From: Acidobacteriota bacterium | Lineage (GTDB): Bacteria > Acidobacteriota > Holophagae > Holophagales > Holophagaceae | NCBI GenBank assembly: GCA_016192145.1 | Contig: JACPUT010000006.1 | Location: forward strand, 310,001 to 374,000 | Length of the DNA: 64,000 bases | Direction of reading: 5' to 3' | In this document: piece after piece, positions 1-64,000 of the stretch | Layout of the letters: every line of letters starts with the position of its first letter | Numbering within the stretch: position 1 is the first letter of the stretch | Notes under the pieces: generated by a model | What the model saw: the letters and a program-made list of their open reading frames with translations, nothing else | The model's database searches: none | Told to the model about the DNA's origin: nothing | Made by a program: the position numbers and the translations under genes

Positions 1-786
1 GATGCGGGATTCTTCGGCGCCGACGTGGGCGAAGAGCACGCAGAACTCGTCGCCGCCGAAGCGGGCCGCGAGATCCTCCCGGCGCAGGGCGCCGGCCACC
101 ACCCGCCCGAATGCGTGGATGGCCATGTCGCCGGCCGCGTGACCATGGGCATCGTTGAGCCTCTTCAGGTGATCGAGGTCGCAGAAGGCCACGGACATGG
201 GATGGCCATGGCGCCGGGCGCTGTGGAAGGCCTTGGTGAGGTTCTCGAGGTAACAGCGGCGGTTGGCGAGCCCCGTGAGGGCGTCGCGGGTGACCTCGGC
301 CTGCAGGCGCTCCTGGAGGTGTTTCAGGGGGGTGATGTCCACCAGGGAGCAGACCACCCCGCTCAGCTGGCCATCGGCGCCCCGCAGGGGCACGGCGTTG
401 ACGCTGATCCAGAGCACGGTTTGATCCCCCCGGGGCAGCCCCTGCACCACCTCCAGGCAGGGCCTCCCCGTGCGCAGGGCCACCCGGCTGGGATGCTCCT
501 CCTCGCTGAAGATGGAACCGTCCTCCTTCAGCGCGTAGAAGTAGCCCGGATCCGCTCCGGTGTGGCCCTGAAGCTCGGCGGCACTTACCCCGAGGATGCG
601 CTCCGCGGCGGGATTGCATTGGAGGGTGTGACCCTGGGGGTCCATGAAGATGACGCCTTCATGGAGGTTCTCCAGCAGGATTTGGTACTGCATCTCGTCA
701 AAGGGCGACAGGCGAACCCGGGCCACCGCCTTCCGGATGCGGGCGTGGGCCGCGTGGAGGCTGGACGTGGGGGGAAGGGAGGGCAC
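1..786 (-). CDS. PAS-GGDEF diguanylate cyclase, C-terminus cut by window edge
   Basis: This reverse-strand reading frame runs off the left edge, so the C-terminus is missing. A PAS domain (around LLENLHEGVIFMDP, with a PAC-like stretch before TPLKHLQERL) is followed by a GGDEF domain that includes DALTGLANRR, CDLDHLKRLND and RFGGDEFCVLF. The intact GGDEF signature suggests an active cyclic-di-GMP synthase. No membrane segment is visible, so a cytoplasmic sensor is likely. An in-frame stop lies at about 838-840. I took the GTG at 786 as start because coding-like sequence (VPSLPPTSSLHAAHARIRKAV) runs from there, but no good ribosome binding site precedes it and the ATG at 693 is an alternative. 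The gene is co-directional with fadH, 133 bp downstream of it. Confidence 0.85.
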   Translation of the reverse strand, partial: MPSLPPTSSLHAAHARIRKAVARVRLSPFDEMQYQILLENLHEGVIFMDPQGHTLQCNPAAERILGVSAAELQGHTGADPGYFYALKEDGSIFSEEEHPSRVALRTGRPCLEVVQGLPRGDQTVLWISVNAVPLRGADGQLSGVVCSLVDITPLKHLQERLQAEVTRDALTGLANRRCYLENLTKAFHSARRHGHPMSVAFCDLDHLKRLNDAHGHAAGDMAIHAFGRVVAGALRREDLAARFGGDEFCVLFAHVGAEESRI

Positions 787-919
787 GCCAGCCCATCGGC
801 CTCGGGATCCAAGGGCTTGAATGGCCGGTTCAGCTCAATGCCAGCTGCGATCAGGGTCTTAGGCGGAAGATGCCCGAGGAATCCGATCCAGGTGGGGAAG
901 GGTGCGGGGCGCCGGGGGT

Positions 920-3657
<2,738 letters not shown>

Positions 3658-3797
3658 GCCTCGCGAAGCTGCTCGGTGGGGATCGGGTTTCCGGGGATCG
3701 AGGCTTCTACGGAGGCCCGGGAGGGACGTTTAGTTGCGAGGGAAGACGTACCTCCACCCTCCTCCCGGCTGCTCCCAACCCTGGGGCATGCCCCCAT

Positions 3798-4094
3798 TCA
3801 CTCGACGACGGTGTAGATCTCCCGCTGCCCCGACAGGATGGTGGGCCGGAAGCCCGCGTAGGCCTCCTGCCACTGGGAATCCGCGAAGACCTTGGCGAGG
3901 CCGCCCTCGAACACGGCGAGGGAGGGGAAGTCCGTTTCGATGACGAGGGTGTAGTAGGGGCCCGTCAGATCCGTCATCACGCGCCCCAGGGGCGCCCCCA
4001 GCCGGGCGTTGACGGTCATCATGGCCTGGACCAGATTCCTGGCCTCCTTCATGGACTCGGGCCGGAGGTGGAACACTTCGCGCACGACGATCAT
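3798..4094 (-). CDS. NIPSNAP / dimeric alpha-beta barrel-like small protein
   Basis: A 98-residue protein beginning MIVVREVFHLRPESMKEA. The pattern of a short beta strand, a helix with KEARNLVQAMM, then YYTLVIETDFPSLAVFEGGL suits a ferredoxin-like dimeric alpha-beta barrel of the NIPSNAP or stress-responsive barrel type. Such proteins are often small cytoplasmic monooxygenase-like or binding proteins, and no substrate can be read from the sequence. The start was fixed at 4094 because GGAGG sits about 5 nt upstream of that ATG; the frame stays open 15 codons further but without a ribosome site. No partner gene is evident. Confidence 0.7.
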   Translation of the reverse strand: MIVVREVFHLRPESMKEARNLVQAMMTVNARLGAPLGRVMTDLTGPYYTLVIETDFPSLAVFEGGLAKVFADSQWQEAYAGFRPTILSGQREIYTVVE

Positions 4095-4151
4095 GGGGTC
4101 CTCCACAAGGCCCCCCTCAGCGTAGGCCCCGGGGCGCACCTCGCCAGGCCG

Positions 4152-4742
4152 TCACCGTTCGAAGGTCACTTCACCGGCCTTCACCTTGGCCTGAAGGCTG
4201 AACTGGCCCTGGCCCTGGTGCCGGAAGGTGCGGAAGAGCCCCTCCCTGGCCTCGCCGAAGGGACCCGGGTTCACCTCCCCGGCCCACACGGAGGCGGACA
4301 CCGGACCGTAGGCGGCGGGATCGCCCACCTTCACCTTCAGCTCGCCGGCCTGGAGACGCAAATCCTTGTCGCCTTCGATGCCCTGGATGGTCACCTCCCC
4401 GGCGGACATGCGCAGGGTCAGGGCCGTGGTGCGGGGGACTTGGATCTCGATGTGGAAGTTGTCGTTGGGCGCGTTGGTGAGACGGAACTCCGGCGTTCGG
4501 CCGGTGGGCTCGAAGCGCAATCGCACGCGGCTGAGGTCGCGGTCCTCCTCGCCCGTGTAGCGCACCCGCACCTTGCCATCCTCGGAGGGTCGGATGGCCA
4601 CTTCGCCGGCATCCAAGTCCAGCCGGAGCTGGGGGCTGCCCGGGATACCCAAGTCGGTCCACGTGCGGCCGAGGCCCCGGGTATCCACCGATTGGGCCGC
4701 CAGGGGAAGGGCGAAGAGGAGGACGGGAACGGCGAGGCGCAT
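4152..4742 (-). CDS. Secreted DUF4097-like beta-repeat protein
   Basis: A 196-residue protein with a signal peptide (MRLAVPVLLFALPLAAQS, likely cut after AAQ) and no other membrane segment. The mature part is a run of short beta strands with repeated GEV steps (DLDAGEVAIRPSEDGKVRVRYTG, MSAGEVTIQGIEG, LQAGELKVKVG, VWAGEVNPG, KAGEVTFER). This is characteristic of DUF4097/DUF2807-like right-handed beta-helix proteins seen as putative adhesins or envelope proteins. Function is unknown. The frame extends 26 codons upstream, but the signal peptide fixes the start at the internal ATG. It lies 57 bp before the NIPSNAP-like gene on the same strand. Confidence 0.75.
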   Translation of the reverse strand: MRLAVPVLLFALPLAAQSVDTRGLGRTWTDLGIPGSPQLRLDLDAGEVAIRPSEDGKVRVRYTGEEDRDLSRVRLRFEPTGRTPEFRLTNAPNDNFHIEIQVPRTTALTLRMSAGEVTIQGIEGDKDLRLQAGELKVKVGDPAAYGPVSASVWAGEVNPGPFGEAREGLFRTFRHQGQGQFSLQAKVKAGEVTFER

Positions 4743-4867
4743 GGGGACTCCGGGGGACAGGAGCGTTACGGGAGGCCATGCGGGAACGGTTAGCGCGGCT
4801 TCCACCCTGCCCGCGCCCATCCCGGGCTACCGGGGCTTCGCGTCCGCCTTGGGGCTGAAGGAGTGAC

Positions 4868-5464
4868 CTACTTTGGCCACAGCCATCCAAACATCCCGCC
4901 CACCACCATGCCGTAGACGAGGCTGTCGATGAACTGCTCGGCGGTGGCCGCCCAGGGCTTGCCGCGCCAGATGCTCTCGGGGACCGTGTGGAAGGCGAAG
5001 GCCAGCGTCGTGCAGGCGCCGGCGAGGCGGTAGACGTGGCGGTAGTGGGCGCCGAAGGGCAGGGTGTGGCCCACCACGTAGGCCACGAAGATCATCACCA
5101 TGGCGAGGAAGGCGAAGTACTGCAGCAGGGCCTTGCCGGCGCTGTACTCGCCGGGGTTGCGGAGCACGAGGTAGCCGATGGGCCCCCGGCGGATCTCCGC
5201 CTTGCGATCGGCCTCCACGCGGGCCCAATCCACGGCGGGCAGGGCCCACTGGCCCGAGGGGGCCTTCGTGAGCGTGGCCATGATCTCGGCCTCGTTCTCC
5301 AATCGCCCGTAGCCCTTGCGGCGCCAGAAGGGGAGGGCCACCCAGAGCAGGGTGCTCGCCACGGAGATGGCGAAGGTGGAGACGAGGATGGCCTTCCAGA
5401 GGTCGAGCAAGCCGGGGTGGCGCAGGGGCAGGTCGGGTACGGACTGGGCCAGCAACGCGAGCAT
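4868..5464 (-). CDS. Uncharacterised membrane protein, about 4 TM segments
   Basis: A 198-residue protein with a hydrophobic segment near the N-terminus (LWKAILVSTFAISVASTLLWVAL), a basic cytoplasmic-like stretch (WRRKGYGRLENEAEIM), then hydrophobic segments YFAFLAMVMIFVAYVVGHTL, a stretch around LAGACTTLAFAFHTV and FIDSLVYGMVVGGMFGWLW. I recognise no family signature. It is transcribed toward the DUF4097-like gene and diverges from the DUF885 peptidase gene at 5549, so the 84-bp gap 5465-5548 probably holds both promoters. Confidence 0.7.
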   Translation of the reverse strand: MLALLAQSVPDLPLRHPGLLDLWKAILVSTFAISVASTLLWVALPFWRRKGYGRLENEAEIMATLTKAPSGQWALPAVDWARVEADRKAEIRRGPIGYLVLRNPGEYSAGKALLQYFAFLAMVMIFVAYVVGHTLPFGAHYRHVYRLAGACTTLAFAFHTVPESIWRGKPWAATAEQFIDSLVYGMVVGGMFGWLWPK

Positions 5465-5548
5465 GGAGGCCTCCTGGGGCCAGTGTAGGGGTCACCTGGG
5501 AAGGGGTCCATGGGATGCTGGTGGGTCTTGATCCCCGTCGGAGCCTTC

Positions 5549-7372
5549 ATGCGTTACGTCACTCCCTTGGCCCTCCTCTTCGTCGCGCCGTTGGTCGCGC
5601 CCCTGGCCGCGCAGGCGCGGCCGGGGACCGATGGACAGGCACCCGCCCCCAAGCCGGCCCCCCCCGAAGGCCAGAAGCTGAAGGCCCTCCTGGATGCCTT
5701 CTGGGAGGAGAGCCTCCAGCGCAATCCCGTGCAGGCCACGGCCCTGGGGGATGATCGCTACAACGACCGCTTCCCCAACACCCTCACCGCCGCTTGGCGC
5801 GCGGAGGATAAGGTCCTCACGGAGAAGTGGCTCAAGGAACTCAAGGCGCTGGATCGCGCCAAGCTCGCGGGGCAGGACCTCCTGAGCCGCGACATCCTCG
5901 TCCGCGATCTGGAGGAGGGGCTCGAGAGCCTCCGCTTCCCCGGCCACCTGCTGCCCATCAACCAATCCGGCTCCGTGGCCACCTTCTTCGCGCAGCTTGG
6001 CTCCGGCCAGGGCTTCCAACCCTTCCGCACCGCCAAGGATTACGGCGACTGGCTGAAGCGCGCGGAGGGGGTCATCGCCTGGATGGACCAGGCCATCCTG
6101 AACATGCGGGAAGGTATGGCCAAGGGCGTCGTCCAGCCCAAGGTGGCCATGGTGAAGGTGGTGCCGCAGCTCAGCTCCCTCATCGCGGAGGATCCCGAGA
6201 AGAGCGTGTTCTGGGGCCCCGTGGCGGCGCTCCCGAAGACGAACCTCCCCGCGGCCGAGCAGGCCCGCATCACGGCCGAGTACCGCAGTGCCATCACCGG
6301 CCGCATCAACCCCGCCTACCGCCGCCTGCGCGACTTCATCCAGAAGGAGTACCTGCCCGCCTGCCGCGATAGCGTGGGCTACGGCGCTCTGCCCGATGGG
6401 CAGGCCTGGTACGCCTTCCGCGTGAAGGCCATGACCACCACGGATCTGGATCCCGCCATCATTCACGAGATCGGCGTGAAGGAGGTGAAGCGCATCCTCC
6501 GCGAGATGGAGGTGGTGCGCGATCAGGTGGGCTTCAAGGGCGATCTGACCGCCTTCTTCCGCCACCTCGACTCCGATCCGAAGTTCTACTTCACCAAGGC
6601 CGAAGATCTACTCAACGGCTACCGGGACCTGCAAAAGCAGATCAACGCCCGGGTGCCGAAGCTCTTCGATGTGTTCCCCAAGGCGGATTACGAGGTGCGC
6701 GCCGTGGAGGCCTTCCGCGCCGAGAGCGCCGCGGGCGGCTCCTACGAAGCGGGCTCGCCGGATGGCAAGCGCCCTGGCATCTTCTACTGCAACACCTTCA
6801 ACCTGAAGGCCCAGCCCAAGTTCGGCATGGAGACCCTCTCCCTGCATGAGGCGAGCCCCGGCCACCACTTCCAGGTGTCCATCGCCCAGGAGGTGGAGGG
6901 CCTGCCCATGTTCCGCCGCTTCGGCGGCTACAACGCGTACCAGGAGGGCTGGGCCCTCTACGCTGAATCCCTGGGCAAGGAGCTGGGCGTCTTCACGGAT
7001 CCCTACCAGTGGTACGGTCGCCTGAGCGATGAGCAGCTCCGCGCCATGCGCCTCGTCGTGGACACGGGCCTCCACAGCAAGGGCTGGACGCGCGAGCAGG
7101 CCATCGCCTTCATGCGGGAGAATTCCTCCATGGCGGAAAGCGATGTCATTTCCGAGGTGGAGCGCTACATCGTGTGGCCCGGCCAGGCCCTGGGCTACAA
7201 GCTGGGCCAGTTCGCCATCCGCGACCTCCGCACGGAAGCGGAAACGGCCCTCGGCAAGAAATTCGATGTGAAGGCCTTCCATCGCCAGGTGCTCATCGAT
7301 GGCGCCCTGCCGCTGGATGTGTTGAAGACGAAGCTCCGGGCCTGGATCGCGGCGGAGAAGTCCAAGCACTAG
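5549..7372 (+). CDS. Secreted DUF885 family metallopeptidase-like protein
   Basis: A 607-residue protein with an N-terminal signal peptide (MRYVTPLALLFVAPLVAPLAAQA) followed by a helical DUF885 body. The zinc-site motif HEASPGHHFQ, preceded by FGMETLSL, is the family hallmark, and a downstream glutamate-rich stretch (YQEGWALYAESLGKELG) provides the expected third ligand region. Members are exported gluzincin-type peptidases of poorly defined specificity, thought to act on peptides in the periplasm. The start was placed at the ATG preceding the signal peptide rather than 13 codons upstream. An ABC exporter follows 86 bp downstream on the same strand. Confidence 0.9.
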   Translation: MRYVTPLALLFVAPLVAPLAAQARPGTDGQAPAPKPAPPEGQKLKALLDAFWEESLQRNPVQATALGDDRYNDRFPNTLTAAWRAEDKVLTEKWLKELKALDRAKLAGQDLLSRDILVRDLEEGLESLRFPGHLLPINQSGSVATFFAQLGSGQGFQPFRTAKDYGDWLKRAEGVIAWMDQAILNMREGMAKGVVQPKVAMVKVVPQLSSLIAEDPEKSVFWGPVAALPKTNLPAAEQARITAEYRSAITGRINPAYRRLRDFIQKEYLPACRDSVGYGALPDGQAWYAFRVKAMTTTDLDPAIIHEIGVKEVKRILREMEVVRDQVGFKGDLTAFFRHLDSDPKFYFTKAEDLLNGYRDLQKQINARVPKLFDVFPKADYEVRAVEAFRAESAAGGSYEAGSPDGKRPGIFYCNTFNLKAQPKFGMETLSLHEASPGHHFQVSIAQEVEGLPMFRRFGGYNAYQEGWALYAESLGKELGVFTDPYQWYGRLSDEQLRAMRLVVDTGLHSKGWTREQAIAFMRENSSMAESDVISEVERYIVWPGQALGYKLGQFAIRDLRTEAETALGKKFDVKAFHRQVLIDGALPLDVLKTKLRAWIAAEKSKH

Positions 7373-7458
7373 GGCAACCGCTGGCACAGGGAACAAGTCG
7401 CGGGTATCCCCATCCCTCCCAAGGGGCCCATGATGGATCCCTGCAGGTGGTGTACGCG

Positions 7459-9279
7459 ATGGCCGAATCCAAACCCAAAGCCAAACCCAAGGTCGACACC
7501 GCCCGCGCCTGGCGGGAGGCGCGGGCCCTGCTGAAGCAGCATCGGGGCTCCCTCGCCCTGGGCCTCGGGCTCATGCTCATCAGCCGCCTGGCGGGGCTCG
7601 TGCTGCCGGCGAGCACGAAGTACCTCATCGACGACGTCCTCGGGAAGCGGAACCTCCACCTGCTCATGCCCCTCGCCCTCGGCGCGGGCGCGGCCACGCT
7701 GATCCAGGCGATCACCAGCTACGCCAACTCCCAGGTGGTGAGCGTGGCGGCCCAGCGGGCCATCATGACCATGCGGCAGCGGGTGCAGGACCACATGCTG
7801 CGCCTGCCCATCCGCTACTTCGACGGCACCAAGAGCGGCGTGGTGATCTCCCGGGTGATGAACGACGCGGAGGGCATCCGCAACCTCGTGGGGACGGGCC
7901 TCATCCAGCTCGTGGGCGGCGCCCTCACGGCCCTCATCGCCCTCTCCGTGCTCTTCTGGCTCAACTGGAAGCTCACGCTGGCCACGGTGCTCTTCCTCGG
8001 GGTCTTCGGGGGCGCCATGGCCCTGGCCTTCCGCAAGCTGCGCCCCCTCTTCCGCAAGCGTAGCGAGATCACCGCCGACATCACGGGCCGGCTCACGGAA
8101 TCCATCGGCGGCGTGCGCATCCTCAAGGTCTACGTGGCCGAGGAGCGGGAGCGGAAGATCTTCGCCGAAGGCACCGAGCGCCTCTTCACCAACATCGCCA
8201 GCACCCTCACGGGCACCAGCGCCATCACGGCCTTCGGCACCGCCATCGTGGGCGCCCTGGGCGTGCTCATCATGATCCTCGGCGGCCAGGCCATCTTCGC
8301 CGGCACCATGACGCTGGGCGACCTCATCATGTACACCTTCTTCGTGGGCCTCATGGCGGCGCCCGTGGTGCAGATCGCCAACATCGGCACCCAGGTGAGC
8401 GAGGCCTTCGCGGGCCTCGACCGCATCCGCGAGATCCTCGACATGGCGACGGAGGATCAGGAGGATGCCACCCGCGAGGCCTTGCCCACGGTGGAAGGCG
8501 CCGTGGCCTTCCGCGACGTCCACTTCGCCTACGAGGCGGAGGCTCCCGTGCTCAAGGGCCTCTCCTTCGACGTGCCCGCGGGCAGCACCGTGGCCCTCGT
8601 GGGCTCCAGCGGCTCCGGCAAGAGCACCATCCTCTCCCTCGTCATGGCCTTCAACCACCCGCAGCAGGGGCAGGTGCTCGTGGATGGCAAGGACGTGCAC
8701 GGCCTCAAGCTGCGGGAGTACCGGGCCAAGCTGGGCGTCGTCATGCAGGACAACTTCCTCTTCGATGGCACCGTGGCCGACAACATCGGCTTCGCCAAGC
8801 CCGGCGCCACCCGTGAGGAGATTGAAGCCGTGGGCCGCATCGCCCATGTACACGAGTTCGTGGACCGCTTCGAGCAGGGCTACGACACGGTGGTGGGCGA
8901 GCGGGGCGTGAAGCTCTCCGGCGGCCAGCGCCAGCGCGTGGCCATCGCCCGGGCCATCCTCGCGGACCCCCGCATCCTCCTGCTGGACGAAGCCACCTCC
9001 AGCTTGGACAGCGAAAGCGAGGCCCTCATCCGCGATGGCCTGCGCCGCTTGCGCACGGGCCGCACCACCTTCGTCATCGCCCACCGCCTCAGCACCATCG
9101 AAAGCGCCGACCAGATCCTCGTGGTGGAGCACGGCGAGATCGTGGAGCGCGGCACCCATCGGGAGCTGATCGTGCTGGGCGGCCGCTACAAGCAGCTCCA
9201 CGATCGCCAGCACGGGCTGGAGCTGGATCAGTTCATCAACCCCGGCGAAGATCTCACCCTGCCGGGCACGGCGCGCTGA
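7459..9279 (+). CDS. ABC transporter, fused TM and ATPase domains (MsbA/LmrA-like)
   Basis: A 606-residue half-transporter. The N-terminal ABC transmembrane domain (about residues 25-320, six helices) is followed by an ATP-binding domain with Walker A (GSSGSGKST), Q-loop (VVMQDNFLFDG), ABC signature (LSGGQRQRVAIARA), Walker B (RILLLDEATSSLD) and H-loop (FVIAHRLSTIES). It should homodimerise in the inner membrane and export lipids, drugs or peptides; the sequence does not distinguish these, though MsbA-type lipid flipping is the commonest role of this architecture. The start ATG at 7459 opens a lysine-rich N-terminus (MAESKPKAKPKVD). The gene is closed by the hairpin at 9290-9328. Confidence 0.92.
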   Translation: MAESKPKAKPKVDTARAWREARALLKQHRGSLALGLGLMLISRLAGLVLPASTKYLIDDVLGKRNLHLLMPLALGAGAATLIQAITSYANSQVVSVAAQRAIMTMRQRVQDHMLRLPIRYFDGTKSGVVISRVMNDAEGIRNLVGTGLIQLVGGALTALIALSVLFWLNWKLTLATVLFLGVFGGAMALAFRKLRPLFRKRSEITADITGRLTESIGGVRILKVYVAEERERKIFAEGTERLFTNIASTLTGTSAITAFGTAIVGALGVLIMILGGQAIFAGTMTLGDLIMYTFFVGLMAAPVVQIANIGTQVSEAFAGLDRIREILDMATEDQEDATREALPTVEGAVAFRDVHFAYEAEAPVLKGLSFDVPAGSTVALVGSSGSGKSTILSLVMAFNHPQQGQVLVDGKDVHGLKLREYRAKLGVVMQDNFLFDGTVADNIGFAKPGATREEIEAVGRIAHVHEFVDRFEQGYDTVVGERGVKLSGGQRQRVAIARAILADPRILLLDEATSSLDSESEALIRDGLRRLRTGRTTFVIAHRLSTIESADQILVVEHGEIVERGTHRELIVLGGRYKQLHDRQHGLELDQFINPGEDLTLPGTAR

Positions 9280-9289
9280 GGGGAAACGA

Positions 9290-9328
9290 CCAAGCGGCCC
9301 CGGAGGTTGAATCTCCGGGGCCGCTTGG
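9290..9328. terminator. Bidirectional hairpin terminator between convergent genes
   Basis: A perfect 16-bp stem (9290-9305 with 9313-9328) closes a 7-nt loop (GTTGAAT). The stem is very GC-rich in its middle (GCGGCCCCGGAG). It sits between the stop of the ABC transporter and the stop of the M28 peptidase, which converge here. There is no long T-run on either side, so termination would rest mainly on stem strength. Confidence 0.85.
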
Positions 9329-9339
9329 AATCGCCGAAC

Positions 9340-10773
9340 TCAGTGGCCGTGGCTCGCCGTGCCTTTGGGCTCGGTTAATGGCTTCACTTGCGGCAGGCGC
9401 TCATCCAGGTTCGCGAGGCCCCAGGCCGTGGCGGCGAGCGCCTGCGCATTCTGGAGGAGCTCCTCGGGCTTGGCGTGATCGAAGGTGTCCACCTGACTGT
9501 GGTGGGTGACCTTGATGTATTCGTCGAAGTCCTTGCGGGCGAAAAAGGCGGGGACGCCTTCGGGCAGGAAGGGCGCATGGTCCGAATCCAGGGCCGTCTC
9601 GAGGCTCAGCTCCCGTACGCCCAGGTCGTTGGCGTCGGCCGTGGCCTTGGCCATGAGGGCCCTCGCATCTTCCCGGCCCTGGAGGTTCCAGCCCTTGATG
9701 GGGGCCGTGCCGGAGTCCTCGACGAGGACGGCCTGATGGCGGGCCAGCTCCGCGGCGTGGGCCTTCACGTAGGCCTTGGAGCCGTAGAGGCCCTGCTCCT
9801 CGCCGCTGAAGAGCACCACCCGGATGGTGCGCTTGGGCTTTACTTTCTGGGCGGCAAGGGCGCGGAAGGCCTCCATCACGGCGGTCACGCCGGTTCCGTT
9901 GTCCGTGGTGCCCGTCCCCAGGTCCCAGCTATCCAGGTGGGCGCCGAGCACGATGATCTCGTCGGGCTTCTCCGTGCCCCGCAATTCCGCGATGACGTTG
10001 TGGGCCTGGACGGGCTTCGCGGACTGGGTGCCCTGGATGTTCAGCTCGATCTCCACCTTCTCGCGCCGGGCCGCCAGGCGCTTCAGGAGCATGTAGGATT
10101 CCGTGCTCAGGAAGGCGGCGGGCAGCTTGTGCAGCGGGTGGTCCGCATCGGGGCCTCCCACGGCCAGGAGACGGCCGTCCTTCTTGTTGGATTGGATGAG
10201 CATGCCCGCGAGGTTTTTGAAGAGGTCCTGCTGCACGCCCGCGGCGGCCTCGGCCCAGAGCTTCGGGTCCACGTCCTTCGGGGCGGGGAAGCGACCGGCC
10301 ATGAGGAGGAACTTGCCCTTGGCCAGGGCGGGGAGTGCCTTGAGTTCCTCGAGGCTCTGGGGGGCCGGCAGGAGCACTTCACCCCTGACGGGGCCCGGTG
10401 TGGTGGCGCCCCAGCCAAAGGCGGCGCCCTGGAGGGGGATGCCCGCGTGGGTGAGGAGGCGGGCGGAGAAGGTGCCGCGGCTCCAGGACGGCCCGAACTC
10501 ATAGGCCTCCTCGCGGACGTTCACGGCGCCGTAGCCCTTCAGCTTGCCCATGGCCCAGGCCTGGGCTTTGAGAAGGTTTTGAGAACCGGTGAGGCGGGGG
10601 CCGATCACGTCGGAAAGGTACTCCAGGTTGGTGAGGGCTTCCGAGTGGGCCTTGATCTCGTCAGTGAGTTGGGCCACGGGCCCCGTGGCTTGGGCCTTCT
10701 GAGGGGCGGCGATGCTCTGGGCGGGCGCGATGACGGCGAGACCGAGGATGAGGGCGAGGGTAAGGGGACGCAT
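9340..10773 (-). CDS. Secreted M28 family zinc aminopeptidase with PA domain
   Basis: A 477-residue exported peptidase. A signal peptide (MRPLTLALILGLAVIAPAQSIA) precedes a helical region, a PA-like insert (about residues 115-250) and the M28 catalytic domain. All expected zinc ligands and catalytic residues are visible: GAHLDSW (His, then catalytic Asp), TDNGTG (bridging Asp), GEEQG (catalytic Glu), ALDSDHAPF (Asp) and VTHHSQVDT (His). M28 enzymes remove N-terminal residues from peptides or act as carboxypeptidase Q-like enzymes. With the DUF885 protein, it suggests peptide scavenging in the periplasm. The upstream ATG nine codons earlier is less likely because the signal peptide begins at the chosen start. 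Confidence 0.92.
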   Translation of the reverse strand: MRPLTLALILGLAVIAPAQSIAAPQKAQATGPVAQLTDEIKAHSEALTNLEYLSDVIGPRLTGSQNLLKAQAWAMGKLKGYGAVNVREEAYEFGPSWSRGTFSARLLTHAGIPLQGAAFGWGATTPGPVRGEVLLPAPQSLEELKALPALAKGKFLLMAGRFPAPKDVDPKLWAEAAAGVQQDLFKNLAGMLIQSNKKDGRLLAVGGPDADHPLHKLPAAFLSTESYMLLKRLAARREKVEIELNIQGTQSAKPVQAHNVIAELRGTEKPDEIIVLGAHLDSWDLGTGTTDNGTGVTAVMEAFRALAAQKVKPKRTIRVVLFSGEEQGLYGSKAYVKAHAAELARHQAVLVEDSGTAPIKGWNLQGREDARALMAKATADANDLGVRELSLETALDSDHAPFLPEGVPAFFARKDFDEYIKVTHHSQVDTFDHAKPEELLQNAQALAATAWGLANLDERLPQVKPLTEPKGTASHGH

Positions 10774-11002
10774 GAATCTCCTAAAGGCACGAAGGGCCAC
10801 CCCGGGCTACCTGGACGCAGGGCCTCCGTTTAGACGGGAGAGGCCTCGGTCCGCCCCTGGGGCGAGCCGAGAAATCGCCCTGAATGCCTGCCCTGCAAGG
10901 GATGGGCGCGAGTCGGCCTTCGGCTCACCGGCGAAGTGCCGGGCCTGTGGCAAAGTGCCAGGGCGAGGACTCCGTCACACTGGCCTGAGGATGGGCTCGA
11001 CG

Positions 11003-11581
11003 ATGGATGAACTCCAGGACGACTGCGATTTCGAAGCTCGCACCCTGCAGGGCTGCGACTGGGCGGACCGCGTGGCCCGGGGCGCGACCTTCTTGAACGT
11101 GGAGCTGCAGAAGGTGAACCTGGCGCGCACCGAGCTGCTTCGCCTCGAGGTGCGGCTGAGCCGCCTGGAGGGCTGCGACCTGGCGAACGCCCGTTGGGAG
11201 AAGGCCTACCTGGATCGCACCCAGCTGACCGGCTGCCGCATGACGGGAGTCGACTGGAGCGGCGCCATCCTCAAGCAGGTGGCGTTCCGGGACTGCGCCG
11301 CGTCCATGGCCACGCTGCGATCCCTGCGCTGCAAATCCGTGAGCTTCGTGGATTGCGATCTGGCGGGCGCCGACTTCATGGAGGCGGACCTCCGCGACGT
11401 GGTGTTCAGCGGCTGCGATTTGCGGGAGGCGCGCTTTACATCAGCCCAATTGAAGGGCACCGACTTTCGGGGCTCCGAGCTGGAGGGCATCCGGGTGGGG
11501 CCCGAGAGCCTGAAGGGCGCCATCGTGGCGCCGGATCAGCTGGTCTTCCTGGCGGGGCTGCTGGGGGTGCAGGTCCGCTAG
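11003..11581 (+). CDS. Pentapeptide repeat protein
   Basis: A 192-residue protein built from A(D/N)LXX-like five-residue steps, for example LANARWEKAYLDRTQLTG, FVDCDLAGADFMEADLRDV and CDLREARFTSAQLKGTDF. These fold into a right-handed quadrilateral beta-helix. Some such proteins mimic DNA and protect gyrase, but no gyrase-specific feature is visible, so function is open. GAGG at 10987-10990 lies about 12 nt before the ATG at 11003 and directly abuts an in-frame ATG at 10991, so I prefer 11003. Its stop codon overlaps the stop of the convergent small membrane gene within the tetramer CTAG. Confidence 0.8.
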   Translation: MDELQDDCDFEARTLQGCDWADRVARGATFLNVELQKVNLARTELLRLEVRLSRLEGCDLANARWEKAYLDRTQLTGCRMTGVDWSGAILKQVAFRDCAASMATLRSLRCKSVSFVDCDLAGADFMEADLRDVVFSGCDLREARFTSAQLKGTDFRGSELEGIRVGPESLKGAIVAPDQLVFLAGLLGVQVR

Positions 11582-11814
11582 GGACGATCGCGCGTGCAGG
11601 CGGAGGACTCTGTCGTTCTTCCAGACCGGAAGGCCATGAACATCAAGCCGAGGGACAGCCCCATGAAGAGGCCCTGGAGTCCATCGCCGGCGTCCGTACC
11701 CAGGCGGTGCATCCAGGTGGATCTCAGGGCGAGGCCCTGGATGAGCAAGCTCAGGGCGAGGAAGGTGAAACCCATGCGGAGCAGGCGGGGGTTGGCGGGG
11801 CGGCGGGATCGCAT
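11578..11814 (-). CDS. Small two-TM membrane protein in XRE operon
   Basis: A 78-residue protein with two hydrophobic stretches (MGFTFLALSLLIQGLAL and LQGLFMGLSLGLMFMAF) and basic ends. It is third in a reverse-strand operon after the XRE regulator and another small membrane protein, with only 4 nt between it and the upstream stop. Such XRE-plus-small-membrane-protein cassettes are common in bacteria and their role is unknown. The inner Met at position 14 is an alternative start. Confidence 0.65.
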   Translation of the reverse strand: MRSRRPANPRLLRMGFTFLALSLLIQGLALRSTWMHRLGTDAGDGLQGLFMGLSLGLMFMAFRSGRTTESSACTRDRP

Positions 11815-11818
11815 GGGG

Positions 11819-12016
11819 TCAATCCTTGAAGTGGAACCAGGTCATGGCGGCGAACTTCGTGATGACCATGGCCAGGAGGATGGTGAGGAGGTCCCCGTGC
11901 AGGCCCTCGCCCCGGAGCAGGCCCCGGAAGAGGAAGAAACCCAGCATGAGCGCGCCGGCCATGGCGGCGTAGCTCAGGGATCTGGAGCGGTGGATCCAGA
12001 AGCGTTCGTCGATCAT
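11819..12016 (-). CDS. Small two-TM membrane protein coupled to XRE regulator
   Basis: A 65-residue protein starting MIDERFWIHRSRSL, with two hydrophobic segments (YAAMAGALMLGFFLFRGLL and LLTILLAMVITKFAAMTWF). Its start ATG overlaps the stop codon of the XRE gene as ATGA at 12013-12016, which implies translational coupling. The order regulator then membrane proteins resembles DUF2178-type cassettes, though I cannot confirm that family. A membrane-stress or signalling role is possible but not shown. Confidence 0.7.
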   Translation of the reverse strand: MIDERFWIHRSRSLSYAAMAGALMLGFFLFRGLLRGEGLHGDLLTILLAMVITKFAAMTWFHFKD

Positions 12017-12231
12017 GAGCGGGTCACCTTGAGTTCGAAGAGGTCGTCCGTGGCGCACTTGAAGACCTTGGCCAATTGCAGGGCCAGGGGCAGGCTGGGG
12101 ATGTACTTGCCTTGTTCGATGGAATTAATGCTTTGCCGGGACACACCCACGGCATCGGCCAGCTCCTGCTGGGTCAGGCCCAGGGCCTGGCGGGAGGCGC
12201 GGACGGAATTTTCGATGACGAGGGGGGACAT
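12013..12231 (-). CDS. XRE family helix-turn-helix regulator
   Basis: A 72-residue single-domain DNA-binding protein. The helix-turn-helix reads ASRQALGLTQQELADAVGVSRQSINSIEQGKYIPSLPLALQLAKVF, typical of short YgzD/Cro-like regulators. I prefer the ATG at 12231 (MSPLVIENSV); an ATG at 12264 would add 11 residues but lies inside the proximal operator. Two similar palindromes upstream (12246-12263 and 12291-12308) fit autorepression of the operon formed with the two small membrane genes. The product is cytoplasmic and most likely dimeric. Confidence 0.88.
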   Translation of the reverse strand: MSPLVIENSVRASRQALGLTQQELADAVGVSRQSINSIEQGKYIPSLPLALQLAKVFKCATDDLFELKVTRS

Positions 12232-12245
12232 GGGCCGCCGATGGA

Positions 12246-12308
12246 TGTCAAATGGGCTTGACATGCCAGCTTCGGAGTATGGGCGAAGAATGTCAAGTCT
12301 GCTTGACT
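12246..12308 (-). promoter_or_regulatory. Pair of inverted-repeat operators before the XRE operon
   Basis: Two copies of TGTCAA-N6-TTGAC(A/T) occur: 12246-12251/12258-12263 (perfect) and 12291-12296/12303-12308 (one change in the last base). Their centres are 45 bp apart. On the reverse strand each half-site reads TTGACA or TTGACT, so a -35 element is embedded in the operators. This arrangement is what an autoregulating XRE dimer pair would use. Confidence 0.7.
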
Positions 12309-12330
12309 CGTCTTTGGAGGCGAGGCTCTC

Positions 12331-13014
12331 TCAGGCTCGCTCGCCCACCAGCAGCAGGTTGCCCGGGTTCATGCGGTTGGCCACTTCGGAGACATCCACG
12401 GTGAATCCGGCCTCCCGCAGCTCCAGCGCCCATTCATCCCGGGTCCGGAAACAGGGGCGGGTCCCGCGGTTGAAGCCGAGGGCGAGGGCCATGCGCTCGA
12501 ACCCGCGCGTGAACCGGGTGCCGCCCTGGAGCCCGGCGTCCGTCTCGCGCACGAGGATGCGGCCGCCCGGCGGCAGCGCGGCGGCAGCTCGGCGCAGCAG
12601 GTCGCGCTGGGCGGGCACCTCGAGGTAGTGCAGCACGTCGAGGCAGGTGACCGTGTCGCAGGGCGGGATCGCGAAGGTGCGGATGTCGCCCAGCTCCAGG
12701 CGCACCAAGGGCAGGTCCCGGGTGGCCCACAGGGCGGCGCGGTGCTTGGTGCGGTCATACTCCACGCCGAGCACACGGCGGCCCTCGCCCAGCTGGGCCA
12801 GCACGCAGGCCAGCAGGCCAAAGCCGCTGCCGAGATCCACGGTCAGGGAATCCGGTGCGATGAACGGCGCCACGACGCGATAGCAGGGATCCAGCACCAC
12901 CTTCCAGGAGCCGTAGCACCAGGTGTTGAGGTTCCATCCCCGGTAGCGCGGCCGGGTCCGCTGGATGGCCGATTCGAGGGCGGCCTCGAAGGCGGAGGGA
13001 GTCGAAGGGGGCAT
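12331..13014 (-). CDS. Class I SAM-dependent methyltransferase
   Basis: A 227-residue protein with the Rossmann-type methyltransferase motifs: motif I VDLGSGFGLLACVLAQLG, acidic motif II LGVEYDRTKH, and motif IV CDTVTCLDVLHYL. A C-terminal part with PPGGRILVRETDAG suits small-molecule or lipid methyltransferases of the Methyltransf_11/23 type. The substrate cannot be inferred. It ends 99 bp before the XRE gene start on the same strand and begins 23 bp after the end of the uncharacterised 328-residue gene, so these two may be cotranscribed. Confidence 0.85.
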   Translation of the reverse strand: MPPSTPSAFEAALESAIQRTRPRYRGWNLNTWCYGSWKVVLDPCYRVVAPFIAPDSLTVDLGSGFGLLACVLAQLGEGRRVLGVEYDRTKHRAALWATRDLPLVRLELGDIRTFAIPPCDTVTCLDVLHYLEVPAQRDLLRRAAAALPPGGRILVRETDAGLQGGTRFTRGFERMALALGFNRGTRPCFRTRDEWALELREAGFTVDVSEVANRMNPGNLLLVGERA

Positions 13015-13036
13015 CCGTTCATTCTAGAACGGCCCC

Positions 13037-14023
13037 TCAGCTCGCGTTGGGATGCCGCTCCAGCATCTGCCGCAGCACGGTGTTCCGCTTCACCAGGTCC
13101 TGGCGCCGCAGGTGGGCGATGAGCTGGGGAGGGCAGGCGCTCCAGCGGGCGAGGTTCTGGATGAAGAGGGTGGAGCTGTAGGTGCGGCGGCAGAGGATGG
13201 CCGTGGCCTGGCCATCCAGCGTGGCGGTGGGCAGCAGGGCGAGGCAGCGGCCCTCGGTGTTCACGATGAGCTCGGCGCGCTCCTCGCCTTGGCGCTGGGT
13301 GAAGGTGGTCCGCAGCACTTCGCGGGCCATGGTGCGGGTCTGCTCCGGGGCCTCCTTGGAGGTGGCCACGAGGAACTGCTCCTGCAGGCGCCGGTTGGAC
13401 CACAGGCGGCGGTAGAGGGCGGGCGGCAGGATGGGGTTGCGCAGGAGGGCGCGCCGCACGCCGTCGTCGTGGGCGAAGGCGGTGCGGCCCACGAGCGCCT
13501 CGAGCCCGGCGGACGTGCGATGGTGCGAGGCCACGAGGCGCGCCTGGAGGCCCGCCATGCGGGGATTCTCCAACAGGGACTGGATCACCTCGGGCAGGGG
13601 ATCGAAGCAGAGGGCGCTGAGGTCGGGTTCATCGGCCGTGCGGGCGAGGGCAACGCGCGCGTCGCCCGTCATGGCCTTGAGCAGGGTCTCGAAGCGCTGG
13701 CGCTGGGTGGCGGTGCTGGCCTCGTCGGCGGAAGCCTCCGCGCCGGAGTCGGCTTCGGGAGGATCGGGCTCCAGCTCCGCTTCCGGGCGCGCGGGGCCTT
13801 CGGGGGCCGGGGCGGCCAGGGCCTCTCGGGGGGCTTCCAGGGCGCCCAGCACCACCAGATGCTCCAGGATGTCGGCCACCTCGTCCTCGGCGGCGCCCAT
13901 GAGGATCGCGAGGGTGGGCACGTCCGTGGCGCCATCCAGCTGCGACATGAGGAAGCCCTGGCGCGCGTCGAGGGGGAGGGCCGTGAGGTCCAGGTCGGCC
14001 TTCAGCTGGGGTTTCCAGGTCAT
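13037..14023 (-). CDS. Uncharacterised protein with N-terminal winged-helix-like region
   Basis: A 328-residue protein beginning MTWKPQLKADLDLTALPLDARQGFLMSQLDG. The first 75 residues (ATDVPTLAILMGAAEDEVADILEHLVVLGAL) look like a small helical winged-helix module. An acidic, Ala/Pro/Glu-rich linker (about 80-130) follows, then a helical, possibly HEAT-like region (LPEVIQSLLENPRMAGLQARLVASH, RALLRNPILPPALYRRLW). Similar layouts occur in delta-proteobacterial and acidobacterial proteins of unknown role. There is no catalytic motif. The frame extends 37 codons further upstream but without coding character. Confidence 0.75.
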   Translation of the reverse strand: MTWKPQLKADLDLTALPLDARQGFLMSQLDGATDVPTLAILMGAAEDEVADILEHLVVLGALEAPREALAAPAPEGPARPEAELEPDPPEADSGAEASADEASTATQRQRFETLLKAMTGDARVALARTADEPDLSALCFDPLPEVIQSLLENPRMAGLQARLVASHHRTSAGLEALVGRTAFAHDDGVRRALLRNPILPPALYRRLWSNRRLQEQFLVATSKEAPEQTRTMAREVLRTTFTQRQGEERAELIVNTEGRCLALLPTATLDGQATAILCRRTYSSTLFIQNLARWSACPPQLIAHLRRQDLVKRNTVLRQMLERHPNAS

Positions 14024-14136
14024 CTGGCGAGGATACGGGAATGCCCGGGCCCGCGGGCGGAAAAGGGCAGCCCTACTCCCCAGGCCCGCTCTACCGTACC
14101 GTTGCCGAAGGCCCGCGCTGTCGCCCTGGATCACCG

Positions 14137-14664
14137 ATGACCGAGAACCGTTTCAAGAAGCACTCCGAATACCTGCTGGCCGCCACGGCCCTCTTCGTGA
14201 GCCTCAGCACCCTGGGCGTCTACGCCTACCAGGCCAAGGTCATGAAGGAGCAGCAGCACGTCTCCGTCTGGCCCTACGTGGAGTGGAGCACGGGCAACCT
14301 CACCGGCTTCCGGATCACGGTGGAGAACAAGGGCGTGGGGCCCGCGCTCATCCGGAGCGTGGCCATGAGCGTCGATGGCAAGCGGGTGACGAACAACCGA
14401 GAGCTCCTCACGGCCGTACTGGGCCCCGAGTGGACGATGCCCGGGCTCATCAACTCCAGTCTCCACGACCGGGTGCTCGCCGCGGGCGGGGAGATCACGC
14501 CCATCACGATCACGGATGTCACCGCGGGCCGGGCCTTCGAAGCCGAGCTGCGGAAGCACGCGTTCCAGCTGAGCATCACCTATTGCTCCATCTACGGCGA
14601 TTGCTGGGTCACCGATGGCACCCAGGTGAAGCGCCTGCCCAAGGTGGAGCTGGGGCTGTACTGA
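14137..14664 (+). CDS. Membrane-anchored protein of unknown function
   Basis: A 175-residue protein with one N-terminal membrane segment (YLLAATALFVSLSTLGVYAY) and an exported or cytoplasmic beta-rich domain (VWPYVEWSTGNLTGFRITVENKGVGPALIRSV). The latter contains the VENKGVGPA pattern seen in many uncharacterised membrane-tethered proteins. Two cysteines lie near the C-terminus (YCSIYGDCW). It diverges from the 328-residue gene and converges on the Ser/Thr kinase gene, 10 bp between stops. The ATG at 14137 is chosen because the membrane segment follows directly. Confidence 0.7.
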   Translation: MTENRFKKHSEYLLAATALFVSLSTLGVYAYQAKVMKEQQHVSVWPYVEWSTGNLTGFRITVENKGVGPALIRSVAMSVDGKRVTNNRELLTAVLGPEWTMPGLINSSLHDRVLAAGGEITPITITDVTAGRAFEAELRKHAFQLSITYCSIYGDCWVTDGTQVKRLPKVELGLY

Positions 14665-14674
14665 ATCCGGAGGT

Positions 14675-17359
14675 TCAGCGGTTCCCTGGCTTCAGCGCCT
14701 CCGTCCAGTGCTGGATCACCTGGAGGGCCTTGGGCGCGCGTTCCACGTAGGGGCGGAGCATGAGGAAGCCCCCGCCCTTGGCCTGGACGTCGAAGGAGAG
14801 GTCGGAGTCCGTCCGGTAGTCCAGGGCGGCCTCGAAGAGCAGGCGGGGCGTGCCCGCGCGGAAGGTGGGCGTGGATTCCACGGGCACGGCCCAGAGGCCC
14901 CGGTTGGAGCGGTAGTGGAGTTCCTTGCCATCCCGCGACCACTTGGGCTCCTGGCCCGGACCCGTGGAGACGAGCCACCGGGCGTTGGTGGTGCCATAGG
15001 GCTTCACGTACACGGAGGTGACGCCCCCTTCGGTCCCGGCGTAGGCGAGCCACTTGCCATCCGGGGAGAGGGCGGGGGCGAAGGCATCCTGGGTCGTGGC
15101 GATGAGGGGCTCCGGGGCCCGGCCGGCCTGTTGGGAAAGGCGGACGACCTCCGTGACGGGGTTCGTCTTGGGGTCGAAGCGGGTGGCCACCCACTCCTGG
15201 TCCCCCGGCAGGCTGGCCGCCAGCGAGATACGGCCCTGGAAGGTGGCCACCGCCTCGGCCTCGCGGCTCCCGTCGGAGGTGCGGCGGTAGATCGTCGTCT
15301 TGTTCTCCCGCGGATTCCCGTCCGAGTAGGTGATGGACTTCCCGTCCCGGGACCACACGGGTGAGAAGCACAACCCCTTGAAGGAGATCCGGGAGAAGGT
15401 GCCGCGCTCCAGATCGTAGACCCAGATATCGGAGTTGCCCTGCAGGGAGTCGAGGACGAGGGCCAGCCGCCGGCCATCCGGGGAGAGGGCGGGATCGAGG
15501 AGGACGCCCCCGGGCAGGTCGATGGCCTGCAGGGCGCCTTTCCGATCGCAGAGGTAGAGCCGCCGGGCGTTCTCGTCGCCCCGGCCCGGGATGAAGGCGA
15601 GGCTGCCGGTGCCGCTGAGGGCGAGGTGGCTGGCCCCCGTGCTGGAGTCCCCGGCCAGGCCCTGGAAGGCGGCGGCGGGGAGGCCGAGGACCTTCAGGGC
15701 GCCCGGATCGAAGGGCAGGGCGAAGAGGTCGATACCCCGGACGAGGAGGAGGTGGCCGGAAGGGGAGTAGACGGTCATCCGCGCGCCCTTGTGGAGGGTC
15801 TCCCGACGGCCCGTGGCCACCTCCAGGACGTCGAGGGTGGCGTCGTCATAGGCATCGGGCGAGGAGAACACCCCCACGGTGAAGAGCACGGCCTTGCCCC
15901 CGGGGAGGACGTGGGGGAAGCGGTGCGTCCGCTCCTGGCGTTCCGGCCGGAGCTGGGTGAGGGGCTCCGCCGGGCCACCGTTGGCGGAGACCCGGAAGAG
16001 GGGGTGGGTGGCGCCGGGGGAGTAGACGAGGTTCTCGGCGTCGAGCCAGTCGACGCCCCGGCCATCCGCGACGTCCGCGAGGGCCATGGCGATGCCCTCC
16101 ACGGAGACCTTCCGCAGCTTGCCGTTGCCGAAGAAGGCGATCCACCGGCCATCCGGGGAGAAGGCGGGGCCCCGGGCCCCCTCGGTGCCCGGCAGGGGCT
16201 TCGCCTCGAGGGATTCCAGGCGGCGCAGGAAGAGGCGATCCAGGCCCCCTTCGTTGGCGACGAAGGCGAGGGCCCGCCCATCCCGGGAGAGGGCGAGGGC
16301 GGGCATGGTGTCCAGGGTCAGGGTCGCCTTCCCGGGGAGGTTCACCTCGAAGCGAATGGGTGGTGGGCTGACCTTCCGGGCCGACCCCGCCCAGAAGCCG
16401 AGGGGCAGCAGCAGGGCCCCGCCCGCCAGGGCCGGAAGCGCCCAAGCCCGGAGGCGGGAGGCGGGGGGCGCGCCGGAGGATGGGGCCAGGTGAGGCCCCG
16501 AGGCCATGGGCTCGGCGAGGAGGAGGCCCACGTCGCCGATATCCCGGAGCCGCTGGTGGGGATCCCGCTGGAGGCAGTGGTGGAGGAGGCGGCGCAGGGA
16601 GGCGGGCGTGTCCGCGGGCAGTTCCGTCTCCGTGACCTCCTGGCGCAGCACGGCGGCGAGGATGTCGGAGACCGTCTCCCCCGTGAAGAGGGGCCGCCCC
16701 GTGAGCAGCTCGTGCACCACCACGCCGAAGGCCCAGATGTCCGTGTGCGTGTCCACGGCCTTGCCCTTGGCCTGCTCGGGGCTCATGTAGGGGGCCGTGC
16801 CGAGGATGACGCCCACCTCCGTGCCGGTCATGGCCATCGTGGGCGAGTGGGAGAGGTCGGGATTGGAGGCCGCGGCGGGGTTCACCGCCTTGGCGAGGCC
16901 GAAGTCGAGGATCTTGAGGGCGCCCTCCGGCGTGATGCGCAGGTTGGCGGGCTTGAGGTCGCGGTGGACGATGCCCTTCTCGTGGGCGGCGGCGAGGCCT
17001 TCCGCGAGCTGCTTCGCCAGGTCGAGCACCTCCGCCACGGGCAAGGGGCCGCGCTTGAGGCGCGCGGAGAGATCCTCCCCCTCCACCAGCTCCATCACGA
17101 GGGTGAGCTGCGCGCCGGATTCCTCGAGCCCGTAGATCTGGCCGATGCGGGGGTGGCTCAGGGAGGCCAGCAGGTTCGCCTCCCGCTGGAAGCGGGCCAG
17201 GCGGTTGGGATCCTCCGCGAAGGCGGGGGGCAGCACCTTCAGCGCCACCTCACGGCCGAGCCTCGTGTCCCTCGCGCGGTACACCTCGCCCATCCCCCCC
17301 GCGCCCAAGGGGGCCAGGATTTCGTAGGGGCCGAGGGAGCTGCCGTGCTGGAGGGTCAT
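14675..17359 (-). CDS. Ser/Thr protein kinase with C-terminal TolB-like beta-propeller
   Basis: An 894-residue kinase. The N-terminal Hanks-type domain has the glycine loop (LGAGGMGEVYRARD), catalytic Lys (EVALKVLPP), catalytic loop (IVHRDLKPANLRI), DFG motif (ILDFGLAKA), activation segment ending YMSPEQAKG, and a C-lobe (DIWAFGVVVHELLTGRPLF). One TM helix (WALPALAGGALLLPLGFWAG, about residues 305-325) links it to an extracytoplasmic PD40/WD40-like propeller with repeated SPDGRWIAF, SPDGRRLAL and SPDGKWLAY blades. This architecture is abundant in Acidobacteriota and is taken to transmit envelope signals by phosphorylation. The start is fixed by MTLQHGSSLGPYEIL. Confidence 0.92.
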   Translation of the reverse strand: MTLQHGSSLGPYEILAPLGAGGMGEVYRARDTRLGREVALKVLPPAFAEDPNRLARFQREANLLASLSHPRIGQIYGLEESGAQLTLVMELVEGEDLSARLKRGPLPVAEVLDLAKQLAEGLAAAHEKGIVHRDLKPANLRITPEGALKILDFGLAKAVNPAAASNPDLSHSPTMAMTGTEVGVILGTAPYMSPEQAKGKAVDTHTDIWAFGVVVHELLTGRPLFTGETVSDILAAVLRQEVTETELPADTPASLRRLLHHCLQRDPHQRLRDIGDVGLLLAEPMASGPHLAPSSGAPPASRLRAWALPALAGGALLLPLGFWAGSARKVSPPPIRFEVNLPGKATLTLDTMPALALSRDGRALAFVANEGGLDRLFLRRLESLEAKPLPGTEGARGPAFSPDGRWIAFFGNGKLRKVSVEGIAMALADVADGRGVDWLDAENLVYSPGATHPLFRVSANGGPAEPLTQLRPERQERTHRFPHVLPGGKAVLFTVGVFSSPDAYDDATLDVLEVATGRRETLHKGARMTVYSPSGHLLLVRGIDLFALPFDPGALKVLGLPAAAFQGLAGDSSTGASHLALSGTGSLAFIPGRGDENARRLYLCDRKGALQAIDLPGGVLLDPALSPDGRRLALVLDSLQGNSDIWVYDLERGTFSRISFKGLCFSPVWSRDGKSITYSDGNPRENKTTIYRRTSDGSREAEAVATFQGRISLAASLPGDQEWVATRFDPKTNPVTEVVRLSQQAGRAPEPLIATTQDAFAPALSPDGKWLAYAGTEGGVTSVYVKPYGTTNARWLVSTGPGQEPKWSRDGKELHYRSNRGLWAVPVESTPTFRAGTPRLLFEAALDYRTDSDLSFDVQAKGGGFLMLRPYVERAPKALQVIQHWTEALKPGNR

Positions 17360-17394
17360 GGGACCTGGGAGAGCCGATCCATCATAGTCAGACC

Positions 17395-17443
17395 TCGGGA
17401 CAAGAGGTGCGGTATTTCCCAATTTGGACTCAGGTCGGGACAA
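17395..17443. repeat. Direct repeat in divergent promoter region
   Basis: TCGGGACAA occurs at 17395-17403 and again at 17435-17443, exactly 40 bp apart and inside longer similar contexts (CAGACC and CAGG upstream). The pair lies in the 174-bp gap between the divergent kinase gene and the HExxH gene. Forty bp is close to four helical turns, so these could be sites for one regulator; there is no direct evidence. Confidence 0.35.
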
Positions 17444-17533
17444 AGGTCCAGGGGCGGCGTTTCCGGAAGTCGATTGACCCGTCCCCCCTCCGGGAGTCGA
17501 ATGGGGTGCCCCCCAGGGCGCGAGGAGGTGGCC

Positions 17534-18235
17534 ATGGACTCCCTTCGTTTCTACCGATGGACCTTCCTGCTCGCCCTTTCCGCGATGGCCTGGGCCCAGG
17601 GTCCCTGCGACTGCATCGATAAGGCCGATATCAAGGAGCGCATCGCCCGGGCGCAAAACGCCATCAAGGCCTACGGCGAGGAGATGGGCAAGGTGGGTTG
17701 GACACCCTACACGGCGGCGGGCCGGGATGCCCTCCAGGCGAGGGTGAATCAGGCCATGTCCGGGCAGCGGCGGGAGGGCATCGCGCTCGGGGCCAGTGGC
17801 CACACCACCAACCTGTGCGCCATCGAGGTGACGGCGCCCACCAAGTGCCTGGAGGAGGCCATCCGGCGCCACGAACAGGTGCATCAGGAAGCCTGCAGGC
17901 AGACCCTGGAATCCCACATGAAGAAGATCCTCTCCGGCGAGGCCTCCGACCGCTTCGAGGCCAACGGTGCCACCCTGTCCGGCTACATGATGGAGGAGCT
18001 CCTGGGCTATCAGACGGAGATCCAATTCCTCCAATCGGAGCTGACCCGGTTGGAGCGGGACTGCGAGCCGCCCCCGCCCCGGAGGGACTACAGCTCGTGG
18101 TGGGATCGCAGCGATGGGCCCAGCCCTTCAACCTCTCCGGCCCTGCGCCCGCCCCCCTTGGCCAAGCCCAAGCCCCTCGCGCCGCCCCCCATGCCCAAGC
18201 CCAGGCCCATCCCGCCGCCTGAGCCGAGGCGATGA
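17534..18235 (+). CDS. Secreted protein with HExxH motif and proline-rich tail
   Basis: A 233-residue protein with a signal peptide (MDSLRFYRWTFLLALSAMAWAQ). The mature part opens with two cysteines (GPCDCID), then a helical region. It carries HEQVH at residues 113-117 inside CLEEAIRRHEQVHQEACRQ, flanked by cysteines at 95, 105 and 121, which could form disulphides. HExxH is the zinc-binding motif of many metallopeptidases, but no third ligand is obvious, so catalysis is only possible. The last 40 residues are Pro/Lys-rich (PKPLAPPPMPKPRPIPP), like a wall-spanning or interaction tail. The stop overlaps the start of the TMTC-like gene as ATGA, so the two are coupled. Confidence 0.7.
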   Translation: MDSLRFYRWTFLLALSAMAWAQGPCDCIDKADIKERIARAQNAIKAYGEEMGKVGWTPYTAAGRDALQARVNQAMSGQRREGIALGASGHTTNLCAIEVTAPTKCLEEAIRRHEQVHQEACRQTLESHMKKILSGEASDRFEANGATLSGYMMEELLGYQTEIQFLQSELTRLERDCEPPPPRRDYSSWWDRSDGPSPSTSPALRPPPLAKPKPLAPPPMPKPRPIPPPEPRR

Positions 18236-19497
18236 GCCTGTACAAGCTCCGGTGGCTGCTGCCGGGGATCGTCCTGATCGTCTATGCCCGGAGCCTGTTG
18301 GGATCCTTCCAGTACGACGACTTCAACGTCATCGTGCACAACGCGGCCGTCCATGACCTGAGCCACTGGCACCGGGGCCTGCGCCCCCTGCTGAAGCTCA
18401 CCTACGCGCTGAACTGGGCGCTGCACCCGGCGCCCATGGGCTTTCTGGCGGTGAACGTGGGCTTGCATGCGCTCAACGCGTGGCTCGTGTTCGAGCTGAT
18501 CCTGGCGCTGGCGCCGAGGCTGGACCTCCGGGAGCGCTCGGAAAGGGCAGCCTTCCTGGGCGCCCTCGTCTTCGCCCTGCATCCCGTCCAGACGGAGGCG
18601 GTGGCCTACGTCTCCGGCCGCTCCGCCGCCCTCATGGCCACCTGCTTCCTCGGGGCCCTGCTCCTCTTCCTGAGGGGCCACCGCTTCGGGCCCCTGGCCT
18701 GCTTCGGGCTCGCCGTGGCGACGAAGGAGACGGCCCTCGTTCTGCCCGCGGTGGCGCTGCTCGTGTTCGCGGGAGCGCCCGCCCAGGAGCGGAAGCCCAT
18801 CCTCCGCGCCTGCCTGGCCCTCGGCAGCCTGCTGGCCCTGGGCCTCCTGCTGCACCCGAGCTACGGACGGCTGCTGCGGTTCAGCTTTGAGCTGCGGGAT
18901 GCTTCCGCCCAAGTGCAGGCCGCCCTCGCCGGCATCGCCTACCTCCTCCAAAAGCTGGTCTGGCCTTTGGGCCTGAACATCGATCCGCCCCTCGCGCATC
19001 CGGGGGGCTGGACGGGTGAAACCCTCACCTGGGGCCTGCTGCTCCTGGGGCTTCTCACCCTGGCCCTCGCCACCGGGCGCCGCCGCCCCTGGTTGGGAAT
19101 CGGAATCGGGTGGTTCCTGCTCACTTTGCTGCCCACGCAAGGCCCCGTGCCGCGCCTGGATCTGGCCAACGAGCGGCACCTCTACCTGCCCCTGGCGGGT
19201 GTGGCCCTGATCGTCGCGGGCCTGGCGGAGGAAGCCCGGCTGCGCCGCGTCCTGGGCGCCGCCTGCCTCCTGCTGGGCATCGGCACCTTCGTCCGCATCG
19301 GGGATTACCGCACGGAGATCCGCCTCTGGGAGAGCAGCCTGAGGGCGGCGCCCGCCAATGCCCGGGCGCAGAACAACCTGGGCACGGCGCTGGCCCTGGC
19401 CGGGCGGAGGGAGGAGGCCCGCGAGGCCTTCAGACAGGCCCTCCGCCTCCGCCCGAACTACGCGCTGGCGCGGGAGAACCTGCGGGGCCTGGAGTAG
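18232..19497 (+). CDS. TMTC-like polytopic membrane protein with C-terminal TPR
   Basis: A 421-residue protein with many TM helices. The N-terminal loop LLGSFQYDDFNVIVHN resembles the acidic loop of GT-C glycosyltransferases of the TMTC/protein O-mannosyltransferase type, and VFALHPVQTEAVAYVSGRSA is a common signature of bacterial members. The C-terminal 50 residues form one TPR (NARAQNNLGTALALAGRREEAREAFRQAL). TMTC proteins glycosylate exported proteins using lipid-linked sugars; whether this one does is inference. It is translationally coupled to the HExxH protein, which makes that secreted protein a candidate substrate or partner. Confidence 0.8.
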   Translation: MSLYKLRWLLPGIVLIVYARSLLGSFQYDDFNVIVHNAAVHDLSHWHRGLRPLLKLTYALNWALHPAPMGFLAVNVGLHALNAWLVFELILALAPRLDLRERSERAAFLGALVFALHPVQTEAVAYVSGRSAALMATCFLGALLLFLRGHRFGPLACFGLAVATKETALVLPAVALLVFAGAPAQERKPILRACLALGSLLALGLLLHPSYGRLLRFSFELRDASAQVQAALAGIAYLLQKLVWPLGLNIDPPLAHPGGWTGETLTWGLLLLGLLTLALATGRRRPWLGIGIGWFLLTLLPTQGPVPRLDLANERHLYLPLAGVALIVAGLAEEARLRRVLGAACLLLGIGTFVRIGDYRTEIRLWESSLRAAPANARAQNNLGTALALAGRREEAREAFRQALRLRPNYALARENLRGLE

Positions 19498-19500
19498 CGT

Positions 19501-20043
19501 TCAGCCCGCCGGACGATGGTCGTAGCTGTACACCTGGGCCAGCTTCCAATGGCCTTCCGCCTTCCGCCACACATGGAAGAAGCGACCCGTCTCCCGGAGC
19601 TGGTCGGGCCTGCCGGCCTCCAGGCCATAGAAGCGGTGCTCCCCGGTGTGGATGGCGCCGTGCTGGGCCAGGGCGTACACGGACTCGCTGCCGGCGATGG
19701 GCTCACGCCGCGCGCGGAGGGTATCGCCCGTGGCGCGCCGCTCGAAGTCCTGCCGGATGGAGGCCACGAAGGCCTCGGGCGAGGTGAAGGTGCCGAGCCC
19801 ACCCTTGTCGTGGTGGAACTGGAAGTCATCGGCCAACAGGGCCCGTAGGGCGGCGTCATCCCGCCGATCGAAGACCAGCTCGAAGAGTCTGCGGTCCAGG
19901 GCTTTGAGTTCGGCCACCAGCGCCGGGGAGGCCGTGGGGCCGGAGACGACGGGATGGGCCAGCGGCGTGGGCTTGGCCGTGCGGCAGCCGAGGGAGAGGG
20001 CGAGCAGGTTGGCCATGACGATGGGTGCGATGCGAAAGACCAT
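19501..20043 (-). CDS. Lipoprotein with SnoaL/DUF4440-like domain
   Basis: A 180-residue protein. The N-terminus MVFRIAPIVMANLLALSLGC is a lipoprotein signal with lipobox LSLGC, so Cys20 should be lipidated and the protein tethered to a membrane. The rest reads as an NTF2-like cone fold of the DUF4440 type (ELKALDRRLFELVFDRRDDAALRALLADDFQFHHDKGG, ending FFHVWRKAEGHWKLAQVYSYDH). Such domains bind small ligands or act as isomerases, and the substrate is unknown. It converges on the TMTC-like gene with 3 bp between stops. The gap 20044-20321 carries the palindrome at 20221-20313. Confidence 0.85.
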   Translation of the reverse strand: MVFRIAPIVMANLLALSLGCRTAKPTPLAHPVVSGPTASPALVAELKALDRRLFELVFDRRDDAALRALLADDFQFHHDKGGLGTFTSPEAFVASIRQDFERRATGDTLRARREPIAGSESVYALAQHGAIHTGEHRFYGLEAGRPDQLRETGRFFHVWRKAEGHWKLAQVYSYDHRPAG

Positions 20044-20220
20044 GGGAACCTCCCCGGGGGCAGGTACCAAGGTGTGGTTTCGCCGCGGGGTGGTGGGGAG
20101 GGGATCGGCCAACGCCGGAGATGGATCGGTGAATGACGAGCCGCCAATATCGAGTCCCAACGAAGGCCCGTTCACCTTTGGCCGAGGCCATTCATTTCGG
20201 GGCGTTTGGAACGGAAGGCC

Positions 20221-20313
20221 ACCACCAAGACACCAAGACACCAAGAACAGCAAAGGGCGGATGAGGGCCTGCAAAGCCTTCTGCTTTTCTTGGTGTCTTG
20301 GTGTCTTGGTGGT
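20221..20313. repeat. Palindromic word-repeat element 1 (8-nt words)
   Basis: Two perfect 27-nt arms (20221-20247 and 20287-20313) are mirror copies built from the word CCAAGACA repeated in tandem. A 39-nt loop separates them. The element fills the gap between the lipoprotein gene and the end of the helicase gene. Transcripts of either strand would form a long stable hairpin. It is the simplest member of the family described in the findings. Confidence 0.9.
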
Positions 20314-20321
20314 TCAACTAC

Positions 20322-22883
20322 CTACCGGAATTCCCCGAACCGCACCAACCGCAGCACCGCCTGTTTCGCCGCCCGGCTCGCGTCGAGATCCACCTCCACC
20401 TCCAGGGCCCAGTCATTGGCCTCATCGGCGTCCACGAGCATCTGCTGCACGACCAGCGTGCGGGGATCGTCGGGCTTGGCCTGCACGTAGGTGTGCCGCT
20501 GGTTGCGGCCCTCGGGGTCGAGGCGGGGGCCCGCGTGGGTGGCGGTGTAGGCCGCGAGCGTGGCTTTGATACGATCCGCCGTCCAGGGCACGCCTTCCCC
20601 ATCCTCGGGGCTGGCGCCTGCGCCCGCGGCTTCGCCGAGCACGGCCTCCGCCTCCTCCCAGTCCTCGGTGGCGCAGGCGTGGAGGAAGGCGAAGAGGCGG
20701 GCGCGGAGCTCGGCCGTGAAGGCCTTGCGGTCCCGGGTGATGTCCTTGTCCTCGATGCCCGGCATGGCCACGGCCGCTTCCTCGCCGCGGATGAAGTCGG
20801 GGTTCTGCATCTTCTCCCAGGCATCCAGGAGGCTCGAATCCACCTGCTTGAGCATGGCGCCCAGGTAGGCCTCCATCTCCCGCACCTCGTCCGTCTTGAA
20901 GGCGTCGGGCACGGTCTTGGCGAGCACCTTGAAGGTGCTGTTGATGTGGCGGAGCAGGAGGCCCTCGGCCCGCTGCAGCTCGTAGGTGCGCACGTACTCG
21001 CCGAAGTTGAGGTAGCTCTCGAACATCTCCCGCACGATGGACTTGGGGCGGATGTTCTCCTGGCCCACCCAGGGGTGCTTGTCCGCGAAGTCGTTGAAGG
21101 TGCCGTAGATGAAGTCCCTCAGGGGCTTGGGGTACTCCAGCTTCTCCAGCTCCTCCATGCGTTGGTCGTACTCGATGCCCGCCATCTTCATGTCGGCCAC
21201 GGCCTGGCCCTTCAGCTTGTGCAGCTGGCAGCGCAGGATGAAGTCGGGGTTCTCCAGGATGCTCTCCACGAGGGTGATGAGGTCCAGGGCATATTCTGGA
21301 GACTCCGCTTGGAGCTGCGGAAGCGTGTCCAGCAGGTAGAGGCTGAGCGTCTCGTCCATGCCGAAGTCCGCCTGCAGATCGGCGTTCACGCGCACCTTGC
21401 GGCCGAAGGCGTCGGGGGGCTGGAATTCCACGATGCCGCGCACCACGAGCGTCTTGAAGAGCTGCCAGCCCCGGCGGAAGTGGGCGGCCTTTTGGTGCTC
21501 CGTCTCGTGGCAGTCGTGGATGAGCTTCCGCATGGCCTGGCAGCCGTCGCCCTTGCGGGAGAGCACGTTGAGCAGCATGCCGTGGTTCACCTGGAAGCGG
21601 CTCACGAGGCGCTCCGGCGCGGCGGCCTGGAGCTTCTCGAAGGTGGTCTTGTCCCAGTGGGCGTAGTTCTTCTCCGGGGCGGGGCGCTTCACGAACTTCT
21701 TCCCGGGCTTCTGCGAGAGGCGCATGTTCTCGATGACGTGCTCCGGGGCCTGGGCCACCACGTAGCCCACGGTGTCGAAGCCCTTGCGGCCCGCCCGGCC
21801 GGAGATCTGGTGGAAGTCCCGGGCGCTGAGGATGCTCGTCTTTTGGCCGCCGTACTTGCAGAGCTTCGTGAAGAGCACCGTGCGGATGGGCACGTTGATG
21901 CCCACGCCCAGCGTATCCGTGCCGCAGATGACCTTGAGCAGGCCCTTCTGCGCCAGGCGTTCCATGAGGATGCGGTACTTGGGTAGGAGGCCGGCGTGGT
22001 GGAGGCCGATGCCCATGCGCAGCCAGCGCTTGAGGTCGGGGCCGTAGGGGCTGTTGAACTTGAAGTCGCCGATCTCCGCGGCGATGGCCGCCTTCTCCTC
22101 CTTGGAGGTGACGGCGAGGCTCGTGAAGTCCTGGGCGCTGGTGGCGGCCTCGGCCTGGGTGAAGTGCACGATGTAGAGGGGGCCCTTGCCCTCCGCGAGC
22201 AGGTTCTCCACGGTGCTGGCCAGGGGCAGCTCCGCGTAGGTGAACGCCAGCGGCACGGGGCGATCCGTGCCCTTCACGGTGACGGTGGGCCGGCCGTTGA
22301 GCTTCGTGAGCTCCGTCTCGAAGAAGGAGGTGTCGCCGAGCGTGGCGCTCATGAGGAGGAAGCGGGTCTGGGGCATGGCCAGCAGCGGCACCTGCCAGGC
22401 GAAGCCGCGCTCGCGATCGGCGTAGTAGTGAAACTCGTCCATGACCACGTCGAGCACGTTGGCCTCGGCCCCCTCGCAGAGGGCCATGTTGGCGAGGATC
22501 TCGGCCGTGCAGCAGAGGATGGGCGCGTCGCGGTTGACGGTGGCATCGCCCGTGGAGAGACCCACGTGCTCGGGCCCGAACTCCTTGCACAGCGCCATCC
22601 ACTTCTCGTTCACCAGGGCCTTGATGGGGCAGGTGTAGACGGAGCGGCGGCCCGCGGCCAGGGCCCCGAAGTGCATCGCCGAGGCGACGAGGGATTTCCC
22701 CGAGCCCGTGGGCGTGTTGAGGATGACGTTCCTTCCCTCGAACAACTCCAGGATCGCCTCCTCCTGGGCGGGATAGAGGCCGAGCCCCTTGGACTCCGCA
22801 TAGGCGAGGAAGGCGCCCAAGAGGGCATCGGGGGACGTGCCGCCGTCGGCGGGGAGGTGCGAGATCAGGGACGACGGCATCAA
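20322..22883 (-). CDS. Ski2-like DEAD/DEAH-box helicase with DUF3516
   Basis: An 853-residue superfamily 2 helicase. Motif I is [12 protein letters not shown], motif Ia [11 protein letters not shown], motif [12 protein letters not shown] (DEFH in place of DEAD/DEAH), motif [11 protein letters not shown], and motif [16 protein letters not shown]. The region after the helicase core (about residues 430-850) matches the layout of DUF3516 proteins, which are bacterial relatives of Ski2/Mtr4 RNA helicases. A role in RNA or DNA unwinding is expected, but the substrate is unknown. The start MMPSSLISH leaves either of two Met codons. The palindrome element 1 lies 9 bp beyond its stop. Confidence 0.88.
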
Positions 22884-22953
22884 GGGCTCCGGGAATCATC
22901 ATCCCAGGTGGGTGGCGCGGAGCACGCGGAAATCCGGGCGGCCGGGTTCGGGC

Positions 22954-23262
22954 GGAAAAGCGGAACGCAGAAGACGCAGAAGGCGCTGCGCGCCCACGCA
23001 AAGGACGCAAAAGGCGATCGACCCGCTTCCGCCCTTCGGCCCATCCATCGCTTCGCCCGAGCCATGGGCACGGCATCGCGATCAGGCCCAGGCGCTTCGC
23101 GCCCAATGGCCGCCTTCGGCCCTTGATCCCAGGCCGGGCCAGGGCGGACCTTCATGGGTCCGCCGGGCCCCGGCCTGGGATTGGTGCCTGGTCGCGCGGT
23201 TGGATCGGCGGGGCTCTGTGTCCTCCCTGCTTTTCTCCGTGACCTCTGTGTCCAGCTTTTTC
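22954..23262. repeat. Palindromic word-repeat element 2, family A core, mismatched arms
   Basis: The left arm (from 22954) carries ACGCAGAAG and ACGCAAAGG words; the right arm (to 23262) carries CTCTGTGTCC and TCTCCGTGACC words. These do not pair well with each other. The right arm instead matches, inverted, the left arm of the element at 43129. A core at 23085-23184 is shared with the elements at 25456 and 43129. The element occupies most of the 533-bp gene-free gap between the helicase and the LtaS-like gene; nothing else is evident there. Confidence 0.8.
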
Positions 23263-23416
23263 ACAAGGACCACCGCCGAGTAGATGCCATTGCGCCCAAG
23301 CCAGGTTGCCCGGTGCCTTGCCAGGATCCCGCCCTGCCGGCGCGAACCCTTTGCTGCGTTCCATTTTTGTTCGACACTGCCTCAAGTGCAGATCTCAACC
23401 CCTTGGTGGCGCCTCA

Positions 23417-25426
23417 ATGAATGCTTCGACGAATTCCCTTCGCGCCTGGTTCCACCGGAAGCTCGCCCACTCCCACGGGGGGCTGGTGCTGTACTTCGCC
23501 GTGTTCCTCACGATCTCCTTCCTGATCCGGCTGACGTTGCTGGCCAAGGCGGCCCAGGACGTGTCCTGGAACGGCAGCCTGCTGGCGGCCCTCGTCTGGG
23601 GCTCGATCTACGATCTGGGCGCCGCGGCCTTCCTCTCGATCCCGTTCACGGTGCTGATCACCCTCCTCCCGGCGGGTGGGTTCCACCGCCGGTGGCAGCG
23701 CTGGCTCATCGAGGGCCTCAGCTTCGTCGTGATCTTCTTCCTCATCTTCGGAGCGGTGGCCGAGTGGACCTTCTGGGATGAGTTCGGCGTGCGCTTCAAT
23801 TTCATCGCCGTGGACTACCTCGTCTACACCAAGGAAGTGATCGGAAACATCCGCGAGTCCTACAACCTGCCCCTGATCCTCGCCGGGGTGTTCATCCTGG
23901 CCGTGGCGATGTACTGGGCCGTGAGCCATCCCCGCTGGGCGGACCACTGGTTCACCGTGCCGGCCGAGCCCTTCCGCAAGCGCCTGCGCACCGCGGCACT
24001 CTGGCTCTTCATCCCCTTGGCCTTCGGCAGCGTGCTGAGCAGCGATTGGCTGCCGGGCTTCAACAACAACTTCAACCGCGAGCTGGCGAAGAACGGCCTC
24101 TGGTCCCTCTTCACGGCCTTCAAGGACAACGCGCTGGCCTACGCGGATTTCTATCCCACGCTGCCGCGGGAGGAGGCCTTCAGCCTCGTGCGGAAGGAAC
24201 TCTCGAAGGACCGGTCGGTCACGCTCACGGAGGCGCCCGACGACACGCTGCGCCTCGTGCGCAACGCGGGACCGGAGCTGCGGCCCAACGTCATCCAGAT
24301 CACGGTGGAGAGCCTCAGCGGCGACTTCCTGGGCACCTACAACCCCGCCTCCAAGCTCACGCCCCACCTCGACGAGATCGCGAAGCAGAGCCTCGTCTTC
24401 GATGAGTTCTACGCCACGGGCACCCGCACGGATCGTGGCATGGAGGCCCTCTCCCTGGCGGTGCCGCCCACGCCCGGGCGCTCGCTGGTGAAGCGGCCGC
24501 GCAACGAGCACCTTTTCACGCTGGGTTCCGTCTTCCGCGCGAAGGGTTATGACACCGCCTTCATCTACGGCGGCTTCGGTTACTTCGACAACATGAACTA
24601 CTACTTCGGGAACAACGGCTACAAGGTGATCGACCGCAACAGCGTGGCCAAGGAGGACATCACCTTCGCCAACGTCTGGGGCGCCTGCGACGAGGACCTC
24701 TACCGCTGGACCCTGCGCGAGGCCGACGCGGGCCACGCCGCCGGGCGCCCCTTCCACCACTTCGTGATGACCACCTCGAACCACCGGCCCTACACCTTCC
24801 CCGAAGGCCGCATCGACCTGCCCTCCAAGACCTCGGGCCGCTCCGGGGCCGTGAAGTACACGGACTACGCCATCGGCAAGTTCCTGAAGGACGCGGCCGC
24901 GAAGCCCTGGTTCAAGCACACGGTCTTCGTCATCGTGGCCGACCACTGCGCTTCGAGCGCGGGCCGGGCGGAGCTGCCCATCCAGAACTACCGCATCCCC
25001 CTGATGATCTACTCGCCCGGCGGCCACATCGCCCCCGGCCACCTGACCACCCTCACGAGCCAGGTGGACTATCCCCCCACGCTGCTGGGACTGCTGGGTT
25101 GGACCTACCCCAGCCGCTTCTTCGGCCGCGATATCCGCCAGACGGATCCTGCGGAGTCCCGGGCGCTTCTGGGCACCTACCAGAAGCTGGGCCTGCTCAA
25201 GGGCGGCGGCTTCGCCGTGCTCAAGCCCGTGCGGCAGCAGATGCAGTTCGGGTTCCAGCGGTCCACCTTCGCGCTGGCGCCGAAGCCCCTGGATCCCGCC
25301 TTCAGCGCCGAGATCATCAGCTACTACCAGTCCGCCAGCGACCTCTTCCAGCGGCAGCAGTACAACGAGGTCAGCGCCGAGGAGGCCAGGCGGCTGTTCG
25401 AGGCGGCGGGGGAGCCTCGAAAGTAA
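23417..25426 (+). CDS. LtaS-like sulfatase-domain membrane protein
   Basis: A 669-residue protein with about five N-terminal TM helices (for example YFAVFLTISFLIRLTLL and FVVIFFLIFGAVAEWTFW) and an extracytoplasmic alkaline-phosphatase-fold domain from about residue 285. The metal-site glutamate (VIQITVESLSGDF), a nucleophile threonine region (TGTRTDRGMEALSLA) and the Asp-His pair (VFVIVADHCASS) are present as in lipoteichoic acid synthase and related phosphoglycerol or phosphoethanolamine transferases. In a Gram-negative-type organism it probably modifies an envelope polymer or lipid; the acceptor is not evident. The start at MNASTNSLRAWF lies downstream of palindrome 2. Confidence 0.88.
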   Translation: MNASTNSLRAWFHRKLAHSHGGLVLYFAVFLTISFLIRLTLLAKAAQDVSWNGSLLAALVWGSIYDLGAAAFLSIPFTVLITLLPAGGFHRRWQRWLIEGLSFVVIFFLIFGAVAEWTFWDEFGVRFNFIAVDYLVYTKEVIGNIRESYNLPLILAGVFILAVAMYWAVSHPRWADHWFTVPAEPFRKRLRTAALWLFIPLAFGSVLSSDWLPGFNNNFNRELAKNGLWSLFTAFKDNALAYADFYPTLPREEAFSLVRKELSKDRSVTLTEAPDDTLRLVRNAGPELRPNVIQITVESLSGDFLGTYNPASKLTPHLDEIAKQSLVFDEFYATGTRTDRGMEALSLAVPPTPGRSLVKRPRNEHLFTLGSVFRAKGYDTAFIYGGFGYFDNMNYYFGNNGYKVIDRNSVAKEDITFANVWGACDEDLYRWTLREADAGHAAGRPFHHFVMTTSNHRPYTFPEGRIDLPSKTSGRSGAVKYTDYAIGKFLKDAAAKPWFKHTVFVIVADHCASSAGRAELPIQNYRIPLMIYSPGGHIAPGHLTTLTSQVDYPPTLLGLLGWTYPSRFFGRDIRQTDPAESRALLGTYQKLGLLKGGGFAVLKPVRQQMQFGFQRSTFALAPKPLDPAFSAEIISYYQSASDLFQRQQYNEVSAEEARRLFEAAGEPRK

Positions 25427-25455
25427 GGTCGGATCCGGTGCAGCGCGGATTTCCC

Positions 25456-25787
25456 AGGGAAAAGCTGGAACGCAGAGGGCCCTTCGGGCCTACGCAGAGG
25501 GTCGCTGCGCGACCACGCGGAGGACGCAGAGAGTGTGCGACCCAACGATTTGGTTGTACCCATGGCTTCGCCCACTCCATCGGCACGGCTCCGCGGGCAG
25601 GCCCAGGCGCTTCGCGCCCAAGGGCCGCAAGCGGCCCTTGATCCCAGGCAGGGCCAAGGCGGCCCCTGAAGGTCCGCCCGGGCCCTGCCTGGGATTGGGG
25701 CCTGACCGCCGGGATGGGTCGGCGGGCCTCTGCGTCCTCCGCGTTGGCCCGAAGGGCCCTCTGCGTCCTCTGCGTTCCATCTTTTTG
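25456..25787. repeat. Palindromic word-repeat element 3, family A core
   Basis: Arms around 25458-25535 and 25722-25787 are built from ACGCAGAGG and ACGCGGAGG words with small GGGCCCTTCGGGCC-type hairpins inserted between them. CGACCCA at 25538-25544 and TGGGTCGG at 25715-25722 bracket the centre. The core at 25600-25698 is shared with the elements at 22954 and 43129. The 496-bp gap between the LtaS-like and POT genes holds this element, and I see nothing else in it except presumably the POT promoter. Confidence 0.88.
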
Positions 25788-25922
25788 ATCCGGCTGCCGA
25801 TGCGCAACCATTTGGCCGCCTGGGCTAAGCTTCATGCGCAAGGAGAGGCCCTCCACCCCACCGGTGATGCGCGGCGCGCCGTGACGATGGGATGATGAAT
25901 CCCCACCCCACTTGGAGTCCCT

Positions 25923-27473
25923 ATGGCGGATGTCGCCCAGCCCCAGGCCAAGCTACCTTCCACGATCCCCTACATCATCGGGAACGAGGGCTGCGAGCGC
26001 TTCAACTTCTACGGCATGCGCAACATCCTCACGCCCTTCCTCGTGGGCTCGCTGCTGCTCTACCTGCCCGAGGGGCAGCGGGTGCTGGCCGCCAAGGACG
26101 TGTTCCACACCTTCGTGATCGGCGTGTACTTCTTCCCCCTGCTGGGCGGCTGGCTGGCGGACCGCCACTTCGGCAAGTACCCCACCATCTTCTGGCTCAG
26201 CCTCGTCTACTGCCTGGGCAACGCCCTGCTGGCCCTCTTTCCCCACAACGTCACGGGCTTCTACGCGGGGCTGCTGCTCATCGCCCTGGGCTCGGGGGGC
26301 ATCAAGCCCCTGGTGGCCTCCTTCGTGGGGGACCAGTTCGATGCCACGAACAAGCACCGGGCCAAGGGCGTCTTCGACGCCTTCTACTGGATCATCAACT
26401 TCGGCTCCTTCTTCGCCTCCCTGCTCATGCCCATGGCCCTGCGGAGCTTCGGGCCCTCCGTGGCCTTCGGCATCCCGGGCGTGCTGATGGCCATCGCCAC
26501 CTTCGTGTTCTGGCTGGGGCGCAAGCAGTACGTGCGCGTGCCCCCCGCGGCGCCGAGCCCCCACAGCTTCCTGCGCGTGGTGCGCACGGCCCTGGGCTCC
26601 CACGCGGAGGGCCACTCCAACCTCGGCTCCTTCGTGGCGGGCGTGGGCCTGGCCCTGGGCCTGGGCACCTTCCTCTTCGTGGGGCGCCTGGGCTTCGTGG
26701 CCTGCTTCTGCCTCGCCCTCGTGCTCATCCTGGGCTTCGGGGGCTGGGGCACGGCGCGGCAGCTGGAGCGGGCGAAGGGCGCCCATCCCGACGAGGCCAT
26801 CGAAGGCGTGCGCTCCGTGCTGCGCATCCTCATCCTCTTCGCGCTCACCACGCCTTTCTGGAGCCTCTTCGATCAGAAGGCCTCCACCTGGATCCTCCAG
26901 GCCAACCTCATGCAGCGCCCCGAGTGGTTCCTGCCCGCGCAAATGCAGGCCCTGAACCCGGCCCTCGTGATGGTGCTCATCCCCTTCAACAGCTTCGTGA
27001 CGTGGCCCCTGCTGAAGCGCTGGTTCCGCTACGAGCCCACGAGCCTCGCCCGCATGGGGGCCGGCATCGCCTTCTCGGGCCTCGCCTGGGTGGTGATCGG
27101 CGTCCTGCAGGTGGCCGTGGAGCGCGGCCCCGTGCCCATCGCCTGGCAGATGCTCCCCTACGTCTTCCTCACCCTGGGCGAGGTGCTCGTCTCGGCCACG
27201 GGACTGGAGTTCGCATACTCCCAGGCCCCGCCCAGCATGAAGGGCACGATCATGAGCTTCTTCTACCTCAGTGTCACCATCGGCAACCTCTGGGTGCTGC
27301 TCATGAACGCCAGCGTGAAGAGCCCCGCCGTCACCGCCCGCATGGTGCAGGCGGGCGTGAGCGTCACCGCCTTCCAGATGTTCTTCTTCGCGGGCTTCGC
27401 CTTCCTGGCGGCCCTGGCCTTCGCCGCCTATGCGAAGCGCTACACGCTGGTGGACCACTACCGGAACGGTTGA
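25923..27473 (+). CDS. POT/PTR2 family proton-coupled oligopeptide transporter
   Basis: A 516-residue major facilitator with about 12-14 TM helices. The N-terminal signature EGCERFNFYGMRNIL is the ExxERFxYY-type proton-coupling motif of POT transporters, and TFVIGVYFFPLLGGWLADRHFGKYPTI is the following PTR2 motif. The conserved C-terminal glutamate region is in LEFAYSQAPPSMKGTIM. It imports di- and tripeptides across the inner membrane with protons, consistent with the peptidases encoded nearby. Its 3' end overlaps the convergent serine hydrolase gene by 16 bp. Confidence 0.93.
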   Translation: MADVAQPQAKLPSTIPYIIGNEGCERFNFYGMRNILTPFLVGSLLLYLPEGQRVLAAKDVFHTFVIGVYFFPLLGGWLADRHFGKYPTIFWLSLVYCLGNALLALFPHNVTGFYAGLLLIALGSGGIKPLVASFVGDQFDATNKHRAKGVFDAFYWIINFGSFFASLLMPMALRSFGPSVAFGIPGVLMAIATFVFWLGRKQYVRVPPAAPSPHSFLRVVRTALGSHAEGHSNLGSFVAGVGLALGLGTFLFVGRLGFVACFCLALVLILGFGGWGTARQLERAKGAHPDEAIEGVRSVLRILILFALTTPFWSLFDQKASTWILQANLMQRPEWFLPAQMQALNPALVMVLIPFNSFVTWPLLKRWFRYEPTSLARMGAGIAFSGLAWVVIGVLQVAVERGPVPIAWQMLPYVFLTLGEVLVSATGLEFAYSQAPPSMKGTIMSFFYLSVTIGNLWVLLMNASVKSPAVTARMVQAGVSVTAFQMFFFAGFAFLAALAFAAYAKRYTLVDHYRNG

Positions 27474-28618
27474 GTGCCTTCAGTCCCCCCAGGCGGGGGT
27501 CCCTCCACCACCGTGGCGATCAGTTCCTGAAATCCCGCGTGCACCTTGCGGATCGTGGCCACGTCCCCATAGGCTCCCGCCGTGGTCACCACCGTGAGAT
27601 CCAGGTCAGGCACCACGAAGATGCGCTGGCTTCCATTGCCGAAGGCGGCGCGCCAGGGCAGGGGCCTTCCTTTCCAGTTCACGGTGCCCGTCCACCACTG
27701 GTAGCCGTACCGGGTGCCGTCGAAGCCCGTGCTGAGGCGGGGCCGCAGGGAGGCGTCGATCCAGGCGGCGGGCACCAGCTGGCGGTCCTTCCACGCGCCG
27801 TGGCTGAGCACGAGGCGCCCCAGCTTGGCCATGTCCCGGGGGCGCAGGCGCAGGCCGCTGTTGGCCATGGGGCGGCCCCGGAAATCCGTGATCCACTCCA
27901 CGTCGGTGATGCCGAGGGGCTCGAAGAGGGCGGTGCGGGCGAAGTCCATCCAGGGCTGGCCGGTGACCCGGCTGAGGATGTCGGCCAGCACCACGGTGCC
28001 GCCGCTGTTGTAGGTGAAGGTGCTCCCGGACTGCGCCACGAAGGGGCGGCTCAGCACGAAACGCATGGGCGAGTCCTTCCAGGACAGGCGGTCCTCATCG
28101 TTGGGAAAGCCCACGCCCGATTCGCGCCACGTCAATCCACTGCTCATGGTGAGCAGGTGCTCCAGGGTGACGCGCTTCAATTCCGGCGTAGCGAGGTCCT
28201 TGAACTCGGGATAGAAGTCGATCACCGGCGTGGTGAGGGCGCCCAGCTTTCCCTGGGCCTGGGCGATGCCCACCAGCAGGCCGATGACGCTCTTGCCCAC
28301 AGAGCGGGTGTCGTGGCGCACGCTGGGCCCGAAGGCCACGGTGCGGGAGAAGAGCTTGAACTGCGGCTGGTCCTTGCCCTTGCGGTAGGCCTCCGCCACC
28401 AGCTTGCCGTGCCGCTCCACGACGACGCCATGGAGGTTCACCTCGCCATCCAGCATCCGGGCGATCACCGCCCGCAGCTGAGCGGCATCGAAGCCCGCGG
28501 CCTGGGGTTCCACGCGCTCCCAGCCATCCCCGAGGAGGGTGGGCTGGGCCGGGGCCTGCGCGAAAACCGGCAATCCGAGGAAGGCCAGCGCGAGGGCCCT
28601 GAGGCTGGAACGGAGCAT
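27458..28618 (-). CDS. Secreted serine hydrolase, beta-lactamase class C/PBP4* fold
   Basis: A 386-residue protein with a signal peptide (MLRSSLRALALAFLGLPVFAQ). The SxxK nucleophile motif is SVGK in RHDTRSVGKSVIGLL, the Tyr motif is YNS in GSTFTYNSGGTVV, and the region LEHLLTMSSGLTW is the usual marker of this superfamily. Members include EstB-like esterases, peptidases and beta-lactamases; no resistance role should be assumed. The stop lies inside the 3' end of the POT gene, giving a 16-bp tail-to-tail overlap. It diverges from the permease operon at 28790. Confidence 0.88.
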   Translation of the reverse strand: MLRSSLRALALAFLGLPVFAQAPAQPTLLGDGWERVEPQAAGFDAAQLRAVIARMLDGEVNLHGVVVERHGKLVAEAYRKGKDQPQFKLFSRTVAFGPSVRHDTRSVGKSVIGLLVGIAQAQGKLGALTTPVIDFYPEFKDLATPELKRVTLEHLLTMSSGLTWRESGVGFPNDEDRLSWKDSPMRFVLSRPFVAQSGSTFTYNSGGTVVLADILSRVTGQPWMDFARTALFEPLGITDVEWITDFRGRPMANSGLRLRPRDMAKLGRLVLSHGAWKDRQLVPAAWIDASLRPRLSTGFDGTRYGYQWWTGTVNWKGRPLPWRAAFGNGSQRIFVVPDLDLTVVTTAGAYGDVATIRKVHAGFQELIATVVEGPPPGGTEGTQPFR

Positions 28619-28708
28619 GGGGAATTATCCCGGGATGCCCCGCGATGCGAAGGGCCAGGGCTGAACTCCGCGGTTCCGGATCCTGGGGACCTCCCCGTGG
28701 AAGGGGGG

Positions 28709-28773
28709 TTGACGGGCCGGGGCGGAGAAAGCAGTATTGATCATCTAGATTCTTTAAACATCTAGATGATCAA
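28709..28773 (+). promoter_or_regulatory. Promoter and palindromic operator of permease-PadR operon
   Basis: A -35-like TTGACG (28709-28714) and a weak -10-like CAGTAT (28732-28737) are 17 bp apart. Overlapping the end of the -10 and the expected start of transcription is a perfect inverted repeat with 14-bp arms: TTGATCATCTAGAT (28737-28750) and ATCTAGATGATCAA (28760-28773), separated by TCTTTAAAC. It stands out as AT-rich in a GC-rich background. The PadR gene at the end of the operon is the obvious candidate binder, giving autorepression. Confidence 0.75.
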
Positions 28774-28789
28774 CCCAAGGTTCCACCCC

Positions 28790-29263
28790 ATGTTCCCCCT
28801 CGTCCTCGCAGGCCTGGCGGTCGGAGGCGTTACCCTCTCCGCCTTCCGGGATCCGGCCCGCACCCGCCGGGCGCTGGCCCAGGCCGGACGCTCAGGCCTG
28901 AACCTGCTGCCCTCCCTCCTCGCCCTCACCGCGGGGATCGGCCTCACCCTGGCCCTGATCCCCCCCTCCGCCCTCGCCCGGCTATTTCACGCCCACGGCA
29001 TACTGGGCTTCGGCCTGCTGGCCGGCGTGGGTTCCCTGCTCACCATCCCGGGGCCCGTGGCTTATCCCCTGGCGGGCTCGCTCCACCAGCTGGGCGCCAG
29101 CCTGCCGGCCCTGGCCACCTTCATCACGACCCTCACCATGGTGGGCCTCCTCACGGCGCCCCTGGAGGTGAAGGCCTTCGGACGGCGCTTCACCCTGCTT
29201 CGCCAAGCCTTCAGCCTCGGGCTGGCCCTGCTCATCGGCGCCCTGATGGGGGTGCTGCTGTGA
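28790..29263 (+). CDS. Permease half, C-terminal-like (UPF0718/YraQ type)
   Basis: A 157-residue membrane protein with about four TM helices. The run GFGLLAGVGSLLTIPGPVAYPLAGSLHQLGAS, followed by ATFITTLTMVGLLTAPLEVKAFGRRF, resembles one half of a UPF0718-type permease, a family linked to metal or metalloid handling. AAGG precedes the ATG at 28790 by about 10 nt; the ATG at 28766 lies inside the operator palindrome and is less likely. The stop overlaps the next gene's GTGA, so the two halves are translationally coupled. The substrate is unknown. Confidence 0.75.
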   Translation: MFPLVLAGLAVGGVTLSAFRDPARTRRALAQAGRSGLNLLPSLLALTAGIGLTLALIPPSALARLFHAHGILGFGLLAGVGSLLTIPGPVAYPLAGSLHQLGASLPALATFITTLTMVGLLTAPLEVKAFGRRFTLLRQAFSLGLALLIGALMGVLL

Positions 29264-29784
29264 AGGCCGCCCTCTTGCGCGCGGGGTGGATCGCGGCCCT
29301 CATCCTGCTCCTCCACGGAGGGCTCTGGTTCGCCCTCCCCGCCGCGGTCGGGCCCTCCGCCCGGCAGTGGGCCCTGGGTCTGGGCGAGGTGCTGGCCATC
29401 GTCCCTTCGGTGCTGATCCTCCTGGCCCTCTTCGACGTGTGGGTGCCGCGGGAGGTGATCGAGCGGGGCCTCGGGACCGGCTCGGGCGCGAGGGGCGTGC
29501 TCCTGGCGCTGCTGCTCGGCACGGGCGCGGCGGGCCCCCTCTACGCCGCCTTCCCCATCGCCCTCTCCCTGCGGGAGAAGGTGGCGCGCACGGCCAACCT
29601 CGTCATCTTTCTGGGGGCCTGGGCTACCATCAAGCTGCCGATGCTGATGATGGAAAGCGCCTTCCTGGGTACCCGTTTCGCGATGCTCCGCCTGGCCCTG
29701 ACCCTGCCCGGCATCCTCGCCGTGGGGTTCCTCTTGGAACGGATGAACCCGTGGCCCACCCCCGACCACCGACCCCCTCCCTGA
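29260..29784 (+). CDS. Permease half, partner of preceding gene
   Basis: A 174-residue membrane protein with about five TM helices. LLLGTGAAGPLYAAFPIALSLREK and NLVIFLGAWATIKLPMLMMESAF repeat the G-P-aliphatic pattern seen in the preceding gene, as expected for two pseudo-symmetric halves of one permease. It starts with GTG in a GTGA overlap with the first half. Together the two would form a complete transporter of about 330 residues. The C-terminus is Pro-rich (TPDHRPPP). The PadR gene follows 5 bp downstream. Confidence 0.72.
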   Translation: MKAALLRAGWIAALILLLHGGLWFALPAAVGPSARQWALGLGEVLAIVPSVLILLALFDVWVPREVIERGLGTGSGARGVLLALLLGTGAAGPLYAAFPIALSLREKVARTANLVIFLGAWATIKLPMLMMESAFLGTRFAMLRLALTLPGILAVGFLLERMNPWPTPDHRPPP

Positions 29785-29789
29785 GCCCC

Positions 29790-30146
29790 ATGGCCCCCCG
29801 TCAATCGCGCCACCTGCCCGCCTTCCTCCTCCTCTCCCTCACGGAGGGGCCCCTCCATGGCCACGCCATCCGCGCGGCGCTCGCGGAGCGCTTCCCGGGG
29901 TACAAGGCGGATCCCGGCGCCACCTACCGCGCCCTGCAGGCCCTCGAGGAGGCGGGCGACCTCAGCTTCGAGTGGGATACGGATTCCCGCGGCCCCGCGC
30001 GCAAGGTCTACACCCTCACGGACCAGGGCTGGGCCCAGCTCGAAGCCTGGCGGGGGGACATGGAAGGCCGGGTGGCCATCCTCCAATCCTTCCTGGAGCA
30101 CCTCCACCGCGCGAAGGCGCGACGGAAGGCGGCGGCCCGGGCCTAA
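29790..30146 (+). CDS. PadR family transcriptional regulator
   Basis: A 118-residue winged-helix repressor: LPAFLLLSLTEGPLHGHAIRAALAERFPGYKADPGATYRALQALEEAGDLSFEWDTDSRGPARKVYTLTDQG is the complete PadR N-terminal domain. A short C-terminal helix for dimerisation follows (WRGDMEGRVAILQSFLEHL). It ends the permease operon and probably binds the palindrome at 28737-28773. Its TAA stop overlaps the TAG stop of the convergent LytTR gene (30143-30146). Ligands of PadR proteins include phenolics, metals and drugs, and nothing here identifies this one. Confidence 0.9.
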   Translation: MAPRQSRHLPAFLLLSLTEGPLHGHAIRAALAERFPGYKADPGATYRALQALEEAGDLSFEWDTDSRGPARKVYTLTDQGWAQLEAWRGDMEGRVAILQSFLEHLHRAKARRKAAARA

Positions 30147-30883
30147 CCGCCCAGCTTCAACGCCTTGAGGTAGGTCGCGCTCACGGGCAGGGTGCCCCCG
30201 CCGCGCAGGTGGAGGAGCCCGCCTTCGCCTTCCTTCCGCTCCAGCCAGGCGATGGCTCTCAGGGCGACGATGGCGCCGCGGTGCACCTGCTGGAAGCGGC
30301 CGGGGTCGAGGCGGGCGGCGAGGGCCTTGAGGGGGGTGTCGATGTAGTGCGTGGCGTCCTCGGTGTCCACGCGGGTGAGTTTGTCCTCGGCCTGGAAGCT
30401 GCGCACCTCGTCGACGCTCAGGAGGTGGGTGCGCTTGCCCACCGTGGCGCGGATCCACTGCAGGGGCTCCGGCCGTGTCTCCATCCGGGCGCGCAGGGCT
30501 TCGAGATCCAGGGCGGCGCGGGAATGGAGGCGATCCAGGGTCTTTTGCAGGCGCTCGGGGGTGACGGGTTTGAGGAGGTAGTCCACGGCGCCCGCCTCGA
30601 AGGCATCCAGGGTGTGGGCGTCGTAGGCGGTGACGAAGACGATGCGCGTCGTCGCGGGCAACCGCGCGGCCAGCTCCAGGCCCGACAGGCCGGGCAGGCG
30701 GATGTCCACGAAGGCCACGTCGGGGGGATGGGCTTGCACACAGGCCAGGGCCTCCGGCGCATCCCCGGCTTCGTCCAGGCGGAGCCAGGGCTGGCCGGAG
30801 GCGTGGAGCAGGGCCACGAGGCCCTCGCGCAGGCGGGGCTCATCCTCGAGGACGAGGGCGGAGAAGGGGGGAAGCGTGGACAT
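30143..30883 (-). CDS. LytTR-type response regulator
   Basis: A 246-residue regulator. The receiver domain (residues 1-115) has acidic residues LEDEP, the phospho-acceptor Asp in DVAFVDIRLPGLSG, a Thr-Ala switch (IVFVTAYD) and Lys in DYLLKPV. A LytTR DNA-binding domain follows (TVGKRTHLLSVDEVRSFQAEDKLTRV, then LDPGRFQQVHRGAIVALRAIAWLE). LytTR domains bind short direct repeats near target promoters. The cognate kinase is most likely the LytS-like gene at 31917-33098, two genes upstream on the same strand. The open frame extends 30 codons further, into palindrome 4, but the natural start is MSTLPPFSALVLEDE. Confidence 0.92.
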   Translation of the reverse strand: MSTLPPFSALVLEDEPRLREGLVALLHASGQPWLRLDEAGDAPEALACVQAHPPDVAFVDIRLPGLSGLELAARLPATTRIVFVTAYDAHTLDAFEAGAVDYLLKPVTPERLQKTLDRLHSRAALDLEALRARMETRPEPLQWIRATVGKRTHLLSVDEVRSFQAEDKLTRVDTEDATHYIDTPLKALAARLDPGRFQQVHRGAIVALRAIAWLERKEGEGGLLHLRGGGTLPVSATYLKALKLGG

Positions 30884-30901
30884 CGGATCCAGATTAGGAA
30901 A

Positions 30902-31125
30902 GATGGAACGCGAAGGGCGCGAAGAAAAGCGCGAAGGGCGCGAATGCACCTTCAAGCCGCACGGCAGGGCCATCCGGGCCTTCGGCCCAAGGTCCAGCGG
31001 AGCTGGACCTTCCTGCGGGGGCGGCGCCTGGCGGGCCTTCGAGGGCCCGCTGAGCGCCGCCCCCGCAGGGGATGCCCGAGGGTGGGTCGTGCACCCTTCG
31101 CGCGGTTATTCGCGCCCTTCGCGTT
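30902..31125. repeat. Palindromic word-repeat element 4, family B core
   Basis: Left arm words GCGCGAAGG (from 30902, ATGGAACGCGAAGGGCGCGA) are mirrored in the right arm (31094-31125, ending TTCGCGTT). The right arm stops at the base next to the TAG stop codon of the gene at 31126. The central core (about 30965-31073) has nested inverted repeats (GGTCCAGC/GCTGGACC and CCTGCGGGGGCGG/CCGCCCCCGCAGG) and is shared with the element at 50111. TGGGTCG occurs at 31083-31089. It sits between the LytTR gene and the gene at 31126. Confidence 0.88.
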
Positions 31126-31875
31126 CTACTTCCCACCCTCGGGTTTTGCCCCCACCTGCGGGAAGCTCTGGAACACGCCGCCCTTCTCATCGAGGAAGTT
31201 CAGCATGGGCTGCCCCTCGGGGGTCACGAGCATCATCATCCGCGCGCGGCCCTTGGCGTCGGCGAGGATTACGGCGGAGGATTGACCCCGGGTGCGGCCC
31301 ACGAAGACCCGGGTGGTCTGCGGGCCGCCCGCGGCCTGCCACTTCTGTTTCAGGGCCTCCTTCTCGGGGCCCGCGGGGGCCTTCTGCCAGGCCTCGAAGA
31401 GGGGCGCGTACTCCTTGGGCAGGCCGCGGTCGTAGATGTTGAGGCCCGTGTTCATGCCGCCCCCCTCCTCGTAGTGGCCCAGGGCCAGCTGCTGATCCCC
31501 GCCGAAGCGATCCATGGAGAGGTGCATGCCGGAGGCGGGCTTACCCTCCTTGTCGAGGTCCCCCTTCCACACGAGGCCGCCGCACTCGTCGCCCTTCTGG
31601 TTGTAGAAGATGAGGCCGGGCATGGCGCGGTGATCCGCGGCCTCCTTGCCATCCTGCACCACGCCGGGCAGGCGGCTGTGGTTGGCGAGCACGAGCTCGT
31701 TGCGGCCCTCCGCGTTGATGATGTTGATGCGCTCCACGTCGATCTCCGCGAAGCGGGTGCGGGCGGGCTTGGCGGCCACCATCAGCGTGGTGAGGAAGGC
31801 CACGGTGCCCAGGGTGAGGGCGCCCTTGAGGAGGCGGTTCTGGCGTTGGAGGGACAGGACGAGGTCCAGGCTCAT
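31126..31875 (-). CDS. Membrane-anchored protein of unknown function
   Basis: A 249-residue protein with one N-terminal membrane segment (LLKGALTLGTVAFLTTLMVAA) and a soluble domain. The part EIDVERINIINAEGRNELVLANHSRLPG, with LIFYNQKGDECGGLVWKG and MMMLVTPEGQPMLNFLDEKG, is a beta-rich layout with short IxNxEG-type turns that I have seen in uncharacterised bacterial proteins. I do not assign a family. It lies between the LytS-like kinase and the LytTR regulator on the same strand, so it may be a target or accessory protein of that pair. Its stop codon directly abuts palindrome 4. Confidence 0.72.
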   Translation of the reverse strand: MSLDLVLSLQRQNRLLKGALTLGTVAFLTTLMVAAKPARTRFAEIDVERINIINAEGRNELVLANHSRLPGVVQDGKEAADHRAMPGLIFYNQKGDECGGLVWKGDLDKEGKPASGMHLSMDRFGGDQQLALGHYEEGGGMNTGLNIYDRGLPKEYAPLFEAWQKAPAGPEKEALKQKWQAAGGPQTTRVFVGRTRGQSSAVILADAKGRARMMMLVTPEGQPMLNFLDEKGGVFQSFPQVGAKPEGGK

Positions 31876-31916
31876 GGTGAGCTCCTTGTGGAGGGGGTTG
31901 GGGTGGAGGTGAAGGG

Positions 31917-33098
31917 TTAGGTGAGGGGCAGGCTGAGGGCCACGCGCACGCCGTGGGGCTCCACGTCCTCGATGCGCAGGCGGGCGCCTTCGCCGAAGCT
32001 CAGCTGCAGGCGCTGGCGCAGGTTGGCGAGGCCCGTACCCGAGGGGGGTTCCGGCGGCAGGCCCACGCCATCGTCGAGCACCTCGAGGGTGAGTCGCTGG
32101 CCCTCAAGCTGGCCGCGCACGGTGACGCTGCCGCCGCCCGGCTGGGGTTCGATTCCGTGCTTCACGGCGTTCTCCACGGGGATGAGGAGGGTGCCCACGG
32201 GCACGTCGATCGCCATCAGTTCGGGCGCGAGGTCCAGGTGGAAGGCGAGGCGGTCGCCGAAGCGCAGGGCCAGCAGCCGCACGTAGGCCTCCACGGTGGC
32301 CACCTCCTGGGCGAGGGGATGGGTGAGGCGCTGCAGGCCCTCGGTGGTGGCGCGGGCGTGATCCACGAGGGCATCCACCATGGCCACGGCCGCTTCGCTG
32401 TCGCCGCCGCGGATCAGCTCCCGCAGATGGGCCAAGGTGTTGAAGAAGTGGTGGGGCTCCACCTGGGCCCGCAGGAGGCGCAGCTCCGCCTGGGCCAGGC
32501 GCGCCGCGTTCGCGTCGGCATCTTGGGCGGCATGAGCCGCGGCCTGCGCCGCCGCCAAGCGCCCCGACAGGGCCGTCTTCAGCCGCGCCAGGCGCTGGGC
32601 GTTGCGCCCGCCATCCACCCACAGCACCTGCGTGAAGAAGCGGCTCGTGGGCGCGGCTTCCACTTCCAGGCTGTCACCGGGGTGGGCGGGCAACTGCACG
32701 GTGAGTTCATCGGTCTGGGCCCAGCGCCGGAGGCGCCCCGCCCAGGTGGGGGGCCCGAAGGCGGCGCGCAGCAGGTCACCCTGGCGCAGCACCTCCGTCG
32801 CGCCCAGATCCTCCCGCAGGAGGGCCGTCACTTCGTCGGCCGCCGCCGCGCGATCCCAGGGCGCTTGCACGCTGAGCCGTTGCACGGGGTTGAGGGGCAG
32901 GCCCTGGGAACCCTTGGCCTGCCGCACGGTGCCAAGGATGGCGAGGATGAGGGCCGTATAGGGGAAGAGCAGCAGCGCACCCAGCAGCCCCGCTGACACG
33001 CCCCCCACGAGCAGGGCGAAGAGCACCTGCCCCAAGTACCAGGCCCCCGCCAGCCGAAGCAGCAGGCCGGTGAGGGGAAGGAAGCGGGAACGGGTCAT
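31917..33098 (-). CDS. LytS/YehU-type sensor histidine kinase
   Basis: A 393-residue kinase with two TM helices near the N-terminus (LLLRLAGAWYLGQVLFALLV, and a second in the stretch after GGVSAGLLGALLLFPYTALILAIL), a variable sensor region (about 90-190) and a coiled linker. The His_kinase domain follows, with the phospho-accepting His in QVEPHHFFNTLAHLRELI. The ATPase part has N-box VENAVKHGIEPQ and G boxes LDDGVGLPPE and GTGLANLRQRL. This family partners LytTR regulators, and one is encoded at 30143-30883. The ligand is unknown. The gene starts 95 bp downstream of the AlkD-like gene's stop. Confidence 0.9.
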   Translation of the reverse strand: MTRSRFLPLTGLLLRLAGAWYLGQVLFALLVGGVSAGLLGALLLFPYTALILAILGTVRQAKGSQGLPLNPVQRLSVQAPWDRAAAADEVTALLREDLGATEVLRQGDLLRAAFGPPTWAGRLRRWAQTDELTVQLPAHPGDSLEVEAAPTSRFFTQVLWVDGGRNAQRLARLKTALSGRLAAAQAAAHAAQDADANAARLAQAELRLLRAQVEPHHFFNTLAHLRELIRGGDSEAAVAMVDALVDHARATTEGLQRLTHPLAQEVATVEAYVRLLALRFGDRLAFHLDLAPELMAIDVPVGTLLIPVENAVKHGIEPQPGGGSVTVRGQLEGQRLTLEVLDDGVGLPPEPPSGTGLANLRQRLQLSFGEGARLRIEDVEPHGVRVALSLPLT

Positions 33099-33193
33099 GG
33101 GGTGAACTCCTGGGATGACCCAGGCTCACCCGAGCCGCGCCGTCGCGCCAGGGGGCTCCCGACGGAGGCCGGGATTGGGGCGATGAACGCCGC

Positions 33194-33925
33194 TCAGCCC
33201 TTGAAGCGCCCCGCCACCATCGGTCGCTGGAGATCCCGCAGCGCGTCCTTGCCGACCCAGCGGGGGCCACGCTCCGGGGCGGCGGCGAGGCGTTGGGCCA
33301 GGGCGACGGAGGCTTGGTGCAGGGCGGCGCTGCGGCCGCCGATGCGGCGCAGGGCCCAGCTCACGCCCTTCTTCACGAAGTTGCGGCCATCCTGCGCCCC
33401 CGCTTCGATGAGGCTCAGGCTTTCCAGAAAGGGGGCGTCCCCCGCGCCCTTGTCATGGCCCGCGAGGCTCGCCAGCAGGGCGAAGCCCGCGCGCTTCTCG
33501 AACTCCGCCTCCCTCGGGCACCAGGCCGCCACCTTCGCCCAGGCATGGGGGGTGCGGTCGAAGAGCTTGAAGCAGAGCGTGTCCACGACGCCCCAGTTAT
33601 CGAAGTCGCGGCACCAGCGCTCCATCTGGTCGGGTGTCACGAGCGCCGGGTCGTCCACGAAGGCCGTGAGCAGCCGCGCCTCGTACCAGCCCGTCTCCCA
33701 CAGGGCCGCCGCGAGGGCGTGGTCGCGGCCCAGGGTCTTGGCTAGCCGCTGGAGGTGGGCCATGGAGATGCCGAAGGCCTGCGGCGCGTCGATGCCGAAG
33801 CGGGCGAGGTTCACGCGGTCGTGCTCGGTGCTGAGGGCGCGAAGCTCCGCCAGCACGGCCTCCACGCGCGCGGGCAGGGGGCGCGGATCGGGAGCGGGTG
33901 CGGCGCCCGGCTTCCGGGGCCTCAT
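33194..33925 (-). CDS. DNA alkylation repair protein, AlkD-like HEAT repeats
   Basis: A 243-residue all-helical protein. Segments such as HDRVNLARFGIDAPQAFGISMAHLQRLAK, ETGWYEARLLTAFVDDPALVTPDQMERWCRDFDNWGVVDTLCFKLF and AFALLASLAGHDK-like helices match AlkD/AlkC HEAT-repeat glycosylase relatives. The DNWGVVDTLC step, typical of the family, carries the conserved Asp and Trp. These proteins excise or bind bulky N-alkylated bases. Many homologues in this clade lack tested activity, so the role is provisional. The start overlaps the stop of the SRPBCC gene as ATGA, so the genes are coupled. Confidence 0.82.
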   Translation of the reverse strand: MRPRKPGAAPAPDPRPLPARVEAVLAELRALSTEHDRVNLARFGIDAPQAFGISMAHLQRLAKTLGRDHALAAALWETGWYEARLLTAFVDDPALVTPDQMERWCRDFDNWGVVDTLCFKLFDRTPHAWAKVAAWCPREAEFEKRAGFALLASLAGHDKGAGDAPFLESLSLIEAGAQDGRNFVKKGVSWALRRIGGRSAALHQASVALAQRLAAAPERGPRWVGKDALRDLQRPMVAGRFKG

Positions 33926-34368
33926 CCCGGGATCTCCGCCTCCACCAGCTGGGTGAGGAGCGCGAGGGATTCCTGCCAGCCCAGGTGGCAGGCGGCCACG
34001 GGGATCACCTCCGGGATGCCCTCCTGAAGGATCTCCAGCTCCACGCCGCAAAAGACGGGGCGCAGGGAGATGGTGACGACCATCTCCCCGGGCAGGTTGG
34101 GGTCGTCGAAGACGTCCGTGTGCCGGATGCGCTCGTTGGGGACGAGCTCCAGGTAGGTGCCGCCGAAGGCGTGGGAGTGGCCCGTGGAGAAGTTCGTGAA
34201 GGACATGCGGTAGGTGCCGCCCACGCGGGCCTCCAGGTGATGCACGCGCCCCGTGAAGCCGTGGGGCGGAAGCCACTTGACCATGGCCTCGGGATCCAGG
34301 AAGGCGCGGTACACCCGCTCAGGGGTGGCGCGAAGCACGCGGTGGAGGCGGACGGTTCCGGTGGCCAT
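33922..34368 (-). CDS. SRPBCC / AHSA1 domain protein
   Basis: A 148-residue protein of the START-like helix-grip fold: VRLHRVLRATPERVYRAFLDPEAMVKWLPPHGFTGRVHHLEARVGGTYRMSFTNFSTG followed by the C-terminal helix HLGWQESLALLTQLVEAEI. AHSA1 domains bind hydrophobic ligands or chaperones; no specific role is readable. AGGAG lies about 8 nt upstream of the chosen ATG, which fixes the start. It is the first gene of a two-gene unit with the AlkD-like protein and diverges from the lipase gene. Confidence 0.9.
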   Translation of the reverse strand: MATGTVRLHRVLRATPERVYRAFLDPEAMVKWLPPHGFTGRVHHLEARVGGTYRMSFTNFSTGHSHAFGGTYLELVPNERIRHTDVFDDPNLPGEMVVTISLRPVFCGVELEILQEGIPEVIPVAACHLGWQESLALLTQLVEAEIPG

Positions 34369-34523
34369 GGTCGGCTCCTGGGGGAATGGGAAAGCCCAGG
34401 ATACGGATCCGGGCCCGCAGGGCAAGGCGTCCGGCCCCCGTCTATGGAGGCTCTCTTTCCTGCTGCATCGCTCCTGCCCTTCGTGCATCCTGGGGCCGCC
34501 CATTCCATCCATCGGAGGTTTCC

Positions 34524-35414
34524 ATGAGCCCATCCCAGGGGCAGCCCTCGAGCGAGGTCCGCGTGCACGTGGGGGCGGAGGCCCCTCGCCCGGAGCCCGC
34601 GCCCTGTTGGGCGGCGCCGCTGCAGGAATACGCGGCCCTGGCGGCCCTCGCCTATCCCGCCGCGCCGGGCATCGCCGTGCCCGAGGGATGGGCTAAGGTC
34701 GAAGCGGAGACGGTGGACGATCCCAAATCGAGCCTCTACTTCGAGGTGTGGCGCAAGGAAGGTGCGCCGCCGCAGGTGGCCTTCGTGTTCCGGGGCACCC
34801 AGGAGGCCAAGGATTGGTGGAGCAACGCGCGGTGGCTCACCCGCTTCCTCACCGCCGGCTCCGATCAGTACGACCTCGTGCGCGTGCTGGTGGGGGGCCT
34901 CGTGGCCCGGGCCAAGGCGCGGGATCCCCAGGCCACCTTCGTGGCCGTGGGCCACTCCCTGGGGGGCGGCCTCGCCCAGCAGGCCGCCTACGCCCAACTG
35001 GACATCCGCACCGTCTACGCCTTCGACCCCTCGCCCGTCACGGGCTTCCGCAGCGTGGCCAAGCCCACCCGCGAGGCCAACAGCCAGGGCCTGACCATCG
35101 TCCGCGCCTTCGAGCACGGCGAGATCCTGGCCTACGTGCGCTACGTCCTGAAGATCGCCCGCGCCCTCTCCGAGGCCAACCCGAAGATCATCGAAGTGCG
35201 CTTCAACCTGAGCCAGGGCGCCACCTGGGCGGGCAACATGCTCCAGCGCATCCGCCGCGCCACGCCGGGGGTCGTTCCCTTCATCCGCGATGGCATCGAC
35301 CAGCACTCCATGACGGAACTGGCCAAGGCCATCGCGGCCAGCGCCCAAGGAAAGGATGGGGCCGCCTGTGAAGGGAAGGGGCCCGGGGCCGTGGGCGGCG
35401 TGGGCCCGGCCTGA
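34524..35414 (+). CDS. Class 3 lipase-like alpha/beta hydrolase
   Basis: A 296-residue protein without a signal peptide. The nucleophile elbow is GHSLGG (VAVGHSLGGGLAQQAAYA), preceded by the oxyanion region VAFVFRGTQEAKDWWSN, both typical of Lipase_3 (fungal lipase-like) domains. Asp in YAFDPSPVTG and a later His (IDQHSM) may complete the triad. The C-terminal 20 residues are low-complexity Gly-rich. GGAGG lies about 5 nt upstream of the ATG. Substrate, whether lipid or ester, is unknown. The gene is monocistronic by appearance, followed by palindrome 7. Confidence 0.88.
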   Translation: MSPSQGQPSSEVRVHVGAEAPRPEPAPCWAAPLQEYAALAALAYPAAPGIAVPEGWAKVEAETVDDPKSSLYFEVWRKEGAPPQVAFVFRGTQEAKDWWSNARWLTRFLTAGSDQYDLVRVLVGGLVARAKARDPQATFVAVGHSLGGGLAQQAAYAQLDIRTVYAFDPSPVTGFRSVAKPTREANSQGLTIVRAFEHGEILAYVRYVLKIARALSEANPKIIEVRFNLSQGATWAGNMLQRIRRATPGVVPFIRDGIDQHSMTELAKAIAASAQGKDGAACEGKGPGAVGGVGPA

Positions 35415-35437
35415 GGGCCCTTCAGGTGCGGGGTGGG

Positions 35438-35525
35438 GACAGGATGAACAGGATCAAGGCTGGATGATCAGGATTGCGGAAGTGCTCCTTTCAGCTTGTC
35501 CATCCTGTGCACCTTGTTTCAAACC
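35438..35525. repeat. Palindromic word-repeat element, ACAGGATGA words (copy 1)
   Basis: The left arm has ACAGGATGA-ACAGGATCA (from 35439). The right arm is a degenerate mirror (TTGTCCATCCTGTGCACCTTGTTTC) ending near 35525. The copy at 41488-41577 has the same left arm, the same GGATGATCAGGAT inner segment and the same TTTCAAACC end, so the two are homologous. The rest of the 325-bp gap 35415-35739 holds no gene I can see, only the likely promoter of the 1071-residue gene. Confidence 0.8.
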
Positions 35526-35739
35526 GCGCCCGAAAGCACCTTGGTCAAAAATGCGGTGTTCGGATCGCCTCGGTAACCCGCGAAGGGGGGGAATGGGGCC
35601 CAGCATGCTGGAAGGTGGGGCCCAGGCGGCCTGAACTGTCAGGTGTTCCATCGCCCTGCCAGAGGTACCCTGGAATACCGTCCAAATTTCCGCGTTAATT
35701 GCGCCTTCGCTTTGAGCGGATTCTGCCTTCGGAGTGGGG

Positions 35740-38700
35740 ATGTTCAAGATGTTCAGGTTCAGCTTCCGTTCACTGTGCGTGTTGGTTCTGTTGAGTGCCG
35801 TGAGCTTGAAGAGCCAAGATGGGAGCCGGGAACCACGTTCCGCCTCCACCCAGCCGGGTTCCCAGCCTTCGATGGGCGCTGAACAAGCCGACTATGTGGT
35901 GCTGTACCACCGCATCCGATTGGCATATCAGAGCGATGGCACCTCCGAGAAGGTGGAGGAAGGCCGGGTTCGAGTCCAGACCGAGGCAGGTGTGAACGCG
36001 ATGGGGCAGCTCAGGTGGGGGTATAGCGCGGCGAACGAAACCCTGGAAGTGGTGGCTGTCAAAGTCCACAAGGCCGAAGGGAGGGTGGTGGTAGCCCCGA
36101 AGGAGTCGGTGCAGGATCTTGCCCTGCCGGGGACCGAGCAGATGACTGTTTACACGGATCTCCGCCTCAAGCTGGTCACGGTGCCAGCATTGCGGCCGGG
36201 CGATGAAGTTGAGTACACCTTGCGGACCCCGCGCACCTCGCCCTATGCTCCGGGCCACTTTTGGGGGGAGCATCGGTTTTCCCGGGAAGAAATCGTGATG
36301 GAGGCATCCTTCGAATTGGATGTCCCGGCTCAGAAGGCCGTCCATGTGGTTTCGACCGCAGACCTGAAACCCAAGGTTCGGGAGCATGCGGGTCGCCGCG
36401 TCACCACCTGGAGCTGGAGTCACCCCCGCATGGAACCCGAGGGGAAGCGCGACTCTTCCAAGCCTCGAAAGACCAAGGCTCCAGGGCCGGATCTGCAATT
36501 CACCACCTTCGGATCCTGGGCCGAGATGGGGGATTGGTATGCCAGCCTTGAAGCCCCTCAACGAGCCTTGGATGAGGGACTCCGGGCGAAAGCCAGGGCC
36601 CTGGTGGCGGGCAAGACCACACCCTTGGAAAAGGTCGAGGCCCTCTACTCCTTCGTATCCACCACCAATCGTTACGTCAGCCTCTCCTTCGGGGTGGGAC
36701 GTTTTCAGCCCCACAAAGCTTCGGAGGTCTTCGCCAATCAGTACGGTGACTGCAAGGACAAACACACGCTTCTGGCTGCGCTTCTGGAGTCCGAAGGATT
36801 CCAGGTCGCCTCGGTGCTCATCCACACATCCCGTACCCTCGACCCCGACCTTCCTTCCCCCGCCCAGTTCGACCACGTCTTCACGGAGGTGAATGTTCAA
36901 GGGGAGTCCGTGCTGCTTGATACCACGGCGGAGGTGGCACCCTTCAGGTCCCTCCTGAGGCCCTTCCGAAAGAAGCAGGCCCTGAGGGTGGTTCCCTCTG
37001 GAGCTTCCCGGCTGTTCACCACCCCCTCCTCCAATGCCAAGGCGGAGCGTGTCGAGGTGGATGCCGAAGGAGAGGTGACAGCGAAAGGGGATGTGAAAGC
37101 CATCGTGAAGCAACATTTCGCAGGGGATCAGGAGGTCATCCTGCGTTCTGTGTTTAGGAAGGTTCCCCAACTTCGATGGAAGGAAGTGGTGGGCTTCGGG
37201 GCCACCATGGACGGCCTTTTTGGAGAAGTGAGCGACATTCAAGTGTCGGATCCCGGAGACCTCTCAACCCCCTTCAACCTCACGTTCACGTTTGCCAAGG
37301 CCCAGGCCTACACGCCCACTGGAGGCTCGGGATTCCTTTCCCCGCCCATTTCCAGGATTCGCTTCGAATTCCAAGAAGGGGATCCCGGAAGCGTTCGAGT
37401 GGGAGAGGGATCGGCCAGAGCCCGATTGCACCTTCGCCTTCCGCAAGGTGTTAAACCGACCTTACCCCTGGGGATCCAAGTCAATCGCGACTTCGCCACG
37501 TATCGGAGTACCTATGCCTTTGAGAACGATCAATTGATCGTCTCGAGGGAATTGGTTTTTCTGAAGTCAGACCTGCCATCCACTCGGGAAGCAGATCTGG
37601 AGGCCTTCAAGAAGCTGGTGGAGAAGGACCACGTGTTTTCAATAGATCTGGAGGGTGCCCTCCCTTCGCCCGGGGAAGGGGCCGAGGAAACGGTAGCTGA
37701 GATCACCAAAGCGGCGAATGCGGCATTTGAAGCCAAGGATTTCAAGAAGGCTCAGATCCTCAACGAGAAGGTGCTCAAACTCGATCCCGACGACAAGAAC
37801 GCCTGGAACAATTTGGGCAGGGCCCATCACGCGCAGGGCGCCTACGAAAAGGCCATCGCCGCTTATCGCAAGGCGATCTCGATGAATCCCAACGAGGAAT
37901 ACGCCTATAACAACCTCGGGCTGACCCTCTGGGCCAAACAGAAGTACCGCGAGGCGGAGGGGATGTTCCGGCGTCAGCTGGAAGTGAATCCCTACGACAC
38001 GTTCGCCCATGGCAACTTGGGGCGAATGCTCATGGAGACCAAGGCATACGGGCCCGCCTTGGAGGAACTTCATCACGCCGCGCGCCTGGACCCGAAGGAT
38101 GCCCACGTTCAATTGCTCTTGGGAGAGGCCCTGCTGGAAGCCAAGGATGAGGTGAACGGGCTGAAGGCACTTGAAGAAGCCACCCGATTAGCCCCCAATC
38201 CTGCAATGTTCAACAACGCCGCCTATGTCTTAGCCACCCGGAAGGTGGCCTTGGGGCGAGCTAAGGAACTGGCGGAATCGGCCATCGAGGGCGCTCAGAA
38301 AGAAATGAAGGACCTCACCTTGGGCCCGGACGTGTTCAAAGCGGGCATGCTCACCGCCGCCCTTGGCGCCTATTGGGACACGCTGGGGTGGATTCACGTT
38401 CAAGAAGGGAATCCGGCTCAAGGAGAACCCTACCTCAGGGCTTCCTGGAGCCTGAGCCAGTCCTCAACCGTGGGCGTTCATCTGGGGCGGGCCTACCTCG
38501 CCTTGGAGCAGGCGAATCGCGCCGAGAAGGCGTTTGCGCTGGCCGCCGCCACGGCTCATCCAATTCCCGAAGCCCGAGCTGCGTTGACCGCCCAGGTGGG
38601 AGGTTCCAAGGCCGCTGAGGTACGCATCCGTCAAGCCACGGAGGCCCTGATGGAGGAGCGCACCCTTTCGCTCCCGGGGAAGCGCCCCTCAACTTCCGCA

Positions 38701-38955
38701 ACGGGGGAATTCCTCTTGCTTCTGGCCCCGGGAGGGCGGGTCTTAGACGTTCAATTCCTCAGCGGGGATGAACGGTTGCGCAAGGTGACCGACGCCTTGA
38801 AGGGTTTGGATCATAAAGTGCCGCTCATCGGGGGTGAAGACACCCGCATCGTCCGCCGTGCCGTGGTGATTGCAGAGCCCACTTCGCATACGTTCTCCCT
38901 GATGTTTATGACCTCCGATTCCGTGCTGGGCCTGCAGAGACCTACTGGTCCGTAG
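35740..38955 (+). CDS. Large DUF3857-transglutaminase-TPR protein with TonB-C-like end
   Basis: A 1071-residue exported protein. A signal peptide (FRFSFRSLCVLVLLSAVSLKSQ) is followed by DUF3857 (about 45-270) and a transglutaminase-like domain with Cys in QYGDCKDKHTLLAALL, His in FDHVFTEV and Asp in LLDTTAEV. Several TPR units come next (about 660-870, such as NNLGRAHHAQGAYEKAIAAYRKAI). The last 80 residues (GEFLLLLAPGGRVLDVQFLSGDERLRKVTDALKGL) resemble a TonB C-terminal fold. GGAG lies about 5 nt before the ATG at 35740. Its codon use looks less GC-rich than its neighbours. The role is unknown; the triad suggests a peptide crosslinker or protease. Confidence 0.85.
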   Translation: MFKMFRFSFRSLCVLVLLSAVSLKSQDGSREPRSASTQPGSQPSMGAEQADYVVLYHRIRLAYQSDGTSEKVEEGRVRVQTEAGVNAMGQLRWGYSAANETLEVVAVKVHKAEGRVVVAPKESVQDLALPGTEQMTVYTDLRLKLVTVPALRPGDEVEYTLRTPRTSPYAPGHFWGEHRFSREEIVMEASFELDVPAQKAVHVVSTADLKPKVREHAGRRVTTWSWSHPRMEPEGKRDSSKPRKTKAPGPDLQFTTFGSWAEMGDWYASLEAPQRALDEGLRAKARALVAGKTTPLEKVEALYSFVSTTNRYVSLSFGVGRFQPHKASEVFANQYGDCKDKHTLLAALLESEGFQVASVLIHTSRTLDPDLPSPAQFDHVFTEVNVQGESVLLDTTAEVAPFRSLLRPFRKKQALRVVPSGASRLFTTPSSNAKAERVEVDAEGEVTAKGDVKAIVKQHFAGDQEVILRSVFRKVPQLRWKEVVGFGATMDGLFGEVSDIQVSDPGDLSTPFNLTFTFAKAQAYTPTGGSGFLSPPISRIRFEFQEGDPGSVRVGEGSARARLHLRLPQGVKPTLPLGIQVNRDFATYRSTYAFENDQLIVSRELVFLKSDLPSTREADLEAFKKLVEKDHVFSIDLEGALPSPGEGAEETVAEITKAANAAFEAKDFKKAQILNEKVLKLDPDDKNAWNNLGRAHHAQGAYEKAIAAYRKAISMNPNEEYAYNNLGLTLWAKQKYREAEGMFRRQLEVNPYDTFAHGNLGRMLMETKAYGPALEELHHAARLDPKDAHVQLLLGEALLEAKDEVNGLKALEEATRLAPNPAMFNNAAYVLATRKVALGRAKELAESAIEGAQKEMKDLTLGPDVFKAGMLTAALGAYWDTLGWIHVQEGNPAQGEPYLRASWSLSQSSTVGVHLGRAYLALEQANRAEKAFALAAATAHPIPEARAALTAQVGGSKAAEVRIRQATEALMEERTLSLPGKRPSTSATGEFLLLLAPGGRVLDVQFLSGDERLRKVTDALKGLDHKVPLIGGEDTRIVRRAVVIAEPTSHTFSLMFMTSDSVLGLQRPTGP

Positions 38956-39177
38956 GCCAAGGAATCGTTCGCCGCAGGAACCAGCGACAGCGGTCAGTGA
39001 TGAGAACCCCTTTGGGCCTCAGCGGGGCTTCCCTCGGCTAATTCCAGAGTTGTTCCTTACAGTAAATGGGGCGCGGAAAATCTTGATCAAAGATTTAAAT
39101 CATTGGTTTTGATGGCTTATGTGTGCCCCTATTGGAAAAATTGGTTAAAGGTTAATTGTCATTCATGAGATAGGATC
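38956..39177. other. AT-rich intergenic region before hybrid kinase
   Basis: The 222-bp gap becomes AT-rich from about 39060 (runs such as GATTTAAATCATTGG and GGTTAAAGGTTAATTGTC). It contains small palindromes TTGATCAA (39083-39090) and GATTTAAATC (39092-39101). It most likely holds the promoter of the kinase gene; I cannot pick a single best promoter. Confidence 0.4.
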
Positions 39178-41049
39178 TTGGCCAGCCGACCCCTCGCCTT
39201 ACGGGACCGACTCCTCCTTGGGATTCGAACCGTGTCGAACCGGAATTCCCGTCCATCGCCCTCCCCACCCGACTTCCGCCGGCTCTTCGAGGCGAGCCCG
39301 AACCTCTACCTCGTCCTCGATGGGAATCTCCGGGTGGTGGCCCTGAGCGATGCCTACGAATCGGCCACGAAGATCTCGCGGGCCGAGGTCCTGGGTCGGG
39401 GGATCTTCGAGGTCTTCCCGGACAACCCGGATGATCCCTCCGCCACGGGCGTGGCGAACTTGCGCCGGTCCCTGCACCGCGTCCTGGCCGAGCGGGCCCC
39501 GGATGCCATGGCCGTGCAGAAGTACGATATCCAGGCGCCCGAGGCGGAAGGCGGGGGCTTCGTGGAGCGCTACTGGAGCCCCACCAATGTGCCGGTGTTG
39601 AACGACGAGGGTGAGCTGATCTACATCATCCACCGGGTCGAAGACGTGACGGACTACGTGCGGTTGAACCAGCTGCACGCGCAACAGGATCAGATCGCCG
39701 AGGAGCTGCGCACCCGGGCCGGCCGCATGGGGGCGGAGATCTTCCAGCGGGCCCAGGAGATCCAGGAGGCCAACCGCCAGCTGGTGGACCTCCAGCGGCA
39801 GCTGGAGAGCCGGGTGGAGGCGAGCGCCACGGATCTGAGCCAGGCGAACGAGGCCCTGCGCAAGAGCGAGGAGCAGCTGCGGCAGACGCAGAAGATGGAG
39901 GCCGTGGGCCGCCTCGCGGGGGGCATCGCCCACGACTTCAACAACCTCCTCACCGTGATCTTCAACTGCGGGGAGCGGCTGCAGGCGCGCGTGGGCCTGG
40001 ATCCGCAGCTCACCTCCATCCAGATGGCCGCGGAGCGGGCGGCCCGGCTGACGCGCCAGCTCCTGGCCTTCAGCCGGCAGCAGGTGCTGGCCGCCCAGAC
40101 CCTCCACCTCGGGGATCTGGTCACCCACATCGCGGAGATGCTCGCGCGGTTGCTGGGCGAGGACATCGCCCTGCAGGTGACCTGCGCTCCCTCGCTCCGC
40201 CCCATCTTCGCGGATCCCGGGCAGCTGGAGCAGGTGCTGCTGAACCTCGTCGTCAACGCCCGGGATGCCATGCCGGACGGGGGCACGCTCACCATCGAGG
40301 TGCAAAACGCGGATCTGGACCGCGAGTACGCCGAGGCCCACCCGGAGGTCGCCGCAGGCCCCCACGTGGTGCTGGCCGTCAGCGATTCGGGCGTGGGCAT
40401 GGACCGGGCGACGCAGGCCCGCGTCTTCGAGCCCTTCTTCACCACCAAGGCGCCGGGCAAGGGCACGGGGCTGGGCCTCGCCACCGTGTTCGGCATCGTC
40501 AAGCAAAGCGGGGGGCACATCTGGGTGTACAGCGAGCCCGGCATGGGGACGACCTTCAAGGTCTACTTCCCCGAGGCCGCCGCCCAGGCCGGAGCGCCGA
40601 TCCTCCCCCTGGAGGGGGCGGGGGACTTGGATCAAGGCGGGAGCGAGACCATCCTCCTCGTGGAGGACGAAGATCAGGTGCGGGAGGTCGCGCGGGATTG
40701 CCTCTCCCAGGCCGGCTACAAGGTCCTGGAAGTGAAGAATGGCAAGGACGCCATCGCCCTCCTGGCCCGCTATCCGGCCCCCGTGGATCTCCTGCTCACG
40801 GACGTGATCATGCCGGGCATGAACGGGCGCCTCGTCTCCGAACTCGCCCAATCCATCCAGCCGGGGCTGAAGGTGCTCTTCATGTCCGGTTACACCGACG
40901 ATGCGATCCTGAAGCACGGAGTGCTGGAAGCGGGGGTGGCCTTCCTGGAGAAGCCCTTCATGCCCACCACGCTGCGCCGCAAGGTGAGGGAGACCTTGGG
41001 GGCCCGGAGCGCCGAGGCCACCTGGGCCTGGGGCGAACCCGGATCCTGA
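39178..41049 (+). CDS. Hybrid PAS sensor histidine kinase with receiver domain
   Basis: A roughly 600-623-residue cytoplasmic hybrid kinase. A PAS domain (FRRLFEASPNLYLVLDGNLRVVALSDAYE, about 30-160) is followed by a coiled coil and a HisKA domain with the His in GGIAHDFNNLLTVIFNCGERL. The ATPase domain has N-box LLNLVVNARDAMPDGG and G boxes SDSGVGMD and GTGLGLATVFGIV. A C-terminal receiver completes it (ILLVEDEDQ, phospho-Asp in VDLLLTDVIMPGMNG, Lys in FLEKPF). The longest frame starts at TTG 39178; the GTG at 39232 with GGGA upstream is a reasonable alternative. It converges on a STAS gene, which suggests a shared stress-signalling context. Confidence 0.88.
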   Translation: MASRPLALRDRLLLGIRTVSNRNSRPSPSPPDFRRLFEASPNLYLVLDGNLRVVALSDAYESATKISRAEVLGRGIFEVFPDNPDDPSATGVANLRRSLHRVLAERAPDAMAVQKYDIQAPEAEGGGFVERYWSPTNVPVLNDEGELIYIIHRVEDVTDYVRLNQLHAQQDQIAEELRTRAGRMGAEIFQRAQEIQEANRQLVDLQRQLESRVEASATDLSQANEALRKSEEQLRQTQKMEAVGRLAGGIAHDFNNLLTVIFNCGERLQARVGLDPQLTSIQMAAERAARLTRQLLAFSRQQVLAAQTLHLGDLVTHIAEMLARLLGEDIALQVTCAPSLRPIFADPGQLEQVLLNLVVNARDAMPDGGTLTIEVQNADLDREYAEAHPEVAAGPHVVLAVSDSGVGMDRATQARVFEPFFTTKAPGKGTGLGLATVFGIVKQSGGHIWVYSEPGMGTTFKVYFPEAAAQAGAPILPLEGAGDLDQGGSETILLVEDEDQVREVARDCLSQAGYKVLEVKNGKDAIALLARYPAPVDLLLTDVIMPGMNGRLVSELAQSIQPGLKVLFMSGYTDDAILKHGVLEAGVAFLEKPFMPTTLRRKVRETLGARSAEATWAWGEPGS

Positions 41050-41056
41050 AGGGGAT

Positions 41057-41359
41057 TCAGGCCTCGATGGCGAGGAGGCGGTTGAAGTGCAGGGCCCGGA
41101 ATTCCCCCATCAAGGCTGGCGAGGGGTGGACGAACACCACCTCCACCCCCGCGAGGTCCGCCCGCTCCTGGATGAGGAGGAAGAGGCCCAGGGTGGAACT
41201 ATCGATGTACTCCACGGCCGACAGATCGATGCGGAGGGTCTCCAGGCCCGGGGTGGCCAGGAGGGGGAAGACCTGCGCCCGGAGGGCCGGGTGCTGCTCG
41301 TGGGTCAGCCGCCCCACGAAGTCGAGGGTGGCGACGGGGCCGGTCACCTGGTTGCGCAT
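41057..41359 (-). CDS. STAS domain anti-sigma factor antagonist
   Basis: A 100-residue STAS protein: VATLDFVGRLTHEQHPALRAQV, then LRIDLSAVEYIDSSTLGLFLLIQERADLAGVEVVFVH. The Ser-Ser in YIDSSTLG is at the position phosphorylated by anti-sigma kinases in SpoIIAA/RsbV-type proteins. It probably works in a partner-switching module in the cytoplasm, but no anti-sigma kinase or sigma gene adjoins it here. It converges on the hybrid kinase gene with 7 bp between stops. Confidence 0.9.
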   Translation of the reverse strand: MRNQVTGPVATLDFVGRLTHEQHPALRAQVFPLLATPGLETLRIDLSAVEYIDSSTLGLFLLIQERADLAGVEVVFVHPSPALMGEFRALHFNRLLAIEA

Positions 41360-41487
41360 GGGATCGAGGGGCTCCAGATTTCAGGATAAGGAGCATCAAA
41401 CTTCAATCCACCTTACAAATCGGGCCTTTCGGGGGTGGGTCAGGAACGGGATCAACAGGGCCTGGGGACCTATCTCGGGCGGCCTGA

Positions 41488-41577
41488 GAACAGGATGAAC
41501 AGGATCAAAGCAGGATGATCAGGATGGATGGGGCTTCGTTTTTCATCCTGTTCATCCTGTGAATCCTGTTTCAAACC
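41488..41577. repeat. Palindromic word-repeat element, ACAGGATGA words (copy 2)
   Basis: The left arm GAACAGGATGAACAGGATCA is mirrored by the right arm TTCATCCTGTTCATCCTGTGAATCCTGTTTC (41542-41572). It shares the GGATGATCAGGAT segment and the TTTCAAACC end with the copy at 35438. It lies in the 533-bp gap between the STAS and TOPRIM genes, immediately before an AT-richer segment. Confidence 0.88.
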
Positions 41578-41892
41578 ACTAGTGTCCGGCTTATATACCT
41601 AACAATCACGGGAAACCCAGTGGTGGTACACATTCAAGTGACATAGAAGTTGGTGTCGATTTGAACGGCGGCGTCGATTTCCGGAGTAGTTTGCGGGATG
41701 TCGAAGCATGCCTCGCGGCGCATCCATCCCGCCTTCACGGCATGGGGTTTCGCCAGCCGGTCAGGCGGTCCACCCTCGCGGATGCCAATGAACACAGGGG
41801 ATCCGCCTCGACTCCGCCAAGAATCGATGGCGTTGCTCCACTCATCCCGGAAGAATGGCGGGGCCTTCCCGCTTCCGGAATGGGATCCCTTC
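41578..41892. other. Gap with possible insertion-sequence remnant
   Basis: After the palindrome the base composition drops (41580-41650: TGTCCGGCTTATATACC and AAATCGACACC on the reverse strand). A reverse-strand frame (to about 41637) ends VQIDTNFYVT, faintly like the IDTNxYSVP step of IS21-type IstA proteins. There is no transposase domain or matching terminal repeat. 41650-41892 is open in several frames but shows no gene I can defend. Confidence 0.3.
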
Positions 41893-42549
41893 ATGCGAAC
41901 GCTCCCCTTCGAGGATCCCCTCTGCCTTCCGGGCACGACCTGGGATGCGGAGGCGGTGCTCGCGCAGGCACAGCCGTTGGGAGCCTTGGCTCAGGCCTAT
42001 TTGGCGCGACGGGGAATTGCCGTGGACCTGGCCGAAGCGGCGGGCGTGAGGTTCCATCCGGACTTCGGGGGTCGGCCCGCCCTGGTGGTGGCGCTGCGGG
42101 ATGAGGCGGGCCGGGTGGTGGGGCTGCACGGGCGGTATGTGGCCACGAAGCCCGGCGAGAACAAGATGCTCACGCTGGGGCCGGGGGGCGGGCTCATCGG
42201 CGTGGGCGAGGGCTGGCGGGCGGAGCCGCTGATCCTCGTGGAGGGGCTCTTCGATGCACTCTCCCTGGCGGTGGTGGGAGGGTCGGCGGTGGCGACGATC
42301 GGGCGGTGGGCCCCGTGGTTGCCGGAGGTGACGGCAGGGCGGGGGGTGTGGCTGGGCTTTGACGCGGGGCGGCCGGGGGAGGCGGAGGCCGATCGCTTCG
42401 CGCTGCGGTTGCCGGATGCGACGCTGCGCCGCCTTCCGCCGCCGCCCCGCTGCAAGGACTGGAACACGGCGCTGCGCAAGCGGGGGGCGGAGGCGCTGCG
42501 CACGTGGGTGGCGCGCGGCCTCGCGAGGGGTGGTACAACCCTTTCATGA
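41893..42549 (+). CDS. TOPRIM domain protein, DnaG-like fold without catalytic core
   Basis: A 218-residue protein. The N-terminal part ([30 protein letters not shown] and [23 protein letters not shown]) resembles the N-terminal region of small TOPRIM proteins. A TOPRIM domain follows, with its Glu in [20 protein letters not shown] and an acidic motif [18 protein letters not shown]. The usual DxD reads D-A-G, so the second Asp appears replaced. The length is well short of a full primase. The stop overlaps the next gene's start (ATGA), so the protein probably acts with the exonuclease. The frame extends 65 codons upstream without a good start. Confidence 0.72.
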
Positions 42550-43097
42550 TCGAGCTCTACATCAGCACCGACGTGGAAGTGGATGGGCCCATCCCCGGTC
42601 CCCATTCCATGCTGAGCTTCGCCTCGGCGGCCTATGGGGCGGACAAGACGTTGATGGGCACCTTCAGCGCCAACCTGGACCCGCTGCCCGGGGCCACGGG
42701 GCACCCCGACACGCTGGCCTGGTGGGAGAAGCATCCCGAGGCCTGGGCGGCCTGCCAGCTGGATCGGCGCCGGCCGGAGGAGGCCATGGTCGCGTACGTG
42801 GCGTGGTTGGAGGGCCTGCCGGGGCGGCCCGTCTTCGTGGGCTACCCGGCGGCCTTCGATTTCATGTTCGTCTACTGGTACCTCATGCGCTTCGTGGGGC
42901 GCAGTCCCTTCAGTTTTTCGGCGCTGGATATCAAGACGATGGCGATGCTGATGCTGAAGCAGGACTACCACCGCAGCACGAAGAAGCACATGCCGAAGCG
43001 GTGGTTCGACGCGCTGCCGCACAGCCATGTGGCGTTGGATGATGCGCTGGAGCAGGGGGCGCTCTTCTGCAACATGTTGGCGGAGGCGCGGCGGTAG
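42546..43097 (+). CDS. DEDDh-type 3'-5' exonuclease (RNase AS/DUF5051-like)
   Basis: A 183-residue protein with the four DEDDh residues: Asp and Glu in [10 protein letters not shown], Asp in [15 protein letters not shown], and His plus Asp in [12 protein letters not shown]. Size and spacing match single-domain 3'-5' exoribonucleases such as RNase AS (Rv2179c type). It would trim RNA or DNA in the cytoplasm. It is translationally coupled to the TOPRIM protein by an ATGA overlap at 42546-42549, which suggests a joint nucleic-acid task. Confidence 0.85.
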
Positions 43098-43128
43098 GGC
43101 CTGGGTTGGTCGCTGGGCCAGCCCGATC

Positions 43129-43433
43129 GAAAAAGCTGGACACAGAGGACACGGAGAAAAGCACGGAGGACACAGAGGGCCGCCGACCCAGCCGCGCGAA
43201 GGGACTCATGGCTTGGCCGATCCATGGGTACGGCCCTCGAACGGACCCAGGCGCTGCGCGCCCAAGGGCCGCTCGCGGCCCTTGATCCTGGGCCGGGCCA
43301 TGGCGGTCCTACATGGGGCCGCCCGGGCCCGGCCCAGGATTGGGTCAGTTCCTAAGAGTGGGTCGGCGGGCCTCCGTGTCCTCTGTGAGGCGCGAAGCGC
43401 CCCTCTGTGATCTCTGTGTCCCTCCCAATTTTG
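43129..43433. repeat. Palindromic word-repeat element 5, family A core
   Basis: The left arm (GAAAAAGCTGGACACAGAGG from 43129, then CACGGAGGACACAGAG words) is mirrored by the right arm (TCCGTGTCCTCTGTGAGG and CTCTGTGATCTCTGTGTCC, to about 43433). CGACCCA lies at 43184-43190 and TGGGTCGG at 43359-43366. The core at 43243-43344 matches those at 23085 and 25600. The 420-bp gap 43098-43517 contains only this element and the presumed radical SAM promoter. Confidence 0.88.
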
Positions 43434-43517
43434 GCGCGGTGGGGTGGGCTGAACCCTGCCGGTGCTGGGGGCGCCCCCGGGTTGCTTGACCGGCCTCCCG
43501 GCCGACACTGGGCTCTC

Positions 43518-44294
43518 ATGCCTCCGCTGCTACCCCCCTCCCTCTGCTTTCGCGTGACCCGCGCCTGCAACGCGCGGTGTGGGTTCTGCTTGGCGCCGCC
43601 GGATGGGGTGCATCCCAGCGGGGAGGTGCTCAGGCATCGCCTCGATTGGCTGCGGGCGCGGGGGGTGAGGTCCTTCGATTTCTGCGGGGGCGAGCCCACC
43701 CTGCACCCGGCCCTGCCGGAGCTGCTGCGCCACCTGCACGCCGGGGGCGGGCGCGGGCAGGTGACCACCAACGGCCTCGCGCTGTCCGACGCGCTGCTCC
43801 AGGCGCTGAAGGCCACGGGCGGCACCGTGAAGGTCAGCCTCCACGGGGACCGCGCCCATCACGACGCCCTGGTGGGCTGCGAGGCCTTCGAGGCCACCAC
43901 GGCCACGGTGCGGCGCCTGGTGGAAGCCGGCGTGCCCACGGCCCTGCAAACCACGGTGGTGGCGGGCGGCGGCGAGGCGGTGGGATGGGTGGTGGCCTTC
44001 TGCCTTCAGCACCACGTGCGCCGGCTGAACCTCCTCCCCTTCATCCCCCGGGGCCGCGGCCGCGACCGCCGGGAGGACTATGGCCTTGAGCCCTTCGCGC
44101 GCCGCGCCCTGCGGGACGAGGTCAAGGCCCTGCGCCGGGCCCACCTGGGGCACCTGGACCTGCGCTGGTTGGACTTCAGCCTGCGCCCCGTGCCTGTGGT
44201 GGAACCGGATGGGCGGGTGGTGTGGGAGGGGGCGACCGAGAGGGTGGATCGGGAGATCTGCAGAATCGAAGAGATGATTCCAACCCATCTCTGA
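43518..44294 (+). CDS. Radical SAM protein
   Basis: A 258-residue protein with the radical SAM cluster motif CNARCGFC (CxxxCxxC) near the N-terminus (LCFRVTRACNARCGFCLAPP). The GGE-type motif is FDFCGGEPTLHPALPELL and later barrel strands include VTTNGLAL and VKVSLHGDRAHHDALVG. No SPASM or twitch cysteines follow, so it has the core domain only. It generates a 5'-deoxyadenosyl radical; the substrate cannot be inferred and no peptide precursor is visible nearby. The ATG at 43518 follows palindrome 5 by about 85 bp. Confidence 0.88.
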   Translation: MPPLLPPSLCFRVTRACNARCGFCLAPPDGVHPSGEVLRHRLDWLRARGVRSFDFCGGEPTLHPALPELLRHLHAGGGRGQVTTNGLALSDALLQALKATGGTVKVSLHGDRAHHDALVGCEAFEATTATVRRLVEAGVPTALQTTVVAGGGEAVGWVVAFCLQHHVRRLNLLPFIPRGRGRDRREDYGLEPFARRALRDEVKALRRAHLGHLDLRWLDFSLRPVPVVEPDGRVVWEGATERVDREICRIEEMIPTHL

Positions 44295-44335
44295 AGGTGG
44301 TGGATTACAAGTGCGATCTATGAATCCAGCGGACT

Positions 44336-44405
44336 GTCGGTGAAGCCGGCGCTGCGGTAGAGGGCCCAGGCGGGGGCGAAGAAGGGCTGGCCGTCTCCAG
44401 GCTCA
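44336..44405 (-). pseudogene. Partial duplicate of neighbouring GNAT gene
   Basis: These 70 bp are nearly identical to 44671-44743 inside the GNAT gene, 335 bp away and in the same orientation, with a small deletion and a few substitutions. On the reverse strand it encodes part of the acetyltransferase C-terminus (QPFFAPAWALYRSAGFTD). It has no start or full domain. It is either a duplication remnant or the scar of a recombination event next to palindrome 9. Confidence 0.75.
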
Positions 44406-44439
44406 GTTGCCATAGGCCTGAAGGCGGCGGCGGTTGTAG

Positions 44440-44526
44440 CTCTTATCCCTTTTTCATCCCCTCCATCCCCTTCATCCAGGCCAAGACTTTTTTAGCCAGG
44501 ATGGAGGGGATGAAAGGGATAAAAGC
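44440..44526. repeat. Palindromic word-repeat element, GGGATGAA words
   Basis: The left arm (CTCTTATCCCTTTTTCATCCCCTCCATCC, from 44440) is mirrored by the right arm (GGATGGAGGGGATGAAAGGGATAAAAG, to about 44526). Here the pyrimidine-rich strand comes first, opposite to most other elements. The short loop is about 20 nt with a TTTTTT run. It sits between the GNAT fragment and the 3' end of the GNAT gene. Confidence 0.85.
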
Positions 44527-44586
44527 GAATCAATACAGGATAGGAAGCGTCCGATCCCTACTCCGGGCCATCATGCGCATATTGGC

Positions 44587-45063
44587 TCAAACTCTGCCCG
44601 AATCCGCTCCCAGCTCCTTCGTCATGAACACGCTATTGGGATCGTCGACGTAGTGATCGAAGGGCGGGCAGTCGGTGAAGCCGGCGCTGCGGTAGAGGGC
44701 CCAGGCGGGGGCGAAGAAGGGTTGGCTGCCGGTCTCCAGGCTCACGCGGGTGTAGCCGCGGGCTTGGGCCTCGGCGAGCAGGTGGGTGAGCATCGCTTTG
44801 CCGACGCCGCGCCCGCGGAAGGCGGGGGCCGTGCGCATGGACTTGAGCTCGCCGTGGGTGGGATCCAGTTCCTTCAGCGCCCCGCAGCCCGCCAGCTCGC
44901 CGTCGATCCACAGGGACCAGAAGGACACGCCTGGCTGCCGAAGCCCCTCCACATCCAACACGTGCACGCTGCCCGGCGGCGAGATGCGGTGCATGTCCGC
45001 CACGTGGGCGGCGAGGAGGGCGTGGACCTCGGGGCTGGAGAGGTCGTCGGGGCGGATGTGCAT
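44587..45063 (-). CDS. GNAT family N-acetyltransferase
   Basis: A 158-residue acetyltransferase starting MHIRPDDLSSPEVHALLAAHVADMHRISPPGSVHVLD, a pattern shared with YsnE-like proteins. The acetyl-CoA binding motif A is SMRTAPAFRGRGVGKAMLTHLLAEA (R/QxxGxG/A = RGRGVG), followed by YTRVSLETGSQPFFAPAWALYRSAGF. It transfers acetyl groups in the cytoplasm to an unknown acceptor. A 70-bp copy of its 3' part lies downstream at 44336-44405. Confidence 0.9.
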   Translation of the reverse strand: MHIRPDDLSSPEVHALLAAHVADMHRISPPGSVHVLDVEGLRQPGVSFWSLWIDGELAGCGALKELDPTHGELKSMRTAPAFRGRGVGKAMLTHLLAEAQARGYTRVSLETGSQPFFAPAWALYRSAGFTDCPPFDHYVDDPNSVFMTKELGADSGRV

Positions 45064-45119
45064 GGGCCCGAGATTACGCCGGGGCCGGTGGGTCGTGACA
45101 GCCGGTGAGAACTGAATAC

Positions 45120-45205
45120 CAGTGATAAACGGTGATGAACAGTGATGGGGGCTGGCATGCCTGCTTTATCCCCGTTCATCACTGTTCATCACCGGTTATT
45201 TTCAT
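45120..45205. repeat. Palindromic word-repeat element, GTGATGAAC words
   Basis: The left arm (CAGTGATAAACGGTGATGAACAGTGATG, from 45120) is mirrored by CATCACTGTTCATCACCGGTTATT (right arm, to about 45205). The loop includes GGCATGCC. It lies directly upstream of the GNAT gene start side, in the 457-bp gap 45064-45520. Confidence 0.85.
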
Positions 45206-45520
45206 TTTTCACGGGCTCCAATGCAGGCCGGTTAGCCTCTCGGATGCTTGAAATTGAAGGCCACCAATTTGGGGACCTTCTTTCCCCGTGGGCAGCGTAT
45301 GGGGTTTTAAGGGCGCGTTGGCGAGGGATGTGTGTGTTGGCCACCCCTGGCCAGGTTCTCCAATTTTTTATAGCCGTCGCAACAACGGTATCACTTGGTA
45401 CATCGATAAGAGTATTATTTAAATCCTTTTATTTAAGAATTTAGAAAAAATAGATATCATTAGTATCAAAATCGCGTTGACGAGTGCTACTATTTGATTA
45501 TGCTGGTACGCAGGAGAGGG
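45206..45520. other. Strongly AT-rich segment, start of low-GC island
   Basis: From about 45360 the sequence is AT-rich (TTATTTAAATCC, TTTTATTTAAGAATTTAG, AATAGATATCATTAG), in sharp contrast to the rest of the window. No gene with coding character is visible; the frame from 45244 to 45444 has no ribosome site and I do not accept it. TTGACG at 45477-45482 could be a -35 element for the small gene at 45521 but no convincing -10 follows. Confidence 0.5.
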
Positions 45521-45889
45521 ATGATGACACCAGAACAGCTTGCGGCGTACGAACGTGCCCTCCGGAAAAAATGGGAGGCTGAGCAAGAGATTGAGCGCCT
45601 TGGCGCTTCGATCCTAGGCTCTGCTAATCCTGCTGTGCCTTTGCCCAGTGCGCAGGGAATTAGTAACGCTGCGGCCAATCTTCCGCTTCCCCGCAGGGTT
45701 GAGCTGTTTATGAAAGCCGCACGTCGAGCTACAGCTAGCCAAATCATTGAGCATATTGGCGAGGGGCCAACGAAAGCTACTATTCGGACCGTTATCAATC
45801 GACTTATCCACAGGGGCATTCTCCAGAATGCTACGGATCCTGACGGCGAGACGATTCCGGGCCAGTACAAGTATGTTGGAGGTGCGTGA
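45521..45889 (+). CDS. Small winged-helix-like protein in low-GC island
   Basis: A 122-residue protein, MMTPEQLAAYERALRKKWEAEQEIERLGASILG, with a short N-terminal coiled-coil-like helix. A C-terminal winged helix follows (RRVELFMKAARRATASQIIEHIGEGPTKATIRTVINRLIHRGILQN, then IPGQYKYVGGA). GGAG sits about 5 nt before the tandem ATGATG. Codons are markedly less GC-rich than in neighbouring genes, which suggests recent acquisition. It could be a regulator of a mobile element or an orphan DNA-binding protein. No close family is recognised. Confidence 0.7.
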   Translation: MMTPEQLAAYERALRKKWEAEQEIERLGASILGSANPAVPLPSAQGISNAAANLPLPRRVELFMKAARRATASQIIEHIGEGPTKATIRTVINRLIHRGILQNATDPDGETIPGQYKYVGGA

Positions 45890-45905
45890 TGAGAATACGC
45901 TTAGT

Positions 45906-45998
45906 CCCGCTATTTCCCGAGGGTGTATCGGGTAGCGGGTCAGCCGTGATGAACGGCTAGTCAAAGACCCAGGGGTGCCGGTAAGCATTTCCCCTGGG
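45906..45998 (+). other. Array of three hairpins downstream of small winged-helix gene
   Basis: Hairpin 1: CCCGCTA (45906-45912) with TAGCGGG (45933-45939) plus CCCGA (45916-45920) with TCGGG (45928-45932), a 12-bp stem with a TTT bulge. Hairpin 2: AGCCGT (45942-45947) with ACGGCT (45953-45958). Hairpin 3: CCCAGGGG (45968-45975) with CCCCTGGG (45991-45998), flanked by AAAGA and CGTTT, which could act as a terminator. They start 16 bp after the gene's stop and lead into the tRNA-like element. Confidence 0.6.
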
Positions 45999-46029
45999 CG
46001 TTTGGCGAGGTTGCCCTCCCCCTTGCGGG

Positions 46030-46119
46030 GCCCCCATAACGAAAGTGGTACACGTCTTGGTCTTGGAAACCATTGATCCTGCGCGAACAGGATTGGGGGT
46101 TCGATTCCCCCTGGGGGCA
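46030..46119 (+). tRNA. tRNA-like element with long variable arm, anticodon reads UGG
   Basis: The acceptor stem GCCCCCA (46030-46036) pairs with TGGGGGC (46112-46118), and A46119 would be the discriminator. CCA is not encoded (CTC follows). A 3-bp D stem (ACG/CGT), an anticodon stem TTGGT/ACCAT with one mismatch and loop CTTGGAA (anticodon 46064-46066), a 6-bp variable stem ATCCTG/CAGGAT, and a T arm GGGGG-TTCGATT-CCCCC complete it. A long variable arm is a Ser/Leu/Sec-type trait, whereas UGG would read proline codons. It may be a functional unusual tRNA or a relic in the island. Confidence 0.55.
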
Positions 46120-46256
46120 CTCTCATTGTAAGTCCAAACCCATAGAACTCAAGGGGTTTGACATCGTTTACTCGGAATCTAGGGCAGCTTGTCTGCGCCC
46201 AATTGGTGTGCAATACCTCGACCGCTTGCCCTCGGCCTTTTTGATAGCGACGTTAA

Positions 46257-48731
46257 CTACCCCAACGGCTCCTCATGCTTGCACTCCGGGCAGAGCAGCA
46301 CCTGGATCGGATCCTTCCCCCGCGGCTTCCTTGTCTTCTCCCCCATCCACGCGTTCTTGCACTGGGGGCAGCTCTTGGGCACGGGCTTGTCCCAGGTGAG
46401 CCAGTCGCACTTGGGGTAGTTGGTGCAGCCGTAGAAGAGCTTGCCGAAGCGGCTCTTTCTTGGGGCGACGTCGCTCTTGCACTTGGGGCAGGGGAAGCCT
46501 TCGAGGATTTCCTTTTTCACCGTCTTGCACTTGGGGTAGTCGATGCAGCAGACGAACTCGCCGTAGCGGCCGTGGCGCTTGACGTAGTCCTTGCCGCAGG
46601 TGGGGCACTTCTCACCGGTGGGCTGGTCGGGGGGCACGGGGATGCCCTTGGGGTCGGCCTTCACGATGCCTTTGCAATTGGGATAGTTGGGGCAAGCCCA
46701 GAAGGGGCCGAACTGACCCTTTCGAAGCTGCATGGGCTGGGTGCCGCAGAGGGGGCACTCCGGCGCGTCTTCGGGCTCCTCCATCTGCTCCAGCTCCTCG
46801 GTGCCATCGCAGTCGGGGTAGCGGGTGCAGCCCAGGAAGAGGCCGTTGCGGCCGATGCGCTTGAGCATGGGGCTTGAGCACTTCTTGCAGGTGCGATCCG
46901 AGGGCACGCCGGCCTTCAGGTTCTGCATCTCCTTGGCGGCGTGCTTGAGGAGCTTCTCGAAGGGCTTCCAGAAGTCCGTCATGGCCTTCTTGTAGGTGAG
47001 GTCGCCCGCCTCGATCTTGTCGAGGCTGTCCTCCAGGCCGCTCGTGTACTTGGGATCCATGAACTCGTGGAAGCCCTGGATGAGGAGGTCGGTCACCACC
47101 ATGCCCAGCTCCGTGGGCTTGAAGCGGGCCTCCACCTTCTTCACGTAGTCGCGGCTCTGGATGGTCTGGATGATGCTCGCGTAGGTGGAGGGGCGGCCGA
47201 TGCCATCCTCTTCCAGCTCCTTCACGAGGCTGCCTTCGTTGAAGCGCGCGGGGGGCTTGGTGAACTGCTGGTCGGCGTCCAGGTGCTCCAGCTTCAGCGT
47301 CTCGCCCTTGGTGAGGGCGGGCAGCTGGGCGGTGTCCTCGTCTTCCTCATCGGCCGTGTTCGTGGCGTCGCCATCCACACCCTCGGCGGTGGTCTCCTTG
47401 GCGTCGGCGCGGTAGGCCGCGAGCCAGCCGGGGAAGCGCTCGATCTCGCCCTTGGCCTCGAAGAGGGCGGTCTCGCCATTCTTCAAAGCCACTTCGCTTT
47501 GGACGACGGTTTCATCGAAGCGGGCGGCCTCCATTTGGCAGGCCACGGTGCGGCGCCAGATGAGGGCGTAGAGGCGGAACTGATCGGGGTCCAGGCGGGC
47601 GCGGAGGCTCTCGGGGGTGCGGGTCACGTCCGTGGGGCGGATGGCCTCGTGGGCATCCTGCGCGGCGCTCTTGCCCTTGTACTCCCGGGCCTTCGCGGGG
47701 AGGTAGTCCTTGCCGAAGGCCTTGGCGATGAACTCACGGGTGGCTTCCACGGCCTCGGGGGCGAGGCGCGGGCTATCCGTTCTCATGTAGGTGATGAGAC
47801 CCACGGGGCCTTCGCCGAAGTCCACGCCCTCATAGAGGCGCTGGGCGTTCTGCATGGTGCGCTGCACGCTGTACTTCAGCTTTTGCGCGGCCTCCTGCTG
47901 CAGCTTGGCCGTGGTGAAGGGGGCGCTGGGGTTGCGCTTCTTCTCCTTGGTCTCCAGGCCGGTGACCTTGTAGGTGGCCTTTTCCAACTCGGCACGGAGG
48001 CCTTCGGCCTCAGTGCCGCCCGCGATGCGGCGCTTGGTCTCCTTGTTGCCGAGCTGGAGGGCCTGGCCGCCCAGCTTCATGAGCTTCATCTGGAAGGAGG
48101 GGGGCACCTTGGCGCTGAAGCGGCCCTTGAGCACCCAATATTCCACGGGGTTGAAGGCCTGGATCTCCCGCTCTCGGTCCACGATGAGGCGCACGGCGAC
48201 GCTCTGCACGCGGCCGGCGCTGAGGCCGCGGCGCACCTTGTCCCAGAGGACCTTGGACACCTTGTAGCCCACGAGGCGGTCGAGCACGCGGCGGGCCCGC
48301 TGGGCGTTGACGAGATCCATCTTGATCTCGGTGGGGGCGGCCATGGCCTTCTGGATGCCGTTGGGGGTGATCTCGTTGAAGAGGACCCGGTGCACGGGCA
48401 GGGTCTTGGGGGGCTTGATGGCCTCCAGGAGGTGCCAGGAGATGGCCTCCCCTTCGCGATCGGGGTCGGTCGCGAGGTAGAGCTCCGTGGCTTCCTTAGC
48501 GGCAGCCTTGAGCTCCTTCACCACCTTCTCTTTATCCTTCGTGATCTCGTAGCGCTCCTGGAAGCCGCCTTCGATATCGATGACGTCGACCTTCGCCTCG
48601 CCCACGAGCATGGTTTCGTTCTTCGGGAGGTCCCGGATGTGCCCCACGGAGGCCAGCACCTTGTACCCCTTGCCGAGGTACTTGGTGATGGTTTTGGCCT
48701 TGGAGGGGCTTTCGACGATGACGAGCTTCAC
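46257..48731 (-). CDS. topA: DNA topoisomerase I (type IA)
   Basis: An 824-residue topoisomerase. It begins with GTG at 48731, reading MKLVIVESPSKAKTITKYLGKGYKVLASVGHIRDLP, the TOPRIM domain. GGAG lies about 7 nt upstream. The active-site Tyr is in GLITYMRTDSPRLAPEAV. The C-terminus carries at least four zinc-ribbon repeats (CKKCSSPMLKRIG...CTRYPDC, CPLCGTQPM...CPNYPNC, CPTCGKDYV...CIDYPKC and CPKCKSDVA...CTNYPKC), ending CPECKHEEPLG. The enzyme relaxes negative supercoils. It follows dprA on the same strand, a common dprA-topA arrangement. The short 5' extension in the open frame is not expected to be translated. Confidence 0.97.
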   Translation of the reverse strand: MKLVIVESPSKAKTITKYLGKGYKVLASVGHIRDLPKNETMLVGEAKVDVIDIEGGFQERYEITKDKEKVVKELKAAAKEATELYLATDPDREGEAISWHLLEAIKPPKTLPVHRVLFNEITPNGIQKAMAAPTEIKMDLVNAQRARRVLDRLVGYKVSKVLWDKVRRGLSAGRVQSVAVRLIVDREREIQAFNPVEYWVLKGRFSAKVPPSFQMKLMKLGGQALQLGNKETKRRIAGGTEAEGLRAELEKATYKVTGLETKEKKRNPSAPFTTAKLQQEAAQKLKYSVQRTMQNAQRLYEGVDFGEGPVGLITYMRTDSPRLAPEAVEATREFIAKAFGKDYLPAKAREYKGKSAAQDAHEAIRPTDVTRTPESLRARLDPDQFRLYALIWRRTVACQMEAARFDETVVQSEVALKNGETALFEAKGEIERFPGWLAAYRADAKETTAEGVDGDATNTADEEDEDTAQLPALTKGETLKLEHLDADQQFTKPPARFNEGSLVKELEEDGIGRPSTYASIIQTIQSRDYVKKVEARFKPTELGMVVTDLLIQGFHEFMDPKYTSGLEDSLDKIEAGDLTYKKAMTDFWKPFEKLLKHAAKEMQNLKAGVPSDRTCKKCSSPMLKRIGRNGLFLGCTRYPDCDGTEELEQMEEPEDAPECPLCGTQPMQLRKGQFGPFWACPNYPNCKGIVKADPKGIPVPPDQPTGEKCPTCGKDYVKRHGRYGEFVCCIDYPKCKTVKKEILEGFPCPKCKSDVAPRKSRFGKLFYGCTNYPKCDWLTWDKPVPKSCPQCKNAWMGEKTRKPRGKDPIQVLLCPECKHEEPLG

Positions 48732-48802
48732 GGGGGTACTCCAGTTCGGAGGGCAAAGGAAGGGCAATGGGTCGGATCATGGACCCCCCTCCCGGGGCCT
48801 TG

Positions 48803-49603
48803 TCAAGTGCCGTAGCTGGCGCGGAGTTCTCCTATAAGCGCCGAAGGATCCTCGCAAACCTGCGCTGCGCCTTCATCCAGCAGGGCGTCTGTTCCGGGGG
48901 AACCGGGGCACATATAAAGGTCCTTCCCGTGATCAAGGGCAAGCTTTGCCGTTACCAGGGAGCCGGAGCGCAGCCCCGCCTCGACCACGAGGAGGGCCTG
49001 CACCCAGGCGGCCAGCAGCAGGTTGCGGCGGGGGAAGTGGAAGGGCTTGGGCTTCACGTCGGGGGGGAAGGGCGTGATCGCCCCGCCCCCGGCGGCCACC
49101 AGGCGCTCCAACAGGGGGCGGTGCTCAGGGGGGTAGGTGCGGTTCAGGCCCGAGCCCAACACGGCCCAGGTGGGGCCGGCTTCCAAGGCCCCCAGGTGGG
49201 CGGCGGCGTCGATGCCCCGGGCGAGGCCCGAGCAGACGGCCACCCCGGCCTCCGTGAGGGCCTTCCCGAAGGCGTGGGCCCGCCGGAGACCCGCCCCCGA
49301 GGCCCTGCGGGCCCCCACGATGCCCACGGCGGGAAAGGCGGGGGGCACGGTGCCCCGCACCCACAGGGCCACGGGGTAGGGCAGGGGCGCATTGAGGCGA
49401 TCGGCCTCGGGATCGCCGGGGAGGAGGAGCCGGGCTCCGGGCACCTCGAAGTCGGCCCGGCGGGCCCAGAGGGCCTCCACGTCGGGTGGCAGGAAGAGAG
49501 CCTCGCCCCCCTCGATGCGGGCCCAGACGGCGGCCTTCTCGGACTCCCGCCAGGGGAGGATCGCGAAGGCCAGGGCCCAGGGGGCGTGGGGGGACGGGGG
49601 CAT
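48803..49603 (-). CDS. dprA: DNA processing protein DprA
   Basis: A 266-residue protein of the DprA/Smf family: VGIVGARRASGAGLRRAHAFGKALTEAGVAVCSGLARGIDAAAHLGAL, then TWAVLGSGLNRTYPPEHRPLLERLVAAGGGAITPFPPD and FPRRNLLLAAWVQALLVVEAGLRSGSLVTAKLALDHGKDLYMCPGSPGTDALLDEG. It loads RecA onto single-stranded DNA taken up by natural transformation. It lacks an obvious C-terminal winged helix. The ATG lies 3 bp from the arm of palindrome 11, so no normal ribosome site precedes it. Confidence 0.93.
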   Translation of the reverse strand: MPPSPHAPWALAFAILPWRESEKAAVWARIEGGEALFLPPDVEALWARRADFEVPGARLLLPGDPEADRLNAPLPYPVALWVRGTVPPAFPAVGIVGARRASGAGLRRAHAFGKALTEAGVAVCSGLARGIDAAAHLGALEAGPTWAVLGSGLNRTYPPEHRPLLERLVAAGGGAITPFPPDVKPKPFHFPRRNLLLAAWVQALLVVEAGLRSGSLVTAKLALDHGKDLYMCPGSPGTDALLDEGAAQVCEDPSALIGELRASYGT

Positions 49604-49606
49604 GAA

Positions 49607-49704
49607 GGCTCTGGGCTCTGGGCTTTGGGCTCTGGCTGATTTCGACCCAGCATGACGGTTCGGCTGGGTCGGCGCCAGCCAGAGCCCAGGGCCCAAAGCC
49701 GAGA
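49607..49704. repeat. Palindromic word-repeat element, GGGCTCT words (copy 1)
   Basis: The left arm GGCTCTGGGCTCTGGGCTTT... (49607-49638, 7-nt word) is mirrored by CAGCCAGAGCCCAGGGCCCAAAGCC (49677-49701). CGACCCA at 49643-49649 and TGGGTCGG at 49665-49672 frame the loop. It lies between the dprA start codon (49603) and the rpmB promoter, so it overlaps where the dprA ribosome site should be. Confidence 0.9.
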
Positions 49705-49723
49705 ACCCACCAGGCATTTCACC

Positions 49724-49751
49724 TTGCCATCCAGCCCCCGTTTGATACACT
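49724..49751 (+). promoter_or_regulatory. Predicted promoter of rpmB
   Basis: TTGCCA (49724-49729) and TACACT (49746-49751) are separated by 16 bp and lie 45 bp upstream of the rpmB ATG. The AT-richness of TTTGATACACT stands out locally. Confidence 0.55.
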
Positions 49752-49796
49752 GGCTGTCTTTGGCACGCAGTCTTTCAAGTCCTTTAGAGGTTTCCC

Positions 49797-50018
49797 ATGT
49801 CCCGTCAGTGCGAAGTGTGCGGTAAGAAGCCCCAGTTCGGGAACAACGTCTCCCACTCCAACAACGTCACCAAGCGCCGTTGGAACCCCAACATCCAGCC
49901 TGTCCGCGCCCTGGTGAACGGCGCCGCCAAGCGCATGCGCGTCTGCACCTCCTGCATCCAGGCCGGCAAGATCGTCAAGGCCCCCCGCGGCCTTGGCAAG
50001 GTCCCCACCCAGGCCTAA
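49797..50018 (+). CDS. rpmB: 50S ribosomal protein L28
   Basis: A 73-residue protein matching L28: [40 protein letters not shown] and [19 protein letters not shown]. Two CxxC pairs (CEVC and CTSC) mark the zinc-binding C+ form. L28 sits in the large subunit and is needed for late assembly. It is preceded by a good promoter, and the hairpin at 50040-50059 is a strong terminator. Confidence 0.97.
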
Positions 50019-50039
50019 GGCTGTTTGAAGCGGATCGAG

Positions 50040-50059
50040 AGGCGGCCTTCGGGCCGCCT
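50040..50059 (+). terminator. Intrinsic terminator after rpmB
   Basis: An 8-bp stem AGGCGGCC (50040-50047) with GGCCGCCT (50052-50059) closes a TTCG tetraloop and is followed by TTCTC. It lies 21 bp after the rpmB stop. Confidence 0.9.
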
Positions 50060-50110
50060 TTCTCGCGTTGGATGTTCGGGATTCAGGGACGGTGCAGGGC
50101 GGGGTGGACC

Positions 50111-50343
50111 TGGAACGCGAAGAGCGCGAATAAAAGTGCGAAGAGCGCGAATCGCCGTTTCTAGGCTGTGCAGCAGGGCCATCAGGGCCGTAGGCCCCAG
50201 GTCCAGCGCGCTGGACCTGCCCTCGGAGGCGGTGCCATCGAGGCTTCAAGGCCTCGCAGGCGCCGCCTCCGAGGGTGATGGCCGACGCAAGGCTGTTTTT
50301 CCTTCGCGCTCTTCGCGCTTTTATTCGCGCTCATCGCGTTCCA
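50111..50343. repeat. Palindromic word-repeat element, family B core
   Basis: Arms of 41 nt (50111-50151 and 50303-50343) are mirror images with only two mismatches and are built from GCGCGAA and GTGCGAAGA words. The central core (about 50173-50278) has nested hairpins (GGTCCAGCGCGCTGGACC and CCTCGGAGGCGG/CCGCCTCCGAGG) shared in plan with the core at 30965-31073. Most of the 375-bp gap between rpmB and tsaB is this element. Confidence 0.9.
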
Positions 50344-50393
50344 ATGGAAGCCACCTTGATGGTGAAATCAGTTTTCCCCGGAAACGCGACCCC

Positions 50394-51086
50394 ATGCTGC
50401 TCGGACTCGACACCACCTCCCACTGGATGCACCTGGCCCTGGTGAGCCACCACGGCGTGTGGACCCACCGGGAGGCGCTCCTGAAGGGGCAGGGCACTTC
50501 CGAGGTGCTGGTGCCGGCCCTGGACGCGCTGTTGGCGCAGGCGGGGGCATCGCCCAAGGAGCTGGCGGGGGTGGCCGCCTGCGTGGGGCCGGGGGGATTT
50601 GCGGCCCTGCGCGTGGGCGTGGCCTTCGCGGAAGGGCTCGCCCTCACGGGGTTGCCCACCTGGGGTTTCACGGCCTTCGAGCTGCGGGCCCGGGCCCTGC
50701 GCGAGGCGGGCGTGACGGAGGCTGTGGCCCTGGTGCTGGATGGCCAGCGGGGCGATGCCTTCCTGCAGATCTGGGATGCCACGGGGCCCCTGGGCGCGCC
50801 GAAGTGCCTGCCCCTGGCGCAGCTCGCGGAGGCCGTGGGCGAGCACCGCTGGTTCGCGCCGGAGGCCTTCGTGGAGAAGGCGGAAGCCGCCCTGGGCCGA
50901 CCGCCCGTGGACCTCGCCCCCGAGGCCGTGCTCGCGGGGCTCGTCTCCCTCACGCGGGAGTGCGCCGCGCGGGAGCCCGAGGCGCCCCTCCACCCCCTCT
51001 ACCTGCGCGCCACGGATGCGGAAGTGAACTTCCCCCAGGCCGCCGCCCACCTGGACGACGCCCACCGCCTGGGCCGCCTCCGGTGA
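50394..51086 (+). CDS. tsaB: tRNA threonylcarbamoyladenosine biosynthesis protein TsaB
   Basis: A 230-residue ASKHA-fold protein beginning MLLGLDTTSHWMHLALV, with the TsaB signature LDALLAQAGASPKELAGVAACVGPGGFAALRVGVAFAEGLAL. TsaB partners TsaD and TsaE in making t6A37 in ANN-decoding tRNAs in the cytoplasm. The ATG lies 51 bp after palindrome arm 50343. Its TGA stop overlaps the GTG start of rimI (GTGA at 51083-51086), the usual tsaB-rimI pairing. Confidence 0.95.
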   Translation: MLLGLDTTSHWMHLALVSHHGVWTHREALLKGQGTSEVLVPALDALLAQAGASPKELAGVAACVGPGGFAALRVGVAFAEGLALTGLPTWGFTAFELRARALREAGVTEAVALVLDGQRGDAFLQIWDATGPLGAPKCLPLAQLAEAVGEHRWFAPEAFVEKAEAALGRPPVDLAPEAVLAGLVSLTRECAAREPEAPLHPLYLRATDAEVNFPQAAAHLDDAHRLGRLR

Positions 51087-51499
51087 TCGAGCGCCTGCAG
51101 CCGGGCGTGCCGCTGCCCGCCTGGGTGACGGAGCTGGACGCGGCCACCTTCGGCGAGGCCTGGGGGCCCCTGGCGCGCCACGAGGGCCTGTGGGTGCTCG
51201 GGGGCGCGGCCTTCGCGCGGTGGTCCCTCGTGCCCCTCGCCCACGAAGGCGAGCTGTTGCGCATCGCCGTGGATCCCGAGCGCCGGGGCCGGGGCCTGGG
51301 GCGCGAGCTGCTGAAGGCGGTGCAGTCGGAGCTGCGGGCCGCGGGCATCACGGAGCTGCACCTGGAGGTGCGGGCCGGGAACGCGGCCGCCCGGGCCCTC
51401 TACGCGGCCTGCGGCTGGCGGGAGGTGGGCCGGCGGGCGAAGTACTACGGCGATGGAGAGGATGCGGTGCTGTGCGCCTGGACGGCGCCGAAGCGCTGA
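51083..51499 (+). CDS. rimI: Ribosomal protein S18-alanine N-acetyltransferase
   Basis: A 138-residue GNAT protein starting at GTG 51083. Its acetyl-CoA loop is LLRIAVDPERRGRGLGRELLKAV and the C-terminal part reads LHLEVRAGNAAARALYAACGWREVGRRAKYYGDGEDAVL, which is the typical RimI ending. RimI acetylates the N-terminus of S18 and sometimes other proteins. It is translationally coupled to tsaB. The name rests on context and motif; other GNATs cannot be fully excluded. Confidence 0.88.
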   Translation: MIERLQPGVPLPAWVTELDAATFGEAWGPLARHEGLWVLGGAAFARWSLVPLAHEGELLRIAVDPERRGRGLGRELLKAVQSELRAAGITELHLEVRAGNAAARALYAACGWREVGRRAKYYGDGEDAVLCAWTAPKR

Positions 51500-51505
51500 G
51501 GGGGT

Positions 51506-51628
51506 GGGCTCTAGGTTTTGGGCTCTGGGTCCTGGCGGGTTCCGACCCATCCCCGCCCTCCCACTGGGTCGGCGGCAGCCAGAGCCCAGAGCCTAGAGCC
51601 CAGAGCCCAGAGCCTAGAGCCCAGAGCC
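51506..51628. repeat. Palindromic word-repeat element, GGGCTCT words (copy 2)
   Basis: The left arm (GGGCTCTAGGTTTTGGGCTC, 51507-51533) has about four 7-nt words, whereas the right arm (51577-51628) has about seven, so it has expanded. CGACCCA at 51543-51549 and TGGGTCGG at 51565-51572 frame the loop. It ends about 22 nt before the GTG start of the NtrY-like kinase. Confidence 0.88.
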
Positions 51629-51649
51629 GTTAGCCGATAGGCTTTCCCC

Positions 51650-53761
51650 GTGCCCTCCCCCACCAAGCGCCCCGCCGAACTGACCCGTCTCTACTGGGTG
51701 GTGGCGCTGCTGGCGCTCATCACCGTGGCCTTCCTGGCCTACAAGGCCATCAGCCCCCAGGTGGGCACGGGCATGGCGGATGGCCCCTCGCGCTGGGCCC
51801 TGCCGGCGGTGGGCCTCGCCAACGCGCTGGCCATCGGCACGCTGCTCTTCATCGTGGCGCGCTCGCTGGTGAAGCTCTGGTTCGAGCGGCGCAGCGGCAT
51901 CCTGGGGGCGCGCCTGCGCACGCGCCTCGTGGTGGCCCTCTTCGCCATCGGCGTGATCCCCAGCCTGCTGCTCTTCATCGTGGGCCAGAAGTTCATCGCG
52001 AAGAACGTGGAGCGCTGGTTCAGCCCCGAGACGGAAGAGGTGATCGTCCTGGGCAAGAGCCTGGCGGATCAGGCTCGCAGCGACCTCCAATCCCGCCTCG
52101 ACTTCGGAATCGCCCGGGTGCTGGCCAGCGCCTCCGCCGAGCCGCTCCGGATGCGGGAGGAGAGCGGCCTGGACCTCGTGGGGCGGCTCGTGAAGGCGGG
52201 CTTCGAGGCCGGCGGCCCGACCTTGGGCGAGCACGCCCTCGACGGCCGCCTGACGCTGCCGATCCTGACGACCCGGCCGGCGGATGGCGACATCCTCATG
52301 CTGCCCGAGGGCATGTGGCGCATGCGCGTGGTGAAGCGGGGCGACGGGGAGTGGCTGGGGGGCATCTTCATGCCCATGGCGCAGGTGGAGACCCTCCACC
52401 GGCTGGAGCAGCGCCACCGGGAATCCGTGGAGAGCCGCCGCAGCCGCGAGTCGCTGGAGACCATCCCCCAGAGCACCTTCCTCTTCCTCACGGTGCTCAC
52501 GCTCTTCTTCGCCGTGTGGACGGGCCTCACCCTCGCCAAGAGCCTCAGCGAGCCCATCCGCGCCCTGGCCAAGGCCGCCCAGCGCGTGGGCGGCGGCGAT
52601 CTGGAGGTGCACCTCCAGGAGGTGGGCAGCGATGAGCTGGCCTTCCTCGCCCGCAGCTTCAACGGCATGACGAAGGATCTGAAGACGAGCCGCGAGGCGC
52701 TGGTGGCCCAGACGGGCCGCCTCGACCAGCAGCGGGCCTACCTGGATCAGCTGCTGGCGGCCCTGCCCGTGGGCGTGCTCAGCTGGCGCGCCGATGGCGA
52801 GCTGCGCGTGGTGAACGCCGCCGCGCGGACTTGGCTGGGCCTCTCGGAAATCGAAGTGGCCGAGGGGTGGGAGAAGCTGGGCGCCTCCACGCGCCTGGGC
52901 CGCCTGCCGGATATGCTGGAGGGCGTGCGGGCCCGGGGCGTGGCCGCCACGGAGGAACTGCGCCTGGGCGGCGAGGGCGAGGGCCGCCCCATCCGCGTGA
53001 TGCTCCTGCCCCTGAAGGGCGGCGGCCAGCTGGCCCTGCTGGAGGACCTCTCCCTGCTGGCCCAGGCGGAAAAACGCGCGGCCTGGCAGGAGGTGGCCCG
53101 GCGCATGGCCCACGAGGTGAAGAACCCCCTCACGCCCATCCAGCTCACGGCGCAGCGCCTCCTGCGCAAGGGCCGGGAGGGCAAGCTGGATCCCGAGAGC
53201 GTGCGCGAGGGCGCCGAGACCATCCTCACGGAGGTGGGCAGCCTCGCGCGGCTCGTGGACAGCTTCAGCCGCTTCGCGCGCCTGCCCCAGCCCCAGTTCG
53301 CCCCCGTGGACGCCCGGGAGCTGGTGCTGCAGGTGGCCGCGCTGTACCAGCCCAACCACCCGGGCGTGGCCTGGGACGTGAAGGTGCCCGAGCACCCCCT
53401 CGGCGCCACCTGGGATGGCGACATGGTGAAGCGGGCCCTCATCAACTACGTGGATAACGCGCTGGGCGCCCTGGAGGGCGAGGGCGGCGAGGCCCGGGGG
53501 AGCCTGCGCATCGCGCTGGAGGATCAGGGCGGCACGGCGACCCTCCGCGTGGAGGACGACGGCCCCGGCGTAGCGCCGGAAAACCGCGAGCGGCTCTTCG
53601 AGCCCGCCTTCACCACCAAGCGCAAGGGCTCGGGCCTGGGCCTCGCCATCGTGCGCCGCATCGCCCAGGATCACGGCGGCGAGGTGGGCTACGAACCCCT
53701 GAACCCGGGGAGCCGCTTCCTGCTGCGGCTGCCGCTGGGGGCCCGCGCCGCTTCCGGCTGA
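51650..53761 (+). CDS. NtrY-like membrane sensor histidine kinase
   Basis: A 703-residue kinase starting at GTG 51650. It has TM helices at the N-terminus (YWVVALLALITVAFLAYKAI, a further one around ANALAIGTLLFIVARSL, and VVALFAIGVIPSLLLFIVG), a periplasmic stretch, another TM (STFLFLTVLTLFFAVWTGLTL), HAMP (SEPIRALAKAAQRVGGGDLEV) and a PAS domain (LDQLLAALPVGVLSWRADGELRVV). HisKA has RRMAHEVKNPLTPIQLTAQRLL, and the ATPase has VDNALGAL, EDDGPGVAPE and GSGLGLAIVRRI. This is the NtrY architecture linked to nitrogen or redox sensing. A sigma-54 NtrX-like regulator lies 8.9 kb away on the other strand, so partnership is possible but unproven. Confidence 0.9.
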   Translation: MPSPTKRPAELTRLYWVVALLALITVAFLAYKAISPQVGTGMADGPSRWALPAVGLANALAIGTLLFIVARSLVKLWFERRSGILGARLRTRLVVALFAIGVIPSLLLFIVGQKFIAKNVERWFSPETEEVIVLGKSLADQARSDLQSRLDFGIARVLASASAEPLRMREESGLDLVGRLVKAGFEAGGPTLGEHALDGRLTLPILTTRPADGDILMLPEGMWRMRVVKRGDGEWLGGIFMPMAQVETLHRLEQRHRESVESRRSRESLETIPQSTFLFLTVLTLFFAVWTGLTLAKSLSEPIRALAKAAQRVGGGDLEVHLQEVGSDELAFLARSFNGMTKDLKTSREALVAQTGRLDQQRAYLDQLLAALPVGVLSWRADGELRVVNAAARTWLGLSEIEVAEGWEKLGASTRLGRLPDMLEGVRARGVAATEELRLGGEGEGRPIRVMLLPLKGGGQLALLEDLSLLAQAEKRAAWQEVARRMAHEVKNPLTPIQLTAQRLLRKGREGKLDPESVREGAETILTEVGSLARLVDSFSRFARLPQPQFAPVDARELVLQVAALYQPNHPGVAWDVKVPEHPLGATWDGDMVKRALINYVDNALGALEGEGGEARGSLRIALEDQGGTATLRVEDDGPGVAPENRERLFEPAFTTKRKGSGLGLAIVRRIAQDHGGEVGYEPLNPGSRFLLRLPLGARAASG

Positions 53762-53771
53762 GGATCCGAGG

Positions 53772-55844
53772 TCAGGCCTTCGCGGGCAGGTAGATCCGGA
53801 AGGTGCTGCCCGAACCCGGGGTGCTGGAAACCCCCAGGCTGCCGCCATGGCTCCGCACGATGCCCTGGAGGGAGGCGAGCCCCAAGCCGCGCCCCTTCTG
53901 CTTGGTGGTGAAGAAGGGCTCGAAGATCTTGGCGCGCAGGGCCTCGTCCATGCCGCACCCGGTGTCGGCCACCTCCAGGATGAGGTAGGGGCCCGGCTGG
54001 AGCTCCGCAAGGGGCAGCGCCCCTTCCAGGGGGGCCTCTCCCAGGTGATCGGAGTAGAGGAGGAGGGAGATCGTGCCGGAGACGCCGTCGATGGCGTCGG
54101 CCGCGTTGGTCACCAGGTTCAACACCACCTGGCGGAGCTGGGTGGGATCCCCGAGGACGGGGGGAAGGCCCCCGGGGATGTCCAGGCTGAGGCGGATCCG
54201 CTTGGGCACGGAGACCTCCAGCAGGCCCGCCATCTCGCGGACCAGCCGCCCCAGATCCACCACCTCGGTGGCCCGGTTCCCCCGGCCCGAGTAATCCAGG
54301 AGCTGGCGGACGAGTTCGGTGCTGCGGTCGACGATCACCTCCAGCTTGGCCAGGGCCTCCGTGGGGTCCTGCCCCAGGCGGACCATCTCGGTGGCCAGTT
54401 CGGAATGGCCGCGGAGGGCGAGGAGGAGGTTGTTGAAGTCGTGGGAGATGCTGCCCGCCAGCAGGCCGAGGCTCTCCAGCTTCTGGGTTTCCCGCAGGGC
54501 TTCCTCCCGCGCCCAGAGGGCCGTGATATCCGTGAGGAGGCCCACCATGCCCTGGGGTTCGCCCCGGTCGTTCCAGCTCACCACCTTGCCCAGGTGGCTC
54601 ACGCGGATCCAGGTTCCGTCGGCATGGCGGAGGCGCAGCCGGAGGTGGACGCTGGGAGCCCGTCCCTCGAGGTGATCCCGGGTGCCCTTCCGCAAGGCGG
54701 TGCGATCCTCGGGATGCACGAGATCGAGCCACTCCTCCCAGGACATGGGGAGGGCGGCGGGATTCAAGCCGAGCAGATCCTGGATGCCGGGGCTGACGCG
54801 CAGTTCGTCGGTGGCCAGGTCCCGCTCCCAGAGGCCGGCCCTCAGCTCCTCGAGCGCGATGGCGAGGCTGGTCTCGCTGTGATGGAGGAAGGCCCGCGTG
54901 CGGACCCATTCCATCTCGGCCCCGGCCCAGGCGGCGAACACCTCCATGGCGGATTCCACCGCCTCGAGGCGATCCAGGGGCCGCGGATCCAGGGTGGCGA
55001 GGAGGCCGATCACCTGGCCGGTGCTCTCCCGCACGGGCACCGAGAAGAGGGAGACGGGGCCTTCCGGACGCAGGGGGAAGGCCCTGGGGAAGGAGGTGCC
55101 CGAGAGGTCCTGCGCGAGGAAGGGCGCGCCTTCGCGGCGGGCCGCGGCGAAGATGGTGCCGTCGATGGAGAAGCTGCAGGTGGGCACGGCCCGATCCCCG
55201 TCCCGCCCCGTCAGGAGGGTGGCCTTGCCCGAGGTGGGGTTCTCGAAGCGGATCAGCACCACCCAGCGCATGTCCAGGGCCCGCCCGATCTGCTGGACGA
55301 GCTGGCCCAGGTGCCCATCCCCGTGCTCATCCAAGGGGCCCTGGAGGAGGCCCCGCAGGAGCTTTCCGGAACCCTGCAGGGCGCTTTCCGCCTGCTTGCG
55401 GGCGGTGATATCCATGCGCAGGGCGAGGAAGCGCACGGGGCGGCCCTCGGAATCCAGGTGGGGAATGATGACGGTGTCCACCCAGTAAGGGCGCCCATCC
55501 TTCGCGAGGTTCTTGATCTCGCCCCGCCACACCCGGCCATCGAGAATCGTGGTCCAGAACTGCTTGAAGAAGGCCTTGGAGTGGTGGCCGGAGTTGAGGG
55601 TCCGATGATCCTGGCCCAGCAGCTCCGATTCCGAATAGCCGGAGATCTCGCAGAAGGCCCGGTTCACCTCGAGGATGCGGCCGCGGACATCGGTGACGGC
55701 CAGGATGATGGCCTGATCGAGGGCCCGCTTCAGGTCCTCCAGATCCGTGTACGAGGTGGTGCCGACGCCGGGAGGGGCTTCCCCGAGGAAGTCGGGCTCT
55801 TGGGGGGAAGTCACGGGGTCACCCGGTTCGCGGGGCAATGGCAT
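53772..55844 (-). CDS. PAS-GAF-PAS sensor histidine kinase
   Basis: A 690-residue cytoplasmic kinase. PAS 1 (about 40-150) starts LKRALDQAIILAVTDVRGRILEVNRAFCEISGYSE and includes WVDTVIIPHLDSEGRP. A GAF-like domain follows (about 165-310: GQLVQQIGRALDMRWVVLIRF). PAS 2 is near ELRAGLWERDLATDELRVSPGIQDLLGLN, then HisKA (LLAGSISHDFNNLLLALRGHSELA) and an ATPase (VLNLVTNAADAIDG, VADTGCGMDE, GRGLGLASLQGIV). There is no receiver, so a separate regulator is needed. It converges on the NtrY-like kinase with 10 bp between stops. Confidence 0.88.
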   Translation of the reverse strand: MPLPREPGDPVTSPQEPDFLGEAPPGVGTTSYTDLEDLKRALDQAIILAVTDVRGRILEVNRAFCEISGYSESELLGQDHRTLNSGHHSKAFFKQFWTTILDGRVWRGEIKNLAKDGRPYWVDTVIIPHLDSEGRPVRFLALRMDITARKQAESALQGSGKLLRGLLQGPLDEHGDGHLGQLVQQIGRALDMRWVVLIRFENPTSGKATLLTGRDGDRAVPTCSFSIDGTIFAAARREGAPFLAQDLSGTSFPRAFPLRPEGPVSLFSVPVRESTGQVIGLLATLDPRPLDRLEAVESAMEVFAAWAGAEMEWVRTRAFLHHSETSLAIALEELRAGLWERDLATDELRVSPGIQDLLGLNPAALPMSWEEWLDLVHPEDRTALRKGTRDHLEGRAPSVHLRLRLRHADGTWIRVSHLGKVVSWNDRGEPQGMVGLLTDITALWAREEALRETQKLESLGLLAGSISHDFNNLLLALRGHSELATEMVRLGQDPTEALAKLEVIVDRSTELVRQLLDYSGRGNRATEVVDLGRLVREMAGLLEVSVPKRIRLSLDIPGGLPPVLGDPTQLRQVVLNLVTNAADAIDGVSGTISLLLYSDHLGEAPLEGALPLAELQPGPYLILEVADTGCGMDEALRAKIFEPFFTTKQKGRGLGLASLQGIVRSHGGSLGVSSTPGSGSTFRIYLPAKA

Positions 55845-55886
55845 CGCCTTGAGGAGATAAGCCTCACTCTGTGGTCCAGGGAAGAG

Positions 55887-56342
55887 TCAAGGAGGGTCCA
55901 CCTGGCGGAGCAGCAGGGAGGCCTGTTCACTCAGGGTGTTGAGTTCCGGTTCGAGGTGGCAGGGACCGAGGCAGCGCAGGCAGCTCTCGGCCAGTTCCTT
56001 GAGGATGGCCCTTCGGGCGAGGAGATCCTGGATCTGCTGATCCAGTTCCCGCAGGTGATCCTCCATGAGTTCCCGGGCCACCTTGCAGGCCTGCTCATCC
56101 TGCCGCTTGTCCTTCAGGAGCAGCTTGATGGATTCCAGGGAGAAGCCCAGGTTCTGAGCGGCCCGGATGAACTGGATCCGCTCGATGGCGTTGGGGTGGA
56201 AGAGCCGGAACCCCCCTTGGGTCCGCCCCAGGGAGTGGATGAGCCCCATGCGCTCGTAGTGGCGGACCGTCTGATCGCTGACGCCGGCGATCTTGGTGAG
56301 AGCCCCCATGCGAAGCGCTGTCTGATCCTTGTTCTCATGCAT
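55887..56342 (-). CDS. MerR family regulator, cysteine-bearing
   Basis: A 151-residue regulator: MGALTKIAGVSDQTVRHYERMGLIHSLGRTQGGFRLFHPNAIERIQFIRAAQNLGFSLESIKLLL is the complete MerR DNA-binding and wing module. A coiled coil follows (EDHLRELDQQIQDLLARRAILKEL), then three cysteines in ESCLRCLGPCHLEPEL. Cys near the C-terminal end of the dimerisation helix is where metal- or redox-sensing MerR proteins (ZntR, SoxR) bind their ligand, so a metal or oxidative input is likely. Start could be MHENKDQ (56342) or MGALTK 11 codons later. The region 56343-56620 upstream holds no gene. Confidence 0.88.
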   Translation of the reverse strand: MHENKDQTALRMGALTKIAGVSDQTVRHYERMGLIHSLGRTQGGFRLFHPNAIERIQFIRAAQNLGFSLESIKLLLKDKRQDEQACKVARELMEDHLRELDQQIQDLLARRAILKELAESCLRCLGPCHLEPELNTLSEQASLLLRQVDPP

Positions 56343-56620
56343 TGCTGCAGCCTAGATCTGTGGTGGGACACAGACTCAAGCTTCTTTCCGGGAGGCTCGC
56401 CCATCCAGGCACCGAAAGCCCTCCCTCATGGGCGATGACCTTCCGAGGAGCCGAGTCGAGATCGCAGGGTTTGAACCCCCTGGCGTAGCTCCGCGAACAA
56501 AGGTAGTCCCCAGGATCGACGGGGCACAGGAAATTGCGCGATTTCCGGGGGCAGGGTGATCCCCCTGGGGGGCGAGACGATCCGCGGGGGCCAAGGGCAC
56601 TTTGGACTGGATGAAGGTGA
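56343..56620. other. Gene-free region upstream of MerR gene
   Basis: 278 bp without a defensible gene. A short GC-rich stretch (about 56480-56500, reverse-strand CAGGGGGTTCAAACCCTG) resembles a T-arm hairpin but no tRNA can be folded around it. The MerR promoter presumably lies near 56343-56400. I see no other structure. Confidence 0.4.
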
Positions 56621-56710
56621 CTAGACCCTTCGCCGCAATCGCAATGCCAACCCCGGGATGGCGAGCACCAGGAAGACCGCCACGGTGGCGATCAACAGGC
56701 GGCTCAGCAT
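56621..56710 (-). CDS. Single-TM micro-protein coupled to apt
   Basis: A 29-residue peptide, MLSRLLIATVAVFLVLAIPG then LALRLRRRV: one membrane helix with a basic C-terminus. Its ATG overlaps the apt stop as TGATG (56712-56708), typical of translational coupling. Too short for homology arguments; coding potential rests on the hydrophobic-then-basic pattern and the overlap. It may equally be fortuitous. Confidence 0.45.
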   Translation of the reverse strand: MLSRLLIATVAVFLVLAIPGLALRLRRRV

Positions 56711-57222
56711 CAGTAGCGGAGCACGCTGAACACAGGCAGGCCCGCCAATTTTTCGCGGCCCGTGAGATCCGCCAGCTCGATGAAGAGGGTGAGGCCCACG
56801 GCGCTGGCGCCGGAGCGCTCCACCAGCTTGCGGGCGGCGGCGGCGGTGCCACCGGTGGCGAGCACATCATCCACGATGAGCACGCGATCGCCGGGCTTGA
56901 AGGCGTCCTTGTGGATCTCGAGGCTGTCGTCGCCGTACTCGAGGCCGTAGGCCTCCAGGTAGGTGGGGCGGGGCAGCTTGCGGGGCTTGCGGGCGGGCAC
57001 GAAGCCCAGCTCCAGGCGCTGGGCCAGGGCGGCGCCGAAGATGAAGCCGCGGGATTCGATGCCCATCACGTGGGTGGCGTGCAGGGGGCTCACGGGGCGG
57101 GTCATGGCCTCGATGGCCTGGTGGAAGGCGTGGGGATCGGAGAGCAGGGGCGTGATGTCGCGGAACAGGATCCCTGGCTTGGGGAAGTCGGGCACATCCT
57201 GGACGAAGTCGGTAAAGATCAT
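56710..57222 (-). CDS. apt: Adenine phosphoribosyltransferase
   Basis: A 170-residue type I phosphoribosyltransferase matching Apt end to end: DFPKPGILFRDITPLLSDPHAFHQAIEAM, then HVMGIESRGFIFGAALAQRLELGFVPARKPRKLPRPTYLEAYGLEYG, with the PRPP loop VLIVDDVLATGGTAAAARKLVERSG. It salvages adenine to AMP using PRPP in the cytoplasm. It is followed by the micro-gene and preceded by acyP on the same strand with 15 bp between. Confidence 0.96.
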   Translation of the reverse strand: MIFTDFVQDVPDFPKPGILFRDITPLLSDPHAFHQAIEAMTRPVSPLHATHVMGIESRGFIFGAALAQRLELGFVPARKPRKLPRPTYLEAYGLEYGDDSLEIHKDAFKPGDRVLIVDDVLATGGTAAAARKLVERSGASAVGLTLFIELADLTGREKLAGLPVFSVLRY

Positions 57223-57237
57223 TCCTACCTCAGCATT

Positions 57238-57510
57238 TCAGCGCTTGATCTCAAAGGGGTGAGGTAGGGATTCTGTCCCGGATGAGGGCACCCAGTCCAG
57301 CGTATCCACCGAGGAAGGCGGTGGCGCGGCCTCCAGGGCCCGCTTCAAGGCCTCCATCCGGTCCTCGGACCCCTCGGCCATGCCGAGCACGCTGCCGTCC
57401 ACGCCGTTCTTGACCCACCCCGATAGCCCGAGGGAATCGGCCTGGCTTTGGACGAAGTAGCGGAACCCGACGCCTTGGACATGGCCCCGGATGGTGAAGC
57501 GGACGCGCAT
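57238..57510 (-). CDS. acyP: Acylphosphatase
   Basis: A 90-residue acylphosphatase: MRVRFTIRGHVQGVGFRYFVQSQADSLGLSGWVKNGVDGSVLGMAEG. The catalytic Arg is in GVGFRY and the catalytic Asn in GWVKNGVDGSV, and the phosphate-binding loop is GHVQGVGF. It hydrolyses carboxyl-phosphate bonds such as in acetyl phosphate and 1,3-bisphosphoglycerate. A degenerate paralogue with the same N-terminus lies at 59628-59780, and their upstream flanks also match, so one arose by duplication. Confidence 0.95.
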   Translation of the reverse strand: MRVRFTIRGHVQGVGFRYFVQSQADSLGLSGWVKNGVDGSVLGMAEGSEDRMEALKRALEAAPPPSSVDTLDWVPSSGTESLPHPFEIKR

Positions 57511-57558
57511 GCATCCCCCTGATGGTTCCTGTGGTTATCGGCAGCTTAACGCGGGAGG

Positions 57559-59631
57559 CTAATTGTCGGGCCCGGGGAACCAAACCTGGAAGGTGGTTCC
57601 CACGCCCGGGGTGGGATCCAGGGAAATGCGGCCGCCGAGCAGATCCACGAGGGCCTTCACGATGCTGAGCCCGAGGCCGGAGCCCCCCTTCTCCCGGGTG
57701 TTGGTCTCCCCCGCCTGCGTGAACTTCTCGAACATGCGGGGCCGGAAGGCCTCGGGGATGCCCGGCCCCTGGTCGGCCACGCTGACCCAGACCCCCGTGG
57801 CATCCGGGTAGATGCGGAGCTCGACGCGCCCGCCGGTGGGGGAAAATTTGACGGCGTTGGAGATTAAATTGTTGAGGATCTGGGTGATGCGATCGGGGTC
57901 CGAGCGCAGGGCCAGGCCGGGCGCCTCGTTCCGCAGGCTCAGCTCCACCCCGTGTTGCTCCGCGAAGGGCCGGTTCTCCAGGAGGGCCTGATCCACGAGT
58001 GCCCCCAGATCCAGATCGTCGAGGTTGAGGTCGAGCTTCCCCCGCTCGATGCGCTGGATATCCAGGATGTCGTTCACGAGCCGGGTGAGCCGATCGCAAT
58101 TGGTCTGGGCGATGCGGAGCACCTCGCCCACCTTGTCGGGGATGGGACCGAAGGCGCCGCTCAGGGCCAGGGAGACGCCTCCCCGGATGGAGGTGAGCGG
58201 GGTGCGCAGCTCGTGGCTCACGAGGCTCACGAAGTCATCCTTGACCCGGCGGGACCGGACGTTTTCCGTGATGTCGAGGACCACGGAGAGGATGAGGGGA
58301 GTGCCATCCGCGTCGCGGATCAAGCTCCCGTTCAGGAGCACGGGCACGCGGCTTCCGTCTTTCCGGATGTACTCCTTCTCATAGGGGCCGTAGCGGCCCT
58401 TGCTTTTCAACGAAGCGAGTTGCAGGGCCTCCTGGGCCTCGAACGCCTGGGGCGTGAGATCCCAATAACTCAGGGCGTTGAGCTCCTCCAGGGGGTAGCC
58501 GGTGATGGCCGCGAAGGCGGGGTTCACGGAGACGAACCAGCCGTCCTCCAGCCGGTTCAGGGCATGGCCCACGGGGGCCTCGGAGAACAGGAGGCGGAAG
58601 CGGTGTTCGCTGGTGAGCAGGGCCTCCTCCGCGGATTTCCGCACGGTGATATCCCGCAGGAACACCAGGAACCGGCCCCCATCCACGGGAGAGTAAGTGA
58701 CGAGGATCTCCACCGGCCAGATGTCCCCGGAGGCTTTGCGGTGGACGGTCTCGAAGATGTCGCTTCCCTCGGCCATCACCCGCTGGATGTGGGCCGCCGT
58801 CTCCGCGGCGCTTTCGCGGGCCTCGAGTTCCGGGATCCGCATGGCGAGCAGCTCATCCCGGGTGTAGCCCGAGGTCCGGCAATAGGCCTCGTTGACATCC
58901 AGGAGCCGGCCTTCGAGGTCGGTCAACCAGAATCCATCCAGGGAGGCGTTCACGGCAGCCTGGTAGCGCGCTTCCTTGGAGCGGATCTCCATTTGGGCGG
59001 AGGTCAGCTGCTCGAGGGAACGGGTGAGGGCGCGATTGGCGTCGCTGAGGTCGCGGGTGCGGGACGCCACCTCGGACTCCAGCCGGCCCTTGAACCGGAC
59101 CAATTGCCGATTCCGGTCGGAGAGCGCGTCGTACAAGCCGTGGATGGCCTCCAGGAGGATTCGGGAGGTGCCCAGGGGTTCGGTCTCGAATTGTTCGTAG
59201 GCCCGGGCGGTTCCCTGGCCGGAGCGGATGGCCTGGATCTGCCGGCCCATGGCGTGATCCGTGCCGAGGATGTGGGCGACGAGCCAATGGGACACGAACT
59301 CACCGAGCCGCCTCACCTGCTCCCCGTTCGCGGGGAGCCCGGGATCCTGGAAGGCCATCAGATCCAAGGCCAACCGCTCATGCTCGGATCGGTGCCGGGC
59401 CCGATGGCGCTCGTCCACCGCGTGCACTTCCATCAGGGCTTCCTCGGTGGCGAAGTGATGGCGGGTGTAGGTCACGAGTTCCTCGATGGCCTCCTGCACC
59501 CGGGGGGGCGCCGGGTCCCCGCCAGCCCACAGGTCCCCGACCCGGTTCAGCAGCCCGATCAGGCGCTGGTGATCCTGGTCGACCTCCCCCAGCCCGGTCT
59601 CGAACTGGGGATCCCAGACGAAGGGGCTCAT
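57559..59631 (-). CDS. Hemerythrin-PAS-PAS sensor histidine kinase
   Basis: A 690-residue kinase. The N-terminal bacteriohemerythrin domain (about 1-135) has the di-iron ligands: VDQDHQRLIGLL, HHFATEEALMEVH, ERHRARHRSEHERL and HWLVAHILGTDHAMG (H-x4-D). A coiled coil leads to two PAS domains (QAAVNASLDGFWLTDLEGRLLDVN and FRLLFSEAPVGHALNRLED), each with a PAC. HisKA has VSLVSHELRTPLTSIRGGVSL, and the ATPase has NLISNAVKFSPTGG, VADQGPGIPE and GSGLGLSIVKALV. It likely senses oxygen or redox state through the di-iron site. Its ATG overlaps the stop of the acyP-like remnant as ATGA. Confidence 0.9.
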   Translation of the reverse strand: MSPFVWDPQFETGLGEVDQDHQRLIGLLNRVGDLWAGGDPAPPRVQEAIEELVTYTRHHFATEEALMEVHAVDERHRARHRSEHERLALDLMAFQDPGLPANGEQVRRLGEFVSHWLVAHILGTDHAMGRQIQAIRSGQGTARAYEQFETEPLGTSRILLEAIHGLYDALSDRNRQLVRFKGRLESEVASRTRDLSDANRALTRSLEQLTSAQMEIRSKEARYQAAVNASLDGFWLTDLEGRLLDVNEAYCRTSGYTRDELLAMRIPELEARESAAETAAHIQRVMAEGSDIFETVHRKASGDIWPVEILVTYSPVDGGRFLVFLRDITVRKSAEEALLTSEHRFRLLFSEAPVGHALNRLEDGWFVSVNPAFAAITGYPLEELNALSYWDLTPQAFEAQEALQLASLKSKGRYGPYEKEYIRKDGSRVPVLLNGSLIRDADGTPLILSVVLDITENVRSRRVKDDFVSLVSHELRTPLTSIRGGVSLALSGAFGPIPDKVGEVLRIAQTNCDRLTRLVNDILDIQRIERGKLDLNLDDLDLGALVDQALLENRPFAEQHGVELSLRNEAPGLALRSDPDRITQILNNLISNAVKFSPTGGRVELRIYPDATGVWVSVADQGPGIPEAFRPRMFEKFTQAGETNTREKGGSGLGLSIVKALVDLLGGRISLDPTPGVGTTFQVWFPGPDN

Positions 59632-59780
59632 GGGAGGGGGTGGCGCTTCGGCAGGGGCAGGAGGCCTTCCAGGCCGGCCCTCAGCTTCCCGGCGGGCGGG
59701 AGGGAATGCGTTTTGTTCTGGATGAAGGCATGGCATCCGGGGCCTTGGAGCCGCCCGCGGATGGTGAAGCGGACGCGCAT
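59628..59780 (-). pseudogene. Degenerate acylphosphatase paralogue, now a leader-like peptide
   Basis: A 50-codon frame starting MRVRFTIRGRLQGPGCHAF matches the N-terminus of acyP (MRVRFTIRGHVQGVGFRYF) but has lost the catalytic Arg (GPGCHA in place of GVGFRY) and the catalytic Asn, and it ends LPLPKRHPLP. Upstream flanks of the two copies are also alike. It overlaps the hemerythrin kinase start by ATGA, so it may survive as a coupling leader rather than an enzyme. Confidence 0.7.
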
Positions 59781-60055
59781 GCATCCCCCGATGGTCAGGT
59801 TAAGGATCGGCAGCAACCCGTTGAGGGGAAAGAAATGGAGGGGTATCCACCTATCGGACGCTCCCGCGTCCTCCCGCGCGCCTTCGGCTCCTGGAGGTGG
59901 AGCCTCCCTCTCGCGCGGCTCCCCGGGTGATTCCGGTGGCTTGGGCCCTCGCAGGACTGGGTGCGACCCAGGCAGGGGGGATTCGAACCGCGCCTGCCTG
60001 CGGCAGCCGCCGGTCCTGCTCCCGACAGGCCCCCGGCCTGTCTCCGCAGTCCCAT

Positions 60056-60218
<163 letters not shown>

Positions 60219-60251
60219 AAGCAATTACCTTATCGCGGGGCGGGGCTACGG

Positions 60252-60644
60252 TCAAGGAAGGATGGGCGGGGAGGCGAGCCGGTCGCGGAGGCGCTTGAGG
60301 GCTTGCACCACGGGTTTGAGGTCCTGGCTGGCCCGGATGACCCTGGGGATGCGTTCCTTGGTCTTGGAGGGGGTCAGGTCGGTGGCGTCGAGGCCCAGGT
60401 CGAGGGGGCGCTCGAGGCTGCCGGTCTGGAGGAGCTGGCGGCAGTCGGCGACCGTGAGGCCCTCCCTCAGCCAATCGCGGATCTTGGTGAGGGTTTCGAA
60501 CTGGTCGAGGTGGTAGTAGCGGAGGTTGCCCTGGCTGCGGCGGGGCTTGATATCGGGGACGATCGTCTCCCAATAGCGCAGCTCCTTGGGGGTGACGCCC
60601 AGGGCTTGCGCGCACTCGCCGATCTTGAACCAGCGCTTCTCCAC
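60252..60644 (-). CDS. MerR-like helix-turn-helix protein downstream of NtrX-like gene
   Basis: A 130-residue protein starting at GTG 60644: [70 protein letters not shown]. This is a MerR_1-type DNA-binding domain with an unusually short C-terminal region ([19 protein letters not shown]). The YWE/P-x-R pattern resembles MerR proteins that pair with ihfA in other bacteria. The start overlaps the NtrX-like stop by one base (TAGTG), so the pair is cotranscribed and coupled. Targets are unknown. Confidence 0.8.
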
Positions 60645-62026
60645 TAGGGCTGCTCCCTCGGCTCGATGCCCAGCTGCTTGAGGCGCTTGTAGAGGTTGGA
60701 GCGATCCATGCCCACGCGCTCGGCGACGCGGGTCATGTTGCCGTTGCTGCGCTTGAGTTCCCGTTGGATGAACTGGGCCTCGAACCACTCGCGGGCATCC
60801 TTGAGGCTGGCGAAGTCGGGGAAGGAGAAGGGATCCGTTTCCGGAAGGAGGCGCGCGGCGAGGGGTCCGAGGTCCCGGAGGCTGAGATCCGCGCCGCGGC
60901 CCAGGATCACGGCGCGCTCCATGAGGTTGCGCAGCTCGCGGACGTTGCCCGGCCAATCATGGCGCAGGAGGGCCTCCACGGCGTCGGGGCCCAGGCGCTT
61001 GGCGGGGCGGCCGTACTGCCGGGCGATGCGCTCCACGAAGGCCACGGCGAGGGGCACGATGTCCTCGGGGCGCTCGCGCAGGGGGGGCACGCGCAAGGGG
61101 ACGACGGCGAGGCGGAAGTAGAGGTCCTCGCGGAAGCGGCCGGCGCGGATCTCCTCCTCGAGGTTCTTGTTGGTGGCGGCCAGCACGCGGCAGTCCACGG
61201 CCACGGCGCCGCCGCCGCCCACGGGCTCCACGCGGCCTTCCTGCAAGGCCCGCAGCACCTTGGCCTGGGTCTTGAGGGACATGTCGCCCACTTCATCGAG
61301 GAACAGCGTGCCCCCGTGGGCCTCGCGGAACTTGCCCTTGGCATCGCGCACGGCGCCCGTGAAGGCGCCCTTCACGTGGCCGAAGAGCTCGCTCTCGATG
61401 AGTTCCTCGGGGATGGCGGCGCAGTTGACTTCCACGAAGGGGGCGTCCGCGCGGAGGCTCTGCTCGTGGAGGAGCCGGGCGATCTCCTCCTTGCCGCTGC
61501 CGTTCTCCCCGCTGAGGAGCACGCGGCCGTCCGTGGAGGCCACGAGCTTCACGTCGGCGAGCAGGCGCTTCATGGCCGGGCTCTCGACGAGGAAGAAGCG
61601 GCCGGCGCCCACCTCCGCCTGGAGGCGCTGGTTCTCCTGCTCCAGGCGGCCCTGCTTCAGGGCGTTGCGCAGCACGAGGAGGAGGCGGTCGAGATCGATG
61701 GGTTTCTCGAGGAAGTCGAAGGCGCCGAGCTTGGTGGCCTGGAGGGCCGTTTCGATGCTGGCGTGGCCGCTGATCATGACCACGGGGAGATCGGGATGCG
61801 TGGCCTTGGCCTGCTTGAGGGTCTCCAGGCCATCGAGGCCCGGCAGCCACACATCCAGCAGCATGCCGTGCACGGCGTCACCATCGGGCCCCTGCAGCAC
61901 CTCCAGCGCCTGTTCGCCGCTCTCGGCCTTGAGCACGGCATAGCCCTCGTCCTTCAGGGCCTCGCCCAAGGACTTCCGGATGCCCGGTTCGTCATCCACC
62001 AGCAGGATCGTGAGGGGGGAGGCCAT
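60644..62026 (-). CDS. NtrC/NtrX-like sigma-54 response regulator
   Basis: A 460-residue regulator. Receiver (1-120): LLVDDEPGIRKSL, phospho-Asp in MLLDVWLPGLDG, Ser in VVMISGHAS, Lys in DFLEKPID. AAA+ domain: Walker A SGENGSGKEEIAR, sigma-54 contact loop GAFTGA (VKGAFTGAVRD), Walker B GGTLFLDEVGD, arginine finger region RFREDLYFRL. A Fis-like HTH ends it (NMTRVAERVGMDRSNLYKRLKQLGI). NtrX-type proteins respond to NtrY; an NtrY-like kinase is at 51650. The kinase at 62182 is also upstream on the same strand and could be its partner instead. It is coupled to the MerR-like gene. Confidence 0.92.
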   Translation of the reverse strand: MASPLTILLVDDEPGIRKSLGEALKDEGYAVLKAESGEQALEVLQGPDGDAVHGMLLDVWLPGLDGLETLKQAKATHPDLPVVMISGHASIETALQATKLGAFDFLEKPIDLDRLLLVLRNALKQGRLEQENQRLQAEVGAGRFFLVESPAMKRLLADVKLVASTDGRVLLSGENGSGKEEIARLLHEQSLRADAPFVEVNCAAIPEELIESELFGHVKGAFTGAVRDAKGKFREAHGGTLFLDEVGDMSLKTQAKVLRALQEGRVEPVGGGGAVAVDCRVLAATNKNLEEEIRAGRFREDLYFRLAVVPLRVPPLRERPEDIVPLAVAFVERIARQYGRPAKRLGPDAVEALLRHDWPGNVRELRNLMERAVILGRGADLSLRDLGPLAARLLPETDPFSFPDFASLKDAREWFEAQFIQRELKRSNGNMTRVAERVGMDRSNLYKRLKQLGIEPREQP

Positions 62027-62045
62027 GGGGACAGGATAGCGGGGT

Positions 62046-62182
62046 GGAGGTTGAAGACTGGAGGCTGGAGACTGGAGACCGGAGGCAAAGCGGATTCCGA
62101 CCCACCAGGGCTGTATCCATCCATGAACCGGAGGCTGCTTGCCCTCCAGCCTCCAGTCGCCAGCCTCCGGTCTCCAGCCTCC
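62046..62182. repeat. Palindromic word-repeat element, TGGAGAC words
   Basis: The left arm (GGAGGTTGAAGACTGGAGGC..., 62046-62085, 7-nt word) is mirrored by the right arm (CTCCAGCCTCCAGTCGCCAG..., about 62144-62182). The right arm ends inside the TAG stop codon of the kinase gene (62182-62184). CGACCCA is at 62098-62104. It lies between the kinase and the NtrX-like gene start. Confidence 0.88.
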
Positions 62183-64000
62183 TAAAGATCCTCGGCGGGA
62201 AGCGGCAGCACGATGGTGAAGGCGCTCCCCTTGCCCAATTCGCTCTCCACCTCGAGGCGGCCGCCCTGGGCCTCCAGGAGGGATCGGACGATGGACAGGC
62301 CCAAGCCCCACCCTTGGGCGGAGTCGAGGGTGGAGGCCTGCTGGAAGGGCTGGAGGATGGCCTCGACGGATTCCGGAGGGATGCCCCGGCCCGTATCCCA
62401 GACCGTGAGCCGCCATTCCCTGCGGGCGGGATCCAACCTGCTGCGTACGCCCACCCGGCCGCCGGGCGGGGTGAATTTGAGGCTGTTCTCGAAGAGGTTG
62501 AAGAGGGCCTGCTGGAGGGCGCCGGGATCCACCCTGAGGGCTTGGAACGCGCTGACCTCGCTGGGCTCGAACACGAGGTCGAGATCCCGGGCCTCCGCCT
62601 TGATGCGGAGCACGCCCTCGAGGCCGCCGAGGAGTTCCCGGGGCGTCGTGTGCTCCAGTTGGAGCGACTCGAGCATGGCCTCGCTGCGCCGCTGGTTGAG
62701 GAGGCCCCTCAGCAAGCCCTCGATGCGGCGGCTCTCGTGGTCCAGGACGCCCAGGGGGGATTGGAGATCGGTACCTTCGGGCAGGCCGTCCCTCACCCGA
62801 TCCGCGGCGAGCATGATGCTGGTGAGCGGCGAGCGGAGGTCGTGGGCCAGGGTATCCAGGAGACGCATGCGGCTTTCCAGCGTGCGCCGGATCTGGTCAT
62901 GGGCCTGCTCCAGGGCCCGGTTCTGGCGGGCGATGGCGAGGGTGCGATCCTCCACGGCCGCTTCGAGGGCATGGGCCTCGCGGGCGAGGGCGTTGTAGCG
63001 GAGGACGAAGAAGCCCACGAGGATGCCGAGCAGGGCCAATCCGAGCAGGGCCCGGGCCGCCCACCGTTGGTGCCAGGCGGGCGTGATGCGCAGCCGGATG
63101 GGGGCCGCATCCACCCACTTGAGGCCATCGAGGGAGGCGCGCGCCTGGAGCTGGTAGCTGCCGGGCGAGATGCCCCGGAATTGGAGATGGCCGTCGCCGG
63201 GGAGTTCCTGGTACTCGGATTCGAGGCCGAGCAGCCGGGCCTGGATCCTGGGTCGCAGGGAGAGCGCGCCGTGGGGGACATCCAGGGCCACTTCGACGAA
63301 GGTGGCGCCTGGGGGGATCACGATGGCCCCCGGGCCTGTGGCATGCCCCTCGGGCCAGGTCGCCTCCACGAGCTCCGGCGGGGGAAGGACTTCCACGGGC
63401 AGGGGGGAATTCAGATCGAGGACGCTCACCCCGCTCACCATGCCGATCCAGAGCCGGTTGCGCCGGTCCAGGAAGGCCGAAGCCGTGTTGGTTTCGTTGG
63501 AGAGCAGGCCCACGGCCTCCGTGAGGTTGATTCGCCGCCCCTCCTTCAGGATGGTGACGCCGCGCCCATGGCCGATGGCGACGCCATGTTCGCGGAGGTC
63601 CCTGATGAAGCTGATGGCGTCGTCCGGGAGGCCCTCCCGGAAGCCGGCGGATTTCCAGATTCCGCCTTCGAAGACCCACAGGCCCCGGGAGGCGCCCACC
63701 CACAGGCGCCCGCGGGAGTCCTCGGCCAGGGCGCTGATGACCTGGCCGGTGAGGGGGCTTTCCGTGTGGAGGGGGATGAACTGGCCATGCTCGAAGCGGG
63801 CCAGGCCCCTGGAGAGGCCGACCAGGAGTTGGCCCTGGTGGGATAGGAGGGCCCCGATGGGATTGGAGCCCAGGTGGGTCGGCACCCGGTGGTGGCTCAG
63901 GACCCTGCCCTGGGAATCCATCTCGAAGAGGCCCCGATCCGAGCCTCCGAAGAGGTTTCCGCCATGCCAGGTCAGGGCGGTGATCCCGGACCGGCGCAGC
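62182..64000 (-). CDS. Two-component propeller histidine kinase, N-terminus cut by window edge
   Basis: The frame enters from the right edge, so the N-terminus is missing. The visible part starts in the extracytoplasmic two-component regulator propeller (LRRSGITALTWHGGNLFGGSDRGLFEMD, and similar blades with SRGLWVFEGGIW), followed by a Y_Y_Y-type beta domain. One TM helix (ARALLGLALLGILVGFFVL), a coiled coil, HisKA (LLDTLAHDLRSPLTSIMLAADRV) and an ATPase (LFNLFENSLKFTPPGG, WDTGRGIPPE, GWGLGLSIVRSLL) complete it. Such kinases often sense sugars or extracellular polymers. Its stop is embedded in the palindrome at 62046-62182; the NtrX-like gene follows. Confidence 0.88.
   Translation of the reverse strand, partial: LRRSGITALTWHGGNLFGGSDRGLFEMDSQGRVLSHHRVPTHLGSNPIGALLSHQGQLLVGLSRGLARFEHGQFIPLHTESPLTGQVISALAEDSRGRLWVGASRGLWVFEGGIWKSAGFREGLPDDAISFIRDLREHGVAIGHGRGVTILKEGRRINLTEAVGLLSNETNTASAFLDRRNRLWIGMVSGVSVLDLNSPLPVEVLPPPELVEATWPEGHATGPGAIVIPPGATFVEVALDVPHGALSLRPRIQARLLGLESEYQELPGDGHLQFRGISPGSYQLQARASLDGLKWVDAAPIRLRITPAWHQRWAARALLGLALLGILVGFFVLRYNALAREAHALEAAVEDRTLAIARQNRALEQAHDQIRRTLESRMRLLDTLAHDLRSPLTSIMLAADRVRDGLPEGTDLQSPLGVLDHESRRIEGLLRGLLNQRRSEAMLESLQLEHTTPRELLGGLEGVLRIKAEARDLDLVFEPSEVSAFQALRVDPGALQQALFNLFENSLKFTPPGGRVGVRSRLDPARREWRLTVWDTGRGIPPESVEAILQPFQQASTLDSAQGWGLGLSIVRSLLEAQGGRLEVESELGKGSAFTIVLPLPAEDL

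Follow-up and report, generated by a model that had tools for sequence, protein, structure and literature searches.

We find that a class II tRNA gene with the proline anticodon UGG, carried by a 64,000-nucleotide stretch of an Acidobacteriota bacterium genome (the window), is probably a remnant of a decayed transposon of the IS1595 family. In intact elements of this kind, the tRNA is coupled to CCA codons in the transposase gene beside it, and we consider it likely that such tRNAs control transposition by missense decoding.

The gene is recognized both by ARAGORN, which calls it tRNA-Pro(TGG) at 46030–46120, and by the Rfam model RF00005 (48.3 bits, a below-average score; E = 2.9 × 10−7), in agreement with the class II tRNA with a UGG anticodon that a sequence-only reading had described. 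The arm lengths given in that reading hold: the acceptor stem (GCCCCCA/TGGGGGC) pairs at 7 of 7 positions and the T stem (GGGGG/CCCCC) at 5 of 5, the D stem (ACG/CGT) has 3 bp, and the 21-nucleotide variable region contains a 6-bp stem (ATCCTG/CAGGAT). To this we add a U27·U43 mismatch in the anticodon stem, which leaves 4 of 5 bp paired. The anticodon occupies positions 46064–46066 within the loop CTTGGAA, and tRNA positions 37 and 73 are both A. The RNA is more stable than dinucleotide shuffles (minimum free energy (MFE) z = −2.6); the D and anticodon arms are absent from the ViennaRNA MFE structure, so that support for the cloverleaf comes from the tRNA models and from its relatives. Disrupted folding in relatives, which had been named as grounds for abandoning the tRNA, is not what we found: among 17 relatives, pairing is kept in 97.9% of stem cells, double changes occur at 17 of the 20 stem pairs, and none of 500 shuffles did equally well. 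The 3′ CCA is not encoded (CTC stands there). In this the gene agrees with about half of its relatives but differs from the majority of the other tRNAs in the genome, which encode the CCA. The host has a normal class I tRNA-Pro(UGG) (C14:1189–1265, with C1-G72, G15-C48 and G37) and further tRNA-Pro genes, and the window tRNA is therefore not needed to read CCA.

Known identity elements point to leucine. In Escherichia coli, leucine identity depends on A73, A15-U48, G18G19 and A20a, the anticodon is not a determinant for LeuRS, and C2-G71 counteracts SerRS (PMC9976931). When its features were compared with those of the other tRNAs of the genome, the window tRNA was found to have A73, A15-U48, A14, G18G19, A20a and C2-G71, like host tRNA-Leu; A73 and A15-U48 are common to it and all four host leucine tRNAs, and it shares its entire acceptor stem with host tRNA-Leu(UAA). 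Sequence identity is 61% to this tRNA and 42–50% to the host serine tRNAs, which have G73 and G15-C48. Bacterial proline identity uses G72 and G15-C48 (PMC9976931), both present in host tRNA-Pro together with C1, and G73 is the discriminator relevant to SerRS (PMC7609411, PMC9976931); none of the serine and proline core determinants that we tested occurs in the window tRNA. It departs from bacterial tRNA-Pro in G1-C72, A15-U48, A37 and the 21-nucleotide variable region, and from tRNA-Ser and the allo-tRNAs in A73, A15-U48 and a 7/5 acceptor branch; allo-tRNAs are defined by an 8/4 or 9/3 branch (PMC7609411). It also lacks the leucine anticodon (A35), having UGG. As the anticodon is not a LeuRS determinant, UGG bars the name tRNA-Leu by decoding and not by leucylation. 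By these rules, the tRNA is predicted to be charged with leucine and should read CCA, and the earlier suggestion of a missense-type class II tRNA with a proline anticodon is borne out to that extent. If so, annotation pipelines label such genes tRNA-Pro, although their aminoacylation identity differs.

We scanned genome contigs and viral contigs for an NGG anticodon combined with the D-loop spacing of leucine tRNAs and a long variable region, and tabulated about 34 class II tRNAs of leucine type, almost all of which have a proline anticodon. They come from many phyla (Pseudomonadota, Chloroflexota, Verrucomicrobiota, Gemmatimonadota, Eisenbacteria and, at locus L178, another genome of the Acidobacteriota phylum) and from viral contigs. 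Although position 34 was not fixed, UGG was the anticodon in 21 of 29 cases from the first two scans. Positions 15, 48 and 73 lie outside the search pattern, and A15-U48 occurs in 33 of 34 of these tRNAs and A73 in 32 of 34; the acceptor stems differ widely in sequence and keep their pairing. Among about 54 well-formed matches in viral contigs, 31 are class II tRNA-Asn(GUU) with a leucine-type D loop and G73 (for example, L226, L231, L241 and L263), and other viral class II tRNAs read lysine, stop, glycine or alanine codons. Class II scaffolds with other anticodons thus exist in viral contigs, and any argument that relies solely on the variable arm loses force. A serine-type tRNA(UGG) as a common alternative was rejected, as it had no match in the viral collection and was found only at L181.

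IS1595-family transposons with passengers have a transposase with a PF12760 zinc ribbon and PF12762, terminal inverted repeats (TIRs), and cargo between transposase and repeat. Such a transposase (PF12762 and PF12760) is the recurrent gene near the family tRNAs, present at 9 of 15 well-formed genome-contig loci and at several viral loci. In the intact elements L059, L063, L064, L067, L069, L073 and L097, it points with its 3′ end towards the tRNA, and 107–142 bp separate the stop codon from the tRNA 5′ end. In 7 loci (L059, L064, L069, L073, L075, L088 and L181), the transposase and the tRNA both lie between TIRs of the form (C/G)GGAAnTATnnACTTGACAAACC, which identifies the tRNA as cargo. The TIRs match perfectly (26/26) in L181 (1389–3316), an element with a serine-type UGG tRNA (G73, G15-C48) and a coil/winged-helix gene. 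A reverse search that started from the transposase side, covered 110 loci and used no anticodon criterion again gave class II tRNAs with proline anticodons in nearly all cases. One exception, L105, has a leucine-type class II tRNA with the serine anticodon GGA (3800–3883, minus strand) beside an IS1595 transposase, possibly a further codon pairing (UCC/UCU). IS1595 matches on plasmids, at about 43% identity, had no class II tRNA nearby. The TIR-bounded element L075 (1300–2751) also has a gene whose product, judged by eye, is similar to AlbA_2/Schlafen-like proteins; eukaryotic members of that family cut class II tRNAs. Small basic proteins adjoin the tRNA at L070 (4155–4476) and L138 (705–939) (..PDPDQLKIEGDWEEAVRKAL.. 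/ ..PEPERVKIDEDWEKAVERAL..), and both have CCA at an aligned proline.

In the window, the interval that separates the tRNA from the end of topA encodes, on the minus strand, VAIKKAEGKRSRYCTPIGR. This sequence is characteristic of the C terminus of linked transposases (L057, for example, has LAIKKAEGKRLTYREP). This stub comprises the last 27 codons of a transposase (28 with the stop codon, TAA at 46168–46170). Its tblastn matches are short (65% identity over 17 amino acids to L097 and 69% over 16 to L057); a C-terminal profile run against the six-frame translation of the window found it at E = 2.2 × 10−5, with the next best hit at 1.4. The stub is antisense to the tRNA and its stop codon lies 138 bp from the tRNA 5′ end, inside the range of the intact elements. 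Its signature proline is encoded by CCA (46204–46206), at alignment column 462, one of the columns where elements with a UGG tRNA use this codon; the other such columns are lost. A second relic, L074, has the same form and also has CCA. The gene architecture upstream, together with the antisense stub, therefore suggests that the element is a decayed tRNA-carrying transposon, and we regard the window copy as probably a relic (Table 1). The tRNA and the small gene remain intact, but the rest of the transposase gene is missing and the stub runs into the end of topA; a deletion of the transposase probably extended to topA and left an element that is no longer mobile in this genome. A TIR weight-matrix scan found no TIR near the element, and no intact IS1595 transposase (PF12762) occurs anywhere in the host genome.

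Table 1 Features of the tRNA-carrying element in the window, with the evidence for each
Feature	Position	Strand	Evidence
Class II tRNA gene, leucine-type core	46030..46119	+	ARAGORN, RF00005, identity-feature table, covariation in relatives
Small protein gene	45521..45889	+	140 bp upstream of tRNA, same strand; PF03965, AF2
IS1595-family transposase C-terminal stub (VAIKKAEGKRSRYCTPIGRRQAALDSE)	46168..46251	-	tblastn, C-terminal profile, strand and distance
CCA codon of the stub	46204..46206	-	Alignment column 462, codon read-out
Probable acquired relic, approximate extent	45200..46256	.	Low GC, GC3, absence from close relatives

The low-GC island noted earlier around the tRNA is confirmed, with 45–57% GC over 45.2–46.2 kb compared with 68% for the whole window. 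GC3 of the small gene is 0.51, compared with 0.84–0.95 in its neighbours, and close relatives have no homologue of the tRNA or of the small gene, so the relic was probably acquired within this lineage. Phage or plasmid origin of the 1.05-kb region was rejected, as no match was found among 50,697 phage and 72,556 plasmid records. The idea of a decayed phage tRNA therefore survives in one part, the relic of a mobile element, which is an IS1595-type transposon instead of a phage. A REP-like palindromic repeat of the GGTGATGAACAGTGATG type, with about 75 partial matches in the genome, lies at the upstream edge of the island (45115–45210).

The small gene upstream of the tRNA has its longest ATG start at 45500 and a Shine–Dalgarno-like AGGAG before 45521. 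Its product matches PF03965 (24.8 bits; cut-off 22.6), and an AF2 model (mean pLDDT 70) places a helix at residues 10–37 followed by elements in winged-helix order (H-H-H-E-E); the best PDB folds are of MarR/MecI type and are weak matches. Many loci encode, beside the tRNA, a small protein with a coiled coil at its N terminus and a winged helix at its C terminus, and L178 shares the gene order of the window, with the small gene upstream of the tRNA. The agreement is in architecture alone: for sequence homology of the window protein to its counterparts in other elements, hhalign gave a probability of 0.4%. A profile of six small proteins found one clear non-seed match among 6,132 open reading frames, in L145 (E = 6 × 10−7), and a later covariance search located a class II tRNA 28 bp downstream of it. 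The best match to the small protein in a relative, L221, was discarded as an unrelated MarR-type gene. No consistent CCA pattern was found in the small winged-helix genes; that of the window has CCA at one site, GEG[P]TKAT, where helix-turn-helix motifs are usually aliphatic.

To relate the tRNA to its transposase, we compared codon use in 16 intact tRNA-linked transposases (median identity 47%) with that in 97 unlinked ones. CCA, the codon read by UGG, makes up 31% of proline codons in linked and 11% in unlinked transposases; other NNA codons are alike. It is concentrated at four alignment columns, 19 (8/8), 179 (6/6), 183 (11/11) and 462 (11/12), which together give 36 of 37, and is absent from the other six recurrent proline columns of the linked transposases. 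These four are the most codon-homogeneous of 95 fourfold-degenerate columns (the best non-proline column reaches 6/7), and the observed clustering was reached in none of 20,000 within-gene shuffles of proline codons (permutation P < 5 × 10−5). The 97 unlinked transposases show no such pattern. At L073, a linked element whose AGG tRNA reads CCU, columns 183 and 462 have CCT; the anticodon–codon covariation rests on this one AGG element. Two loci classed as unlinked, L114 and L163, stood out by their CCA codons, and each then turned out to have a UGG tRNA that had escaped ARAGORN and whose variable arm is very long. Among 35 newly collected transposases, only L369 has a UGG tRNA at its locus, and its column 183 is CCA. 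There are exceptions: no tRNA was found at L115, L104 or L179, which have CCA at a key column, column 462 is CCT in L052 and CCG in L163, and the pattern is absent from L145, which has an AGG tRNA with C33. The alignment spans one transposase lineage and the events are thus not fully independent. CCA is kept at particular positions, which establishes statistically that the tRNA is functionally coupled to the decoding of the transposase mRNA in intact elements.

Which residue these codons specify is less direct. The simple proposition that CCA means leucine in these elements gained no support from a Codetta-style likelihood applied to the transposase CCA columns (summed scores: proline +26.8, leucine −36.4; ambiguous per column), so leucine is suggested by the tRNA and by the local context of one column only. 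That column is 462, where unlinked transposases with a preceding D/E have leucine in 22 of 33 cases and proline in 1 of 33.

We propose that these elements comprise a coiled-coil/winged-helix gene, the tRNA and the transposase in opposite orientation, and that the tRNA, charged with leucine, would compete with host tRNA-Pro(UGG) at the CCA codons of the transposase. Transposase quality would then depend on tRNA dose, and programmed missense reading, leucine or proline at CCA, would most likely be what controls transposition. Control could run in either direction. Leucine may be required (gating), as the residues at column 462 suggest; or proline may be the working residue, which leucine spoils (damping), for which the proline often encoded at column 183 in close unlinked relatives (CCG/CCT) and the likelihood that disfavours leucine would speak. 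The serine-type tRNA of L181 would fit damping better. Whether these elements as a class amount to sense-codon-recoding transposons, in which a tRNA charged with leucine (once with serine) and matched codons (CCA with UGG, CCU with AGG) enable or spoil the transposase according to tRNA dose, we put at even chances. If they do, missense decoding would provide a translational sensor of copy number or host entry, of which the window holds a relic. The window tRNA may now be silent or a weak source of leucine-for-proline errors at rare CCA codons; CCA makes up 8 of 215 proline codons in seven neighbouring genes, so harm would be limited if the tRNA is expressed.

Among other explanations, we consider it unlikely that the gene encodes a true proline tRNA with a class II scaffold, recognized by ProRS through G35, G36 and A73, and that the CCA columns are real prolines. 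A73, G35, G36 and U34 are indeed present, the four CCA columns are proline-like in context and often proline (CCG/CCT) in unlinked relatives, and the discriminator of the phage class II tRNA-Asn (G73) fits its anticodon. Set against this, the determinants G72 and G15-C48 (PMC9976931) are absent, with G1-C72 in 31 of 34 family tRNAs and A15-U48 in 33 of 34, and such a tRNA would leave unexplained both the avoidance of CCA at other proline columns and the serine-type backbone with G73 in L181.

It is also rather unlikely that the transposon was merely the origin of a tRNA that the host has retained, expressed and leucylated, for useful low-level leucine-for-proline mistranslation at CCA (CCN) across the proteome. 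Despite the loss of the transposase, the stems are intact and the leucine determinants are kept, the small winged-helix gene still has an open frame, and the burden would be low at so rare a codon; but the pattern of the window tRNA was matched in only 1 of 396 genomes of the phylum and in none of the close relatives, and the mismatch at U27·U43 and the below-average score also speak against it.

Improbable, in our estimate, is descent within one IS1595 lineage as the source of the shared CCA positions, with the tRNA as a passive passenger or debris. Linked elements are closer to each other than to many unlinked ones, and the unlinked close relatives L104, L115 and L179 also have CCA at 183/462. 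At 47% median identity, however, other fourfold columns have lost their common codon, the synonymous bases flanking the CCA columns vary freely, the AGG element has CCT, and CCA codons predicted tRNAs that had been missed. Very improbable is the serine-charged missense tRNA or allo-tRNA suggested in the sequence-only reading, for which the long variable arm and the true serine-type UGG tRNA of the related element L181 speak, but against which stand A73 and A15-U48 (as in host tRNA-Leu, and not the G73 and G15-C48 of host serine tRNAs), C2-G71, the leucine-type D loop, the greater identity to tRNA-Leu(UAA) and a 7/5 acceptor branch where allo-tRNAs by definition have 8/4 or 9/3.

A missense tRNA that acts on the transposase, the reading we prefer, has partial parallels in known systems. 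Nematode nev-tRNAs, encoded by nuclear genes, are class II, leucylated tRNAs with glycine or isoleucine anticodons (CCC or UAU), for which no mistranslation was detected in vivo (PMC4300185). They resemble the window tRNA in combining a leucine-type class II body and a non-leucine anticodon, with charging expected from a LeuRS that ignores the anticodon, but they are not transposon-borne, and no neighbouring gene has codons matched to them. Allo-tRNAs (Mukai et al. 2017; reviewed in PMC7609411) are bacterial class II tRNAs with non-cognate anticodons, also known from Acidobacteria; theirs is a serine identity, whereas leucine is predicted for the window tRNA. In Streptomyces, tRNA-ProX has a proline backbone with an alanine, asparagine or threonine anticodon and a dedicated synthetase, ProRSx (PMC10365949), and the resulting low-level mistranslation is proposed to help the cell. 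Anticodon and identity disagree there too, but the window tRNA is the converse, with a leucine backbone, a proline anticodon, no synthetase and a transposon as its carrier. Other passenger-bearing IS1595 elements differ from those with tRNAs, in which the passenger is matched to codons of the transposase. Some phages recode stop codons with suppressor tRNAs of their own. There, likewise, a mobile element supplies a tRNA for codons of its own genes, but phages recode stop codons, whereas the IS1595 elements would recode a sense (proline) codon at a few fixed sites.

Among the open-access papers that we searched (ISfinder, TnCentral and subscription papers being outside the search), none reports a tRNA carried as IS1595 cargo or a sense-codon-recoding transposon; if confirmed, this would be, to our knowledge, the first sense-codon recoding by a transposon. 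Natural bacterial missense tRNAs known to us are few and their purpose is unclear. As the tRNAs described here have visible partner codons in their own transposon, what a missense tRNA is for can be tested directly. Elsewhere in the host genome (G000:C7:677811-685209, locus L033), about 30 densely packed tRNA genes cover most amino acids, and among them are a class II tRNA-Asn(GUU) with G73 and a second tRNA-Pro(UGG); the group looks like a mobile or phage-type tRNA array that duplicates the host set.
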